This document shows, piece after piece, positions 1 to 64,000 of a stretch of DNA of 64,000 nt. The first letter of the stretch is position 1, and every line of letters begins with the position of its first letter. Origin of the DNA: Anthracocystis setariae. Its lineage: Eukaryota > Basidiomycota > Ustilaginomycetes > Ustilaginales > Ustilaginaceae. Under the pieces are notes generated by a model that saw only the letters and a program-made list of their open reading frames with translations, was not told the origin of the DNA and did no database searches. The stretch is from the NCBI GenBank assembly GCA_928724745.1, contig CAKMXJ010000018.1:248001-312000 (forward strand). Direction: 5' to 3'. Position numbers and translations under genes: made by a program.

Positions 1-3000
1 AGACGGACGACGGATCGGAACGGCCTTGCTGCCCTGCTTCACCGCAAAGAAGGATGGATCACAAATCGACGGTGTCTCCTCCTGCGCTTGCTGACCCCAG
101 TCGGGAAGCGTCGGTCGCTTGAAGCTGGCTGACCCTCCGAAGGCCTGAGCCTTCCTTGCCCACGAAGGGACAAAGGATGGCGCATCAGCCGTGAAGTGCG
201 ACCCATGCGACACAGCCCGTGGCTGCTGGCCGAAGTCTTGCGGAAGGAAGGGAGGCGGACCATGCCTGGCCAGCGAGCTGAAGCCTCGCAATGGACCTTC
301 GATACTAGCTGCCGATGGCCTCGGCCGAGGAGGGCTAGTGCCATACACATCGAGGTGGTCTTCTTCGCTGGCATAGTCGATGGGTCCGTATCGAGTTCGC
401 TTTTCACGCCCCTGCAGCTCACGATCCTCAGCTCCCCCTTCAGGCTCATCGCCAGGAGACTGTGGCGAAGCGCCATTCGAGTTGACTCTGACCATGTCTG
501 GAAGGGGCAGACGGACACCGTCAGGAGCTTGGAAAGTGAATGCGCCAGGCGTGAAGGCCGGTGCGGCCACATTGAGATGAGGAGCACTGCCACTGTGTGG
601 CACGCCGAGAGCAGATCCAAAGCTCGAGGTTTTGATGCTAGGCAGCCGGAAGTGACCAGTCTCGGCTGCCTCGGTTGTGTCTTTGCTGCTTGCAACTGGA
701 GCAGAGACGGCCCTATTCGCGAGAGCGTTGCCACCAAATGTGAACTCTTTGGCATCCGGATTCAGCATCGAGATGCCAGACACTCGTCCAAGGGTGCTGA
801 GCTGGGGCAAGGCATGGCTCGGACGAGCCTCGGCATCGAACGATGGTTTCGATGGAGGGAAGCGAAAGTCTTGGCTCAGACCAGACCCGCCACTTTGACG
901 CCATCGGCGATCGGCATGACCAAAGGTCTGGTTGTCGTCCATGTCCGACAATGCCTCGTCCGAGGGGTTGCTGATGATATCTTGCTGCTGCATGCGTCGT
1001 GGGAGGGTGTGATGACGACCTTGAGGGAGGTTGAACTGGTGGCGACTTTGATCGAGCAGGTCGGTTTCTCCGATACTGCTGCTAGGCAAAGTGTTGTTCG
1101 TGTCGGCACGGGCCCTTTGACGAGCTTTCCTTTCGAGCCTAGCAGCGCGCTCTGCAGCGCGATGCTGTCTGCGCAGAATACGTTCTTCCCTGGCAGCTTC
1201 CTCGTCAGAAGGGTTGCTGAACTTGTCATCGGAGGGGGTGAGGGAGTCCCGAAGACTATCAGTGCCGTCGGACAGCTCGTAATCATCACGATGATCGCCA
1301 TCATCGCCAAAGGCAGACATGTGAGCACTGGTTTGGCGCCGGTGCCAGTGTTGCGCGCCAAATTCGTAGTTGTCCTCTTCAAAATCGGATGCGTCAGCAT
1401 CTTCGCTCGGATTGGTGCGGATCTCGAGGTCATCTTGATCCCCCAACAGCTCGCCGTCTTCGTCGCCGTCACGACGAGAGGTGCTTACCGAGACCCGTGA
1501 TACCTGTCGGACATGGCGTTTCGACTGCTTGATGCGAGCTGCCTGATCTTGTTCCCGCTCGAAGTCGTAACCAAAGCCCCTGCCAAGGTCCTTCCAGCTG
1601 CGGCTTTCAGAGTCTTTGGAGTCGCCGCACGCTACCGCTGCAGCCGAAAGCTCTGCGTACTGCTCTTCGGCGTCATCCTCGGTGATTTGAGCCAGCACAA
1701 GCTCGACGCGGCCGATCACCGCTTCGGAGTCGGAAAGAGGCTTCTCGGGCAAGTCGTGGGTCTCTGAAGGAGGTTTGGAAGGACCCTCGTCCGAGTTGGT
1801 ACGGATCATGTTGAGGGCATTGAAAACTTCTGGGCCGAAGGGCCCTCCAGAGCTTGGCAAGCCAAGCGACATGGTGTGATGGTGCTTGGGTTGAGGCGAG
1901 AGGTGCAAGTCGTTACTCTCTGCGCGACGTCGCGCGAATGTCTCGCGTAATCGTTTCGGAAGTTCGAATGGCAGGCGACCGAATGGTCTGGATGCATTGC
2001 CGAGGGCATCTGGCCCCTCTTGGCGAGTAGGGTGATTCGGATCGTCTCTGGCTGTCTGCTGAGACTGCAAGAAGCGGTTGAGTTTGAGAGAAACCATGTC
2101 AGGATCGGCTGGATGGGAGATGGAGAGGCTGCGGCCTTTATGATCGCCATTGAGGGTGGCAAGCTGGGATGGTAGTAATGCCTTGGGTCGAGGCAGGGAT
2201 GAGAATGCAGCCTGCTCGGCGGCGACGGCAGCGGCGGCAGCAGCAGCCTCAGCTTTGATTTGTTGCTCTTCGAGGCGCATCTCCCAATACTCGTCCCAGG
2301 CACTCATCCCGGGCAGGTAGATCTCGATGGTGTCCGGCAGTCCCATGGAGGATGGCCAAGGCTCAGGGTGGATCTCGCAAGAGGTGAAAGCGTCCTGTGG
2401 CGGATCGATGCACGCCTCATGGTCGTGCTCTTCTGGTGATAAAGGCGCTCGCTTGATCCACTGTTGGCGTATGAGGGCAGACGCACGGGCGTGACGTCGC
2501 TTGACAGCCTCATCATTGCTTGGTTCTGCAGTCTTGTCATCGTCGTCAATGGCATCTGATCGAAGCATGTCTACTTGCTGCTGCGCTAGGATCTGCTCGT
2601 CTTCGGATCGAGGCTGTTCGCTTGGAAGCGACACGGTGATCTTCCTTTTGGGCTTATTGGAGGCCAAGCTGGCAGCGAACGCGGCCGGGTTCATCGATAT
2701 GGATGGAGTTGAATTATGGCCGAACGTTTTGAGCGGTGTGACAGGCTGAATGCCCTTTCCTTTCCTCATGAAGCCGCCAGGACGAGGTACAGCGAGGTTG
2801 GGTTGGCCTGTAGGCATCGCGAACGGGCTGGCAGAGATAGGCGTGCCCGGGGAGAGGGGCGATGGTGAAGCTGCAAAGCCAGATTGCTGGGGCATATTGG
2901 TCATGACAGGAGGCATAGCTAAGAAAGCGGGTAGACCGGTCAGCTGGACGCTGCCCGGATTCATGCCATGCCCGAGTCTGTATCCTGGATTGGGTGAGCG

Positions 3001-3459
3001 CGAAGGGCTCGACATGATGGATGGAGGACCACCATGATGATAATGTGTGGGAGGCGCTTGAGGCTTGAAAGCGGCTGCGCCGACTCGACCTGGAACAAAA
3101 GGACGAGAGTTGGCGCTCATATGAATCATGCCGCCTGGAACACCGCCTGCCGGCATCATTTGATTTTGAATCTGGGCAAGCTGTGAAAGAAAAGAGATGG
3201 AGGGAATTGGGCTTGTCAGTCAGTCGTATACGTCGAATGGTGCCATTGCCTCGGTCCAGATGGGGACAAAACTCACTGCTGCTGGTTGGAAGGGCTGGAT
3301 AGCGGAATCGTGGTGAGCATCCACATAGGATGATTGCTGCGAGACCGTTGGCAGCACATTGATAGGTGAAGGCTGACGCGTGGCAAATGTGATGCTGTTG
3401 GCCGCACCACCGCCTGGTTGGAACACGGGCGCAGAAACGTTGAGAGTCGAGCCGTCCAT
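1..3459 (-). CDS. upa2: Multi-PAM2 scaffold protein, Upa2-like; 5' part only
   Basis: Two exons are visible: 3459-3277 and 3180-1, with an intron at 3276-3181 (GTGAGT donor, CACAG acceptor, phase 0). The second exon stays open for 1060 codons and runs off the left edge, so 1121 residues are seen. PAM2-type peptides (consensus LNxxAxxFxP, bound by the MLLE domain of poly(A)-binding protein) lie at residues 6-15 (LNVSAPVFQP), 867-876 (LNPDAKEFTF), 930-939 (LNVAAPAFTP) and 1057-1066 (FTADAPSFVP); a weaker one is at 82-91. The rest is low-complexity, acidic and Ser-rich, with an Ala run near residue 360-375. Known: Ustilago Upa2 is a very long, four-PAM2 protein that acts with the RNA-binding protein Rrm4 on transport endosomes. 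Inference: this is its orthologue; the coiled coil and C-terminal motif expected for Upa2 would lie outside the window. Another multi-PAM2 protein is the main alternative. Confidence 0.65.
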
Positions 3460-3872
3460 GTTGCACTACTTTGCCAAAGCGGTCAGCCAGTTGCGGCGAC
3501 CAGGGTAACAAATAGATAGCACTGCTGATACAGCCACGAACCCGAGGCACTTGTTGCTAGCAGGCGTGGTCTAGATGGTTACCATGTAGCAAGTGTGGCC
3601 GAGTGTGAAGCTGGTCAGGAAGAGTAGCAAAGAAGCGTGTGCACCGAGCTGAGTGGGATCGAGAACGCCTCTGGGCTGTTTGTGTCGTCTTGATGTCTAA
3701 GAATGTTGCGGTGAACGAGATGGTGTAAGAGAAGGATGACGAGGGAAGCAAAGCCAAGGTATGAGTGGGCCCGCCCGCACGCCCACCTCTGTGTCAAGCT
3801 TGTCGTTGTGAGTCGAAGCCACACAGGAACCGGAAGCAGTCTGTGCAGCTTGAGCTCAATCTTTTGCGCAGG

Positions 3873-3920
3873 CGTGCGTGAGTGCGTGAGTGCGTGAGTG
3901 CGTGAGTGCGTGAGTACGTG
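3873..3920. repeat. Tandem 8-mer repeat (GTGCGTGA)n
   Basis: About five to six near-perfect copies of GTGCGTGA follow one another, decaying to GTACGTGT at the right end. Confidence 0.85.
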
Positions 3921-4040
3921 TGTGAAGGCGAGTGAAGAGTGCGAGTGTTGCGTGCATGCACTTTTGAGCGTGACTTTAGCAAGGGCGAGCCAAGTGACCG
4001 CTCAAGAACATGTTGGACATGCAGCACATGCATAGAGCAC

Positions 4041-4042
<2 letters not shown>

Positions 4043-4071
<29 letters not shown>
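4043..4071. repeat. Poly(T) tract
   Basis: A run of 29 T residues; a homopolymer of this length is prone to length error or polymorphism. Confidence 0.9.
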
Positions 4072-4571
4072 GGTTTCATTTCTTGGATCGGCTCTTCCAA
4101 GTTTGCGGGACAATTGCATCCCCGTATCTTGCTTCAAATCAAGGAACAGAGAGAGGAAACGATGGCCTACAGGCATCATTTGGGAACGAGAACAGACAGG
4201 AGGCTGTTTCAACCTGGTCAAAAGGTCAAGGATTGCGGAAGAAACGCTTTCGGAGCAGCGAAATGGGATCGACAGCGTGCATGTTTCAGAGTTGGTCAAA
4301 ATCGACGCGCCGCGTTGAGTGCAGAGTGACACTCGGCAAACACCGACGAGACCAACACTTACACTTTGATTCGACGCATTTTTGTGATTTCTGGTGGATT
4401 TGATTCGGCCGGATTTTTGGTTGTGCGCCGCCCAAATGTGGAGAAAGGAAGCTGCATTGCCGAAATCCGACGTTTCGGCTGAGATGAGTTGGTTGCTTTG
4501 CTCCTGATCGATTCGGTTTCGGAACCTCCGCTTTGACCAGTACCAACATCGCGACTCGGATCACTTTGTCG

Positions 4572-5501
4572 ATGACAAAGCTCGTTCTATCGGCGTCCAA
4601 TTCGGATCTGCTCCGGCACATTGCCAAAGACGGCGGATCCGACCACCACGCCATCAAATCGCTTCGAGATGCTCTCGCTGACCAGCCCGAGCACGCAACC
4701 ATGACGGCGCAAAGTCCAGCAGTGCCTGAGGCATCTACCACTAGCATTTCGACTCGGATCGTTCTAGATCACAGACTGCTCATCGGTATTGCGTCTTGGG
4801 CACGAGATGACCGTAAGCTACAGCACGACGAAGCCGCTAAACTCAAGCTATCCAGTCTGGTCATCGGCTCCGCCGTCTTCTCCCCACCCAAGCCTGTCTT
4901 CCAACGATCCAAACACCTCGACGAATCGCTGGCAGCCATCCGTCGAGCCCAAGAAGAGGCCGAATACCAACGCATGTCCTCCACAACCATAGCCGCTGCC
5001 GCCACCACACCTTTCAAGATCCCCTCATCCTACGTCAACATTTCCGGCGTCGACCCAACACTATCCCTATCCCAGCGCATCTCGTCCCAATCCGGCGCGA
5101 TCCACACGAACCCCTCGAATAAGCTTGTAGTACAAGGAGAAGAGCAAGCATGGAAGGATGCCCAACGTCAACTCAGTGTCCTCCTGAATATCTTTCTATC
5201 CACGCTGGCCACCGCAACTGCAGCTTGGTGGGCCAGCGCCAACGCAAGTGTTGCGCACAAGGTGCTGTTAAGCATGTCGGCCGCAATCGTAACAGTCATC
5301 GCAGAGGTGGTGCTGTACAGCAGGTATCAAGTCTACGTCAACCAAAGTAAAAAGATCAAAGATGGCAGGATCAAGGGCTCAGATGTCAAAAACCGTGTCA
5401 GTGCGATACAAGGGTTCAAGCCATTGCAGCTGCAATCAATCGCAGGGATAGCATCCTCTAACGGCAAAGCCGAAACCAAGTCAGATCCAGCGCCGTCATG
5501 A
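4572..5501 (+). CDS. vma12: V-ATPase assembly factor, VMA12/TMEM199 family
   Basis: A 309-residue protein. Vma12 (Vph2) is an ER membrane protein that, with Vma21 and Vma22, assembles the Vo sector of the vacuolar proton ATPase. The family signature is the C-terminal half: a cytosolic stretch ending in EEQAWKDAQRQLS leads straight into two close hydrophobic segments, about residues 203-223 (VLLNIFLSTLATATAAWW) and 231-256, followed by a basic tail. The open frame extends upstream only through a non-ATG codon, so the ATG at 4572 is the start. Its 3' end faces the ARMT1-like gene with only 121 bases between stop codons. The N-terminal 190 residues are poorly conserved, as usual for the family. 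Confidence 0.75.
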   Translation: MTKLVLSASNSDLLRHIAKDGGSDHHAIKSLRDALADQPEHATMTAQSPAVPEASTTSISTRIVLDHRLLIGIASWARDDRKLQHDEAAKLKLSSLVIGSAVFSPPKPVFQRSKHLDESLAAIRRAQEEAEYQRMSSTTIAAAATTPFKIPSSYVNISGVDPTLSLSQRISSQSGAIHTNPSNKLVVQGEEQAWKDAQRQLSVLLNIFLSTLATATAAWWASANASVAHKVLLSMSAAIVTVIAEVVLYSRYQVYVNQSKKIKDGRIKGSDVKNRVSAIQGFKPLQLQSIAGIASSNGKAETKSDPAPS

Positions 5502-5622
5502 TGGCTTTTGCACACACGACCATCTTCACAACACATCCTCACAATGAATATCTTTTAAATTGATTCTGCGAGATTGGAGCAAAGTCGTGCCTTCCTTATC
5601 TACAGCTTCTCGTTCTTGCTTT

Positions 5623-7547
5623 CTACTCACTCTTCGGACAGTATTGCACGACAGCCCACTTGCCGTCAACACGCCACTTGGCATCCTGCGCCTCAACCTC
5701 AGCCTCCTGGCCCTCCTTCAATCCAACACAAACGTCCGCCTTGTTTGTCCTCAGCGCCAAGATCTCGATGGTTCCGCCAAGCGGTCCTAGCGCCTCCTTG
5801 AAGCTGGTCGTCGATTTCCACGTAGCATCCGAGGTGAGCTTGCGGTAGTTGAGATCTCCCTTGAAGATGACCAGATCGCTCTTGATCCTAAGCTCGTTGT
5901 GCAACTCGGGCGCATAGGTCGCCATGTTGGCGTACGAGACAGGCTGAGTCCAGAATCCGTTGGATGCGCCAGTGTCGGCACCAAGCGGAGTATCAAGAGG
6001 AACGGCAAGCTTGAAGCGGCCTGTTTCCATGTGCTTCATCCATCTCCTCACCATAGCCTGAACCGGAGTCTGCGAAGACGGAGTCTCGTCCTTGACGGTG
6101 GTCGAACGTCCACGACCGTGTCGCTCGTCGTCGCCATTCGGCTCTTCGTCGTGGATGGAAAGGGAAGAGAAGCGAGAGCTGTCCATGACGTACGATCTCG
6201 AAGGCGAGATGGTCTGCGAACGTGCGTTCTTGAAGTACGCTGGGTCCATCTGGAAGTTCCGGCTACCAGCGGGAGCACGGCCACGACCCGTCGAGTCGAC
6301 ACTGCCATCCCGGGCCTGCAGATGCAAGCTACCGGGAGGATGAGGCGAGCGACCGCGGTCCTGACTGTCGGCCATCTGAAGCGAGCGAGAGCCGGCTGGC
6401 TGCGCGCCCTGACCACCAGATGCATTGAAAGAGTACTTGGAAGGGTCTGCCTGCAGGTCACGGCTTCGGCTGATGCTGCGGTGACGGTCCTGACCGGCAT
6501 CCTGACGTGCAAAGAAGCTGGGCTCGAGAAGAGACTCGATCGTGTGACGGAAGTCGGGTGGGGTCACGTCCGAGACAAACCAGGGCATATTCTTTGGATG
6601 GAAGATCACCTCGGCGACGTGAGGCGTGGTCAAGAGCCAGTCGGCAAAGATCATGTCGGTGACAAGCTCGAAACCGGAGTTGTCGAGCACAATGTCGATG
6701 CGGCCATCCTTGAGCGAAGAAATCTTGTTCCAGGCCTTGTCGAGGTCATTGGCGAGAATGAATTTGCTGCGAGCCTCCTGCTGCTCCTTGCCGGTGGTTT
6801 GGAGTGCCTGAAGATCCGAGTACGATAGATTGGTAAGCAAGCTCAGATCGGTGGCGTTACCCCAGAGAGACATCTGAGCCATCTCGTGGAACAAGACTTG
6901 GCGACCTTGAGGAGTAGACTCAGGACCTTGATGCCCCGAAACCGACTTGGCAACCAGCTCTTCGATGGTAGCAGCCAGGGCGCTGATGGCAGTTCCTGAG
7001 CTTTTGAAGGTGTCGAGCTTGGTCTTGGAGAAAGGATCGTACTGCTTCCAGTGCTGGCTTCGAGCAAAGAAGGTCCTGAGCAAGCGGTAGAGGTAGCACT
7101 CGGCGAAAAGCCATGGGGCCTGAAACCAGGTCCACTTTTCCTTTTCGATGATCTGGTCAAAGAGCTCGGTCGAGGGACCCTGGTCGGCATCCTGGCCGGC
7201 TACGACGTTGATGGGATCGAGGGTACGGTCACGACTCATGTCATGTTTGAGTGCGGCGATCTTTTCGATGATCTGCTTGCCCTCTTCGATCTTGGCGGAC
7301 TGGTTGGTGCGCGAGTAAGAAAGAGCATGGTTGGCGCTGTAAATGCCGTCGATGACTTGGGTGAGGATGGCGGGCCACCGATGGACGGTCGATTCGTAAG
7401 CAAAGCTACCACGAGCAAAGAGCAGAACGAGAACAGGCGGTGGTCAGTGGCTTGATGCCAAACACAGCCATTGGTCCATGGTCTTGAAGGCACTTACCTA
7501 GACTTGTCTTTAGCCGACGAAGGGGCAACAGGCGGAGACCAGACCAT
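5623..7547 (-). CDS. ARMT1/DUF89 damage-control metal-dependent phosphatase
   Basis: A 610-residue protein from two exons, 7547-7498 and 7405-5623, with a 92-base intron (GTAAGT donor, GGTAG acceptor, phase 2). Splicing is needed to reach the N-terminus MVWSPPVAPSSAKDKSSFAY, which is typical of the family; a start at the internal MSRDRT would remove conserved sequence. The DUF89 fold is a metal-dependent phosphatase proposed to remove damaged phospho-metabolites; yeast YMR027W is a homologue. Visible active-site motifs are DNSGFELVTD (D258-N259) and FKGDLNYRKL (K532, D534). An Arg/Ser-rich insertion of about 150 residues (317-464) splits the fold between these motifs and holds five short SRxLQ-D-like repeats. 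The next gene upstream, PSP1-like, lies on the same strand about 1 kb away. Confidence 0.82.
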
Positions 7548-8578
7548 CGTTGCTCAGTGTACTTGCGTGAAAGAAAAGATGTAGAAGCCCCTACTAGTGG
7601 ATTAGATAGACCAAGGAGAGGATGGAATGCTTTTGAGCCTCTTTGTAGAAGCTAGTGCTGATGAGCCAAGGGATGTGGAAGATGGTGGAGGGAGGTTTGT
7701 CGAATGGAACGGCGAAGAATGCCGCTCGACTGATTGGCTGTAGGGTGACTTGGCACGGGCCAAAGGCGTCTCAGAGTAGCTGTGGACTGTGGACTGTGGA
7801 TTGTAGTTGCATTCTAACACGTAGCTGCCATTATTTTGGCGGGATGAATCTGGACAGACAGGCAGGTAACTACTCTACTGTAGCTCTCTGTGGCTCGTGC
7901 AGGGTCACATGAGCCTCACGTCAAATTGCTCGCAGCCACATGCTCAACTGAAACAGTACGTTACGTCGTGCCGCCCATGTTCCTTCAGTCGGCCAATTCC
8001 GAAATCGAGTCCCACCTCAGCCTCCCGACCTCCCTTCCTGCTGTCGTTGCAGTCACAGCTGCTGCACCATATAGCGTCCATTTTAGCGTCGCAAACGCAT
8101 GTTGCTGTCGAAACCGGTCTGAAATCGTCTACCAACGCAGGCAAGATCCGCAAATGTTCAGGGTCCAGCCAAATACAGAGCACAAACTCCAAACACCAAT
8201 CCCTGCCCATCTCCTGTTTATTTCACTACTACTCTTTTTTTTTGGGCACATTTTTTCTTCCTTCGATTATTCAAAGGCAGAGAGGGTTTGCAAAGCTCGC
8301 TGCTCCTCGGTGCTATCCAGTCCATCTTGACGTCGCTACACTCGAATAGCTAGCTGCCTGACCGAGGCGAACCGCCGACTGTCATACTTGAGACATGGTG
8401 TAAAGTCTCGACGCTGCATTGCATTACGAACCAGGGTCTGCTGGCAAATGAAGGATTACAATAAGTACCATACAAAACAGGTCTCAGACGAGCGTGCCTC
8501 GAGCCCATCGTCATGATCTCATCGTGTCGTCGAGCGAGAAGTCCAGCTCACTCTCGGCTTAGCAGAGGTGGTGCAACT
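7548..8578. promoter_or_regulatory. Intergenic region upstream of the ARMT1-like gene
   Basis: Lies between two minus-strand genes, so it should hold the PSP1-like gene's 3' UTR (right) and the ARMT1-like promoter (left). No upstream ATG occurs on the minus strand for about 260 bases before the ARMT1 start. I see no coding region, RNA gene or strong repeat. Confidence 0.45.
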
Positions 8579-11410
8579 TCAACCCATGCCGGCGCCACTC
8601 GGATGGCCAAGGTGGCACATCCAGATCCTCGTCTTGTACAGCCTGAAAAGCTCCTTGACCAAATCACGAAAGTCGACACGCATGCTGGCCGTGTAGTAGA
8701 ACGTCAGCTTGCGCCTGTCCCACTGCATCTCGGCGGCTACAACGCTCATCGGCAAGCCTCGCTGCACCACCTTCGAGATGCACAGCTGCAACGCGCGCTC
8801 CTCGTCGTGCGCCTTGGCCAGAAGCGTGCTGGTGTCGGCTGGCGTAGCTTTGGTGAAAAGTCGCTTGGGATTGATCGTTCGCATCGGTCGGGTGCCCATC
8901 GCATTCGAGCCTCCAGTTGCAAATGCACTGGCGCCACTGATCGTGGAGGAGGGCGAACCGTGTTGGCCAGAAGCCGTCGAGCCAGTCTCGTCTCCACTGC
9001 CAGGCATGCCCATGGAACCCCCATGCACGCCCGTTGCGCCCACAGTAGCCGTCCCAATCGTCAGGTCCGACTGGTGAGCAAGGAAGGCTTGCACCTGCTC
9101 CACCGTGATGCTGTCGTTGACCACCGTGCCCAGATCCTTTCCGCGGTCTGCTTCCACTATGACCAGATCGCCACGTCGAATTGGCTCGCGATCTCGCATC
9201 GACGGCGATTGAGATGGCGACGTCGACCGAAAGAAGAGATCGGTACGCCCTTGCTTGAACTCGACAATGTAAAGCGACGTGTCCCGCGCCAAGCTTGACA
9301 GCGGTACTCCCTTGCCTAGATCCTGCAATTCGCCGCCTGTCGTGCCTGCGTTGAACATGGGTCCTCCGCCTCCTCCCATGCCTCCAGGAGGTCCCATCGA
9401 CGAAGGCGGCATAGGACCAAGAGCAGCCAAGCTCGAGAAAGTCAGATCGTTGACCGAGAGTGCTGAGCCGACACCGGGAGCCGGCAGACCGACCATGGGC
9501 GGACCATAAGGAAGCTGTTGCGGCACAGCAAAGGGAGGCATGAATGCCACTTGAGGTGCGAAACGTTGACCTTGGGGCACAGTACCATAGCCACCAAGTC
9601 CTCCAGGTCCTGCGCCGGAAAGACCACCGAGCTGATCCGGCATCAACGGAGTCGATGGCTGGGCGATCGCGAACGACTTTGCCTGCGCTGACAAGCCTTG
9701 GCCGGTGCCTGCTGTACCAGACCCACTTCGAAGGCCACTCGGGGAAGTCCCAGGACTGGCGCGCACAGTTCGCGTGCCTTCCGGCTGGCTGTCAAAGATC
9801 GAGGTCGTGGCCAGACCAGAGGGATGCTGGCGAGACCGGACATCGCTTCCGCCAATCGACGTCTGTCGCAGTTGCCTCGTCATCTCAGCAAACGTTCGCT
9901 GATCTTCATCTCCCGGCGAACGAGCCGCCATCTGCGACGGCGTCATAATGTCCCAGCTAGCTGACAGGCTGTCTACGCCGCCGCGATTGCCACGGTGAGA
10001 GTCAGCAAAACCAAACGATCCCGCACGGAAATTGCCATATCCTCCATTATCAAATGCAGACGGCATCGAGGCTGCACTCAGACCTGCATCAGTCGCACGG
10101 TGCGTTGGCACACGTCGTTGGTCTCCCGAAGATCTCGCACCGCCATCCCTACGAGAAGATGGGTCGAAATCGAGATCACCGGCAAGGTCATCCACGGAGA
10201 GGGCGAGGCTGCCGCCGGCAAACGGATTGAAGCTGCCAGGAGTGACGCTGCTGACGCTGCGGTCCCTGCCCTGGATGGTGTTTCGTGGCCAACCTCTGTC
10301 ATTGGCCGGGGACTGACCGCTGCCGCTGCCTTCATCAAACGAGGTGCCCAGGTCGAAACCGATCGCACATCGATGGCCACCAATGACTCCCGCCGACTCT
10401 CGAATGGGCCCCGCGCCAGCTACAGAATGGCGTCGAGACTCGCCACCGGGGGCCGGACGCTGCAACTCTTCGACGGCTGTGTCGGGATAGGACGAGGCCT
10501 CTGGAAGGTCAAAGCCAGCGCCAAAGGGCGGCGATGATGTAGCTTGAAAGCTCGTGCTATGCGTGCGGGTTGGTCGGAGTGAAGCTTCGGAAAAGTCAAT
10601 GCCAAGATCATGGAAACCGGCAGGGGAGCTGAGAAAGGGCGATGGCGACGCGGGCTCCGGTTTGGATCGAACAAATGAGGCCGAGAAACCGCGCTGCAAG
10701 GGAGGCATGGGCCTCTGTGAAGCGGCGTTGGCTTGATTGCCATTGACTGCTGCTTGCGTACCCCGATCCTCCCAGATGGTTCGGGAAGGGATACCTGCGG
10801 CCGGGGCGATTCGACCTGCTGCATTACTTGCCCATCGGTCTACAAAGGACGCCCCATTGCCATGCAGGGCGAGTGCGGCAGCGCTGGAGGCAGAGCGGTG
10901 GCGGGATGCACGCATCGCCTGTTCTACCTGGGCATACGCCGGATTGGGGTCAAAGCCCAGCGTCGAGCCGCGACGACTTTCATTGTGAGGCGAACCTTCC
11001 TCCTGCATCGTAGCGAGAACGCCGCCGGTTCTAGATGCAAGCGATGACCTCGCCTCCTGCGATCCATCTAGCGGGTGGGGGGATCTTGCAACTCCGGCGC
11101 GCGAGAGTGAAGCCTGCTGCTCCTGTCGACTTTGGGCGAGACCGGGACTGATGTCGAGCTTCAGTCCAGAAGGAGGAGCGGAGGCGCCGTCGACGGAAGT
11201 GGCCGGCGAGGTGCCGTGGCGTACCTCATCGCCATTGAGCGAGGCGGGATGAGACGGATTCGACGGCGTAGGAGAAGAGCCGGAAGAGCTAGACGAGTTG
11301 TGCTGTCGGCTTTCCTCTTGGCCTCTAGAAGATGGCTGGCAAGAGTCCGAAATGACCCGAGAGCCAGCTTGAAACTCCCGCGGACGAGCTAGCTCGCTGA
11401 TCTCTGTCAT
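8579..11410 (-). CDS. PSP1 C-terminal domain protein
   Basis: A single-exon protein of 943 residues starting at the ATG 11410. The last ~90 residues are a clear PSP1 domain: DEERALQLCISKVVQRGLP, MQWDRRKLTFYY, VDFRDLVKELFRLYKTRIWM. PSP1 was found in yeast as a suppressor of DNA polymerase alpha mutants; bacterial relatives (RicT/YaaT) act in RNA processing and sporulation complexes, so the biochemical role in fungi is unsettled. The segment before it (about residues 735-800, SSLARDTSLYIVEFKQGRTDLFF and DLVIVEADRGKDLGTVV) is the usual N-terminal lead-in of the domain. The first ~700 residues are Ser/Gly/Pro-rich and probably disordered. Upstream there is a TATA-like box and an ATG-poor leader (see 11411-12061). 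Confidence 0.8.
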   Translation of the reverse strand: MTEISELARPREFQAGSRVISDSCQPSSRGQEESRQHNSSSSSGSSPTPSNPSHPASLNGDEVRHGTSPATSVDGASAPPSGLKLDISPGLAQSRQEQQASLSRAGVARSPHPLDGSQEARSSLASRTGGVLATMQEEGSPHNESRRGSTLGFDPNPAYAQVEQAMRASRHRSASSAAALALHGNGASFVDRWASNAAGRIAPAAGIPSRTIWEDRGTQAAVNGNQANAASQRPMPPLQRGFSASFVRSKPEPASPSPFLSSPAGFHDLGIDFSEASLRPTRTHSTSFQATSSPPFGAGFDLPEASSYPDTAVEELQRPAPGGESRRHSVAGAGPIRESAGVIGGHRCAIGFDLGTSFDEGSGSGQSPANDRGWPRNTIQGRDRSVSSVTPGSFNPFAGGSLALSVDDLAGDLDFDPSSRRDGGARSSGDQRRVPTHRATDAGLSAASMPSAFDNGGYGNFRAGSFGFADSHRGNRGGVDSLSASWDIMTPSQMAARSPGDEDQRTFAEMTRQLRQTSIGGSDVRSRQHPSGLATTSIFDSQPEGTRTVRASPGTSPSGLRSGSGTAGTGQGLSAQAKSFAIAQPSTPLMPDQLGGLSGAGPGGLGGYGTVPQGQRFAPQVAFMPPFAVPQQLPYGPPMVGLPAPGVGSALSVNDLTFSSLAALGPMPPSSMGPPGGMGGGGGPMFNAGTTGGELQDLGKGVPLSSLARDTSLYIVEFKQGRTDLFFRSTSPSQSPSMRDREPIRRGDLVIVEADRGKDLGTVVNDSITVEQVQAFLAHQSDLTIGTATVGATGVHGGSMGMPGSGDETGSTASGQHGSPSSTISGASAFATGGSNAMGTRPMRTINPKRLFTKATPADTSTLLAKAHDEERALQLCISKVVQRGLPMSVVAAEMQWDRRKLTFYYTASMRVDFRDLVKELFRLYKTRIWMCHLGHPSGAGMG

Positions 11411-12061
11411 CGTCGCAACTAATGATCAACGGCCGTTCGCAACGACGGCGACGCTTGAGCTTCGAGATTCGTATCTCCGCCCCTGGCGCGAGAAAAAGTG
11501 GTATAGACGCGTGCCTTGTCCCTGCTAAACAAATTCTAGGTCTAAGGCTGACAGGCGTCTACAATGTGCTGAACCGACAACTTGGTCGACGTTGATCGAA
11601 GGCGGATAGAGCGCCTCGATGTTACGGTCTTGATTTGTTCTGTCTGGAATTCGCTCCAGAGAGGTTCTTCCAATCTGGCCGGGCGATTTGGGTTGGTTGA
11701 AGAAGTGCTTGCGTTGCCTTTGATGTCAAACAGGATAGAAGGTGTTCTTTCTGAAAGTGGTTAGGAAAGGGGAGGGGGGAAAGTCAAATCAGCATGTGGG
11801 AATTTACGAATGGACAGATCCTTGTACGGGCGGAGAAAGTCAGTCAGGTAGGGGATGGAGGTTGAGAAGAGAGGCGTGGCGACCAATGGCGACGTCCTTC
11901 AAGATGCAAAGTATGGTGGTGGCGGTATAGGGAGGAGAATTCTGACGATAATAGAAACGCGATGGCGGGGAGGAGTTGATGAAAGGGAAGGTAGGCTGAT
12001 GCGACACAAGCAAAGGCAGAGCCGTGGCGAGCAGTGACAACGTTGGCTGGCCTTTATACAT
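11411..12061 (-). promoter_or_regulatory. Putative promoter and 5' leader of the PSP1-like gene, with 3-codon uORF
   Basis: Reading the minus strand, TATAAAG lies at about 12058-12052. From there to the start codon at 11410 there is one single ATG, at 11795, which opens a three-codon frame (ATG CTG ATT TGA, 11795-11784). About 640 bases with one ATG is well below chance expectation (near ten), as expected of a scanned 5' leader. Inference: transcription starts near 12.03 kb and the mini-uORF may tune translation. Confidence 0.4.
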
Positions 12062-12631
12062 TTGCTCTGTCGGAGGCTAGAGCCAATGGTCCTCCCTCTC
12101 GTCTTTGGCCCTTGCACTTGAGAGGGTGTGTGTGATCTCTCTCGGTTGTTGCGGTCGACGCAAAGCGAAGAGCCTCGAGCTCCAAGCTCCACGAGGATCT
12201 TTGCATCCTGGCGGTTACGTTGACTGAGCTTTTTTTTTTGGTCTCCTTTTTTCGGCTCCCCCCCCCTCCAGAGCGAGGAAAGGCCAGGGAGACCGTCGCA
12301 GCAAGTTACCAACCACTTTGCTTCCATCACAATCACACCACGGCCGCATCCCATGCTGTCGCCACGCCTCGCCTCGTCTCGCCTCGCCACGATATGCCAC
12401 GACGCGGATCGCCTCTCCTCAGGGGCCAGGCTGAGTCCAGTGACTTTGTCCCGAAGCAAAAGCTGAGTGGTAGAAGGGAGACGGGACATGCCACGAAAAC
12501 ATGACTGTTGCAATGGAGCGTCCGACCGCAAAGATCGCGGATCCTCAGACTCGACCCGCGCAAGGTGAAACCTGACCTGACTTTTCCTTCCTCTTTGGAT
12601 CCTGGTTCTGCGGAGACTCGCGACTAGCCAC

Positions 12632-12685
12632 CAAAAAGAAAAGAAAAATAAAAATAAAAAAAAATAAAAAGAAAAGAAAAGAAAG
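12632..12685. repeat. A-rich low-complexity tract
   Basis: Mixed AAAAG and AAAAT units over 54 bases with almost no C; the reverse strand gives a spurious Phe-rich open frame. Confidence 0.85.
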
Positions 12686-13781
12686 GTTTTCGACCAGGCA
12701 CCACGACGTTTTTCATGTGACGAGGAGGCGTGACTGCAGTGCAGCGAATCAGGCAACACTGCCCTGATCGTAGCTGTGCGCGCGCACAGAGAAGCAGTCG
12801 AATGTCATCAACGCTGCGTGGAATATCACTGCGTGAATGGTCGCAAGCCAATGGCGTTGTGGCTAAAAAGAAGGGTGTAAAAAAAAATTGCGGCGGGTGG
12901 CTGAACAGCATAACGGAAGCTGCTGCTGAATGGGCGCGACCCACGGACAGAAGCCAACGCAGTCCCGTACACTGTAGGCGCGTAGGACGCCATAGGTGAA
13001 CGATCGATTGATGGGTGACCATTCTCGACAGCGAACGTCGGAACCGTAGAAGCCTACAAGCGAACGGAACCAGGCATAGTTGTGTTCGGATCGGAAGCGA
13101 AGGAAGCCGAAAGCGTCTGTCTGCTGAGAGAAAAGCTAGCGATTTCGAGACTGAATGAGACGGCAGCCTGAAACAAGCATGATTCGGGCCAAAAAGTCGC
13201 TTTTCGCTGTGAAGTCCGAGAGCAAGCATGGTCGGAGACGACTACAGTACGCTGAACAATGCTGATCGGTGGTTGGTTGTAGCACTGTGAATGTGCCACG
13301 ACCCTTATCATGCTTCCCGCGTCCCGTGTCAACTGAGTCATACGGCTTATCGGTCAGCAACCCGATCGCATGATGGCAGCAGCTACAGCAGGCAAAGTTT
13401 TGCTTTGGCCGAGACCTATGGTTGCCATCGAGACGCCTAACCCCAACTCCACTGCAGACGCGCCTGCCTCATGTTCGTATGCTACCCTTGCCAAAGCCCC
13501 AGAGACCGACAGCTTAGCCGAAACCTCGCCGCCTTGACATGAAGGCGATCATACGCAAGGAGAGCCACAAAAGGACGAAGCGGTGAATTGGACTTGCTCC
13601 AAGCTTGACCAGTTCAGCTTCGCCCGAAACCATCCTCCTTCTTATATATCTCGGCAGATCCGCGGCGAAGAGGGAGTCGTTCGGTCGGTCGGTCGGATGC
13701 GTCCACACACTTTTGATGTGGATGGCAGCCACAGGGACCATCGAGATCAGTTTCAAAACGACCTCTTCAAAACGACCTCCA

Positions 13782-13810
13782 TCTCCCTCTCCCTCTCCCT
13801 CTCCCTCTCC
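13782..13810. repeat. TCTCCC hexamer repeat
   Basis: Nearly five uninterrupted pyrimidine hexamers, within a broader C/T-rich segment. Confidence 0.85.
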
Positions 13811-13874
13811 ATCTCCAACTCCCTCTTCATCAATTGTACGATCCTTCTTTCCTGCTGCTTCACGTCGACGTAAA

Positions 13875-13898
13875 CTGTGCTGTGCTGTGCTGTGCTGT
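13875..13898. repeat. CTGTG pentamer repeat
   Basis: About five copies of CTGTG in a row. Confidence 0.8.
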
Positions 13899-16800
13899 AC
13901 AGTGCAGTACATGGGCGTTTTTGGCTTCACCTTACCTGACTAGATTCTCCATGGCCGTGGTCGTAGTCGTATGCTCCAAACTCACCTTCCAGAAACTCTG
14001 CTAAGCGCAAAGTACAGACGCCGACTTTTGCTTGATTCTTAGCACGGCTGGCACGCGATCCGGTCTTGCTCAGCTTGAAACGCAACAGGAACCTTTTGTT
14101 GGCTTTATCGAGGTTGTGGATTTCACGATAGTATCTTGGTCTTGTTTCGGTGTTCTTGATCCACTTGTTCGGGGACGTTGGCGATCCTGTGCCAACGGAT
14201 CCAAGTTTCTAGACTTCAACTTGCGGATTGTCTCTTGCTCTGACTAGTACAGACGCTGAGCAGCAGTTGACGCGGGTTGCATCCATGCAGGGTATCTTGC
14301 GTAGCTTGGTCTGTTTCTCTTGCTAGGCTTGCATCTATTATGCGGGGGAGAGGCGGGCTTGACGGACGCGACGCAATGAGAGGACAAAGGGAGATGGATG
14401 CGATGAAGGCTTTGATCGAGGATCTGCAGGGTCGTGGATGGAAGCCAGAGGCGCCGGATATTGCACTTTGGCGAAAGGGGGAGATTGTCAACGTTGGAAA
14501 TCGATGGGGAACGGGTATGGTGCGAAGTCTAGTCGGAACACAAGGCGGCAGAATCGAGGCGACGTCTATAGAAACGGAAAGGCGATCGAGATAGATTGGT
14601 GGAAAGTATCGAGCGGACAGAGAAGAGAGAGGATCGCTCGCTTGCTCAACTCGAATGGGAAACGAGATGAACCGATGTTGTCGTAGGTGCCACCCTCTCT
14701 TGCTATCGACGAGAATCGAAGGTGTAGAGAAGACGGGGATGGTAGAGGTAGAGTATGCGCCGGGATGATGGCGAATCCCATGGAGGGAGAGGAGAAGAGG
14801 TAAAGGTAGGAGACAAACGAAGTTAAGAGGTGGTTGTAGCTGCTGCGAGTGAGGCCACAGCAATTACGCTCACGTGAGGGTGATATGAAGTCGTCGGCTG
14901 CCGTAGCGGAGCGAGGCCTTGCATTGCGCATGCTGGGAGTTGTGTTTGAAACAACAAGGCTCTCTCAACCCTTGACGCTAAAAGTCTCTTGTCTTGTCTG
15001 AAGCGGTTCTCGACTTTGTTTCTCACTACTGTACTAAAGCTGCTGCAAAGAAATGACAGCTGCATGCACGCTGCAGCAGAGGGTCTAGCGAGCCACAGAT
15101 TCAAGGTTTGATCCGACCTCTCTGCCGGACAGGAAACAACAAGAAAGAATGAAGGGGCGAATTTCCTCTTAAAAAATCCGGGGTGAGGTGAACGCGGAAT
15201 TCCCATGCGCCTCCAAAATCAAACCAACAAGGCGCAGGTGCTACAGCTGCTGCTGCTGCTGCGCCTGCGCTGCATCTCTTTCACATTTTGCCGCCGCGCT
15301 CCTCCTCCTCCTCCTCCTCCATTTGCGAAAAACCAAGCCAAGCGCCAGATTCTAACCTTGTCCCGGAAGCCACACAGCATCCACGCTTTTCCCCCCCTGC
15401 AGAACAGACACACAAGCGATATGCTCTTGTTTCACATTTCTCGATTGCGATGGACGATTCTAGTTCTAGGCTATGTCGAACTGACTCAACCCATTGCATC
15501 CCATCGTCGGATGATGTTTGGATGGATGTGTATGGCAGGCCCCAATCCTCACCGCAGCAAGAATGAGCGAGCGAATCGGATCGGAGGCTCGACTTGAATT
15601 GTGTGACTGCGCAACGCGAACCCTGATCGGAGTCCCAAAATCGACCCGCAGCCAACAGCGTAAGAGCACCAGTGTCGAGCTAAAATTCTGACGAGGGCCT
15701 TCACCTCGAGTACATTATTTTGGTCGTACATCGCACATCACACAATCACACAAAGTTGCGATGTAATGAATACTGTGCTGGGCTACTGTACTAATCTTTT
15801 TTTTTTTCTCACGCTGCTGGCCCCATTTCCCGGGCCGATCGTTTTCTCCCCTGGAACATGGCCCATCAGCACACGGACGCAACCGACAAGTCATGGGTTG
15901 GAATAAGCGCAAGCTCCAAGCAGCTAGCCCACCCGAAGAATCAAGTGACAGGAGCGATGATACAGTACACAGTGTCGACAAGATTCCAAGAAGAGACAAG
16001 AAGAAGAGACGCGTAAATTCGCTACTATAAAGAAGATGAAGATGAAGCGTAGACAGCACGAAACAGGTTGCGATGATGGTGTTGATCTTGATCTCTAACT
16101 CAGTCCATCAGACAGTTGGTCAGACAGTTGGTTGAAGTGGATGGCTTGCTGCGCGCGATCAGATGTGGTGCAAGGCATATACAGTAGATGCAGTACGCAG
16201 CTGCTGTGGTTGCTTGCTGCAGGTGAGTGGGTCGCGAATCCATGCGCGTGCGGGGCAACATCCCCACCCATGTGCACTGTACTGTACCGTACTGGACTCC
16301 CTCTGCTTTTCTCTCTCTCTCTCTACCAACGCCAAAGTGAACCAACCCCGCGTTGCTCGGATGAGCGACAGCATACCGTAGAAACCACGAGTAGTGGCGT
16401 TCGTCTCGCCAATCATCGAGGCTCGCATACGTTGTGATAGGAGCCAAGCTAGATCTTTTTCTGAACCAAGAGGATAGTTTGAAAAACTGCAAACATGCAT
16501 TCCCGCTTCCCTTTCGGAAGTTCAGTACCGATGCAGCACAGCTACAGTACTTCAGGAAAGCATTGCACTGTAAAATCAACATCGTGGATGGTACACAATA
16601 TGTACAAGGATCGATATCGTCGCCAATATGATCAAGAAGAGGCGTCTTGGCATGCTGAGTTTCAGGAGTGGCTTGAAGGACCCCTTTCTTACGATCGTGC
16701 GGATCGTGGTGGCGCCAGGCAGGTTCTAGACTCGCAATCTGATAACCTCCCTCGGAATGCAACAACAGCATCTTACCTTTCTCCCCTTCTTACTCCGCTT

Positions 16801-16984
16801 CCGATCTCGCCCTGGTCGAACTCATCTCACCGCTGCTTCAGCTCTGGAATTCATCCGGGGCTCAAGTCGGCGGTCGCGATCTCATCGTCTCTAACGCCAC
16901 AATCCATCCTCACTGCAAGAGTAGCATCTATGTTTCTCGCAAACCTTAATACACAGAGAAGGAAGATCACTGGACGGCATTGTC

Positions 16985-17839
16985 TCAGTGCTCGAGCTCG
17001 ATGCGCTTTCCAGGGCTCCACTCTCTTGCGGCCTTCTCGATGTTGGTCCAGTACCTCAACTGCACTGCTGCCTCTCTAGCCTCCTCCAGGTTGGGCGGTT
17101 GGCTTCCAAATGCCTCAGCCAACCTGTCCACGGTCGCATCCAGTAGTTTCCGGTTATCCGCCCTCACCTCGGCCGCTTGCTCTTCGCTCTCGGCTTCTTC
17201 CAATCTCTCCCTCAATTCCATCACCTCCATCAGCAACTCCGGATCTTCGAGCGAGTCCGACTCGGAAACTTCTGGGGCGTTGTACCTCTCCAAAAGATAG
17301 TGAGCGCGCGGCAGAGGATTCAGAAGAGTTTCGTAGGCACGGTTGATCAGCGCCGACTGCTGAGCACCGATCTGCTGTTCCTTGTCCGAGCGGTTGACCA
17401 TGCGATCCGGATGAGTGACGGCCATCTTGAGTCGCCACGCACGTTTGAGCGCATTGACATCAACCTCCCATCCGCCTTTGGGAACGGAAGCAAAGTCGAG
17501 ATCCATCGCTTTGTAGTAGTCGATGTCCGACGGAAGAGGCTGAAGGGTGTTGCAAGCAGGACATGAAAGCGATTCAAGCGGTTGAGACTCGCCGCAATTG
17601 GGACACGCCTTGAGAGATGGACTGCTACTCGAAGTGCTGTATAAGAGCCGTGTTGTTGCTGAGAGACCGGCTGGGCCAAGCGTAGCAAGAATCAACGTTG
17701 GTGCACGTCTCTGCGTCAGGTATCGAGGTGAAAAGGCAAGTGCTGCCAAGGTACGAGGGGCGACCACTTGTCTGAATGCAGAGCGCACAAGTGCAGAGGT
17801 GGTTGAGCGCACTGCTCGAGAGATAGAGTTCGTCGTCAT
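16985..17839 (-). CDS. jac1: Mitochondrial J-type co-chaperone HscB/Jac1
   Basis: A 284-residue protein. Jac1 delivers Fe-S clusters assembled on Isu to the mitochondrial Hsp70 Ssq1. The N-terminal ~70 residues are basic and hydroxylated (mitochondrial presequence). Then comes a zinc-knuckle pair C79-x2-C82 and C93-x2-C96, as in human HSCB but absent from yeast Jac1. The J domain starts near residue 107 with the invariant HPD at 143-145, and the C-terminal three-helix HSCB domain covers about 180-284 (LMEVMELRERLEEAESEEQ). The start is the ATG at 17839; upstream extension has only a TTG. It begins just 29 bases after the stop codon of the SNARE gene on the same strand. Confidence 0.88.
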   Translation of the reverse strand: MTTNSISRAVRSTTSALVRSAFRQVVAPRTLAALAFSPRYLTQRRAPTLILATLGPAGLSATTRLLYSTSSSSPSLKACPNCGESQPLESLSCPACNTLQPLPSDIDYYKAMDLDFASVPKGGWEVDVNALKRAWRLKMAVTHPDRMVNRSDKEQQIGAQQSALINRAYETLLNPLPRAHYLLERYNAPEVSESDSLEDPELLMEVMELRERLEEAESEEQAAEVRADNRKLLDATVDRLAEAFGSQPPNLEEAREAAVQLRYWTNIEKAAREWSPGKRIELEH

Positions 17840-17868
17840 CCTTTGTAATGTCTGGGTTGAGTCGATTG

Positions 17869-18168
17869 TTACGAGAACAGCTTGTAGAGCAGCCAAAGTC
17901 CAACGAAGCCACCGACAATGTACAGTGTCAATCGATGCTGTCGCGCCGCACTGACGATCGTTCTCTGGAAGTGATTCGACGTCCGTGTAAGCTGGTTGCC
18001 AAAGTTGTCGAATGAGTCCGAAGTCTGTGCCAGTAGGCCTGCACGTTGATTCTCGGAATCGTTGTGGATGTCAATGGTAACCGAACGAAGCGACGAAACC
18101 TTGGAGTAAAGGGCGTCGAGCGCGTTGTCGTTCTGCTGTTCGTATGTTCGGTCCGCCGAGGTGGACAT
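17869..18168 (-). CDS. Bet1/Sft1-type Qc-SNARE
   Basis: A 99-residue tail-anchored protein. After a short head (MSTSADRTYEQQNDNALD) come one SNARE heptad region (about residues 15-78, LYSKVSSLRSVTIDI onward) and a C-terminal hydrophobic anchor (LTLYIVGGFVGLWLLYKLF, 80-98) ending one residue later. This size and layout fit Sft1 or Bet1, Qc-SNAREs of ER-Golgi and intra-Golgi transport. SLRSVTIDI resembles both; I could not decide between them, so no symbol is given. Another early-secretory SNARE, Sec20, lies 1.3 kb away beyond the ribosomal protein gene. Its stop is 29 bases upstream of the jac1 ATG; its start faces uL16m across 428 bases. Confidence 0.8.
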   Translation of the reverse strand: MSTSADRTYEQQNDNALDALYSKVSSLRSVTIDIHNDSENQRAGLLAQTSDSFDNFGNQLTRTSNHFQRTIVSAARQHRLTLYIVGGFVGLWLLYKLFS

Positions 18169-18596
18169 CTAGTCTCTTTCTCTTTTGGGGTTGATAAAAA
18201 GAGAGAGGAGAGAAGTAGAGGTGAGGGTCGGGATGAATCGTGTGAGAAGATGATGCGAGCTCAGCTGTCTGGAGGTGGAGGTTTTAGGCTTTCCCGTATC
18301 GTATCGTATCGTGACAGAAGCAAGCACGCAGCCGAACGATCAACACGCTCCCAATCAGATCGAATTTACCCTGACATCGGCGCTCCGATCTAAGATGCGA
18401 CGAGACGAGACGAACTAATCTCCGATTTCGGGGAGAATGCGACTTTTTTGCAGGCGCTCCAACTCTTCTGTCGTCAAGCTCGCAGCTCATCCTTCATCGC
18501 ATCATCACCGCATCACGCTCTCGACACTACCTGTCATCAACCGTATTGGGAGTACTTTCATCTTTTTAGTGAAGCCTTTTTATACTGTCAACAGCC
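18169..18596. promoter_or_regulatory. Shared divergent promoter, SNARE / uL16m
   Basis: A 428-base gap between two start codons pointing away from each other; both promoters must lie here. It contains tandem CGTAT repeats near 18296-18311. No further motif is recognised. Confidence 0.5.
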
Positions 18597-19325
18597 ATGC
18601 TGTCGTCTCTCGCCGCCTCCTTCGGCAGGCTCAACTTCGGTAGCGCCGCTGTTGCTGCCGCTGGCCCTGCTTCTTCTTCACGGCTGGCTAGCTCGGCTCG
18701 ATCTCTACACCACGCCTCTTCGGCCCGTCCATCTCTATCCGCATCCAATTTTCACCCCTCGTCACAGATCGGAGCCGTCCGTCACCGCTCTCAACTCGCA
18801 CCTCGACGAACCAAATACCGCAAAGCACACAAAATCACCATTCCCTTCAACACCGGTGGATCTACCAAGGGCACCACCGTCCAAGAAGGCGTCTACGGAA
18901 TCCGTCTACTCGCACCAGCGCGTCTGACCGCTACACAACTCAATGCTGCTGAAACTGCGCTCAAGCGCAAGCTCAAGGTCGTCAAGGGAGCTCAGGTCTT
19001 TCTGCGCGTGTTCCCAGACATCCCCGTCTGCATCAAGGGTAACGAAACTCGTATGGGCAAGGGTAAGGGTACATTCGAGTACTGGGCTTGCAGGGCAAAC
19101 ATGGGCAAGGTGATCTTCGAAATCGGAGGACCGGTCGAGATCAGGTTGGAGGTGGCTAAGGAGGCATTGAGGTTGGCCAGTGCCAAATTGCCAGTGCCCA
19201 CTGAGTTTGTTACACGGGAGAGCAAGCCCAGAATCGGAAACATTCTGGTGGAGACTAAGGCTGCTGTCGAAAACATCGCAACGGATGCCACCAAGGAGGG
19301 CGCTTCTGCTATCGCCTCCGCCTAG
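18597..19325 (+). CDS. mrpl16: Mitochondrial large-subunit ribosomal protein uL16m
   Basis: A 242-residue protein. uL16 lies near the peptidyl-transferase centre and A-site tRNA. Residues 1-65 form an Ala/Ser/Arg-rich mitochondrial presequence. The uL16 core follows: [10 protein letters not shown] (70-79), then [44 protein letters not shown] and the GKVIFEIGG segment. The RMGKGKG loop is the hallmark of the family. The C-terminus has a ~40-residue Ala-rich extension. The ATG at 18597 is the first in frame. It converges on sec20 with 155 bases between stop codons. Confidence 0.92.
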
Positions 19326-19480
19326 TGAAACAAGCAACGAACTCCAGAAATGTGTACTATATAGAACCTCGTCATGCATTTCATTCACTCCATACTTGCA
19401 AGAGGCAATTGTGAGACAGAAGCGCATTGAAAGCGCTGACTAATTGAATTGGTATGAATTCCTTGCGAGCTGCGATTCTC

Positions 19481-20608
19481 TTACAACTCAATGTGTTCGA
19501 CTGGGAGGGTGTTGTGCCGTGTCTTGGGCAAGTCCTGGTGCCCACTCGCTGGGTCTTGCGGTATCACCGTCTCCACCAGCTCTTCCAGGTCGTCTTGCAA
19601 ATCCACAACCTCCTCCTTCACCCAGTTCTTTGCTGCATGTGTTTGCGCCGCTCCCGCCGCGGCCGCGGCAGATGCTGCTGACGAAATGGCTGTCGTGACT
19701 GCAGCAGCGACGCTTGCGACCGTCTTGCTGCTCGTTGCAGCTTTGGCTGCGTCCTTCAACATGGCGGCCTTCTCCTTGAGCTCCTCAGTCCCCCTTGTCG
19801 CTGTCCCACCCAACAATTTGTTCAGCCCCAACAGCCTGAAGAAGAATCCGATGATTCCAATACCTTTGCTGATCAGCCTGACATACACGATATACCCCAC
19901 GCAACCCAGGAAAAACAGAAAGCTCGCCGCAACCATTCCCTTACCAATCAGATCTTCCCTTTCCATCGTCTGGATCATCTTGACCGAGTTGGTCATCAGC
20001 GTCGTTAGACTGCCATACTGGAAGCTCAAGCTCGAAAGGGTCTGTGATGATTCTTCCAGCAGCTGCGAGGACATGGCCGACTTTTCCAGCTCGGAAGACA
20101 TGAGCGCGACTGTGCGACGTAGCGCATCGGTCACGTCTTGAGATGCCGTCATCAACTTGTCCTCGCCCGAAGAGCCACCGCCACGACCTCCCGTACGCTC
20201 CTTGGCAGAGTCAGCGGCGAGATTGAGTGAGGCCCTGGCATCGGCTGTGCGTGCATTCTCGATGCTGCGACGGGCTGATAGGAGAGCCTGTCGGACCGAC
20301 TTGCGGATCTCTTCCAGCTCCTGACTCGTCGAGGTAGCTAGCGAGGAGATTTCTTTCCGTTCGGCATCGGATTCTGCTTCATCGACACCGAATTTGAGCT
20401 CGTTCACCTGTCGCTTGAGACCATCGATGGAAGCGATGACTTCTTCCTCGTACTCTGCGAGAAGAGTGGTGGATTTGCAGGTCTGCAGACGCGGAATCTG
20501 GTGTATGAGTACGTCCTGGCTGTAGCGCTGAAAAGATGCATGGATGGACAAGAGATCTGGTGGAACGAGTGAGCGCGAGCTTGAAGCCGATGCCGGGATC
20601 GCCGTCAT
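19481..20608 (-). CDS. sec20: Sec20-type Qb-SNARE with C-terminal HIEL
   Basis: A 375-residue protein starting at ATG 20608 (upstream extension only via GTG). Sec20/BNIP1 is the ER-resident SNARE of Golgi-to-ER retrograde fusion with Ufe1, Use1 and Sec22. A coiled N-terminal region (about 45-120) is followed by the SNARE-like segment 152-216 (DKLMTASQDVTDALRRTVALM, MTNSVKMIQTMERED) and a membrane anchor near 224-245, with a second hydrophobic stretch up to about 262. After the anchor comes a ~110-residue lumenal tail rich in Ala, ending HIEL. Yeast Sec20 ends in HDEL, so this is probably a variant ER-retrieval signal. It converges with uL16m and diverges from the transporter gene. Confidence 0.85.
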   Translation of the reverse strand: MTAIPASASSSRSLVPPDLLSIHASFQRYSQDVLIHQIPRLQTCKSTTLLAEYEEEVIASIDGLKRQVNELKFGVDEAESDAERKEISSLATSTSQELEEIRKSVRQALLSARRSIENARTADARASLNLAADSAKERTGGRGGGSSGEDKLMTASQDVTDALRRTVALMSSELEKSAMSSQLLEESSQTLSSLSFQYGSLTTLMTNSVKMIQTMEREDLIGKGMVAASFLFFLGCVGYIVYVRLISKGIGIIGFFFRLLGLNKLLGGTATRGTEELKEKAAMLKDAAKAATSSKTVASVAAAVTTAISSAASAAAAAGAAQTHAAKNWVKEEVVDLQDDLEELVETVIPQDPASGHQDLPKTRHNTLPVEHIEL

Positions 20609-21227
20609 CGTGTGAATGAAGCGGTTTGCGGGGGGAGGCCTGATGAAGGTGACGAAGAAGTCACAGCACCGATGGAGGCAGCGGTCGTTGGAATATGCGA
20701 CGTGGCCCGAGTGCGTGTGTTTCAAGCAGAGGCAAAAAAGTCCGTTCAGAGGCGTCTCGGCGTTTTGGCGGTGAAATTGGCGAAACGCATGCACGCTTGC
20801 AGCAAGTCAACGTCAAGTTGGCTTCCTTTCTGCTTTTCATCAACAAAACCAAGCCAAGGGTGCAACCCGCCTGGCACTCTCAACACTTCATCAAACCAAC
20901 CAGTGTCACCATTGACTTGCTTCTCTCACACCCACTCATCATCGGAACCATCGCTGCTGCGGGACTCGTTCGCTCTCTTAGAATCGGAATTCATTCGCAC
21001 ACACGAACTGCAGGCAGTGTCGTGTATCACCTGCTTGACCGCCAAGCTTGCCAACACATCTGACGTTAACTACATACCACCGCGCCACCAGAGTCTTCGG
21101 CGAATCCGATGCTGCAACAAGCTCACAAAGTTTGATCTTCATAGTCAAGTTTCCCACGGGGCGCATTCGAGCCCCCTCTCCTCTACCTCACGGTGTCGGG
21201 GTTTTCGCGAAACTTGCACCGCCCGTC
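20609..21227. promoter_or_regulatory. Shared divergent promoter, sec20 / transporter
   Basis: 619 bases between two outward-facing start codons. The transporter frame stays open to 21048 but only through non-ATG codons, so that part is probably leader. Nothing else recognised. Confidence 0.45.
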
Positions 21228-23270
21228 ATGTCAGCCAACATTTTCCGAGAGAGCTACGCCTCTGAAGGCCCGAGCCGCATCGACGATCCGCAGACTTCCT
21301 CAAACTCGCGACCAAAGAAGCATGCCAGCTTCATGAACCTCCCTGGTGGCGCCAACGCCATTTTCGCCTTCGTCCTCTCGCTCTTCGCATACACCCTTCA
21401 AACCGAATTCGCACAATACGTCCAACAGGCGCTCAACTATCGCAAACCTTTTCTTTCGCTTTACATCGGCCACTCGATGTTTTTCGTCCTGTTTCCGATG
21501 CACCTATACTTCCTAAGAATTAGGACAGGACGACCGGTGTCGCATTGGCTGCACCTGATTGCCTTGAACTTGAGGTGGCAGTTGGATACCCCGGCGAGCA
21601 GGTTGCCAGATCCGCATGCAGATGCCGTCAGAAAGCGATTGAGCCGGGCTTCAGGGAGGAGAACGGAAGAAGGAGGAGAAGGACAAAGCGGAGGCGAAAT
21701 GGAGGCTGGAACGAGGAGGAAGGAGAGCTTCTTGGAGCAAAAGTTCGGCTTCAACGTTCTGAGGCTGGCAGGCTTGTTTGTCGTGCTCACCATTGGCATC
21801 ACGCTTCCGGCATTGAGTTGGTACTGCGCGGTTCCGATGACGAGCATGGCCGATATCACAGCGATCTACAACACTTTTTCGGTGTGGGCGTTGGTCTTCT
21901 CGGTTTGGTTCCTAGGCGAGAAGTGGCAGAAGAGAAAGGTGTTCTCGGTGCTGCTCGCTTGCTTTGGTGTCATCATCGTAGCCTACGGTGGTGCGGATCA
22001 CAGGAAGAAGCCAAAACCAATCGATCCAGTGCATGGAAAACCCGACGATCCAGCGCAGCAGATGATCCGCCGTGCGGTGTTCAGCCTGTTGCAAAGAAGG
22101 CAAGAGGAGATGGATCCCCCGGTTAGCAGCGCTCACAACCCCGTCCTAGGAGACTTGCTCGCATTCATCGGTGCCGTCACAATGGCTGCTTACGAGATGG
22201 CATTCAAACTCATCGGCACCCTTCCAGATGAGGCGAAGCAGGCGGAAATGTATTCAGCCGTACCAGGTGGTCGCAATCGTCGATCCCGCAGCTACATTCG
22301 ATACGCAGAAGATGAAGATCACGACCGCCATGGTCGACGCGAGACAGAGGGCCTGCTGGGCGCGTCGCAGTCGCACGGAGACGAGGCGAACGGAGATAAC
22401 GGAGATCCTCGTGCTGACGGCGCTGAGCTAAATCATCACGTTCTTGGAGACGAAGATGACGGAGAGGATCTTGCCAAGAAATCCGAGCGGGCAGGTGCCA
22501 AGGTGTCTACCAATCCAGTGCTCATGGTCATTGACCAGGAACGTGCCGACTACCAGAGCATCACCCCTCCACCCGAACGATGCAGCTCCATGGAGGAAGG
22601 CGAAGGAGCTAAAGCGGCTAATCAGGTGCGTGTGCACGCCAAGCCCGTCGATCCGACCAAAGTGAGGGAAGACGATGAGGAATCGCAAGTCACCGAGTCC
22701 GAATTAGACGAAGAAGAAGAGCAACTCGTCCTTTCTGGCGCTACTAGGTTGCACAGGACACGCTCGCACCTCTCGACGTCGCATCTCGCGTCACAGTCTG
22801 CCGATGCTTCTCTGGACGATCCTGGGATTGCACGCCCAGGATCAAGCCGCAGGACCTCCTCATACAACAAACCGGGCCACGATCCAAACATTCCTCCACC
22901 GCTTCCCTTTGGATTGCACGCAAACATCATGACAGCCGGCATTGGTCTGACCACACTAGTCACGTTTTGGATTGGCCTTATCATCGCAGATAGCCTAGGG
23001 TGGGAACCGTTCGAGCTCCCACACAACGCACGAACCTATCTCAGCCTTTTTATGGTCGGGTTTTGTGGCATCTTCTTCAACGCAGCCTTCATGATTCTGC
23101 TCTCGCTTTGGGGACCCGTGCTGGCGTCGGTCAGCTGTCTGATGACGACGATCTTAGTCCAGATTGCGGATGTGATCTTGGGTCACAAGCTCAAGTGGAT
23201 CAGTGTGGTGGGGTGTACGTTCATCGGTGCGGGCTTTGCGGTGCTGGTGGGCGGCGACGATATTCACTAA
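21228..23270 (+). CDS. DMT-superfamily membrane transporter, SLC35F5/YML018C-like
   Basis: A 680-residue multi-pass protein. The segments LPGGANAIFAFVLSLFAYTLQTEFAQYVQ, LSLYIGHSMFFVLFPMHLYFL, YNTFSVWALVFSVWFLGEKW, GDLLAFIGAVTMAAYEMAFKLIGTLP and the C-terminal run of four helices (about 565-680, ending GCTFIGAGFAVLVGGDD) follow the SLC35F/EamA plan of about ten helices. Closest recalled fungal relatives are the vacuolar-type YML018C/THI74 proteins; substrate unknown. Two hydrophilic insertions break the fold: about 121-171 (Arg/Glu/Gly-rich) and a long acidic loop about 338-555 between the sixth and seventh helices. ATG 21228 is the first in frame. The gene lies in tandem with the GH128 gene, 0.9 kb downstream. 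Confidence 0.8.
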   Translation: MSANIFRESYASEGPSRIDDPQTSSNSRPKKHASFMNLPGGANAIFAFVLSLFAYTLQTEFAQYVQQALNYRKPFLSLYIGHSMFFVLFPMHLYFLRIRTGRPVSHWLHLIALNLRWQLDTPASRLPDPHADAVRKRLSRASGRRTEEGGEGQSGGEMEAGTRRKESFLEQKFGFNVLRLAGLFVVLTIGITLPALSWYCAVPMTSMADITAIYNTFSVWALVFSVWFLGEKWQKRKVFSVLLACFGVIIVAYGGADHRKKPKPIDPVHGKPDDPAQQMIRRAVFSLLQRRQEEMDPPVSSAHNPVLGDLLAFIGAVTMAAYEMAFKLIGTLPDEAKQAEMYSAVPGGRNRRSRSYIRYAEDEDHDRHGRRETEGLLGASQSHGDEANGDNGDPRADGAELNHHVLGDEDDGEDLAKKSERAGAKVSTNPVLMVIDQERADYQSITPPPERCSSMEEGEGAKAANQVRVHAKPVDPTKVREDDEESQVTESELDEEEEQLVLSGATRLHRTRSHLSTSHLASQSADASLDDPGIARPGSSRRTSSYNKPGHDPNIPPPLPFGLHANIMTAGIGLTTLVTFWIGLIIADSLGWEPFELPHNARTYLSLFMVGFCGIFFNAAFMILLSLWGPVLASVSCLMTTILVQIADVILGHKLKWISVVGCTFIGAGFAVLVGGDDIH

Positions 23271-24167
23271 GGAACGCTCGGATCCTGATCGGCAATCATA
23301 CTTGTATCTGAAGCGCGCTATGGCCCTGCGTGTGTGTTTGGAGCCGAGGCGGTCCATGCCTTTCCTGGTTCTTGTGCCGTTTCAGCGACTACTGATAGCT
23401 TTCTAATGCTTGCAGTGAGAGAGGCGCACAAAGGCTTTGTTGTGCATGTCTGCACATGTGAAACAAAACCCATGCCGGTGGTCGGGCCCACCCAAATTCA
23501 CGTTGAAACGACGCGACATCGCCTAGCATCGCAATCGCACTCTTTGTCGACGCGAGCTAAGACGGTTTTCTATGTTCTTGGAAACTCGTCTAGCTCCGAG
23601 GATATGAGGCGTTTGTCCCCTAATACATACTGTACATATGGTCGCTTTGGGTTCTGGGCTAGATCGCTTTCCGATGGCTTGGCAGCGGTGGGGCTTCCAA
23701 AGTAGATTGTGCGTGAGAATGCGACAAAGATGCCTGCATTTGGGTTGACAACAGCCCACTGCTTGATCAGAAGACAAAGATGATTCGAGTTCCAACCGAA
23801 TATGCACAACATCCGCAAAGCTTGCTCTGGAATGGTTCTGGCTTCATCTCGAAAGCAGCGTATGCAGTGGGCCCTTTATGCGTTGGACTTCTCGATTACT
23901 TTGCTACCGCACTGGGCAAGACGTGGATGGTGATGTCCGCGATGCGCAGAACCCCTAACCACTTAATGTCGTCCCCCTCCCACCCGTATGTACATATAAT
24001 AAAGCAGTATCGTTCTGCCCTCCCTCCATCAACCTCCTTCCATCGTCTCGCCCTTCCTATTTTCCCCGTCTCATAAGGAACTTGCTCCTCCCTCCACTGC
24101 GGTCTTTGCTGAGCAAAGACACTCTCCCCCCACCACCACAACCTATTTCCTGCTTTATATTGTCGCT
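23271..24167. promoter_or_regulatory. Intergenic region with GH128 promoter
   Basis: Contains the transporter's 3' UTR on the left and the GH128 promoter on the right. A TATA-like ATATAATAAAG lies at about 23995-24005, some 165 bases before the ATG, followed by a C/T-rich leader. No coding region seen. Confidence 0.45.
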
Positions 24168-25376
24168 ATGAAGCTCGTAGCGTTTGCGTGGCTCGTCACC
24201 ATCGCGCTGGCCGCGCTGGCCGAAGCCAAGCACCACAAGCACCACCATCACCACCAAAACAAATCGCAAGGTGACTCCATCGAAGTGCGCAACGGCGCCC
24301 ATCACCAGATGGGCATACCCTGGGGCTGCGACCCCTCTTGCATCCGAGGACTCCAATCCACCGGCCAAACCGATCTCCGATTCTACCACCACTGGCAAGA
24401 CAATTCAGTGCCCGAGCTGGACAACCTTGGCTTCGACTACGTCCCCACCTTCTGGGGACCGACCAAGTGGGACAAATGGAACGCGGTCAAAGAAGAGCTC
24501 TACCGACGTCCATTGCCCAAGTACATGCTCGCATTTAACGAGCCGGATGTTCAGGGCCAGAGCGACATCGGCCCCCAGGCAGCTGCCAAGCTGTGGATGC
24601 AGGAGATGAAGCCGTGGGCGGACAAGGGCGTCAAGGTCGGCAGTCCTCAGATCTGCTGGAACATGCAGTGGCTCGAACAATTTATGAACGAATGCAAGAA
24701 CCTCGGTTGCAACCTGAGCTTCATTGCTCTGCACTGGTACGGCAGTTGGCGCGACTTTGACAAGTTCACCAAGTGGATCTCGAGTGTCCACGATGCGTTC
24801 GGTCTTCCCATTTGGGTGACGGAGTACGGCTGCACGCAAGCATCCGGTGGATCGCAGCAGGATATCAAGAACTTCCACATCAGGGCAGTACAATGGATGC
24901 GCCAACAGGGCTATGTCCAACGCTCGGCGTGGCTTGGTGGATTCCCGGTCAATGACAAGCCTGACCCGTACCCTTCCAGCTTGAACTCGTACTTCAACGA
25001 TGACGGTTCGGCTCGAGACTTGCTCTGGTGGGCATCGAAAAGTGCAGGTGGATCGCTGATGAGCATGCCCGGTATCATGAAGCGTGAAGTCACCGAGAAG
25101 CCCAAGGATATCCACGACCAGCCCATCAAGAAGCCAAAACACCAGCAGTACGACGAGGAACACTGCGACTACAAGTGCCAGCTGCGAGAGGCCTCGATCG
25201 AGAAACACCACCGCAAAAAGAAGGGCATCGTCCAGGTGGATGATAAGCACGTTTGCATCGAGACTCCGTCCAAACTCGACCGCGACGAGCGCAAGAAGCT
25301 TTCAACATGCCTCAAAGAGTCTGGCCTACTCAAGAAGGATAACGAGGCTGCCAAGTTGACAGAGCAAAAGGCTTGA
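24168..25376 (+). CDS. Secreted GH128-family glucanase with His-rich N-terminus
   Basis: A 402-residue secreted protein. A signal peptide (residues 1-20, hydrophobic VAFAWLVTIALAALA) is followed directly by a His-rich tract (22-29). The catalytic core about 45-290 matches the fungal glycosyl-hydrolase catalytic-core family GH128 (Asl1-like, beta-1,3-glucan active): GIPWGCDPS, FVPTFWGP-like YVPTFWGPTKW, AFNEPD with E125 as likely acid/base, ALHWYG, and WVTEYG with E219 as likely nucleophile. Beyond the core lies an unusual ~110-residue Lys/His-rich extension with four cysteines (HCDYKC, HVCIE, STCLKES). Such enzymes remodel the fungus's own beta-glucan wall. The 3' end converges on the SLX4-like gene (175 bases). 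Confidence 0.87.
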   Translation: MKLVAFAWLVTIALAALAEAKHHKHHHHHQNKSQGDSIEVRNGAHHQMGIPWGCDPSCIRGLQSTGQTDLRFYHHWQDNSVPELDNLGFDYVPTFWGPTKWDKWNAVKEELYRRPLPKYMLAFNEPDVQGQSDIGPQAAAKLWMQEMKPWADKGVKVGSPQICWNMQWLEQFMNECKNLGCNLSFIALHWYGSWRDFDKFTKWISSVHDAFGLPIWVTEYGCTQASGGSQQDIKNFHIRAVQWMRQQGYVQRSAWLGGFPVNDKPDPYPSSLNSYFNDDGSARDLLWWASKSAGGSLMSMPGIMKREVTEKPKDIHDQPIKKPKHQQYDEEHCDYKCQLREASIEKHHRKKKGIVQVDDKHVCIETPSKLDRDERKKLSTCLKESGLLKKDNEAAKLTEQKA

Positions 25377-25551
25377 TCGCCACAGTCTCGCCAGACATGT
25401 GGGTCTACGGTGTCGTGGTTTCTTTCGGTGGTTCCGTCTTTGTGTCTTTGATAATTCGAGCCCCGCTCGATGCGGTCGACGTTCTCTTTTGGTGGTCCTG
25501 TCCAATTTGATCTAGTTTGTTCGTCGTTGTTGTCCTCGAGAGTGTGTGGTT

Positions 25552-26463
25552 TCAATGTCGAGAACGTGGGCCGGTAAGCTCGTTGGTGTAGAAGCAGATA
25601 CACTGCCTATCGAGCCAGGTCCGCAATTCGTCCTTGCGTTTTTTCGTGTCCATACTGAGTGCATTCTGGGTGGCAATGCTGACGAACTCATCGAACGAGA
25701 TGGGTTCATACCGCAAGATACGTGCCCAGAGAGGAGCATCGGAGCGAACAGCGGCAGTCATAGTCTGCGCTAGCACGGGCGAAGGATCAACTGCGTCCTC
25801 GCCCACGTCAGCTTCAATGTCAGCCTGTCCCGCTGCTAGCGGAATGTCTGAAGAAGAAGAAGAAGAAGATAGGGCAGGGGAGTTGGATTTGGACCGTGAC
25901 CGTGACCGTGATTGTCGCAGGGAGCGTTTGCTGGGGGTAGAGACTTCGCCGTCGGTAGCCGAGAGTGCTTCGGCTTCGATCTGTGCGGTAAAGTCTCCAG
26001 CTTCTGCTTCTGCAAATATGACCGAACCTGAAGAAGTTAGGGAGGAAGAGTCGGAGCTGGCGTCCAAAACGTACGGATCGCTCTTCCTACCTCTTCCTTT
26101 CCCCTTGGCCTTTCGCTTTGATATTGGTGGGCTCCCGCCTTCTGCCTCCCATTCTGGAATGTCGAGGGTTAATGCCGGAGTACTAGCCACTTCTGCTTCG
26201 GCAGGCGCATCTGGCGGATCGTACACCGCTTTCGACTTGTTTAAAGCTTCGTAGACTGCTTTCAGCTGATCGATAAGCGTAGCTCGCTTGCGAGAGACTT
26301 TGAATCCATACCGCTTTACTTCGGCTTGCAGTTGGGCCGTCGTCCATTCCTCAAAGTAGGGTAAATGCGCAGTGGAGGTCGTGGATGGGCCGGCTACGGA
26401 ATCGGTGCAGTACGACCTTCTCGCCAGGTTTGCACCAGTCAGCCCTCTAGATGAACGCGCCAT
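25552..26463 (-). CDS. slx4: SLX4-like structure-specific endonuclease scaffold, short form
   Basis: About 303 residues from ATG 26463 (MARSSRGLTG). An in-frame ATG at 26571 would add 36 residues; I prefer 26463 because it has G at +4 and the extra residues look like translated leader. Two parts match fungal SLX4: a SAP-like helix-turn-helix near residues 33-66 (YFEEWTTAQLQAEVKRYGFK) and the C-terminal SLX1-binding domain at about 245-293 (ILRYEPISFDEFVSIATQNAL, RKDELRTWLDRQCICF). SLX4 activates the SLX1 nuclease on branched DNA. Between them is an acidic Ser-rich linker with an SRSRSRSKS run. Missing relative to larger SLX4s are the upstream zinc-finger, BTB and MUS81-type regions. Family assignment rests on the two short motifs. 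Confidence 0.6.
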   Translation of the reverse strand: MARSSRGLTGANLARRSYCTDSVAGPSTTSTAHLPYFEEWTTAQLQAEVKRYGFKVSRKRATLIDQLKAVYEALNKSKAVYDPPDAPAEAEVASTPALTLDIPEWEAEGGSPPISKRKAKGKGRGRKSDPYVLDASSDSSSLTSSGSVIFAEAEAGDFTAQIEAEALSATDGEVSTPSKRSLRQSRSRSRSKSNSPALSSSSSSSDIPLAAGQADIEADVGEDAVDPSPVLAQTMTAAVRSDAPLWARILRYEPISFDEFVSIATQNALSMDTKKRKDELRTWLDRQCICFYTNELTGPRSRH

Positions 26464-26892
26464 AGTGACCGAAGGATTCAAGAAGAGGAAAAGTGGATCT
26501 ATCCGAGCGATCTTTGGCTGCTGGCGAAGAGCCAGGTCGCAGCGGTAGATGAGGGGACCTGCTCTGATCATGCAGCCTGGTTCGAACCAACTCCTGCTCT
26601 CTTGCGGATTTCATGTATACAAAAGTTGCAGATCCAGCTGCATCTTCCGCTTGTCCCAACTCTAGGCCACAGTGACACAGTGAGTAGGTGAGGTGTGTGA
26701 GGCGAGGTGAGGTGAGGTGATGAGTTCCAGAAGGATGCAACAGGCATGGAATCTCGTCCTCCACTCGTCCAACTTCGGCGTCGAGAAAGGGCCGAATCCC
26801 GATGTCGTCAAGGTTGTAAGGGTCCAACGACACCTTGCATCTTGTCCTCCTTCTCCTCGCCACCATTGACAACTGTCTGTCTGTATCGAAGC
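26464..26892. promoter_or_regulatory. Shared divergent promoter, slx4 / Oca-like
   Basis: 429 bases between the chosen start codons (174 if both alternative upstream ATGs, 26571 and 26746, are used). It contains four GAGGT(G/GA) repeats near 26693-26719. No RNA gene; a palindromic TTCGAA at 26581 is not part of a tRNA. Confidence 0.4.
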
Positions 26893-27717
26893 ATGTCAGC
26901 CCATCTTGCTCCACCGAGCAACTCCAAATATACCTCGCTATCGACCTCCCCATCATCGCAGCATGCCCAGTCAGGTTCGTCCACTTCACATTCGCATTCA
27001 CACCATCTGCACCACACCATCCCGACAGCCTCTCTGGTTGAGCCACCAGCTTTATTCGCCTCGGTGGCCCCGCAAATCTACCGTTCCGCCACACCCGCCC
27101 CATCCAACCATTCCTTTCTACGCACGTTGCAATTGAAAACCATCCTCTCTCTCACTGCCGAGCTGCCGTCTCCTAGCCTGACGGCATTCTGCAAGAAGAA
27201 CGGTATCCGCTTCCTTCACTTCGGACTAAAACGTTGGGGAAGCCAAGACCTCCCTCTCCTCTCTACCACCAAACCTACGGATGACACTGAACTGCCCCTC
27301 GACCTCTCCTTCCTGCACTCGTTCAAACCACCCACATCCACCACATCGCCCACTCACTCCGCCTCCACCACTGCCTCCTCCACCCCTACCCTCACCGAGG
27401 AAATCGTCAAAGACTCGCTCGAGATCCTGCTCACCTCGACCCACCATCCCGTGCTCGTCACCGACACTTCGGGCATCCACGAAATCGGAGTCCTCCTCGG
27501 CTGCCTTCGAAAACTCCAGAGATGGAACTTCGCCACCATCCTTTTGGAATATAGACACTTTGCAGGCAACAGAGCCAGAGCCACCAACGAACGCTTCATC
27601 GAGATGTTCGATACAGACCTCATCACCTTCCCAGACTACGACGCTCTGCCGTTCTGGTTCAGGGAACAATGCACCGCTGACGACGACGAACTCGATCGCT
27701 CAGTGGCCCAATACTGA
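26893..27717 (+). CDS. Siw14/Oca-type atypical tyrosine phosphatase homologue, catalytically dead
   Basis: A 274-residue protein from ATG 26893; an in-frame ATG at 26746 would add 49 residues without conserved look. The family is clear: APQIYRSATP (59-68), LQLKTILSLTAELPSP (79-94), then GVLLGCLRKLQRWNFATILLEYRHFAGNRARATNERFIEMFD (199-240), as in yeast Siw14 and Oca1-6, which act in inositol pyrophosphate turnover and oxidant-induced arrest. The P-loop, HCxxGxxRTG in active members, aligns to T190-D-T-S-G-I-H-E-I-G199: the nucleophile Cys is D191 and the Arg is E197. The His-rich N-terminus and a Thr/Ser-rich loop (about 143-167) look disordered. Most like the non-catalytic Oca proteins. Ends 79 bases from the end of the convergent chromodomain gene. 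Confidence 0.75.
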   Translation: MSAHLAPPSNSKYTSLSTSPSSQHAQSGSSTSHSHSHHLHHTIPTASLVEPPALFASVAPQIYRSATPAPSNHSFLRTLQLKTILSLTAELPSPSLTAFCKKNGIRFLHFGLKRWGSQDLPLLSTTKPTDDTELPLDLSFLHSFKPPTSTTSPTHSASTTASSTPTLTEEIVKDSLEILLTSTHHPVLVTDTSGIHEIGVLLGCLRKLQRWNFATILLEYRHFAGNRARATNERFIEMFDTDLITFPDYDALPFWFREQCTADDDELDRSVAQY

Positions 27718-27796
27718 CCTCATCCACACTCACCGCTTCGATAGTGCTGCAATACATATACCCATTGACCATTGAATGCAAAGTGAGTATTGGCGG

Positions 27797-29629
27797 TCAG
27801 AAAGGCAGGGCCAGTGGGAGGTTGGCGAACGGCAATTGAGCGCCACTGCTAACTTGCTCACCACTCCAAGACATGAATGCGTCTTCTTCGCTGTTGCCCA
27901 ACAGTCTGGAAGCACTCATTTGCTTCAACTCATGCTTCTGCCTCTCCTCCTCATCGAGTATCTCCTCGATCGTCCCCTTAACCCTGCTTACCCACTTGAC
28001 GTACTCCTCCACCGCCTCCTTAGCGCCTCCACTCACCAACTCATCGTAATACTCCCACGTATCATCCTCCGGCCCGAAACCTTTCCACCTTACCAAACAC
28101 TTACTCTGCGTCGGCGTGATCGCGACGATGTGCGACACCTCGTACACCTCGTTGCTCCGATCGATTGGTGGCGGCCGTTCGTAACTGTCCGGCGGTCGTG
28201 GGATGAGCCATTTGGCTGGGAGTTCGCCTGTGACGCTGGTTCCTGTGGGGATGAACGTCTTCACCTTGTCTGTGCTGCTCGACGATGTCTTGGAACCGTT
28301 GGAACGAATGCGATCGAAATCCAACCCGTCGACTCCATCCTGATCATCTTCCTGCTTTACCCTCGGCACGATCGATACCGCCCGCGGCGTACTCACAGCT
28401 CCACCACGTCCTCGCCTCCCCCTTTTGCTTGGTCGACCTGCCGGCTTAGCCGGACTCGATAGCCGCTCTTTCGCACGACGATACTTGAACACTTCACATA
28501 GCGTGTGTTCAATGTCGACCACGTTGAGACCCGGCTTGCGAGCAGGACAGAGATGTGGGATGTCGGTGATGCCAAATCTGGCCCAGTACTGTTCCTGATT
28601 CGCCTGAATCCACCGCATCGCTTCTAGTTCGAAGCCCGAGACGTACTTGCCAAAGATGTCCACCAAACAAGCCTTGGACCCAGGTCCGCACGCTGCAAAC
28701 TCCTCCTCGCTAAAGTTGAAGTGTTCCGACAGGTTGAGATCAAGCAACAGTCTATCATGCAGATCAGAAGCAAAAGAAGATGGTCAGTGGATCCAACAAG
28801 ATCAGCTGAGCTGAAACCCATGTCGTGGGGGGCCAAGATATACTCACTGCATGGCCAAGAACGGCCCCAGACTGGGGAAAGTCGCCAAGAGCGAGTGTGC
28901 GTCGCGCATATGGTGTAGCCCCGCCAGCTTTTTCGGCAGCTCGGTGCGCATCATCAGCTGAACAAGTCTCAGTGTACTTTGGAACGGGTATTGAGTCCTA
29001 AACTCCCTCGGCGCTGGGATGAAGTAGGAGCTGCCATACACTGGGTTCCCTGCTGCAATGTGTGGCATGAGTACATTCTCATAGGCCGCAGGCGAGAAGG
29101 TCGTGAAAGACGGCGGACCACCCAGCGCTTCCCGAATGACTTCGTAGGTGCTTATACGCGCGAACGACCGGAATAGGAAAACACGGAAGCAGACTTCTTC
29201 CAGCTCTTGCGGGCCGTCTTGGACGACGCGGGTGAGCACATACTGAGTGGAGCGGTCGAGGACGCGGTAGACATTGGCAAACTTGGTGGAGGCGAGGATG
29301 GGGTCGGTGGTCCATTCCGATTGCGGAAGACCGGCTTTGCGAGCGAGGAAGACAGCATGACGATCGTGCGCGTAGTGGAAGAAGGTTCGGAAGACGTCTT
29401 CGTTGAGAGGGAGGTTGAGGTTGGGAAGGATGGTGACTTCACCTGGTCGGGCTTCCGAGTTGGAGGGTAAGGGTGTGGGTGAGCTAGACTCGTTAGTCGA
29501 TTCGTGGTCGAGCCGAGGCCGGGTTGCGTCGTTACCGTTGGGAAGCAAGGAAGAGGTGGCATTGAGTGAGGCTGAGTCTTGGTCGCGGTCGCGCTTGGTG
29601 CCACCAGCGGCCATCGTAGCGACGGACAT
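27797..29629 (-). CDS. Chromodomain/AT-hook protein with a 5-hmdU DNA kinase-type helical domain
   Basis: A 578-residue protein from exons 29629-28848 and 28751-27797; the 96-base intron has GTGAGT and GATAG ends, phase 2, and joins GPFLAM to QLLLDLNLSE. Residues ~78-355 match the all-helical domain that Pfam, as I recall, names HMUDK_hel, after phage 5-hydroxymethyl-dU DNA kinases of thymidine hypermodification: W106-TTDPIL, KFANVYR (116-122), LDRSTQY, LPSLGPFLAM-like FPSLGPFLAMQ, and A-C-GPGSKACL (281-290) before IFG. Next is an AT-hook, KPAGRPSKRGRRGRGG (363-378), then a chromodomain (463-515) keeping the methyl-lysine cage Y464, W483, F486. No Walker A or other kinase motif is visible. 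Probably nuclear and chromatin-bound; reaction unknown. It is convergent with the Oca-like gene and divergent from the GGQ fusion gene. Confidence 0.8.
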
Positions 29630-29979
29630 GGTTGGGAATGGGAATGGGAATCACGTGAGCGACAGCTTTAACGACGCTCGGGTTGAAATCCTTTGAGCTC
29701 GAAGAAGGGAGGGATCTATGGTGGGGAAGGTGGATGGGATGATGGGCGAGAGCAAGATTTGGACCGAAAAAGAAAGGAGAGAGCGTGATGCAGCCCGCGA
29801 AATGAAGCTCGAGCTTCGGTACAGTTCCTAGACCCTGAGAAGATGGCCAAAGCCACCTGAAATTTCAAGCCCTCAAGCCCAGTCCATCTGGGGCGCTTCT
29901 TTTCTCTTAAGACCCTCCTCATTGTCGTGTCGCGCTCAGCATTCCTTGCACCGTCGCCAGCGGCCGACTCGGTTCAGAG
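29630..29979. promoter_or_regulatory. Shared divergent promoter, chromodomain protein / GGQ fusion
   Basis: 350 bases between outward start codons. GGGAAT repeats lie at 29632-29650 next to the chromodomain gene start. No other motif recognised. Confidence 0.45.
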
Positions 29980-31424
29980 ATGCTGCGTATCGCATCAATA
30001 GCCTCCTCTCACAGTCTGAGGGGGCTGACACGCTCTCGGATCAATCCGTGCCGTTTCGCTTCTCCCACGAGTCGGATCACCCGTCGCCTCGAGTCCACTC
30101 TTAGTGTGGTACCCGCCTCTACTTCGGCGCCCCGAGAAGTGCCAACCCCCATCGTCTTCCTAACCGCGTCCAACTGGACCTCGTCCGCTCCCGCCTCGGA
30201 AGCATTCTCCGCTTGGATCGATCACTTTTCCTCCCAGGGCTTCCAGACTCTCCTGCTCGATCTCGACCCCGAGCAGCCCATCGCCGATATCAAGGACTCT
30301 GCGAAACTCATGGACATCTTCGAACAAGAAGCTATCCGAACGCTCCGCTCCTCCGGACAGCAACTGCCTTTCCCACCTATCATGATCTCTGCTGGGCCGG
30401 CAGCGCTCATTGCCCAGACCTACGTCTCATCTCGCCCTCTCACGGCTCTCCAACTTGTCGACCCACCGATCAACAACCAATACCTGCGGAAAGAGAGACC
30501 AGAGTTGCTACCGACGGATCTAGCCGAGTTTGACTTTGAAATCACCTTTCCGGTTCGAGTGGTGTGGAGTCAAGCGGAGCTGCAGAGGCAGAAAGAGAAG
30601 GGAGTTCCATGGTACGATGTGCATCGGATTGAATACGAAAGGGAGGAGGAGGCGGATGAGAGTTTAGACCGATACACGTTTGCTACGGCGGAAGAGGGGG
30701 TCGCCGAGACACAGGAGTGGTTGGAGAACGAGGTTGGTGTGTAACTTACTCCACTCTGCGCGCTTCGCATCGAAGATGAAGAATTGCAAGACTGACGTTT
30801 GCGGTGTTGCATCAACAAACAGGTAGTCTCAAAGATCGTCCCGACGACATAGGGCTGTTTGAGGATCTCGACGAGGTCCCAAGCGATCTTGACGATCAGC
30901 ACGATATTGAAACACAAGAGGAAGCAGATGAAGACAGACATGATCCGGTGCATCCGCAGAGAGCGCCAGGCGAGCTTCCCGAATGGTTTAAAGCCGGCAC
31001 ATACACGCTGCAGCCGGGCTCACGCAAGTATCCACTCACGCTCGACGAACGAGATCTGGCGGAAAAGTTTGTGCGCGGCTCCGGACCTGGCGGCCAAGCC
31101 ATCAATAAATCGTCAACCAACGTTCAGCTTACACACATTCCCACGGGGACCAAGGTGATGTGCCAGGAAACGAGATCGCGCGATCGAAATCGGGAGCTGG
31201 CGAGGAGACGCTTGAGTCTTACGCTGGAAAGATTGGTAAGGGGCGAAGGAGGAGGCAGTCGAATTGACCGGAAGATCGAGAAGGAGAGGCGGAAGAAGAT
31301 GAACAAGAAGAAGAAGCAGAAGAAGAGATTGCGCGACAAGGAACGGCAGTCGGATCAAATTTGTGATACGCAACCACTTGACGAACACAAGCAGACGAAA
31401 AGCAATCAACGCCACGTTGCATGA
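29980..31424 (+). CDS. Mitochondrial fusion: hydrolase-like domain plus GGQ release-factor domain
   Basis: Proposed exons are 29980-30736 and 30823-31424, giving 452 residues; the 86-base intron has GTGTGT and CAAACAG ends, phase 1, with a CTGAC branch site about 30 bases before the acceptor. The second exon has no in-frame ATG before its catalytic motif, so it needs an upstream exon. Residues 1-40 are a mitochondrial presequence (Arg/Ser-rich, no acids). Residues ~55-250 look like an alpha/beta-hydrolase-type fold (PIVFLTASNW, TLLLDLD, MISAGPAALIAQTY), without a GxSxG nucleophile. Residues ~310-400 are a class I release-factor domain with G342-G343-Q344 (RGSGPGGQAINKSSTNVQL) and a Lys-rich tail, as in C12orf65/Rso55 and Pth4 ribosome-rescue factors. 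If unspliced, a 254-residue protein ends at 30744. Ends 49 bases from the ser1 stop. Confidence 0.7.
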
Positions 31425-31473
31425 TTCCACCCAAAACTTGACATTAAGACGCAGGGTGTGCGGGTGGATCTAC

Positions 31474-32745
31474 TCAAACTTTGCCGGCTTTGACATCGTC
31501 GATGAACGCTGCCATGACTTGAGCCAGCTTCTGTGTCTGCTCAACCGTGACGGCATTGTATAGACTGGTTCGGATTCCACCGACACTTCGATGGCCCTTG
31601 ACCTGGACGATGTTTGCCTGTGCGCATCTCTTGACAAACGCCTCCTCAAGCACTTCGTCCGGTTTGTTCTCGCCTGCTCTCGAGATTCGGAAGGTGACGT
31701 TCATCCTGCTTCTCGCATTCGGCTGTCGCACTGTTGGAAGGTACACGCCTTGGCTGTTTTCGATGAGGGTGTAGATGAGTTGTGCCTTCTTTGCGGAGCG
31801 TTCGGTTGCGCCAGCTACGCCACCCTTGTTGCGCAAAAGATCGTCAAACACGAGTCCAGATGCATAGATGGCAAACATGGGTGGGGTGTTGTAGAGCGAG
31901 CCGTTGTCGAGCATGTTCTTGTACACCATGGTGGTCGGGATGCGAGGGCCACCGTGGGGGACGCCGGCGTCAGGGTCGACGATGAGATCCTTGCGAACGA
32001 TGACGATGGTGACGCCAGAGGGACCGACGTTCTTTTGGGCACCGAAAAAGACAATGGCGTGCGCAGCGATATCGATGGGACGCGAGAGGATGTTGCTGGA
32101 GCAATCGGCGACGAGCGGTACGGTTTTGCGGTACTCTTCGGGAAGGTGTTGGATAGGGAAACCTGGGTTGGGGTATTCAACACCATCAACCGTCTCGTTG
32201 TCGCAGTAGTAGAGCATGGCCGGTTTGCTGGAAGCAGGACTGAGCTTCCATTGGCTGACAGCAGGGATGGAGCCAAACTTGCCATCGGCACCGTCCACTT
32301 TGCGAGCGTCGATAACGACGTTGGTGTTGGCGCCGAGACGAGCGGCTTCCTTGACTGCCTTGGACGTCCAGGATCCAGTGACGGCATAGTCGACGGGAGG
32401 GCCCTTGTTGCCGTTGTTTTCAAAGTAGTCCGGGTTGTGGACAGCGTGTGCGGCAAGGAGATTGAGTGCTGTGGCGGAGAACTGCTCAGTACCACCACCC
32501 TGAACGAAGAGGACAGCGTGCGAGTCGGGCACGTTGAGAAGAGCGCGCAAGTCGGCTTCGGTCTTGTCCATGAGCTTTTGGAAAGTCTTGGAGCGGTGGG
32601 AGAGCTCGATCAAGCCCATACCAGAGTTGTCATAGTCGAGGATGCCCTGAGCGGCCTCGAGGAGCACCGACGTGGGGAGGGCACTAGGACCGGCACCAAG
32701 GTTGATGGTCTGCTCGCGACCTGTAATGTCCAAAGTATTGCTCAT
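31474..32745 (-). CDS. ser1: Phosphoserine aminotransferase
   Basis: A complete 423-residue enzyme. It converts 3-phosphohydroxypyruvate and glutamate to phosphoserine in serine synthesis (and acts in the pyridoxine route in bacteria). Motifs: NLGAGPSALPTSVL near the N-terminus, GLIELSHRS, VLFVQGGGTEQF (phosphate-binding), DCSSNILSRP and FFGAQKNVGPSG, where K238 binds pyridoxal phosphate, followed by the C-terminal VKGHRSVGGIRTSLYNA. Length is slightly above the family's usual 360-400 residues because of short loop insertions near residues 105-115 and 165-180. The ATG at 32745 is the only sensible start. It shares a 325-base promoter with med7, in which two TGACTCG motifs lie 56 and 99 bases upstream. 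Confidence 0.95.
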   Translation of the reverse strand: MSNTLDITGREQTINLGAGPSALPTSVLLEAAQGILDYDNSGMGLIELSHRSKTFQKLMDKTEADLRALLNVPDSHAVLFVQGGGTEQFSATALNLLAAHAVHNPDYFENNGNKGPPVDYAVTGSWTSKAVKEAARLGANTNVVIDARKVDGADGKFGSIPAVSQWKLSPASSKPAMLYYCDNETVDGVEYPNPGFPIQHLPEEYRKTVPLVADCSSNILSRPIDIAAHAIVFFGAQKNVGPSGVTIVIVRKDLIVDPDAGVPHGGPRIPTTMVYKNMLDNGSLYNTPPMFAIYASGLVFDDLLRNKGGVAGATERSAKKAQLIYTLIENSQGVYLPTVRQPNARSRMNVTFRISRAGENKPDEVLEEAFVKRCAQANIVQVKGHRSVGGIRTSLYNAVTVEQTQKLAQVMAAFIDDVKAGKV

Positions 32746-33070
32746 CTTGATGGTGGTCGACGAAAGGGTGTGAATGGTAGAAAAGGTGGATGGAGTGTGT
32801 TGACTCGAAGGCCGAATGAATGATGTGTTGGTTGTACGGACGGTGACTCGAGAAAGGCATATATATATATATATATAAATAAATCAATTTGGAAGCGCTT
32901 TTTTTGAACGGCGCGATAAGATTTCCAAATTTCAATCGGATCTCGGAAATCAACGCCCAGGTCATGCACTTGGCTCTCAACCGACGACGCTCTAGTTTCC
33001 ACGCTTGCTTCTATACCTTGCTCTCCTACGCTTGGCCCGGCTAGAACGTTGTCCAATCGTTTTATACACG
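32746..33070. promoter_or_regulatory. Shared divergent promoter, ser1 / med7, with TGACTC sites and AT repeat
   Basis: TGACTCG occurs at 32801-32807 and 32844-32850; TGACTC is the core of Gcn4/Cpc1-type bZIP sites that drive general amino-acid control in fungi. An AT dinucleotide tract at 32859-32877 sits about 115-130 bases before the ser1 ATG and could serve as a TATA element. Regulation by a Gcn4 homologue is inference. Confidence 0.5.
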
Positions 33071-34088
33071 ATGAACGTCGACCGCGACGATACTGATGCC
33101 CAGAAACACGATACGAATGACGATATTGCGGTTGCTGGCCCTTCCAACTCGAACCAAATCAGCACCTCGTTCTTCCCACCACCGCCGCAAGTGTACAAAA
33201 AGTTCACCAAGCGCAACTTGAGATTGCTCGATGTGCTCAACTCGCACAAGCTTACGGATGATGAGGCACCATGGGAACAGCTAGCGCCATCGCAGCGACT
33301 CGAAAGGCAAACCACCATTTTGCGGCACCACCTTGCTACTACAAAGAAGGACGTCTCGCAGCAAGAGGATGATGTGGATATGCAAGCTGAAGACAAAGAG
33401 GGCGTGGAGAACGTGGAAGGCGATTTGCCAGAGTTTGATCTCAAGAGAGAGCTTGAGCCTCCAAACGTGGACTGGATCGAAGAGGATGGAGGTTACACTG
33501 TGTTCGGCCAACTATGGCCCATCCCGGATGTCACGCCAACATTAGAGCAGCTTGGCATCCCTGTGCTTTACCCGCTCCAAGGCACTGATCGCAAGCAACT
33601 TCTCCTCACATTGCTACAGACACTGCTACAGACGTATCGCGAGATCACCGCTGATCTGCTCAAACCCGCGCAGCCATATGATGTCTGGGTGCCCGCTGTA
33701 CCCGATCCGAACCTATCGCCGGAACAGCAGCAACAGCAGATGGCCAACCATTTTGGCTTCTGGACGCAGTCGACCGAAGCCAAAGACAGATTGAAACATA
33801 TGCAGAATGTGGTCATCAACATGCAATTCTTGATCAACGAGCTGCGACCGGTGCAGGCCAAGGAGACGCTCAAGCTCATCATGCAGATGCAGCTGGACAG
33901 AAGAAAGCAAGAGACGCAGCTGATTCGAGAGTAAGTACCTGCCGAGAACCATCAAGTCGGGCTATTCGCCTATTCGGCCGCGAAGGCTGACATTTTGTAT
34001 TTGGTTTTGTTTGAGCAGACGATGCGCGAGCATGCGTGCACGAGTGAAGGAGCTCAAGAGCATGCTTGCCCAGCCATTAAGCCAGTGA
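33071..34088 (+). CDS. med7: Mediator complex subunit 7
   Basis: A 309-residue protein from exons 33071-33930 and 34019-34088; the 88-base intron has GTAAGT and GAGCAG ends. Splicing adds a 23-residue C-terminal helix ([16 protein letters not shown]) that the unspliced frame would replace with an early stop. Med7 and Med21 form the long hinge of the Mediator middle module for RNA polymerase II. Family motifs: [16 protein letters not shown] at residues ~30-45, W(I/E)[25 protein letters not shown], and the coiled-coil C-terminal half ([29 protein letters not shown]). An acidic insertion with QEDDVD and EDKEGVEN lies near 100-125. The ATG 33071 is the first in frame. Confidence 0.9.
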
Positions 34089-34513
34089 GAATCACCACAT
34101 TTGCATCATCTTGTGGGCCTGTGTGCATTCGTACAGTACAACTGGTTCTGAACATCATACCCATATCGTTGACCACTACACCATTTTTTTTGGAGAAGAG
34201 AGATGTGTGCAACAGGCTCGCTCTGACGTGGAAAGAGGGCAGAGAGATAAGATTTGTTTGTGGGAGGTGGGCTGTCCGCTTGCTCATGGTTTGTTCGCTG
34301 CATGATGGTCTTGCACTTGAGACGATGATGGCTGTACACTAGGTTCGGCTAGCAGCTTCCGGGCGCGTCGATCCACGCTTGCTTCCACTGCAGCACACTA
34401 TTGGCGCGCTCACACACTCACTCGTACAAGGAGTCGCCGGATCACCCCAAGACGCTTCCTGCTCCTCTGTGCTGCGCCACATAGGCGCGACTGCTCTCAT
34501 CTGGGAGAATCCA

Positions 34514-34540
34514 AGCAGCAGCAGCAGCAGCAGCAGCAGC
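34514..34540. repeat. AGC trinucleotide repeat
   Basis: Nine consecutive AGC units in non-coding sequence. Confidence 0.9.
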
Positions 34541-34722
34541 AAACAACAGGCTAGCAACGAGCTGTGGTTTGGCGTAGGCTGCGCCATGCATGGTTGGACT
34601 CTAGCAACGGCCGAGGAAAGTGCGCTTGTGCTTTGTCCATGCGTCCCCCCCCTTTTTTTTATTTTTCTTAACCCTCTCAGCGGTGCAATGATTTCTTTTC
34701 GTGGAAACACGGAAGCGCTCTT

Positions 34723-34764
34723 GTGCGACGTGCGACGTGCGACGTGCAACGTGCAACGTGCAAC
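34723..34764. repeat. Heptamer tandem repeat GTGCRAC
   Basis: Six 7-base units: three GTGCGAC followed by three GTGCAAC, so a single G-to-A change was itself duplicated or spread. Confidence 0.9.
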
Positions 34765-35428
34765 GCCGAACGCTGATCAGGGTCCACTCTGATTCTGTTC
34801 TTGATTCGATTGCTTCACCAGCCATCACCAGCGGCACAAGAGCACACACACGATTTTATAATAGTACCACACCGAGACAGCCACCTCGATTGACTCACTA
34901 CTGATTGACTGACTGATTGAAACCACAAATTCACAGTCCAGTCCAGTTTAAGCTCGTCGTACAACCGTTGCCGCCGCCCATCATCTCGATATCATCGTCC
35001 GTTCAACCTCAATCTGGTCGCACAGGGCACGCATCTTGCTCGCGTGACTCTCTTTACCCCATTGCCAGCTGACTGGCTCCATCCTTGGGTTCCATCTCCA
35101 ATCCATCACGGTCCGCGCGCTCCGCACACACTCCCACCAACCTTTAGCGCCCACCTTCATCACAAGCGACTCGACCAAATTTCACGCATCGTTTTGTTCG
35201 TGGATCTTGTCCTGAACGACAGCCTTCATCTTCCCTTGTCTCTCGAATCATCCGGTGGCGTCTGGGCACTTTTGCTGCTGCTCCCACGGCGGAATGCAAG
35301 CCTCTATTTGAAGCGGCTATCTCGACTTTGCTCGGTCTCTCAACTCACATAACAGCCCAAGCTTGCGTTACACCTCGACCACCTCATTGCTTCCGTCACC
35401 TCGCAACCTCGCCCTCTCTGTGTCCAAC

Positions 35429-38206
35429 ATGAACCGTTTGCAACCTACCAACTACGGCGCCGATGCCGTCCGTTCCGATTCATCTGGCTCCTACGCTTCC
35501 TCAAATAGCTCTTTCTCGTCGTCTGCATCTGCACGAGCTGCTTCTCGCACGCCATTGACCAGTCCTTCCGTATCCGATCAAGGCAATCCGTCCCCGGACC
35601 CTTCCACTTCGTCCAAGTTCCCCCACGGCCTCCGAACCGCATCTCCCACCGCTGCAGCTGACTCCGACGCCGCCCTTTCACCTCTTGAACTCTTGATGAA
35701 AAGGGGAAAGCAAGTACAGCACAAAATCCTCGAGCCCAGCGACAGTTCGGCGTTTGATCCCAACAGTCATCGCATCTACGAGCGTGCTTCGGCTCTATCT
35801 CGCAAAACCTCGGTTCGTAAGCCCCCAATTCAGCCACCGCCCGACCTAGACGACTTTGACGACGCCCAAAGCATCCGTAGCGTCAATCTGCTCTCGGAAC
35901 ATGGCTCCAGCTTCTCGCGCAGCCAGCGTCGATCTGCACCCAGCTCAGCTTCTTCATCGCCCGATGTCGAAGCAACGACGAGTAGCTTCAGAGTCGAGCG
36001 AGGCTACAGAGGCACCTTCGACGACCGGCCTTTGTCTTTCGCCGATCAGACCCATCCCTCGCACCTTCTTTGCAGCAACGCCTTCCGCGCTTCCGTCGCT
36101 TCCGATACATCGTTCAATTCCACTTCGGCAGACCTGTCACGCCGCGCATCGATAGATACGGTTCGCAGCTCCGAGTTTGGAGAGCATGGAAGATGGGGTC
36201 GCGCTTGGTCTTCCAAACCCGACGACGAGGAAAGTGTGTACGCAGAGAGCACCTATGGAGACGACCTTGACCAGGATCCCGACGATCTACGTTCAAACAT
36301 AGCCAGTCTCAGTCTAGATCTCGATTCAAGTCGAAGCCCCAGCAGCCTCAGCTCGGTAGCGCAGCAATGGAAGCTCGACCACGCCGCCCAGCGCTCGAGT
36401 TTGATGAGCCGCAGCGCAAACACGAGTGCCTCCAGCACCGCTTCACGTCCAACCATTCGTGAAGTGCAAAGCAAGGAAAAGATCGTCAGCCTCACCAGAG
36501 CCGTACCATCCACAACTACCTCGACACTGCAGCATCCCACCAGCTGGCATGGTCAGGCAGATTCCAGGCACAGTATGATCCCGCAGATCGATGAGCACCA
36601 AGACGATGCCGAATCACGTTCACCCCGTTTTCAAGACCAAACGCCGTTGGCATCTGCCAACCGCTTGCTGGGTCATCGAAACACAACCTCGACCTCTACC
36701 ATCACAGGCGATCAGGGCACACGTAGCAGCGAAGGCAGCCCACAGATCGCACGCGTGTACGTGTACCCACCGAGTCCGTCCGGCTCTGAAGCATCTAGAT
36801 CGAGTGGCGGCGCTGCCGTCGGACACCCAGGACAATCACATTATGGTCAGCAAAGATACCCTTCCATGCCGCATCCCGCGTCAGCAAAGGTGGAGTCGTT
36901 TGCAGAGTCGCCCAAGACCGGCCCACTTGGCGGATCCAGTCGCACACCACTTGCGCCTTCGAACTTGCTCTCGGGTCCTCGAAGTGTGTCAGCTGGCACA
37001 ATAGGCTCCCGCCCCCGCTCTTCGGGTCATCCGGCTGGACGTGTACCACCACCACCACCGCCACCGCCTCCTCCTGCTTCGGGAGCCATGTCAGGCAGTG
37101 AGATGCAAGCTGGAGGCAACGGCGATCCCAATGAATACTTCCAGGGAGTTGATCGTCCCATCATGGGTCGTAAGCGTCAAGAGGCCATCGCAAGAGCCGA
37201 TGGGAGGGAAAGCATGGTGTCCGACCTCGACGTCGAGACGTTACGTCTAGATGGCAGCAGTCGACGAAGCAGTACAAGCACTATCAACACTGTCATGACC
37301 TCGCGCATGTCGGTTGGCAGCGTCAAGCATGACGCGCTCACGTTGCAATCTGTAGCGTGGCGTGACGCACCTTGCAACACGTTGGCGTCACCATGTTCAC
37401 CGCAAGGCGAGATGGCATCGTCTTTGCAAGCGAAGGCATCGCAGACGTCGATGCGGTCGTTGCAACCGATGCAGGATACGTCGAACACGCTGACGAGCAT
37501 GAGGGATCGATCGATGACGCTTCGAAATGCGAAATCGAGCCAGGCTCTTGGGTCAGTTGCGATGCAGACCGCTGCGTCTGCGCCGTCGGCTGTGTATGGC
37601 ACGTCGACGCCGGTGGCCAAGCCGCGCACGTCGCCTGCGGTGGATACGCGTACAGGACCGTCGAGTGCCGAGGATTTCCTATCGCGCGGCATCACGTACC
37701 ACGAACAGGGGGATCTTGCGCGCTCGGCGTTCTACTTTGAACGTTCGGCCAAAGTGGATGGCGGATGTGTTGTGGGGATGTGCATGTTTGGGATGGCGCT
37801 TCGCGAAGGGTGGGGAGCACGTAAGGATCCTGTGAAAGGGTTTACGTGGATCCAACGAGCTGCAGCTAGGGCGGGCGAGATGATGACGAGCAACACGTCG
37901 ACGGCCAAGAGCGATAGCGAGCTTCGGGCGATCAAGAGCGAGTTGAAGCTGAGTGTGTATGAGTTGGGCAAGTGTTTCTGTTACGGTTGGGGGGTTAAGA
38001 TGGATAAGCAAATGGCGTTGGAGTATTTCGAGTTGGCGGCCAAGTTGGGTGATGCAGATGCACAGGCTGAGGCGGGAGCGCTGTATGCGTCGGGCAAGGG
38101 TTGTAAGAAGGATTTGAAGAAGGCGGCCATGTATTATAGGATGGCGGAGGAAGGGGGTTACGATACGGTTGGGTTGAGTTGGATTCATAAGGATAAGTAC
38201 AAGTGA
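35429..38206 (+). CDS. Sel1-repeat protein, Nif1/Dsf2-like
   Basis: A 925-residue protein. The C-terminal ~180 residues (from about 745) are Sel1-like repeats: AEDFLSRGITYHEQGDLARSA, CMFGMALREGWGARKDPVKGF, YELGKCFCYGWGVKMDKQMAL and AEAGALYASGKGCKKDLKKAA. This arrangement, a long disordered Ser-rich N-terminus plus Sel1 repeats at the end, resembles fission-yeast Nif1 (inhibitor of the Nim1 kinase) and yeast Dsf2; function here is inferred only from that. A ten-residue proline run lies near 540-549. The ATG 35429 is the first in frame; the frame extends upstream only from TTG. The leader is long, ATG-poor and has a mini-uORF. Confidence 0.75.
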   Translation: MNRLQPTNYGADAVRSDSSGSYASSNSSFSSSASARAASRTPLTSPSVSDQGNPSPDPSTSSKFPHGLRTASPTAAADSDAALSPLELLMKRGKQVQHKILEPSDSSAFDPNSHRIYERASALSRKTSVRKPPIQPPPDLDDFDDAQSIRSVNLLSEHGSSFSRSQRRSAPSSASSSPDVEATTSSFRVERGYRGTFDDRPLSFADQTHPSHLLCSNAFRASVASDTSFNSTSADLSRRASIDTVRSSEFGEHGRWGRAWSSKPDDEESVYAESTYGDDLDQDPDDLRSNIASLSLDLDSSRSPSSLSSVAQQWKLDHAAQRSSLMSRSANTSASSTASRPTIREVQSKEKIVSLTRAVPSTTTSTLQHPTSWHGQADSRHSMIPQIDEHQDDAESRSPRFQDQTPLASANRLLGHRNTTSTSTITGDQGTRSSEGSPQIARVYVYPPSPSGSEASRSSGGAAVGHPGQSHYGQQRYPSMPHPASAKVESFAESPKTGPLGGSSRTPLAPSNLLSGPRSVSAGTIGSRPRSSGHPAGRVPPPPPPPPPPASGAMSGSEMQAGGNGDPNEYFQGVDRPIMGRKRQEAIARADGRESMVSDLDVETLRLDGSSRRSSTSTINTVMTSRMSVGSVKHDALTLQSVAWRDAPCNTLASPCSPQGEMASSLQAKASQTSMRSLQPMQDTSNTLTSMRDRSMTLRNAKSSQALGSVAMQTAASAPSAVYGTSTPVAKPRTSPAVDTRTGPSSAEDFLSRGITYHEQGDLARSAFYFERSAKVDGGCVVGMCMFGMALREGWGARKDPVKGFTWIQRAAARAGEMMTSNTSTAKSDSELRAIKSELKLSVYELGKCFCYGWGVKMDKQMALEYFELAAKLGDADAQAEAGALYASGKGCKKDLKKAAMYYRMAEEGGYDTVGLSWIHKDKYK

Positions 38207-38513
38207 CGGCATTCGATGCGATATGCAAAGGTCTATCTACTCAATCATAATCAATCAAGCAATCTGATCCCAACCAAAACCGCGAAGGATCGCAGGAGCA
38301 CACGAATGTGGTTATGAATAATAGTCCTGTTTTGAAGGGGACTGGAGTTGGTGGTATTGGTACAAGTACAATGGGGGGGGGGGGGGGGGGGATGCTTGTC
38401 AATGCTGATAGCAGCAAAGGAACTCTTGTTTTGTTTTGTTTTGGTTGGAAGATGATGTTGATATGTTGAATGTTTGGAAGCTGCATTATTTGTTCTTGTT
38501 ACTACACTTGGAT
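38207..38513. other. Convergent 3' region with poly(G) tract
   Basis: 3' UTRs of the Sel1-repeat gene and rpb9. It holds a run of 19 G at 38373-38391, which may be a length error or a quadruplex-forming tract, and a TTTTG repeat near 38428-38443. Confidence 0.6.
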
Positions 38514-38915
38514 TTACTTTTTCTTCCTATCGTTCCAGACCTGACCTGGACCTGCGTGAGGAGCCTGTTGTGGAGGATCTCGAAACAAATGGTTACACCT
38601 ACAACAAACATAGAAAAGGATCATCCTATTCATGATCCTCTTGCTCTGATCTTGGAAGAGTACCGCCTCTCCGTAAGCGCAACTGGGACAGCTGAGGTCG
38701 TGTGTTCTGCGCAGCGTTGGATCCTTCATGAGGTTATCGACGATACCGGGTTGTTCTTTTGTGACGGACATGAGATCGTTGCGGTAGACGAGTGATTCGC
38801 GCGATTCCTGCTGGTAGTTGCAATTACGACACGCGTAGAGCAGGACATGGTTGGTGCGGTCCACTTCCGGGTAGAGCAGGTTGTTGCATTCAGCGCAAAA
38901 GTGAAGCGACGACAT
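38514..38915 (-). CDS. rpb9: RNA polymerase II subunit RPB9
   Basis: A complete 133-residue protein. Rpb9 is a small zinc subunit at the jaw of Pol II needed for start-site choice, proofreading with TFIIS and transcription-coupled repair. Zinc ribbon 1 is C7-x2-C10 and C29-x2-C32 (MSSLHFCAECNNLLYPEVD); the linker VTKEQPGIVDNLMKDPTLRR is highly conserved; zinc ribbon 2 is C76-x2-C79 and C104-x2-C107. The last ~20 residues (PPQQAPHAGPGQVWNDRKKK) are a small lineage extension. ATG 38915 is fixed by the conserved N-terminus. Confidence 0.95.
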   Translation of the reverse strand: MSSLHFCAECNNLLYPEVDRTNHVLLYACRNCNYQQESRESLVYRNDLMSVTKEQPGIVDNLMKDPTLRRTHDLSCPSCAYGEAVLFQDQSKRIMNRMILFYVCCRCNHLFRDPPQQAPHAGPGQVWNDRKKK

Positions 38916-39670
38916 GCTGGGCGAGCACAGTTCGCAATCGAATGACTATGCAGCCAGATAGGGAAGATGCTCGTGGTAGTGGTCGCAGGGAGGAGGATAA
39001 GAAGAAGAAGAAGAAGGAGGAGGAGGAGGAGGAGATGCGAGATGAGTGTGTTGGCCCCCTGTTGAATGTGGATGGATGATGCTAACCGCACTGAAGCGAC
39101 CAGTAAGACGATGCAAGGTGAGCGTTGTGGGTAAGAGGTAGGGGTTTGCCTCTGTATGCTTTCAATGCGGTCGAGTTCTTGGTCGGATCAGTGGGCAGGG
39201 ATGATGGAGGACCGAATGACATGGTGGATTGCAGATCGAGTGACGAGTGTTGGAGGCAATCAACGCGTTCTTTGGACTCGACTCGACTCGACTCGGCCGT
39301 TATTATTTTGTATAATAAATTTGGAATTCGAATGTTACGTTTCAAAATGAATGAATGAATGAATGAATTAACCGACCAAATATCCGAATAATGCAAATAG
39401 CCGTACACTATTGTCGTCCGAGCCAATCCAACAACGAACGCCCTTTTGCGAGTCATTATCGAAATCAATAATAATCGGCTTTAGTCCGACTTTCTTACTG
39501 CTACGCGTGGGCCGTGCAGCTTTGATTGCCTTTCTGTGTGTGTGTATCTCTCTCTCTCTCTCTCTCACATAAGCAGTCACTGCCGCTCCCCACATTTCCT
39601 TCCTTTCTTTCTTTCGTTCTTCCTCAATAACACCCTGGTCATCGAGCCAGAGACATCCATTTTCACCATT
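38916..39670. promoter_or_regulatory. Divergent region rpb9 / bat1 with simple repeats and a TGACTC site
   Basis: Promoters of both genes lie here. Repeats: GAA/GGA at 39001-39034, GACTC repeats at about 39275-39296, GAAT at 39348-39368 and TC at about 39549-39566. GAGTCA (reverse of TGACTC) is at 39450-39455, 216 bases before bat1. A small minus-strand frame (39222-39082) is listed separately. Confidence 0.45.
39082..39222 (-). CDS. Possible small protein or first exon, 46 codons
   Basis: MSFGPPSSLPTDPTKNSTAL starts the frame and its composition is protein-like (balanced charges, no simple repeat). No minus-strand ATG occurs for about 230 bases upstream, as in real leaders here. I do not recognise it. 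It may be a free-standing micro-protein or an exon spliced at the weak GTTAGC just before its stop, but I found no convincing downstream exon before rpb9. Confidence 0.22.
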   Translation of the reverse strand: MSFGPPSSLPTDPTKNSTALKAYRGKPLPLTHNAHLASSYWSLQCG

Positions 39671-40927
39671 ATGATCACATTGGCAAGAACTGCTTTGCGA
39701 GCTCGCTCGGCGCCTCCTTCGCGTTTGGCTGCTTTGCGATTCGGTTCCACCACCGCCACGCTCTCGCACGATCCTATGACCGGTGAAGCTATCGGTAGCA
39801 AGAATCTCGATGCCTCGTCGCTCGTCATCACGCGTTCCAACGCTCCTCGCACACCGCCTCCCTCCCAAAGCCTCGTCTTTGGTGCCAACTTTTCCGACCA
39901 CATGCTCTCCGTGCCTTGGAACAGCTCCACCGGTTGGGACGCTCCCAAGATTCATCCCTACTCTCCGCTCCAGCTCGATCCCAGTGCCGTCATCTTCCAC
40001 TATGCTCCTTCGCTCTTTGAAGGCATGAAGGCGTACAAGGATGTCAACGGAAAAGTGCGTTTGTTTAGACCGGACATGAACATGAAGCGAATGAACACTT
40101 CGGCTGCGCGCATCGCTCTACCCACCTTTGAGGGTCAACAGCTCATCCAGCTCATCAAGAAGCTCGTCGCACTCGACAACGGCTGGATCCCAAGCGAGCC
40201 AGGTCACTCGCTCTACATCAGGCCCACCCTCATCGGAACCGAAGCGGCACTCGGTGTCCACCCGACCAAAGACGCCCTCCTCTTTGTCATCTGCTCCCCC
40301 GTCGGCCCTTACTACAAGACCGGTTTCAAGCCCGTCGCACTCGAGGCTGACCCCAACAAGGTACGTGCCTGGCCAGGCGGAACGGGTCAGTTCAAGCTCG
40401 GCGGTAACTACGCCCCAGGCATCCTGCCGCAGCTCGAGGCAGCCAAAAAGGGATACCAGCAGAACCTGTGGCTCTTTGGCGACGACCATCTGCTTACCGA
40501 GGTCGGCACTATGAACCTCTTCACCGCGCTTAAAAAAAGCGACCACATTGAGCTCGTCACGCCACCACTCAACGGCATGATTCTACCAGGTGTCACCCGA
40601 GACTCGATCCTCCACATCGCAAAGGACCACATCTCGGGCAAGTACCCGCTCAACAACCTGCCCGACAACCTCAAAGTCACCGAACGCGAGATCTCGATCC
40701 ATGAAATCATCCAAGCTGAAACCAACGGCGAACTCATCGAAATGTTTGGCGCAGGTACCGCTGCCGTCGTCAGCCCCGTCGATAGGGTCGGTTACATGGG
40801 CAAGGATATCCACATCCCGGCAGGCGATGGAATCGGTCCCATCGCAAAGGCTATGCTAGAGAGGATCACCGATATCCAGCTCGGCAAGGTAGACCATCCA
40901 TGGAGCGTGGTGGTTGAAGATCTGTAA
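39671..40927 (+). CDS. bat1: Mitochondrial branched-chain amino-acid aminotransferase
   Basis: A 418-residue fold-type IV PLP enzyme that interconverts leucine, isoleucine and valine with their keto acids. Residues 1-30 (MITLARTALRARSAPPSRLA) form a mitochondrial presequence. Signatures: HYAPSLFEGMKAYKD, RPDMNMKRMNTSAARIALP, LYIRPTLIGTEAALGV, GQFKLGGNYAPG with K242 holding PLP, and LTEVGTMNLF, GMILPGVTRDSIL, EMFGAGTAAVVSPV. The in-frame extension upstream of 39671 has no ATG. A transposon is inserted with its TA target duplicate directly after the stop codon (40925-40927), so the coding sequence is intact but the original 3' UTR is displaced by 2.2 kb. Confidence 0.95.
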   Translation: MITLARTALRARSAPPSRLAALRFGSTTATLSHDPMTGEAIGSKNLDASSLVITRSNAPRTPPPSQSLVFGANFSDHMLSVPWNSSTGWDAPKIHPYSPLQLDPSAVIFHYAPSLFEGMKAYKDVNGKVRLFRPDMNMKRMNTSAARIALPTFEGQQLIQLIKKLVALDNGWIPSEPGHSLYIRPTLIGTEAALGVHPTKDALLFVICSPVGPYYKTGFKPVALEADPNKVRAWPGGTGQFKLGGNYAPGILPQLEAAKKGYQQNLWLFGDDHLLTEVGTMNLFTALKKSDHIELVTPPLNGMILPGVTRDSILHIAKDHISGKYPLNNLPDNLKVTEREISIHEIIQAETNGELIEMFGAGTAAVVSPVDRVGYMGKDIHIPAGDGIGPIAKAMLERITDIQLGKVDHPWSVVVEDL

Positions 40928-40929
40928 TA

Positions 40930-40972
40930 ACGTGATTCATGTATTTCCCGGACGTATGTATTTCCCGGACGA
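40930..40972 (+). repeat. Left terminal inverted repeat
   Basis: 43 bases beginning ACGTGATTC. Contains two direct copies of the 16-mer ATGTATTTCCCGGACG (40939-40954, 40956-40971), likely transposase-binding sites. Confidence 0.95.
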
Positions 40973-41105
40973 TTACCCGAATTAAACTTGTTTGGTGGTA
41001 GTACTCTTTGTGATGGCGAGCTCGCTTGTTTGTGATGGTGAGCAACGACAAGAATAGCATTACCTGACCACAAGCTCCTAGACTACATGCTGAATCACTT
41101 AGACG

Positions 41106-42938
41106 CTACATACCATGATGAGAACTGCTGGCATAAGGAACTGTGTCGAAGAAGTTGGGCTGAGCGTCGTCACCATCGTCGATGTCGCTGAGCGTTCCTA
41201 CATCGCTGAGAGCTTCAAGTACGCTGGCTGGGATGTTAGTACCGATGGCGGATGGCAACGAGAGCTCTTCGTTGTTGTCGACGTTGTCTTTGTGCCTGTC
41301 TGCTGCGGCACGGTGTTGCTGCCTCTGTCGATCTCGCTCCTGTAGCTCCAAGATGTCACCTTCTTTTGCAATCAACTCTCGTTCTGCTTGCTCCCTGGTG
41401 ATCATCCTATCCTTGCTGAGGTACATGCGGTCACCGACAGCAATCCTCGGTACCCTCATCCTCGCTACCGCTCTGCGCTGATCCTCCTGAGCTCGTAATA
41501 CAGTGTTTTCCGCCTCTGCCATCCGTGTTTCCTCCTGTGCTGCCTGGAATGCTTGTACGAGTGAATGCTTCATAGATCTTGCAGACCTTGGATTATCCTC
41601 GTTCTTGTACTCCTCGAGGAGGTTCTTCATTGCAGCTAGAGGCTGCCGTGTGCCGGCGTTTGCTTGTACCGGCGGCTGTGAGACTTGTGCTTCAGTTCCT
41701 GCAGCGGAAGAACTAGCTAGCCGTTCCAAGACCTTCCTTGCGCTTGGATTGACTGTGATTCCGGTGACTTGGAATGCCTTCTTTGCTGCTGCCGAGCTGA
41801 GTGTTTGCGCCCGTGCCTTGGCGTAGCAGGAACCGAACTGTGCCTTGTCGATCCCGGCGGAGGCCACGTGCGGCGCAAGCTCTGTAATGAGACGGCGATA
41901 AACAGCAGTCAGAGGTCCGAAGATTGAGACATCAAGTGGTTGCATTACATGTGTACAGTGAGGAGGTAAACACAGAGGTATAATGCGTCGTTGCCACAGA
42001 ACGTCAAGGAACTCCGATGCAGTGTGAATCTTGTGACCGTCGATGATGAGCAAGCGGTATGCTGATGGCGAGGAAGGCCTTGTATTCCGGTCGAAGATGT
42101 TCTCGGCCCACAGCTTGGCGAGCTCGACGTCGTTGTAGCCAGTGGGTCCTTTCGAGAAGCACCATTCTGCAGGAATATCAACCATTCGCCGCTGCTCACC
42201 GACCGTGTGTACCCTACCCCGCATGATGATCAGGGGCGGTAGAACTTGGCCTCCGCTTCCGATACATTCCACGATGGTAGCGCTCTCACGATTACCCGGC
42301 TGTGCCTTGAACCGGCTTGCTGGATTGCCTTCAGGAACGAGCACACGTTGCTTTGCCGCTTGGCCAAACATAAAGCCAGTCTCATCCATGTTGTAAATGT
42401 TGTCAGATGAGATACTGTATTCACGAATGACTTCATACAAGCGACTAAACCATGCTTCGATTGCTGCGGGATCTGTTGATCGAACACGTGCGTTCTCGAG
42501 ACAGCGTGACCAGCATGAGCGAAGAGAGGGGTGCCGAAGCAGGAATCCTTGCATCCAGGCACGGCCAAGCTTAACCGTATCTGAGCCGCCGGGAGAGCCA
42601 CGTGCGATCGACTGTGCGTAGTCACGCACGTTGCTGGGGTTGAGCGGGAAGCCTCCAGCAGCACAGCGCTCAATGTGCTTGACAAGAGCTGACTCGGCAG
42701 CTGGCGAGAGAGCTTGTCGGTGTGTATGAGCATCCTTCTTTGCTTGCACACCCTTCAGACGATCGTGGAGCGTGGATTTCGCTATGTTGTGTACAGCTGC
42801 TGCGGTAGCAATGCTAGCATGCTGTCCGGCATTCATTTTGGCGAGAGCTTGCTGAACTCGGCTCTCGCGCTCATCTCGAACAAGCGCTGTTTGCGTACGG
42901 CCATGCTTTGAACGCTTGGAGGAGTTGTTTCGCGGCAT
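41106..42938 (-). CDS. DDE transposase with HTH and CENP-B-type DNA-binding domains
   Basis: A 610-residue transposase, ATG 42938. Residues ~24-63 form a psq/HTH domain (RVQQALAKMN to AKSTLHDRLKG); ~77-150 a Tc5/CENP-B HTH (SPAAESALVKHIERCAAGGFP, WMQGFLLRHPSLRSCW). The DDE superfamily core has NMDETGFMFG (D185), LLIIDGHKIH (D300) and VMQPLDVSIFGPL (D336), the DDD triad of the pogo/Fot1 group. The C-terminal ~170 residues are coiled, Glu/Arg/Gln-rich. No stop, frameshift or missing catalytic residue. An upstream in-frame extension starts only at GTG. The protein would bind the TIRs and cut and paste at TA. Confidence 0.92.
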   Translation of the reverse strand: MPRNNSSKRSKHGRTQTALVRDERESRVQQALAKMNAGQHASIATAAAVHNIAKSTLHDRLKGVQAKKDAHTHRQALSPAAESALVKHIERCAAGGFPLNPSNVRDYAQSIARGSPGGSDTVKLGRAWMQGFLLRHPSLRSCWSRCLENARVRSTDPAAIEAWFSRLYEVIREYSISSDNIYNMDETGFMFGQAAKQRVLVPEGNPASRFKAQPGNRESATIVECIGSGGQVLPPLIIMRGRVHTVGEQRRMVDIPAEWCFSKGPTGYNDVELAKLWAENIFDRNTRPSSPSAYRLLIIDGHKIHTASEFLDVLWQRRIIPLCLPPHCTHVMQPLDVSIFGPLTAVYRRLITELAPHVASAGIDKAQFGSCYAKARAQTLSSAAAKKAFQVTGITVNPSARKVLERLASSSAAGTEAQVSQPPVQANAGTRQPLAAMKNLLEEYKNEDNPRSARSMKHSLVQAFQAAQEETRMAEAENTVLRAQEDQRRAVARMRVPRIAVGDRMYLSKDRMITREQAERELIAKEGDILELQERDRQRQQHRAAADRHKDNVDNNEELSLPSAIGTNIPASVLEALSDVGTLSDIDDGDDAQPNFFDTVPYASSSHHGM

Positions 42939-43120
42939 TGTCACGTGAAATGCAGGAAACAGCGCCGTAAACAGTGTTTTGATTGTATAGAACGTGAGTA
43001 CTACCACCAGATGTGGTGGGGACTCAGCAAATGGTGGGGATTGATGGTAGCGAGCAAAGGTATGTCGAGGCCATCATGCAAGTCACACACATCAAAGTAC
43101 GGCAATTCTAACTTTAAATT

Positions 43121-43163
43121 TCGTCCGGGAAATACATACGTCCGGGAAATACATGAATCACGT
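43121..43163 (-). repeat. Right terminal inverted repeat
   Basis: Exact reverse complement of 40930-40972 over all 43 bases. Confidence 0.95.
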
Positions 43164-43257
43164 TATATAGTAAGCTTAGATTGCTCGAGTAGGCTCAAAA
43201 TAAATGAATGAATGCAGGTTCATACATTTCTTGGTCTTGACCGATGAGTCCATGTGT

Positions 43258-43282
43258 GAGCGAGCGAGCGAGCGAGCGAGCG
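43258..43282. repeat. GAGC tetramer repeat
   Basis: About six GAGC units between the transposon and the proteasome gene's 3' end. Confidence 0.85.
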
Positions 43283-43379
43283 ATCAATCATTCTCCTCGA
43301 CAGAACCTACACGGTTGTTGAGATGACATTGTTTGGAACAAACACCAAAAACTTTGGTATTGCAAAGCGGTTTCATAGT

Positions 43380-44258
43380 TTAGGAAGTATCCATCGACTC
43401 TTGGGCTGCTGGTGCATCTACTACTGTGGGCTGTTTAGCGTTTGCGCCGATTTCGAGCACGTCTTGTTTGGCGATCATATCGTAAATCTGTTGCTTGGTC
43501 CAAGCGGTGGTGCCTTTGGTAAATTGGTACTTTTGTTCCTTGCTGACCCTTTCGTTGGGCGTTTCGTAGTTCCTCAGATACTCTGTCTTATTCTTTTCGA
43601 TCACGCAGACGTCTACGTTGCTACCACTTCCTAGATCGTTGAAGATACCGCTCGAGATAGCTGCGGCTACGAGCTGAACCGCATCGTCACGCGACATGTC
43701 CTTGATCCAACCGCTTTCGAACACAGCCATAGCAGCCAAACTACCCGACCCCATCGTGACATACGGCAATTTATCCGTCGAACCGTGTGGGGCGACGGTG
43801 AACAGATGCGGTCCCGTAGTATCGTACCCTCCGAGCACGAGGGCAGCGCCGATGTGGCCTTGGTACTGGTACAGGCGTTGCTTGAGCATCGTCATGGCGG
43901 TGACCACACGAGGCGCACGACCCGTGTTGAGTTCATGCAGTTGCATGTTGGACGAAATGAGTTGCGTGACGAATTCGGTGTCAGCAGCTGTGCCTGCACC
44001 GCAACAGCGAATGTTGTCCGAGAGGTAGTGGATCTTTTCACAGTTCTTGTCGGCTACGATCGGTCCTTCGGTAGCACGCGTGTCAGCACCGAGCACAACA
44101 CCGTCTTTGAAGATGCAGCCTACAATCGTGGTACCGGTAGACGTGGCGGTAAATCCACCCAGACCGGACGAAGCCAGGTGGTGATTGCGCGAGTAGTTGG
44201 AAAAGTCGAACCCAGAGGTCGACGATGAAGAGCCCGCCGAGGCCATGGTCGCTGCCAT
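43380..44258 (-). CDS. pup1: 20S proteasome catalytic subunit beta 2 (trypsin-like)
   Basis: A 292-residue precursor; the propeptide ends at G42 and autocleavage would expose T43 ([20 protein letters not shown]), the catalytic threonine. Catalytic-site Asp and Lys follow in [22 protein letters not shown]. Other family segments: [54 protein letters not shown] and the long beta2-specific C-terminal arm that reaches around beta3 ([17 protein letters not shown] onward). ATG 44258 is used; a second ATG is 12 bases on. The frame upstream begins only at TTG. The neighbouring divergent gene encodes a proteasome assembly chaperone. Confidence 0.95.
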
Positions 44259-44772
44259 CGTGGGGCGAGGTGCAGATGGCGTGACAAGCGCAGGCTGGTC
44301 GATGTGAGTTTTTTTTGTTTTTCGGTATGATAGATCGGAAGACGCAAGATGGTGGTCGGGTATGGAATGTAGCAAGGTGGTGGTGGGGTGGTGTTGGTGG
44401 TCTCGAGGTGGACCATGCGTGGCTCCCTAGCTGGAGCAGTCCAAGTGGAGTGATCGAAGGGCCTCAAACGACGCGCTGCACTGAGCACAACTGCCGCTTC
44501 ACTGACGCAGCCTTTCTGCTGTTTGCTCGCCGTGTTACGCAGCCTCGGATTGGATTTTTTTTCCAGACCAACACCAAGCTTTCAGCGAATGAATACACGC
44601 ACGATCTTACAATATAATAATATAATCCTTCTTTTTTTGGCGCTGCCTCCACTCTGGTCCACAAGCTTCAGTGTAGTTGTCACAGACCCTTAAAAAGGCA
44701 CACTTGGACAGCTGGAAGGGCTCCTCTCACCTCAGCCTCGTTCTACTTTCTCTCTAAGCTGGGAACCCCAAC
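44259..44772. promoter_or_regulatory. Shared divergent promoter of proteasome beta2 and assembly chaperone genes
   Basis: 514 bases between two outward starts. TATA-like TATAATAATATAAT lies near 44612-44625. I looked for an ascomycete-type GGTGGCAAA proteasome element and did not see it. Confidence 0.5.
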
Positions 44773-45579
44773 ATGACCAACACACCTTTCTTCATCCCTC
44801 TCGACGACGATGCGCCTACATCCTTTGCAGGATCGACGCTGCTCATTCCTGCCGTCTCGATCGGCTCAGTACCTCAACTCGCCATCGATCTCCTCCTTCA
44901 CCATGAACCACTGCAACTTCGAAAAGTAGGTCGCCTAGACCCTACATTCTGCATCCCATTCATCGGACCTTCCGACTTCCCCTCCTCCTCCTCCTCCTCC
45001 TCTTCCTCCTCTTCCTACTCCTGCACCCTCACCACCGCACTCGAAGTCTTCACCAACGGCACCCTTACACTCATCCAACAACGCAGTCCCGTTCTGAAAT
45101 CACGCTCGACCGAATACATCTCGACGCTCACGGCGTGGATCCATGCTTGCGCATTCAAAGAAACGCTCTGGCTCAGCTCGATCGATGCAGCCGATCGAAC
45201 AGACAACGAATACCAAACTCCCATCCTTCACCTCCTCCCCACTCACTCGTCCCCCGTCGACTTTACCCACACCATCACACCCGTCTTGAACAAACTCATC
45301 ACCACTTTCCCCGCATTCAATCCTCCAACCCCCCTATTCATCCCAGGAAGCCTCCTCACCCGTAACCTCTTCCTCTCCATCCCCAAATTCCCCCTAGCTG
45401 CCCTCCTCTACTTTGCAGCAGAAGGCAACACAAAACCACACGCTCACTTCTTGGCTCATTTAACCCTCTCCCTCCTTAACAACCCGCAACAACTATCGCA
45501 ACCGCAATTCAAACTTCAAGAACCATCCTCTTGGCAAGCCCTCTTCGGCTCACCCCCAAACCCCTCCCTCTACGCCTAA
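44773..45579 (+). CDS. add66: Proteasome assembly chaperone 2 (PAC2/Add66)
   Basis: A 268-residue protein of the PAC2 family. PAC1-PAC2 guides alpha-ring assembly of the 20S proteasome. Family features: N-terminal STLLIPAVSIGSVPQLAIDLLL (21-42), KVGRLDPTFCIPFIG, TLTLIQQRSPVLK, and a C-terminal LFIPGSLLTRNLF ... PLAALLYFAAEGNTKPHA segment where GLTK-type motifs occur in relatives. A serine run (about 70-81) is a repeat insertion. ATG 44773 follows a clean leader. It converges on ede1 (113 bases between stops). Confidence 0.85.
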   Translation: MTNTPFFIPLDDDAPTSFAGSTLLIPAVSIGSVPQLAIDLLLHHEPLQLRKVGRLDPTFCIPFIGPSDFPSSSSSSSSSSSYSCTLTTALEVFTNGTLTLIQQRSPVLKSRSTEYISTLTAWIHACAFKETLWLSSIDAADRTDNEYQTPILHLLPTHSSPVDFTHTITPVLNKLITTFPAFNPPTPLFIPGSLLTRNLFLSIPKFPLAALLYFAAEGNTKPHAHFLAHLTLSLLNNPQQLSQPQFKLQEPSSWQALFGSPPNPSLYA

Positions 45580-45692
45580 CCATCCCACTTCACACGATGA
45601 AAAAAAAAAATAACGAAAATGGAAATGGAAACTCCCACACCTAACTAATAAAATAAGTATATGTACAGCACATGCGCGTTAGAGGCGGGGAT

Positions 45693-48600
45693 TTACGCCG
45701 AAGCCAACAACCGTTCCAACGCCTTCTCTGTACGATAGTTTGACTTTTCCAAAGCCTGGATCACGTTATTCCTGGTAAAGCCCATTCCGCATAACTGCTT
45801 GACCTGCGCCGCATCGTCCGGCAATGCACCCGTGTAGTCCTTGGCCTGCTCAATCGCAGTCCCCGTCCCCGTGGCGGTGGTTCGCGCACCCGACCGAGCC
45901 GGTGGCAGTGGCGGCGGTGACTGCGAGCCGAATCCAGGTGGAGGCCCTGAAGGCGGCGCATAGCTCCCCACGGGCACAATCGTCGACGACGTCGTGGTAC
46001 TGCTCCGAGTCGGATCGAATGCGTCTTCAAAACTAAACCCTGAACTCGCTTCATGTGCCTGTTGACCCCCCTTCCTCGTCTCCGTTGCAGTTCCACTTCC
46101 ACTTCCAACGACAGGCTGGCTATCAAAAGCAGCATCGAAATCGTCAAACGCATCCTTGGGAGCACCACCACTAGCTACCCCAGCAGCAGCGGGCACCGCA
46201 GCAGCAGCACTCGCACTCGCACTCGTACTCGCTCCGGGAGCACTGAACGAAGGCACGAAATCGAAATCGTTATCGAATGCATCGTCAAATCCGCCCGCTG
46301 CCGTCGTCGCCCCACCCGCTACAGCAGCACTCGGTACAGCCTCCAACGGCCCCAGATCCTCAAACGCCGAATCAAAGTCGTCAAAGTTGCTGCCGCTTCC
46401 ACTGTCATGTGCTCCCTTCGCCACTTGTGTACCACTGGCGCCAAAGTCGTCCGCTCCAAACGGATTCGTCGACGCCGCCGCATTACCAGCAGAACTCGTT
46501 TCGCCTACAGGATGAACCGGCGCTGCAGTACCAGCAGTGCTCGTCGGCTCAGCAGCAAGGACGCTGGGAGCCGTAGCAGGCGCAGCCGAGGTTCCGGATA
46601 CAGTGGTGGTGCTTCGTGCAGGCGCAGGAGGAGGCGCACGACGAGTCTTGATCGACGCGCTAGGGCTGACCGACGCTTCCGCTCCAGTTGCAGCTGTGGC
46701 CCCTTTGGCACTCATGAGCTGGCTCAGAGGAACGTCATCCGTAGGCGAAGTCACCGTATCGGCATGTCCTCGCTCACCGAGCGTCAAAGCGCCAGCTCCC
46801 GCAGCGAGAGCAGCTGCACCGAGACCACCAGCGGCAGCTGCACCAGCATGGCTACCAGCGGCATCTTTGGTCAGCGACGGCTCGCTGGGTGGTTCCGAGG
46901 GGATCGCGTCATCCTCGTCGCCATCGATCGTATCCTGGCGACTGATCGGGGCAATCGAGGTGGTCGAGGCAGTGCGACCGCCCTCAACAGCTCCGATGGC
47001 AGAGAGATCCACCGGCGCCGACGCAGCGGGAATAGCAGCGGCAGTCACATCCCCGAGTCCACCGGGCACAGTATGCTCCTCTGCATTGGTGCCAGCCACA
47101 GAGGTCGAAGCGAGCTTGTCCTCACCAGTGGCATCAATGTCGGGGAAACGCTCAGCGGCGGTTGAAGAAGCACCTGCAGCGGGAACGGTAGCCTCGGTGC
47201 TTCTAGACTTGTAGCCATCCAAGTCTTCGGGTCCTTCGTCTTCGTCATCTGAGCTGTCCTCGTCCGCATCGGGTGCATCAGGGCGGTTCATGTCAACTTG
47301 GGGTGTGGCTTCGCTCCCGAAAGGACCCGCGACAATCTCATCGGGCTTGATTTGAGTGGTTGCCTCCGCCGGGTGAGAAGGCTCGACAGCGTGCACGGCA
47401 CCAGCACCGACAGCAGCAGCACCAAGGGCGCCAGCTGCAGTCAGCTCGGCGCCATGATGACCGCTGGTTGTCTCAGGCTCAGCAGACCTTATGGCAGCAG
47501 TGGGCTCGGCAGAAGTGACGGGTACAGTTGCAGCCGAGGCACCAAAGTTGTCCCCAAAGTTGTCGTCAAAGTCGGTCGAGACGGCTTGAGAGTGGCCCTG
47601 GCCGGCGGCTGTACTGGTGGCGTCGCCGGGAATAGCGAAGGCATCATCGAAGCCGAGGCTCTGCGCTTCGTGGTGCTGCTGCTGCTGCTCGGATTGCTGA
47701 ATTGAGAATGGATCCACCTGATGCGCAGCTCCCGTCTGTTGCGACTCGATGCCCTCGCCGTGGTGAGCAGCTGCAGCAACGACTCCTCCCAGCACAGCAC
47801 CAGCCCCGGCTCCGGCTCCGAGAGCCAGGGAAGTGCCCATCAATGGAGTGTCAGGAGCCGGTGATCCGGCAGCGCCTGATCCGAAACGGTCGAAGGGATT
47901 CGTGCTGCGAACGCTGGCAGCAGGACTCGTCACAGTTTCAGCGGCGGCAGAGGTGTGAGCAGGAGCTGCGATGGCCGCATCGTGGTGCTGAGTAGCGGTC
48001 GCTGCTTCTTCTCCTAGCTCGCCGCGCTGGACCGCCTCGATCTCGCTTGCCGTCTTGTCCTGATCCGCCTCGGCCGTGGCAAGCTGCTTCTTGCTGATGG
48101 CGACCAAGCCCTTTTGCTGTCTAGCATCCTTGCGCAACTTTTCGAGCTGCTCCTTGAGGTTCTTGGTTTCCATCTGGACGTCGTTCATGCGTTTCTTCAT
48201 GTCACGCACATCCTCGCGATCGCGCATGAGCGCTTGCTCCAGCTCATCCTTTTCCGCCTTGAGTGCGCTGAGCTCGCTCTCCTCGCGGATGACATCCTCT
48301 CGGAGAGTCTTAAGCTCGGCGTTCTGCTTCTGCTGGCGCTCTTCAAGATCCTTGACGAGCTTGGACTCGGTCTCGTGCTGGCCGCGGACGGTAGCCAAGC
48401 GGGACTCGAGCTCAGCAATGGTGGAAGCGTTGGTAGCGATCGAGGTCTCGAGACTGCCACGCTGAGCCTGAAGGTCGGCAACAGCCTTTTCGGTGCTTTG
48501 AACCTGGATGGACTTGTTGCCGAACTCAGCACCCTGATCTGAAGCACCGCCCAGAGTGGAAGCAGCTGCAGCTCCACCAACAGCAAAAGCGGTTCCGAGC

Positions 48601-50165
48601 CGGGACGTCGAGGCGGCGGGCGATGCGACGCCGGCCGACTTGTAGCCTGCGGCACTGTTGAAACTACCACCGGTGGCAGCAGGCGACAGAGCAGCAGGGA
48701 AAGACTGAGCAGGCTGAGATGCAACAGGAGTGCTGGTAGCGTCACTGCCAGCAAAGAAGTCGTCGTCGAAGGGCCCTGGAGCAGAACGAGTTGCAGAAGC
48801 AAAGGGTGCAGGAGCAGATGGGGCGGTTGCAAGGGGCGAAGCGACCTGGGCGCTGGAGACGACGGGAGCTGCGGGCGAGGGGGAGATGAAGGCAGACGAT
48901 GCCGAGATGGTGGGTGGAGGCGGGTCATCATCCATGAGCGAGAAGAGGTCCTTCTGGGTATCGGACTGCTGAGGGTTGACTGCGGCAGGCAAATCCATGC
49001 TGCGCATCGAGGGAGGAACGAGACTCGCAGGAAGTTGCTGAGGTAGAGGCTTGCCAGCCAGCTGAGCATTGATCAGATGCATTGCCACCGCAAACTCATC
49101 TTTGGAGAGCGAGCCGCTCTGTGTGATATCGGATAGGTCCCAGATTTGAGCGAGGACGGCTTCGGTAAGCTTGCTCTGCATGAAAAAGGGCACGACGGCA
49201 GCACCATCGAGCTTGCCTTGCTTGGAGACATCGAGGCCATCAAAGAACCGATCGGCACGCAACTTTTGGTCGGACGTAACATCCCAAGCAGCAGATGTGA
49301 TGGCGGGCTTAGCAGGAGTGGACGGCTGCGGCGGCTGGAAAAGGGAAGGAGTGGGGAAGGTGTTGACGGACATCTGGCGCTGGGGACTGAAGGAGTTGAA
49401 GCCAGAAGCAGAGCCGCCGGTGTTCTGAGCGGCTACGGGCGAGCCAGGAAGAACGCGTGAACCGATGCCACCGCTGCCCTTGGCCTGCTCGTAGAGACCC
49501 GGAGGCAGAGCAGCTGGGATGGAGTTGAGCGTACCGTTCATGGTGTTTTGGATGAAATGCATGGCAATGATGAAATCGGTTAGATCGAGAGCGCCACGAG
49601 CCTGGGTATCGGCGAGGTTCCAGATGGCACCGAGCTTGTCGAAGGGAAGCTTGGACTTGACAAAGATCTCCTTTGCGCGGTCGCCATCGATGAGGCCGCC
49701 GACGGGACCGGAGTTGGCAAAGATGCGTGTGTAGCGCGCTCGGTCCTCGGGCTTGATCTCGATGACGCCGGGCATGTTGACGGCGGCAGCAGGTTGAGAA
49801 CCGGTGAGTTGAGCAGCGATGGGAAGACTGATGCCTTCCATGGTGGGAGGGGGACCTGGACGCTTGATCGAGGCTTCCGTGATGGCCTCACCACGCTGAG
49901 CATGACCGATGAGGCGAAGAGCAATGCTGAAGGTCTGAGCCGTAAGGAAACCATTGTTTGCACTGTCGGCCATGCCCCAGATTTGGGCGAGGGTAGCGGG
50001 TGCAAGCTTGGACTTGGCGAAGAAGGGGACAGCGGCATCACCGGTGACGATGCCTGTGCGTTCGGGATCGGCGAGATTGAAGAGGTATCCAAAGGCGTTC
50101 TTCTCTACTGTGGACAGAGTGATGGGAGGCGGTGCTCCCGAGCCGGATGGAGCTGGGCTCTGCAT
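45693..50165 (-). CDS. ede1: EH-domain endocytic scaffold, Ede1/Eps15 family
   Basis: A single-exon protein of 1490 residues. Ede1 is an early-arriving organiser of clathrin-mediated endocytic sites. Three EH domains bind NPF motifs: about 18-110, 138-228 and 297-385 (LAQIWGMADSANNGFL, LGAIWNLADTQARGAL, LAQIWDLSDITQSGSL calcium-loop regions). A coiled coil covers about 540-715. The Ala/Ser-rich second half contains repeated acidic DFD/DAF motifs (DNFGDNFG, DDFDSAFEDL, DAFDDFDAAFD) and ends in a UBA domain (about 1450-1488, QVKQLCGMGFTRNNVIQALEKS) that binds ubiquitin. This is the full canonical EH3-coil-UBA order. Start at ATG 50165; no ATG on this strand for ~290 bases upstream. Confidence 0.94.
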   Translation of the reverse strand: MQSPAPSGSGAPPPITLSTVEKNAFGYLFNLADPERTGIVTGDAAVPFFAKSKLAPATLAQIWGMADSANNGFLTAQTFSIALRLIGHAQRGEAITEASIKRPGPPPTMEGISLPIAAQLTGSQPAAAVNMPGVIEIKPEDRARYTRIFANSGPVGGLIDGDRAKEIFVKSKLPFDKLGAIWNLADTQARGALDLTDFIIAMHFIQNTMNGTLNSIPAALPPGLYEQAKGSGGIGSRVLPGSPVAAQNTGGSASGFNSFSPQRQMSVNTFPTPSLFQPPQPSTPAKPAITSAAWDVTSDQKLRADRFFDGLDVSKQGKLDGAAVVPFFMQSKLTEAVLAQIWDLSDITQSGSLSKDEFAVAMHLINAQLAGKPLPQQLPASLVPPSMRSMDLPAAVNPQQSDTQKDLFSLMDDDPPPPTISASSAFISPSPAAPVVSSAQVASPLATAPSAPAPFASATRSAPGPFDDDFFAGSDATSTPVASQPAQSFPAALSPAATGGSFNSAAGYKSAGVASPAASTSRLGTAFAVGGAAAASTLGGASDQGAEFGNKSIQVQSTEKAVADLQAQRGSLETSIATNASTIAELESRLATVRGQHETESKLVKDLEERQQKQNAELKTLREDVIREESELSALKAEKDELEQALMRDREDVRDMKKRMNDVQMETKNLKEQLEKLRKDARQQKGLVAISKKQLATAEADQDKTASEIEAVQRGELGEEAATATQHHDAAIAAPAHTSAAAETVTSPAASVRSTNPFDRFGSGAAGSPAPDTPLMGTSLALGAGAGAGAVLGGVVAAAAHHGEGIESQQTGAAHQVDPFSIQQSEQQQQHHEAQSLGFDDAFAIPGDATSTAAGQGHSQAVSTDFDDNFGDNFGASAATVPVTSAEPTAAIRSAEPETTSGHHGAELTAAGALGAAAVGAGAVHAVEPSHPAEATTQIKPDEIVAGPFGSEATPQVDMNRPDAPDADEDSSDDEDEGPEDLDGYKSRSTEATVPAAGASSTAAERFPDIDATGEDKLASTSVAGTNAEEHTVPGGLGDVTAAAIPAASAPVDLSAIGAVEGGRTASTTSIAPISRQDTIDGDEDDAIPSEPPSEPSLTKDAAGSHAGAAAAGGLGAAALAAGAGALTLGERGHADTVTSPTDDVPLSQLMSAKGATAATGAEASVSPSASIKTRRAPPPAPARSTTTVSGTSAAPATAPSVLAAEPTSTAGTAAPVHPVGETSSAGNAAASTNPFGADDFGASGTQVAKGAHDSGSGSNFDDFDSAFEDLGPLEAVPSAAVAGGATTAAGGFDDAFDNDFDFVPSFSAPGASTSASASAAAAVPAAAGVASGGAPKDAFDDFDAAFDSQPVVGSGSGTATETRKGGQQAHEASSGFSFEDAFDPTRSSTTTSSTIVPVGSYAPPSGPPPGFGSQSPPPLPPARSGARTTATGTGTAIEQAKDYTGALPDDAAQVKQLCGMGFTRNNVIQALEKSNYRTEKALERLLASA

Positions 50166-51222
50166 GGCTGCAGACTAGACTAGGATGGACTCGTCCAAGG
50201 GCAGGGAGGATTCGTACGCGCGGAATGGACCGATAGTGCAGCTAGCTACGCCTTGGCAGGGTGTCCAAAGATTGACGACGATAGAGAGGGAACAGAGCGA
50301 TGTGGGAAGCCAAAGGAGGATGGAAGAGAGGGAGGAGGAGACGGATGAGCCGAACGAGGCGCTGTGCCTGTGTGGCTGTATGCTTGACTGAGGCGGATGT
50401 GGACCCGAGTGAGCAAGCCAAAGAAGGGCCCCAATTTGGTCGATTGGATCGGACATCATCTTTACGCATTTGGCTGCTATCGTGACTCTGCTTACTGCGC
50501 ATGGCTCGTGCCCGCCCTGACCGCCTTCACTTTTCAAGTCAAGTCAAGCTCTACACTGAAATCCCAAATTGCCTGCGAAATTGTCTGAATATTCCAACTC
50601 TCTGTTTCTTCTCCACGCCATTTCGGATTTCGGCGTGTCGTCGATCCAAAGCTTGACTCCCCACACCAACTCTCTCTGTCAACGATGCGTAGTGCCGTCA
50701 CGCCACAGAAATCAAATACTCTCTCTCTGTAATTATTGGCGAATTTCGTGACCATCTTTTTTGTCAGGCTTTTACTACTATTTAATCCAAGGCATCGCTG
50801 TCAGTGTATCTAGTCACCGTTGGAAACAGAGCATCATCATCAATATCATCATCAAACCCGGTAGACATGGTCACTGTCACCTATTGCCTGGTCCCCGACA
50901 GATACGAGACCGTAATCCAGCTATGCGCTCGCTAACATTGTCTGCCGAATCGGGTGATTGCCTTGGCTCGGCTTTGCAAATTCCCTCTTGTGTACAGAGG
51001 ACTTGGACCCTGAAAGGCATTAAGTAGTACAGTAGTAAAGGAAAAGGTCAGTGCGGCCACAGATTATTGAGCTCACTTGAAGCTTCGGCTATCGACAATC
51101 AGCACCTCCTCCTTTCCGTCATATCGTCTCGACACACGACTCACCACAACAGGTCGTCATCATCCCACCGCTGATCATCAACATGGTCCTAGAGTAGCTT
51201 CAAGCCGTACATATCCTGTGCC
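50166..51222. promoter_or_regulatory. Divergent region ede1 / ChaN-like gene
   Basis: 1057 bases without a credible gene. The ede1 side is purine-rich on the plus strand (pyrimidine leader on the minus strand). The middle (about 50560-50860) is more A/T-rich. A CATCAT run lies near 50830-50850. Confidence 0.45.
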
Positions 51223-52893
51223 ATGGCTTCTGCCGATGCAAGCGATACCACAGAGCACGCCCAAGCTCCTCTCGGTGCCATGTCGATTGCCACTTTTATT
51301 CCACGCTTCACCAAGCCTCGTCTCTTGACCAAACGCATCCCTACCTATCGCCAGTCCTTCTCACGCCCCATAGATGAACAGCAACGCGAAGAGCAAGCCA
51401 AATCTGCGCTTGATGCACCACATACAACGCCGCAATCCGAGCATGCGCCCCAATCCGCTACAGAGCAGCTTTCAACTGCATCCTACATAGAATGGAGCCA
51501 ACTCCTTCCCACCCCTTCCAATCTTCTAGGCTCATTCCAAGACCTTTTTACGCCACGACAAGTGCACTTGACCGCTTCAGATAACCAGAACCACCCGGTT
51601 CCACCACAGCATGACACTAGTACGTCCGCCAGCCCCTTGCCACCTCCTCCACCGCCACGCTTGGTCTTCTTCGGCGAGCAGCACCATCAGCCTCAAGTCA
51701 TGCGCGCTCAATTACAGACACTGCATGCACTTAGTGAGCAATGTCAAGCGCTTAGCAACAGAGTCGACAAGCCCTTCCCTACAAAGCCATCGCCAGTATA
51801 TCGCCTCCACCTGATCCTTGAGCACTTTTCGGTTCTCGATCAAGACATGCTCACTGGCTTTTCGATAGGAAAGCTTGGTCCAGATGAGCTGGCACAAAGG
51901 TATCAAGCTGAAAGCAAAGAGTCGTTTCACATTGGTCATTACATGCCGCTGCTCATGCTAGCTCGTGAACTGGACGTGCCCATCTGGGGTGGATTCCCTC
52001 CACGCCAATGGGCAAGAAACGTCTTTCGTGATGGTGTCGACGCTGTCAAGCCAGAGGAGCAACGGAGACTAGACTCCACAAGCAGATCTGAGGCGACCGC
52101 ACCCACCAAGTCAACACCGACACTGCGGGACGGTGTCATGACGGCGACACTAGGCTCGCGACCACCGCTCTTCACATCGTGGGATGCCGTCACCAAGATT
52201 AGCGCTGCCCACCGGAGCTACTTGTCAGGACTCATGCGTCCAGACTTACCACCTCGCTTCCCGCAACTCCCTGGCCTGAATCAATCGGCAGCGTCCAGCG
52301 AGATACTCCAACACTCGCCAATATATCCGACTTGGCTACTCAAGCAGCATCTTGTCGAGACCAAAGGGTTCGGTCCGGCTCAGGCGCTCAAGGATTCCTA
52401 TTTGGCGCATGTTACCGCCTGGGTCATGCGTGCTATTCGACACGAAAACGATCGACCCGTTGTCAATGTAGCTCTCGTGGTTTGTGGTCTAGGACACTGC
52501 GAGTACGGTTTTGGAGCGCCCGAAAGGGTGGTCCAGCTTCTCTTGGAGCAGCATGCTGGCTCAAGTGGTGGCGCCGACGACGACGACGACGACGTTGTGC
52601 TTCCATATATCATCGCCAGTAAACCGCTGGATTCTGGTATCTGGCTCGGGTACGAGCATGACTCCGACACGAATGCGGCGGAAATGTCGACCGTCGATCC
52701 TGCCAACTCTTCAGCACAACAGCATGCTGTCCTCGAATCAAAAAGGTCATCTGCGCAAGAAGCACAACGCTGGTTGAACGATCAATGGGGCAGAAAGCTG
52801 GCCGATGCTGTGGTTCTGTACGATTGGATCGACGACGAGCCCACAGACGATGCAAATGTCAATGCCGATGGCCACCAATCACCAACCAACTAG
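51223..52893 (+). CDS. ChaN/Tiki-like haem-binding-uptake domain protein
   Basis: A 556-residue protein. The ChaN-like (cofactor/haem-binding uptake) fold is seen from about residue 146: RLVFFGEQHHQPQVMRAQLQ, LHLILEHFSVLDQDML, PIWGGFPPRQWARNVFRDG (~254-272), and near the C-terminus NVALVVCGLGHCEYGFGAPERV. The E-x2-H pair and later GxGH are the positions that carry metal or haem ligands, or a protease-like site, in the Tiki/ChaN superfamily. Residues 1-145 are Ser/Pro/Gln-rich, with a basic segment at 27-50 that could target mitochondria; no clear signal peptide. Asp-rich (DDDDDD) loop near 453. The fungal role is not established. Ends 145 bases from the convergent GH45-like gene. Confidence 0.7.
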   Translation: MASADASDTTEHAQAPLGAMSIATFIPRFTKPRLLTKRIPTYRQSFSRPIDEQQREEQAKSALDAPHTTPQSEHAPQSATEQLSTASYIEWSQLLPTPSNLLGSFQDLFTPRQVHLTASDNQNHPVPPQHDTSTSASPLPPPPPPRLVFFGEQHHQPQVMRAQLQTLHALSEQCQALSNRVDKPFPTKPSPVYRLHLILEHFSVLDQDMLTGFSIGKLGPDELAQRYQAESKESFHIGHYMPLLMLARELDVPIWGGFPPRQWARNVFRDGVDAVKPEEQRRLDSTSRSEATAPTKSTPTLRDGVMTATLGSRPPLFTSWDAVTKISAAHRSYLSGLMRPDLPPRFPQLPGLNQSAASSEILQHSPIYPTWLLKQHLVETKGFGPAQALKDSYLAHVTAWVMRAIRHENDRPVVNVALVVCGLGHCEYGFGAPERVVQLLLEQHAGSSGGADDDDDDVVLPYIIASKPLDSGIWLGYEHDSDTNAAEMSTVDPANSSAQQHAVLESKRSSAQEAQRWLNDQWGRKLADAVVLYDWIDDEPTDDANVNADGHQSPTN

Positions 52894-53038
52894 ACGATCG
52901 GAACCGCCAATATCTTTGGAAACGTGTAGAACGAAGCAGCTCTATAGACCATAAGCAAGCCAATCTAACTCAAAATGAAACACCACAGGTTTGCAAATGG
53001 AACAGAGCACCATGGTGCAATCCAGAGCGAGGGTATCT

Positions 53039-53941
53039 TTAACATAGAGCGGGGCCAGCAGCCATTGAAAGACCGATGGGCATCAACACTGCTGACAGGA
53101 TGAGAAGTGCGATGCGGGTTTGGCCGGTGTGTTGGAGAGTAGAGGGGGAGGCGTTGGACGAGCCTTTGCCTTTGGAGAGGATGTTGCTCGTGTTTGGCGC
53201 GACAGCTGCGTTTGGACCGAGAGTATGGTAGTACGCTGGGCAGTTTGCGTCATTACCACTTGGGATCGGGTTATTTGGACAGCAAGCGGACGATTGTTGA
53301 GCCCAGTCGGAGCCTAGTGCGGCTTTGTTAGACCAGCCTGGCCATTTGTCGCAGGATACGGCGGTGTAGCTGACGTTCCAGACGCCATAATCGTGCGAAC
53401 CAGGGAAGAAGTCGTTGGGGATGCCCTTGGATGGCCAAGCGAGATCGAAATGGAGGTCAAAGCCAAGACTGTTGCCTTGCCATGTACCGTTGGCGAGCGT
53501 GGTGGAGTTGCACCAGGGACCACCGATGCCTGGACAGAGGTCGGTGATCTTGACGACCAGATTGGGTGTAGAGCCGGAAGCGACTTGGGTGGGGGTGTAG
53601 AAGATACCGTCTCCCCAGGGTTGGTTGGTGCCAGGGGTAGGCGGTGGATTGTCAAGCGGTGTGCCGACGAGACGGAGTTCAAAACAGGTTCCGCAAGCAG
53701 GGCCGAATGATGTGTTGGAGCCGTAGGCAACGCGATTGAGCGCAGCGGTGGGGTAGTAAGTCGATTCGCCAACGCAACCACAGGATGCGATATAGTTGGT
53801 GGGCAGATCGTAGTGTGTCATGGACGCATAACCTTGCGGCGCAAAGTCGACGGCGCCAAGAACTTGCGACACGCATAGCAGCAGCAAAAGACTGACAAAC
53901 CTCCAGATCATCGTGAATATTCTAGAACGGGACAGGACCAT
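53039..53941 (-). CDS. Secreted, probably GPI-anchored GH45-like endoglucanase/expansin-fold protein
   Basis: A 300-residue protein from ATG 53941; ATG 53911 is an alternative that keeps the signal peptide (VSLLLLLCVSQVLG). The double-psi beta-barrel of ~32-225 resembles basidiomycete subfamily C GH45 enzymes: ASMTHYD, ASCGCVGES, FGPACGTCFELR, VVKITDLCPG, LHFDLAWP with D166 at the general-acid position, and AVSCDKWPGW. Nine or more cysteines fit a secreted fold. After a Ser/Asn-rich stretch (SKGKGSSNASPST) comes a hydrophobic C-terminus (about 275-297), the layout of a GPI signal. Substrate (cellulose or other glucan) is uncertain; expansin-like binding without hydrolysis is possible. Confidence 0.75.
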   Translation of the reverse strand: MVLSRSRIFTMIWRFVSLLLLLCVSQVLGAVDFAPQGYASMTHYDLPTNYIASCGCVGESTYYPTAALNRVAYGSNTSFGPACGTCFELRLVGTPLDNPPPTPGTNQPWGDGIFYTPTQVASGSTPNLVVKITDLCPGIGGPWCNSTTLANGTWQGNSLGFDLHFDLAWPSKGIPNDFFPGSHDYGVWNVSYTAVSCDKWPGWSNKAALGSDWAQQSSACCPNNPIPSGNDANCPAYYHTLGPNAAVAPNTSNILSKGKGSSNASPSTLQHTGQTRIALLILSAVLMPIGLSMAAGPALC

Positions 53942-55130
53942 TTCTATTCTTGTCTAGTCATCGAGCCTGGGTGATATAGTATCGACGAGCAAACCAAGCA
54001 AGCTCTTGGGTATGGCAGGGTATATTGGTAGCGATGGCAATAATGGATGGTGGGAGGCAGCAAAGGGAATCGAGCCTCAAATCGCTATCCACACCGCTTT
54101 CATCGTCTTGCAGCGGACATGAGCAGCAGCAACAACAAGAAGAAGGAGAATATGTTACAGTAAAGAGGCAAGCAAAAGCAAGATCTGGCAGTTAGAGTGT
54201 GGGTGGGTGGAGTTGTTTGTTTCAGCCCAATCGAATTGGCGTTCCAGCAGCGGTGCTACAACAGTAGGTACGGAAAAGCGAGCGAGGCTTGTCAAGTAAA
54301 GTTAGGGTGCATTTGCCGCCGCTTGGATGAGCCACAACTCACACTTGTCGGCCACAATAATGTGAAATTGCCTCAGCATGATGGCGCAGGTGGTGTCGGT
54401 CTATAAAGAGTAGACTTTTTTGAGATAATGAATGTGTGCATTTGGAGAGTCTAACATGTCAACCTTTTTTCTAATTGCATTAATCCAATGCAAGTCGATC
54501 ACGAAGCAGCCTTCGAGATACTACATTGGTACGCTGGGTTCAAATCGTATGAGGCTGCCCACAAACATTATTAGGGTGCTCAAGTGATGCAAGCTGTTGT
54601 GGGTGTTGATTGTGCCTGCAAAACAGGTGGACAGGGTGATCAGCAACACAACCAGTGTGCGTCACTCTGTGTATCAAGGATTACTGTAAAAACAGCAAGA
54701 TACCAACTGATCGGGAGTGCAGTTGACCAAAGTGATCTGAAAACTCCGAGGCAGATTTGCAAAGATTCTTTAGTGCACTGTATACAAAATCAACAGTTCA
54801 TCCGTTTCGAATATTCAGGCTATATTCACATTTTGAATGATCCAATACAATTTACACCGCTGGGATTTTCAGCCTTTTTTATTTTCAGAGTCCAAGTCCA
54901 ATCACAGTCGCTGTCAAACGGACAGTCGGTTCAAAAGTCTCTTAAAGGACCCAATTGGGATGCAGCAACAGCAACAGCAGCCGGCAAGCAAGCAAGAAAG
55001 CAAGCAAGCAAGCCGACATCCAACCAAATCCAACACACACACAGCCAAGAAAGAGAGAAAGAGAGAAAGAGAGTTGGCAGTGCCGCGTGTGTGTGTGTGT
55101 GTCTGTCTGTCTGTTAGTGTCGGTGTGATG
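53942..55130. other. Gene-free region, A/T-richer, with simple repeats
   Basis: Promoter of the GH45-like gene at the left. From about 54420 to 54900 the sequence is visibly richer in A/T than its surroundings and has no gene. AAGCAAGC and GAGAAA repeats lie at 54980-55075 and GT/CTGT repeats at 55087-55114. Confidence 0.45.
55087..55114. repeat. GT and CTGT simple repeat
   Basis: Eight GT units followed by three CTGT units. Confidence 0.85.
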
Positions 55131-56122
55131 TGTGCGTTCCTCTGACTGTGACTGTAAGTGTAACTGTGTGACTGTGACTGTGACTGTGACTGTGACTGTG
55201 ACGAGGTGTGCTCGAGCTTTGTGAGCTTTCATCGCAACTTTTCCTTACGCTTCATTACCATCCGACCAACCCATTCCGATTCATCGACTCTCCTCTTTGC
55301 CTCCTCCTCCCTTCCTCCATCTCACCTCCTTCTCCATCCTCGATCCGCATCTTTTGCATTCGATTTCCTACGCTTGGGCTCTTTCGTTCGTCCTCACCGC
55401 AGAGATTCTTTCTCGTTGGAATATCGCCGTTTGGCTAGCACCCTACCTTGCAACTCGTTGCTACCGACTCCTCTAGGAATCCAGTCCATCTTTCATTGGC
55501 TTTGGCAACAAGCCGCTTATACTTCAGCATAACCAAGCAGCACCCAGCATCTCTTCTTCACGCTCATCACACTTTAGCCCAACATCGAATCTTTCGCTCA
55601 AGTCTTGGCCGACTACGTCTGCTTCGGCATTGCTCAGCTTCGTACTTTGACTCTGTTGCTTTGTTCGGCTTCAGGAACAAGTGACAGCGACGGTGGCTTT
55701 GCTCTTTGACTCGACTAAATCAGTTCGATCGTAGGCTCCATTGGCTTTTTTCCTCAGTACCACCAGCATACTTTGCCAACTGCACAGCCATCTTCACTTC
55801 AGCCCTCTCGACCGTTCCCCACACCGACGTTCGCGCTTCAAAGTTCGGCACGTTTTCCGAGCATTCTGGCTCGACATCAACTTTTACGGTGCTCAGTTAC
55901 CCAGATCGCCTTTTTGCATTTCGGTCATTTCCAACGGCTCCGATCTTGCCAGTAGTAGCAACGCTCGTCTTCTGTCCGCCTCGGCAAGGTAGAGAACACG
56001 CTTCTGCAGCAAAGCTCAGCCAATCTTGGGTCCGCCTCTGTTCAATTCGTTGAACTGTTTCCTTCGCCTTCACCACTTCTGACCGCGTTCGAGTAAGCCG
56101 GCCGTGCGCCAAGGCGGCCATC
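55131..56122 (+). promoter_or_regulatory. ATG-free putative promoter and 5' leader of NOT1
   Basis: No ATG in any of the three plus frames over 992 bases; the first ATG after 55130 is the NOT1 start itself. The segment is C/T-rich (CTTC, TCTTC clusters). About ten ATGs would be expected by chance for this composition. Inference: a very long scanned leader, possibly with a leader intron. Confidence 0.55.
55167..55202. repeat. TGTGAC hexamer repeat
   Basis: Six perfect TGTGAC units in tandem, at the upstream edge of the NOT1 leader; imperfect copies extend left to about 55143. Confidence 0.9.
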
Positions 56123-58962
56123 ATGTTCAACGGCTCCGCTCCTCCAATTGGAGGTGGCGGTGACGCCAACAACCAACAAGCCAACCCGGCCATCGTCAAG
56201 ATCGTCTTGGAAGCGCTTCAGAGGGACGGCCCCAATCCAGTCGTCAGCCTCGAACACCATGCACTGCTTCTAGAGACGCTCCTTTCCGACGGTGTGCCAA
56301 GCACCCCTGTCCTCCATCCGGCTCAGCGTCAGCGTCTCTTCAACGCTATCGCTGACAAGGTCGGTCCCGATGCCACCGCAAATGCTGTCCGCCAAGCTCT
56401 GCCTCAGCTCAAGCTCAAGCAAGACAAGAACGTCGCTGATCTTCTCATCGAACTCGGTGTCAAGAGCCTACCATCGGTCGAGTCTGCCGTTGCTGTCTTG
56501 CACCGTTTCGGTCTGACCGAGGCCAACCCACCAGACGAGCGCATCGTCTCCGAGATCCTCGCTGTCCTCCTCTCGGTCGACCCGGCGATCTTCGAGAGCG
56601 ACCGCGTCACCAACTTTGCCAATCTGGTCCGTGCCATCGCTTCCGTCAAGCAGCAACTCTCCTGGCCTCGTGTCGTCCGTGGCCTCGATGAGCTTGATGG
56701 TTTCAACCCCTCCTTCCACGGACGCATGGCTGGCATGGCCGAAATCCTGCTCCATGCTCCCGGTCAGGCTCAAGGCCACGCCGCGGCAGTCTCCGGCTTG
56801 TGGGGTCCCTGGATGCACCGCCTTCGTCAGCTTCAAATTTTCCACGCACTCTTGGCTCTCGGCTCGGACAAGTTCAGCTTCGCCTCGCTGCCGGGACGTC
56901 GCATCCTCACCGATGAGCAGATCTCCGAAGCACCTAGCAGCGTCCGCGAGCCGGCTGCCAAGCTCGTTCCCAACGCCTACAACTCGCTCGACTTGGTCGA
57001 AACACTCATCGAGATCTCCGCTTCCGACGACCACAACGTTCGATCGGCCGTCCAGGAAGTGCTCGAACAGGCCATCAAATCTTGCCCAGAGCTCATCCTC
57101 CTCGGTCTAGTCCAGATCCCGCAGCCTTGGAACCCTGTCCACGCTGAACTCGCTTCCCAACTGCTCACCATGTTTATGACGCCTCACAACAGCAGCCTGC
57201 TCGTCTTCCACCGCATCTGGCGCACCCATCCCGAGTATCTGCTCAATGCGTTCCGCAACTTTTACCTCGAGAACCAGCTCAACCTCAGCCGCATCGTCGA
57301 CGTCGCCCAGAGTCTGGGCATTGTCGACGATCTCGTCGAGGCGCGACCCTTCGCATTTGCGCTCGATGTCGCTGCCCTTGCCTCTCGACGCGAGGCGATC
57401 GATCTCGATGCCTGGTTGCAGGACAACATCAACCGTCACGGCAGCGACTTTATCCGCGCCGTGCTCGAGTTCCTCGACATCAAGGCCAAGGACGATCTCG
57501 CCAAACCCGACCCGCACGCCGAGCAGAGCTTTGTCCCGCTCACCGTCCAGAGTGTCGCCAGCTTCCTCAAGGCGCTTCGATCCAACGGCGAGAGCATGAG
57601 CGCTGAGGAGATCGACTTCTTCAAGGGCGTCCGCAATGTCTGCCTCCAGCTTCATCCTCGTCTCATGAACCTTGCACCAGGTGCTGAAGGACAGGAACCA
57701 GGTCTTCAGGTCGTCACCTTCTCCCAGGACATCCACGAGGAAGCCGATTCTTGGTACCGACAGATGTACGAGGGCAAGATCAGCATCGAAGACATCGTTC
57801 TGCTCCTTCAACGCACCAAAGCTTCCGAGAACGTGCGAGATCACCAGATCTTTGCCTGCATGGTTCACACTCTGTTCGACGAGTACCGCTGGTTCGAGAT
57901 GTACTATCCTCCTCGCGAGCTCGAGATGACCGCCGTCGTCTTTGGCTCGCTCATCCAGTATCAGCTCATCGATTACATACCTCTGGGCATCGCCATTCGT
58001 TACGTGCTCGACGCCCTGCGCAATCCGCCCGACTCCAACATGTTCAAGTTTGGACTGCAAGCCCTTCTGCGCTTCCAGAACCGCTTGCCCGAGTGGCCCC
58101 AGTTGTGCCAGGCCTTGCTCTCCATGCCTCACCTCCAGCAGTCGTATCCCAATATCATTCGACTCGTCAAGATGGCCCTCGCCGGTCAGCTCACGGGTGC
58201 CGATGTTGGCGTGCCCGGAGGACAGTCGCTCGAGGACAAGAAGGCGCCTTTCCCTGCCATTCACGCCGATCCTCTGCCCCAAGACGGCGAACAGCGCGAT
58301 CCGAGCGAGGACGTCACTGACAAGGTGCTCTTCCTCGTCAACAACCTTTCGCCTACCAACTTGGAGTCCAAGCTCAGCGATGCACGTCGTCTGATCACGG
58401 CCGACACCTTCCGCTGGTTCTCCAACTACTTGGTCTTGCAGCGAATCAGCATTGAGCCCAACAATCACGGTCTCTATGCTCAATTCCTCGATGGATTGGA
58501 GGCCAAGGATCTCATGACTTACATTCTGCACGAGACTCTGGCCAAGTGCCAGATGCTCCTGAACAGCGATAAGACGGTTCAGTCGACCCAGGAGCGCAAC
58601 CTGCTCAAGAACCTGGGTTCCTGGCTCGGCAGCCTCACTCTGGCTCGCGACAAGCCGATCCGTCACCGTAACATCGCTTTCAAGGAGCTCCTCATTCAAG
58701 GCTACGACAGCAACCGACTGATTGTCGCCATCCCCTTCGTCTGCAAGATCATGGAGCAATGCGCCAAGTCCAACGTCTTCAGACCGCCCAACCCTTGGCT
58801 GATGGCGGTTCTGCGTCTTATGGTCGAGCTCTACCAGTTCGCAGAGCTCAAGCTCAATCTCAAGTTTGAGATCGAAGTGCTCTTCAAGAGCCTCAACGTC
58901 GAGCTTAAGGATGTGCCGCCCACCACCATCCTCCGCAACCGACCCAGCGCCGAGCAGCTCTT

Positions 58963-58993
<31 letters not shown>

Positions 58994-61900
58994 CCTCCAG
59001 GCCAACTCCAGCATCTCAGCCAGCAGCAACAGCAGCAGGCCGCACAGCAGATGCAGTTGCAGCAGCAGCGTCAGCATCAGCAACAACTCTCCCAGCAGCC
59101 TGCTACAGGTATCTCTCAGGATCTCGAACGTCTCTCGCTCGTCGGGGGTTATGGCGCCGCTGCAGCCGGACGCATGGGTCCTCAGTCCCAGAAGGCCAGC
59201 GCTGCTGCCGCCGCCGTGGCTGCAGCTGGCTCGGGCGGTCAGCCAGGTCAGTCGTCTGCCGCCGCTGCCGCCTACAACGAGACGCTCGTTTCGATGCTTC
59301 AGAGCCTGCCGCAATACGTGGTGATCAATCCGCAGCTCACCATGTTCAATACCAATGCAGCGCTCAAGAGGCTCGTCTACGTCGCCATCGATCGCGCCAT
59401 TCGCGAGATCATTGCGCCTGTCGTCGAACGATCCGTCACCATCGCTTCCATCTCGACACGCGAGCTCGTCACCAAAGACTTTGCCATGGAGGGCGACGAG
59501 GAGAAGATGCGGACCTCGGCTCATCAGATGGCCCAGAACTTGGCTGGCAGCCTCGCTCTCGTCACCTGCAAAGAGCCTCTGCGCATCAGCATGGTCCAGA
59601 ACGCTCGTACCTTGTTGCTCTCCAACGGCTTCACCGAGCAGAACCTGCCCGAGCAGGCCATCATGGTCATCATGCAGGAGAACCTCGACCTTGCTTGCTC
59701 CGTCATCGAGAAGGCGGCCATGGACAAGGCAGTTCCCGAAGTCGATGAAGGTTTGACTAACGCATACTCGAGCCGTCGCGAGCACCGAACTCGCGGTCGT
59801 GGCTACTACTGGGACAGCGCTGCTTTGGCTGCTTCGCAGTATGCCGCCACGCTCCCCGACATGCTTCGTCTGCGACCCGACGGTCTGTTGCCAGCTCAGC
59901 TCCGCGTCTACGATGGCTTCAGCCGCCGCATGTCGCCCGGTATCGATGGTGACCGTGGTACTCCTGCATCCGTCCACGCCTCGTCCGTGTCTGGACGCTC
60001 CGAGGCAGGATTTCCTGAGACGTCGGCTGCTCTTGCTGGTGTTGGTCCCGCTCCGCAAGACGGTGGTGTCAACGCCGGTGTCCCCGCCGGACTTTTGCCT
60101 ATTGCCGCCGGAGGTGCTCTCAACGCTCAACAGTCCTTGGAGAGGTTCTCGCAGGGCATGGCCGAGCTTGAGCGTTTGCTCGAGGCAGCAGACCAGCAAC
60201 AAGGTCTCAGCGACCTGCCTCAGGATCACGACATTCGCCACGCTCTTCGCCTCATTCGCATGGTCGCTGCCCAGTCGACGGTCCGCGACGAGACTGCCCT
60301 TGCCTTCTCGCAGAAGGTGGTGCAGCTGCTTTTCAAGATCGAGACCAAGCTCGGTCGCGAAGTCTATGTGGTGCTGCTCGACCGCCTCTGCGAAATTTCG
60401 CTCAAGGCAGCTCGCGAAGTCACTGCCTGGCTCATCTACGCCGAAGACGAGCGCAAGTTCAACGTCCCCGTCACTGTGTCGCTGATCCGCGCCGGCTTGG
60501 TCAATATTGCTGAGCTCGATGTCCAGCTTGCCAAGCTCATTCTGCGTGACTTGCGCGCCAGCGTCATCGACTTCTCCGCTCAGCTCGCCCTCGAATGCCT
60601 CCAGGAGCCTGCTTGCGCGACTCGCCAGCAGCTCAGCAACACGATCGAGGCACTGCAGCATGCAGGTCAGCGAGGCAAGGACACGGATGCATCCAAGCGT
60701 TTCCTCAATGATCTCGAGAGCGGACTTCTCAAGAGCAAGGTCGATATCGGCAATACGGCTCTTCGCGAGCAGCTTGCATACTGCTTTGCCGAATGGGCGC
60801 GTCTCTTCCAGCACTCGCCTAACCCGGAGAAGTCGTTCATCGACTACGTCACTCAGCTGCAGACGCAAGGCATCCTCAAGGGCGAAGACATCTCTTCCAT
60901 GTTCTTCCGCGTCTGCACCGAAGTCAGTGTTGACAGCTACATCAAGCAGAAGGCGGTTGGTGGTTCTCCCGCTACGGGCATCTACTCGCCCATCGACGCG
61001 TTCTCGCGCCTGATCGTGCTCATGATCAAGTACCACGCCGATCCCACTGGAGCCAACAACGAGCAGGCCAAGGTGCACTATCTCACCAAGATTCTTTCGA
61101 TCGTGGTGTTGGTGCTGGCTCAGTCGCACGAAGAGCTCGGAATCCATTTCCAGCAGAAGCCCTTCTTCCGCCTATTCTCAAGCTTGCTGCACGATCTGCA
61201 CGCTACCGAGTCGAGCCTGGGCCCTGCCTACACTCAGGCGCTCTTGGCCATCAGCAACACGCTCAACACCCTCCAGCCTTCGTTCTTCCCCGGCTTCACG
61301 TTCTCGTGGATCTCGCTGGTGTCGCATCGCCTGTTCATGCCCAAGCTGCTCGAGGCGAACGGAAGGGAAGGCTGGGGAGCCTTCCACCGCCTATTTGCGT
61401 CGCTGCTGCGCTTCATGTCGCCGCTTTTGCGCAACGCCGAGTTGCAGGACACTTCGAGGCAGCTGTACCGTGGTACACTGAGGATCCTTCTGATCTTGCT
61501 GCACGACTTTCCTGAATTCCTTTGCGATTATCACCAGAGTCTGTGCGATCTGGTGCCCGCTTCGTGCATCCAGCTTCGCAACCTGATCCTGAGTGCTTTC
61601 CCGAGGAACAGAAGACTGCCCGATCCGTTCAGCTCCAACCTGCAGATGGCCATGTTGCCAGAGGTGGGCCAGGCGCCCAGCATTGCATCGGACTACACGG
61701 CAGCCATGGGTCAGGTGGACGGATTGAAGACGGCGATCGATGCTCACTTTGAACAGGGCCGAGGCGAGATTTCGGACCAGCTCAAGCATTTGCTCAAGCA
61801 AGCCAGTCGTGCATCCAACTCGGCCACCAGCAACGGCGTCAGCAAGGAAGATGGCCAGGCTCATGCCGGCACGGCTTGGCTTTCGGGCGGTGGCATCAAT

Positions 61901-62422
61901 GTGGCGGTGATCAACTCGGTGGTGCTGTACGTGGGTGTGAGGTCGATCGAAGCGCGTCGCAACGGTAGCGATGACGCTGGATCGGCGCTTCTTCGATGGT
62001 TGGTCAACGATGCTGAGCCCGAGGCTCGCTTCCTGATTCTGACGGCGGCTGCGAATCAGCTTCGCTTCCCGTCGAGCCACACGGCGTACTTCTCGTCGGC
62101 GCTGCTGACGCTGTTTGGCGAGAGCGACGACGATCTGGTGCGCGAGCAGATCGTGCGGGTTTTGCTCGAGAGGTTGATCATCAACCGGCCTCATCCGTGG
62201 GGATTGCTGGTGACGTTTATCGAGTTGATGAAGTCGCAGCGGCACCGCATTCCGAGGGCGCCGGCTGAGATTCAGGCGCTTTTGGATCATATTGCAAGTA
62301 CGTTGAGCAGTGTCAGTGGGGGTGGCGAGGGTGAGCAGCAGCAACAGCAGCAGCATGCGGGTGTTAATGGGTATGCCGCCGTGCCGATGGGTATGATGCC
62401 ACAGCAACAGCAGCAGGCGTAG
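56123..62422 (+). CDS. not1: CCR4-NOT complex scaffold NOT1
   Basis: A 2099-residue scaffold in one exon. NOT1 organises the CCR4-NOT deadenylase, the main mRNA poly(A)-shortening complex. Regions by position: N-terminal HEAT-type helices (1-~700); the MIF4G domain that binds the CAF1 deadenylase (~725-940, beginning TDKVLFLVNNLSPTNLESKL); a Gln-rich linker (~943-1000); the CAF40-binding DUF3819 module (~1054-1210, SLPQYVVINPQLTMF, RAIREIIAPVVERSVTIA); and the C-terminal NOT-module superfamily domain (~1620-2065, FSRLIVLMIKYHADP, FLILTAAANQLRFPSSHTAYFS, PHPWGLLVTFIELM) that docks NOT2/NOT5. The end is again Gln-rich. The ATG at 56123 is the first after a 992-base ATG-free stretch. Confidence 0.95.
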
Positions 62423-63143
62423 TGTACGACAGGCACATCAACAGTTCTCATAGCATCCCATCTTGCAACTTCAAAGGAATGGGGTTTTCGTCATTCCGGT
62501 AATGTTACCCTATCGTTGCGCCTCTTGTACTATCATCATCTCATCATCATTTTGTAGGTTGGGGGGTTTTTTTTTCAATTCATTTTTCAGGGTTTGTTTT
62601 CTTTCTTAAAGGGGAGAGGGAGGGAGGAAGGAAGGGATAAGAAGGTCCTTTTGTTTTTGTGTCTGCGGGTGGGGGGTGGATAGGAAAGTGTGTAAGCTTT
62701 GCGAATTTGAGGAGGGGGTGGGGTGGGTGGTTGTGGTTGCGTGAGGACACAAAGGGGGTTGGAGGGGCGGTATGCACGTCAAACAAAATGCGGTGTGGGG
62801 TGAGGTAAGGTGCAGGAGATTTGAAGCTTGCATTGCATTGGGGGGGGGTTTGACGATGCGATGCAAGTGCTTGGTGCTCCTGCACAAGGGTAAGCGCCCA
62901 CGCAACTGTGCATGGGACTATGGCTGCAAGCGAGGGGTTTTGGGTTTTGACAGCGATTGGTGGAAGGAGAAAGTTGGCGCCTCGAGGGGGTCCATGCTCG
63001 GGGGTGATTGATTAGGTGGCAAGATGATGGGGGGGGGGGAGGTTTGGTTAGCATGGGAGGGACAAGAACTTATATGAGGACGCTTCATTAGTGTCGGTTC
63101 TGAAGACCATTTTTTCGATCCACATCATTCATTCCGATTCATC
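62423..63143. other. Intergenic region with G-runs
   Basis: NOT1 3' UTR on the left, promoter of the right-edge gene on the right. The plus strand is strongly G-rich with runs of 9-10 G near 62838-62848 and 63030-63040; no gene seen. Confidence 0.5.
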
Positions 63144-64000
63144 ATGAGGGGAGATACGCATGCTCCTACACCCTCGGTGGCGTCGTCGCTGTCGTTTCAC
63201 ACGGTTTGTTCGTCTCTCCCTGGCACTACTCTAGACGCCAATCCAAGGGAGGAGGAACGGCAGGTCGGGGGAACTTCATCAACTCCTCAGACCAAATTTC
63301 GACTAAGTGCATTCAGCATCAACACTTTGCAGTCTACACCTTGTCCGTCGGTGCATAGCTTTCTGTCATCCGAGTCGGAGGCGGAGGAAGAGTTGCAAGT
63401 CGAGGGACAAGCATGGGCTGGTCATTCAATCAAATGTTTGCCGAACGGTATGAAACGTTTGCCAACTCCAAGCATCATCAGTACCAGCTTGGACGCGATT
63501 CCCAATCTTCTGGTTCAAGAGGAAGAGCAAGTGGAAGAAACCAATTCCATGATTCAATCGACTCATCCTCCACGACGTGCACTAACCAGCCTCAGCACTG
63601 AAACCACCTCTACAACCAACACCAACACCAACACCACCGCTACCACACCAATCAACAACATTGGCAACACCACCTCGGATACTTGCACCTCGTCGTTGTC
63701 GTCGTTTGCTTCGACACCCACCTCGAAGATCTCGACGACATGCAATGCTGAGCACCAACTCAAACCGCAACCGCGACTTACGAGCAGACCGCTATTGTTG
63801 CAATCAACGCATTCGTGGGGGTCCAACTTTTGGACTTTGATTCGTGATCCTACCAATGAGGCCAACAATTTTTTTGCCAATCCATCGACGGGCGAGTGTC
63901 GTTGGACGCTACCGCGCGGGTCGATAGTTCTACCTCCAAATCCAGCCGGCGAATGGTGGGAATTGTTGGACGAAGCTAGTGGTAGGGAGTATTATTACCA
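63144..64000 (+). CDS. WW-domain protein, 5' part; possibly a RhoGAP
   Basis: An open frame from ATG 63144 to the right edge, 285 codons without stop. Residues 1-220 are Ser/Thr/Asn-rich and disordered. Then SWGSNFWTLIRDPTNEANNF and FFANPSTGECRWTLPRG (about 224-259) form a WW-type module (W230 ... W252 ... P), followed by GEWWELLDEASGREYYY (267-284), the start of a second WW, which is cut. Two close WW units like these occur at the N-terminus of Vilse/ARHGAP39-type MyTH4-RhoGAP proteins, which also exist in basidiomycetes, but the diagnostic domains would be beyond the edge. Treat the GAP assignment as a guess. Confidence 0.55.
   Translation, partial: MRGDTHAPTPSVASSLSFHTVCSSLPGTTLDANPREEERQVGGTSSTPQTKFRLSAFSINTLQSTPCPSVHSFLSSESEAEEELQVEGQAWAGHSIKCLPNGMKRLPTPSIISTSLDAIPNLLVQEEEQVEETNSMIQSTHPPRRALTSLSTETTSTTNTNTNTTATTPINNIGNTTSDTCTSSLSSFASTPTSKISTTCNAEHQLKPQPRLTSRPLLLQSTHSWGSNFWTLIRDPTNEANNFFANPSTGECRWTLPRGSIVLPPNPAGEWWELLDEASGREYYY

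Follow-up and report, generated by a model that had tools for sequence, protein, structure and literature searches.

A chromodomain joined to an HMUDK_hel domain in a conserved basidiomycete protein: a candidate chromatin-tethered base reader

Within a 64,000-nucleotide stretch of Anthracocystis setariae DNA (the window), we identified a conserved basidiomycete gene in which a domain of phage hypermodification and defence-like bacterial operons, HMUDK_hel, adjoins a chromodomain, a reader of histone marks. This pairing is a recurring basidiomycete architecture, found in smuts, polypores, and mushrooms, and no isolated curiosity. We tentatively read the protein as a chromatin-tethered base reader, in which a bacterial-type domain would have been acquired once and would act without its kinase. 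If the domain does read a base, the protein would directly and physically connect histone methylation in fungi to an unusual DNA base.

Gene structure and domain content

The gene and its features are as follows (window coordinates).

27797-29629, minus strand: two-exon gene encoding a 578-residue protein
28848..29629, minus strand: exon 1 (782 nt), with the N-terminal stretch and HMUDK_hel residues 78-260
28752..28847, minus strand: intron (96 nt, GT-AG), splitting codon 261
27797..28751, minus strand: exon 2 (955 nt), with the HMUDK_hel end, basic linker, chromodomain, C-terminal tail, and stop
28850..29398, minus strand: HMUDK_hel profile positions 2-182 (residues 78-260), E 3.2e-60, 204.3 bits
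28985..28987, minus strand: codon of P215 (the lysine column of the residue table)
28469..28750, minus strand: HMUDK_hel profile positions 184-275, E 3.4e-29, 102.5 bits
28400..28453, minus strand: basic linker PAKPAGRPSKRGRRGRGG (claimed AT-hook), core AGRP, not RGRP
27995..28141, minus strand: Chromo profile match, 26.4 bits vs a cut-off of 25.1

The intron reads GTGAGT...ATAG and contains a branch-like CTGAC site as judged by eye, and splicing in frame yields a translation of 578 residues and a stop. The Pfam scan was run on two separate pieces and not on the spliced protein, namely (i) window:28849-29629 and (ii) the stop-to-stop frame 27797-28783, the latter of which takes in 32 nt of intron. 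HMUDK_hel (PF18723; profile length 281 positions, Pfam cut-off 25 bits) matched positions 2-182 in the exon-1 piece and positions 184-275 in the exon-2 frame, and the splice is thus supported by the Pfam profile itself, which spans the junction with one profile position unaccounted for. Full-length relatives also run across the junction uninterrupted. Both the 578-residue spliced protein and the HMUDK_hel assignment, as proposed in the first-pass annotation, are therefore borne out, and the signatures listed there (WTTDPIL, KFANVYR, LDRSTQY, GPFLAMQ, and GPGSKAC) are all present in the translation. In five relatives of 322-365 residues (P0013-P0017), the letters just before a shared RLLLDLNL point are unlike, as the starts of unspliced exon-2 frames would be. 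Residues ~1-70 are probably disordered, as suggested by low confidence in the predicted model of an ortholog.

Up to E 1, neither scanned piece matched a Pfam family other than HMUDK_hel and Chromo; no match was obtained for a P-loop kinase domain or a helix-hairpin-helix DNA glycosylase family at this threshold, nor for ADDT (PF18724), in agreement with the earlier statement that the protein has no P-loop kinase. NCBIfam and PADLOC scans of a smut ortholog (P0003) gave no match either. A whole-genome profile search of the 21.5-Mb assembly located HMUDK_hel only in the two exons of this gene. Among six flanking frames that were scanned against Pfam, five matched (a tyrosine phosphatase, an RF-1-domain protein, a class-V aminotransferase, an Slx4-domain protein, and a glycosyl hydrolase) and one gave no match. 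The Slx4-domain protein, an ordinary repair factor, lies near the gene at window 25552-26547 on the minus strand.

The chromodomain had been described as having Y464, W483, and F486 intact, and this description holds, with the residues at the places named and the Chromo match over the Pfam cut-off. W483 and F486 lie within the match, and Y464 lies one codon past its upper edge. While the score is barely above the cut-off in the window and falls below it in two of the mushroom relatives scanned (20.5 bits in P0026 and 23.4 bits in P0043), the cage columns of the fungal rows are nearly uniform, with an aromatic residue at Y464 in 79/79, tryptophan at W483 in 79/79, and an aromatic residue at F486 in 77/79. 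A retrotransposon origin of the chromodomain was considered and ruled out, the two-exon gene being situated among ordinary genes. Genome-wide, chromodomain matches number 101, and many of them sit in open frames of 1,260-1,730 residues, which suggests many chromodomain-bearing gypsy-type retroelements. The weakest part of the first-pass annotation was its AT-hook with a GRP core. The AT-hook core is RGRP; the window protein has AGRP, and an RGRP core is not conserved, being present in only 3/13 smut-side relatives.

Genome searches matched Pre-SET once, DNA methyltransferase at three places, Piwi once, and RdRP three times, so components of H3K9-type silencing, DNA methylation, and RNAi are likely present in this genome, judging by these domain matches. 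Searches for Tet_JBP and ADDT gave no match in the genome, and the positive controls were equally silent. These searches thus yielded no partner of a thymidine-hypermodification pathway, which, given the silent controls, is no proof of absence, and a modified base in this fungus stays hypothetical.

Distribution and origin of the domain pairing

A search with the spliced protein returned 26 relatives, whose domain content was taken from precomputed annotation: PF18723 occurs together with PF00385 in 20/26 and alone in 5/26, and the one other relative (P0025) has Thymidylate_kin with PF18723. The named relatives belong to Ustilaginomycotina (Sporisorium, Ustilago, Pseudozyma, Kalmanozyma, Thecaphora, and Violaceomyces) and to Agaricomycetes (Ganoderma, Pilatotrama, Daedaleopsis, Trametes, Obba, Amanita, and Mycena). 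A profile search gave 579 matches; the 120 matches listed include many mushroom proteins with HMUDK_hel and a chromodomain, and the bacterial or unnamed proteins among them either stand alone or carry a fusion, to Thymidylate_kin or to MazG and MazG_C.

The domain and its pairing are already visible in public annotation (Pfam, UniProt names), and base-modification systems were reportedly predicted in eukaryotes, basidiomycetes among them, by Iyer et al. in 2013. Among the best-ranked matches in the open-licence literature, no title or abstract had the basidiomycete HMUDK_hel-chromodomain protein as its subject. The Sporisorium scitamineum ortholog (P0001) is named 'related to SET2-Histone methyltransferase', which is probably a misannotation; precomputed annotation gives it no Pfam domain other than HMUDK_hel.

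Two further ideas were set aside. The first was that Ustilago maydis lost the gene together with RNAi and DNA methylation. None of the 26 relatives bears the name of this species, but its absence is uninformative, because a control search with the neighbouring phosphatase (31 matches) also lacks U. maydis by name. The second was identity with the U. bromivora chromodomain genes CHP1 and CHP2. An excerpt of the relevant article gives these as UBRO_05116 and UBRO_07750 (PMC5106213), and the ortholog of the present gene is UBRO_14373, which, going by that excerpt, rules the identity out.

In a careful tree of 42 of the 90 rows (support given as bootstrap/SH-aLRT), 12 fungi form one clade (100/99) apart from the phage copies, grouping with moderate support beside bacterial chromosomal ones (fungi plus bacteria, 88/73; bacteria alone, 80/86). 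A quick tree of the 90-row set, from which two fungal rows were left out, also recovered 24 fungi as one clade (99), while giving no settled order of fungi, bacteria, and two phage branches. Since the careful tree places the fungi beside bacteria (88/73), a bacterial-type source of the fungal HMUDK_hel domain is favoured on phylogenetic grounds. The domain had previously been called phage-type; the trees place the fungal copies, with moderate support, nearest to bacterial chromosomal proteins and not to phage hypermodification genes. Within the fungi, the polypore copies group with those of smuts and not with the Agaricales-type rows (99 in the quick tree; 100/99 in the careful tree). This grouping contradicts the fungal species tree and could possibly reflect either an ancient duplication (two paralogs) with loss or a transfer between fungi.

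Conserved residues, fold, and gene neighbourhoods

We compared residue columns across 114 bacterial, 62 phage, 12 fused, and 73 fungal rows (14 smut-side, 5 polypore, and 54 Agaricales-type), with 16 rows left out for length or a missing anchor. The columns of R90, D109, F117, N119, R122, D125, F257, G283, P284, G285, D340, C346, E347, K350, Y351, and R353 show little or no variation across all four groups; GPG 283-285 and the last six of these residues are held by the 28469..28750 piece. The largest exceptions are D109, in 7/62 phages, and P284, in 10/54 Agaricales-type rows, and the R90 column is gapped in 8/54 Agaricales-type rows. Among 30 columns that are near-invariant in phage and bacterial members, the window protein matches 22 (L248 and A259 among them) and differs at 8, including E105, A118, A157, S201, P215, and C289.

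The charged position among these 8 changed columns is that of P215. In this lysine column (K176 of the Jiangella protein), lysine occurs in 114/114 bacterial and 12/12 fused rows, and the phages have lysine in 47/62 and arginine in 10/62. None of the 73 fungal rows has lysine there: all 14 smut-side rows have proline, all 5 polypores have asparagine or alanine, and the 54 Agaricales-type rows have N, A, T, E, L, or S. A lysine or arginine lies within 4 residues of this column in 51/73 fungal rows, so the lysine may be replaced by a neighbour. A second residue, D265, is retained by the smut-side and polypore rows, and 54/54 Agaricales-type rows differ there. As far as sequence comparison goes, this pattern fits a domain in which recognition is kept and a catalytic or phosphate contact, which the changed lysine would be, is altered or lost. 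The earlier suggestion that the protein binds rather than modifies is plausible in this light, and the lysine change in 73/73 fungal rows agrees with it.

The same columns bear on two other readings. One is that the helical domain no longer makes any base contact and acts as a scaffold on which the proteins of a heterochromatin complex come together. The lysine change in 73/73 fungal rows and the change of D265 in every Agaricales-type row would suit a scaffold, but R90, D109, N119, R122, D125, D340, C346, E347, K350, Y351, and R353 persist, with rare exceptions, across the smut, polypore, and mushroom rows compared. So many conserved polar residues seem more than a scaffold would need, and we regard this reading as quite improbable. 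The other is that the protein is an active chromatin-tethered enzyme, whose helical domain would transfer a group to, remove one from, or excise a pyrimidine that bears a 5-hydroxymethyl or phosphomethyl group, while a kinase or oxidase acts in trans. The many polar residues near-invariant in phages, bacteria, and fungi alike, and D265 in smuts, speak for an enzyme; against it stand the changed lysine column, the absence of a P-loop family or ADDT match in the protein, and the Tet_JBP and ADDT genome searches, with their silent controls.

Structural comparison adds to both sides of the enzyme reading. The predicted fold of the domain appears to resemble helix-hairpin-helix DNA glycosylases, and its best solved matches, which are enzymes, are the phage 5-phosphomethyl-dU glycinyltransferase, followed by the queuine-salvage enzyme DUF2419. 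The fold comparison also matched F8WQ30 (SP10) and C9DG43 (PhiW-14). In a profile comparison, the phage HMUDK_hel profile aligns with the glycinyltransferase family, ADDT, at its hairpin helix and at the C-terminal helix that bears the cysteine (pairwise P 1.8e-4, probability 48 percent), whereas the comparison by hhalign is weak for the bacterial (8.9 percent) and fungal (3.8 percent) profiles. Taken with the residue evidence, this leaves an active enzyme somewhat unlikely. A search of the phage profile against solved structures by sequence gave a single match at E 0.33, which we treated as chance.

Phage relatives are numerous and mostly of stand-alone size. A tblastn search with P0025, of which the kinase forms the first part, matched 572 phage records, all 30 of the listed matches falling in the HMUDK_hel part, and an IMG/VR profile scan yielded 73 loci, with 59/73 open frames at 267-345 residues. 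In PaMx11, the HMUDK_hel gene lies between a P-loop protein, which scores above the cut-offs of AAA_33 and Zeta_toxin and below that of HMUDK_HMUD1, and thymidylate synthase, with an ADDT gene in the same cassette. In Brevibacterium phage LuckyBarnes (L086, 2828-6843), HMUDK_hel adjoins a pair of TAGT glycosyltransferases and a gene annotated as thymidylate synthase, and no gene in this stretch is annotated as a kinase; here the domain may serve sugar transfer besides phosphorylation. An excerpt describing the M6-like phage SN1 places a nucleotide kinase next to aGPT-Pplase1 in a thymidine-modification cassette (PMC9476957), and we infer, from the gene order given there and the annotation of phage Montesquieu, that aGPT-Pplase1 is an HMUDK_hel protein. 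Among 102 phage neighbour ORFs from 58 loci (hand-thinned from 128 computed ORFs), we counted thymidylate synthase 13 times, Nmad5 6 times, HMUDK_HMUD1 4 times, and ADDT once.

In bacteria, a genome scan confirmed 543 relatives, of which 80 were kept, the better-scoring ones being mostly from Actinomycetes. The 121 neighbour ORFs, hand-picked from 50/80 loci with more taken per locus where it looked operon-like, include MazG_C (17), MazG (7), Thymidylate_kin (6), Peptidase_M78 (6), Thymidylat_synt (5), ThsB_TIR (5), and Nmad2 (3), and in the PADLOC tallies 5 of the bacterial neighbours matched ThsB models and 6 matched capP. At all three of the loci L160, L161, and L162, MazG_C genes lie beside or near HMUDK_hel; L162 also has a ThsB-TIR (Thoeris) gene and a type I specificity subunit, and L160 an M78 peptidase gene. 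These loci are likely nucleotide-type defence operons. According to an excerpt of a 2026 paper, a 5-hydroxymethyluracil kinase and thymidylate synthase are among the domains newly validated in anti-phage defence, and the predicted defence domains include aGPT-Pplase, MazG, and MazG-C (PMC13092281); we refer to that kinase domain by the name given in the excerpt and do not equate it with PF18723.

These neighbourhoods raise a further reading, in which the domain would bind a free nucleotide or nucleotide messenger, as bacterial relatives next to MazG_C and TIR genes might, and the chromodomain would merely localise it. The fusions of HMUDK_hel with MazG and MazG_C (P0109 and P0130), the MazG_C and ThsB_TIR neighbours, and the second-best fold match, DUF2419, solved in complex with queuosine-5'-monophosphate according to the structure title, are in its favour. 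However, three annotated phage loci and the tally of phage neighbours indicate cassettes that modify at the DNA level, and DNA is also what the glycosylases found by fold comparison act on, going by their structure titles. Moreover, it is difficult to see why an enzyme of small molecules would be tethered to chromatin. We consider a nucleotide binder unlikely.

Proposed mechanism and comparison with known systems

The preferred reading, a chromatin-tethered base reader, can be set out as a series of conditional steps. The first half of the protein would be an HMUDK_hel domain of the helix-hairpin-helix (DNA-glycosylase-like) type; the phage and bacterial members of this family would recognise a C5-modified pyrimidine, such as 5-hydroxymethyl-dU or similar, and work beside a kinase. 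One copy may have been gained by a basidiomycete ancestor from a bacterial-type source; the kinase partner is missing from the fungal protein, the lysine of bacteria and most phages would have been lost, and a chromodomain would have been added. The chromodomain would dock the protein on methylated histone H3, probably in H3K9me heterochromatin, where the helical domain could inspect or hold a base. The most likely role would be the marking or restraining of foreign or repetitive DNA. A bolder version, which we consider speculative and improbable, is that a bacterial anti-phage or phage base-modification module was turned into a chromatin-guided DNA-base system. Directed by a histone mark, it would recognise, and perhaps help to write, a putative C5 modification of heterochromatic thymine or cytosine, and would be the fungal equivalent of base J or of restriction-type marking of self and non-self.

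The base-reader proposal makes the concrete prediction that the domain prefers a particular base. Moreover, the fold likeness to the glycinyltransferase and DUF2419, the bacterial neighbourhoods, and the fungal lysine change provide starting points beyond the family name.

Several known systems come closest to this protein. Phage HMUDK_hel domains, such as that of the SP10 5-hmdU DNA kinase and the stand-alone PaMx11 gp50, match the profile over nearly the whole domain, and near-invariant residues are common to the window protein and 62 phage rows. Identity between the phage rows and the smut ortholog P0003 is 21-28 percent, and the fungal protein differs from the phage domains in having no kinase in cis, an added chromodomain, and a changed lysine column. 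Bacterial chromosomal HMUDK_hel proteins, which are stand-alone or fused to Thymidylate_kin or MazG_C, form the nearest clade in the careful tree (88/73). Identity to the Jiangella protein is 36-42 percent for 17 mushroom and polypore rows and 20-34 percent for 16 phage rows, and the mushroom tail resembles the bacterial HMUDK_hel tail as judged by eye. Some bacterial copies belong to operon-like clusters that also contain genes for MazG_C, TIR, thymidylate synthase, or Nmad2. Unlike the fungal proteins, the bacterial ones scanned have no chromodomain, and the lysine is kept in all 114 bacterial rows.

The 5-PmdU glycinyltransferase gp46/PUGT (PDB 8z2n) represents ADDT, a family unmatched in the window protein and encoded by a separate gene of the same cassette in PaMx11; the lysine of its GFK motif aligns with a glutamine in HMUDK_hel in the profile comparison. 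Queuine-salvage DUF2419 (Q_salvage, PF10343) likewise has no Pfam match in the window protein; the genome contains one weak Q_salvage match at a separate place, in a frame for which phmmer retrieved no PDB entry at E 0.001. Finally, when the fungal profile is compared with PDB sequences, the chromodomain matches CDYL best (3.6e-13), followed by MPP8 and HP1 entries. The fungal protein shares the cage aromatics of the HP1, CDYL, and MPP8 chromodomains, and it differs from all three in that its chromodomain is joined to a base-type domain.
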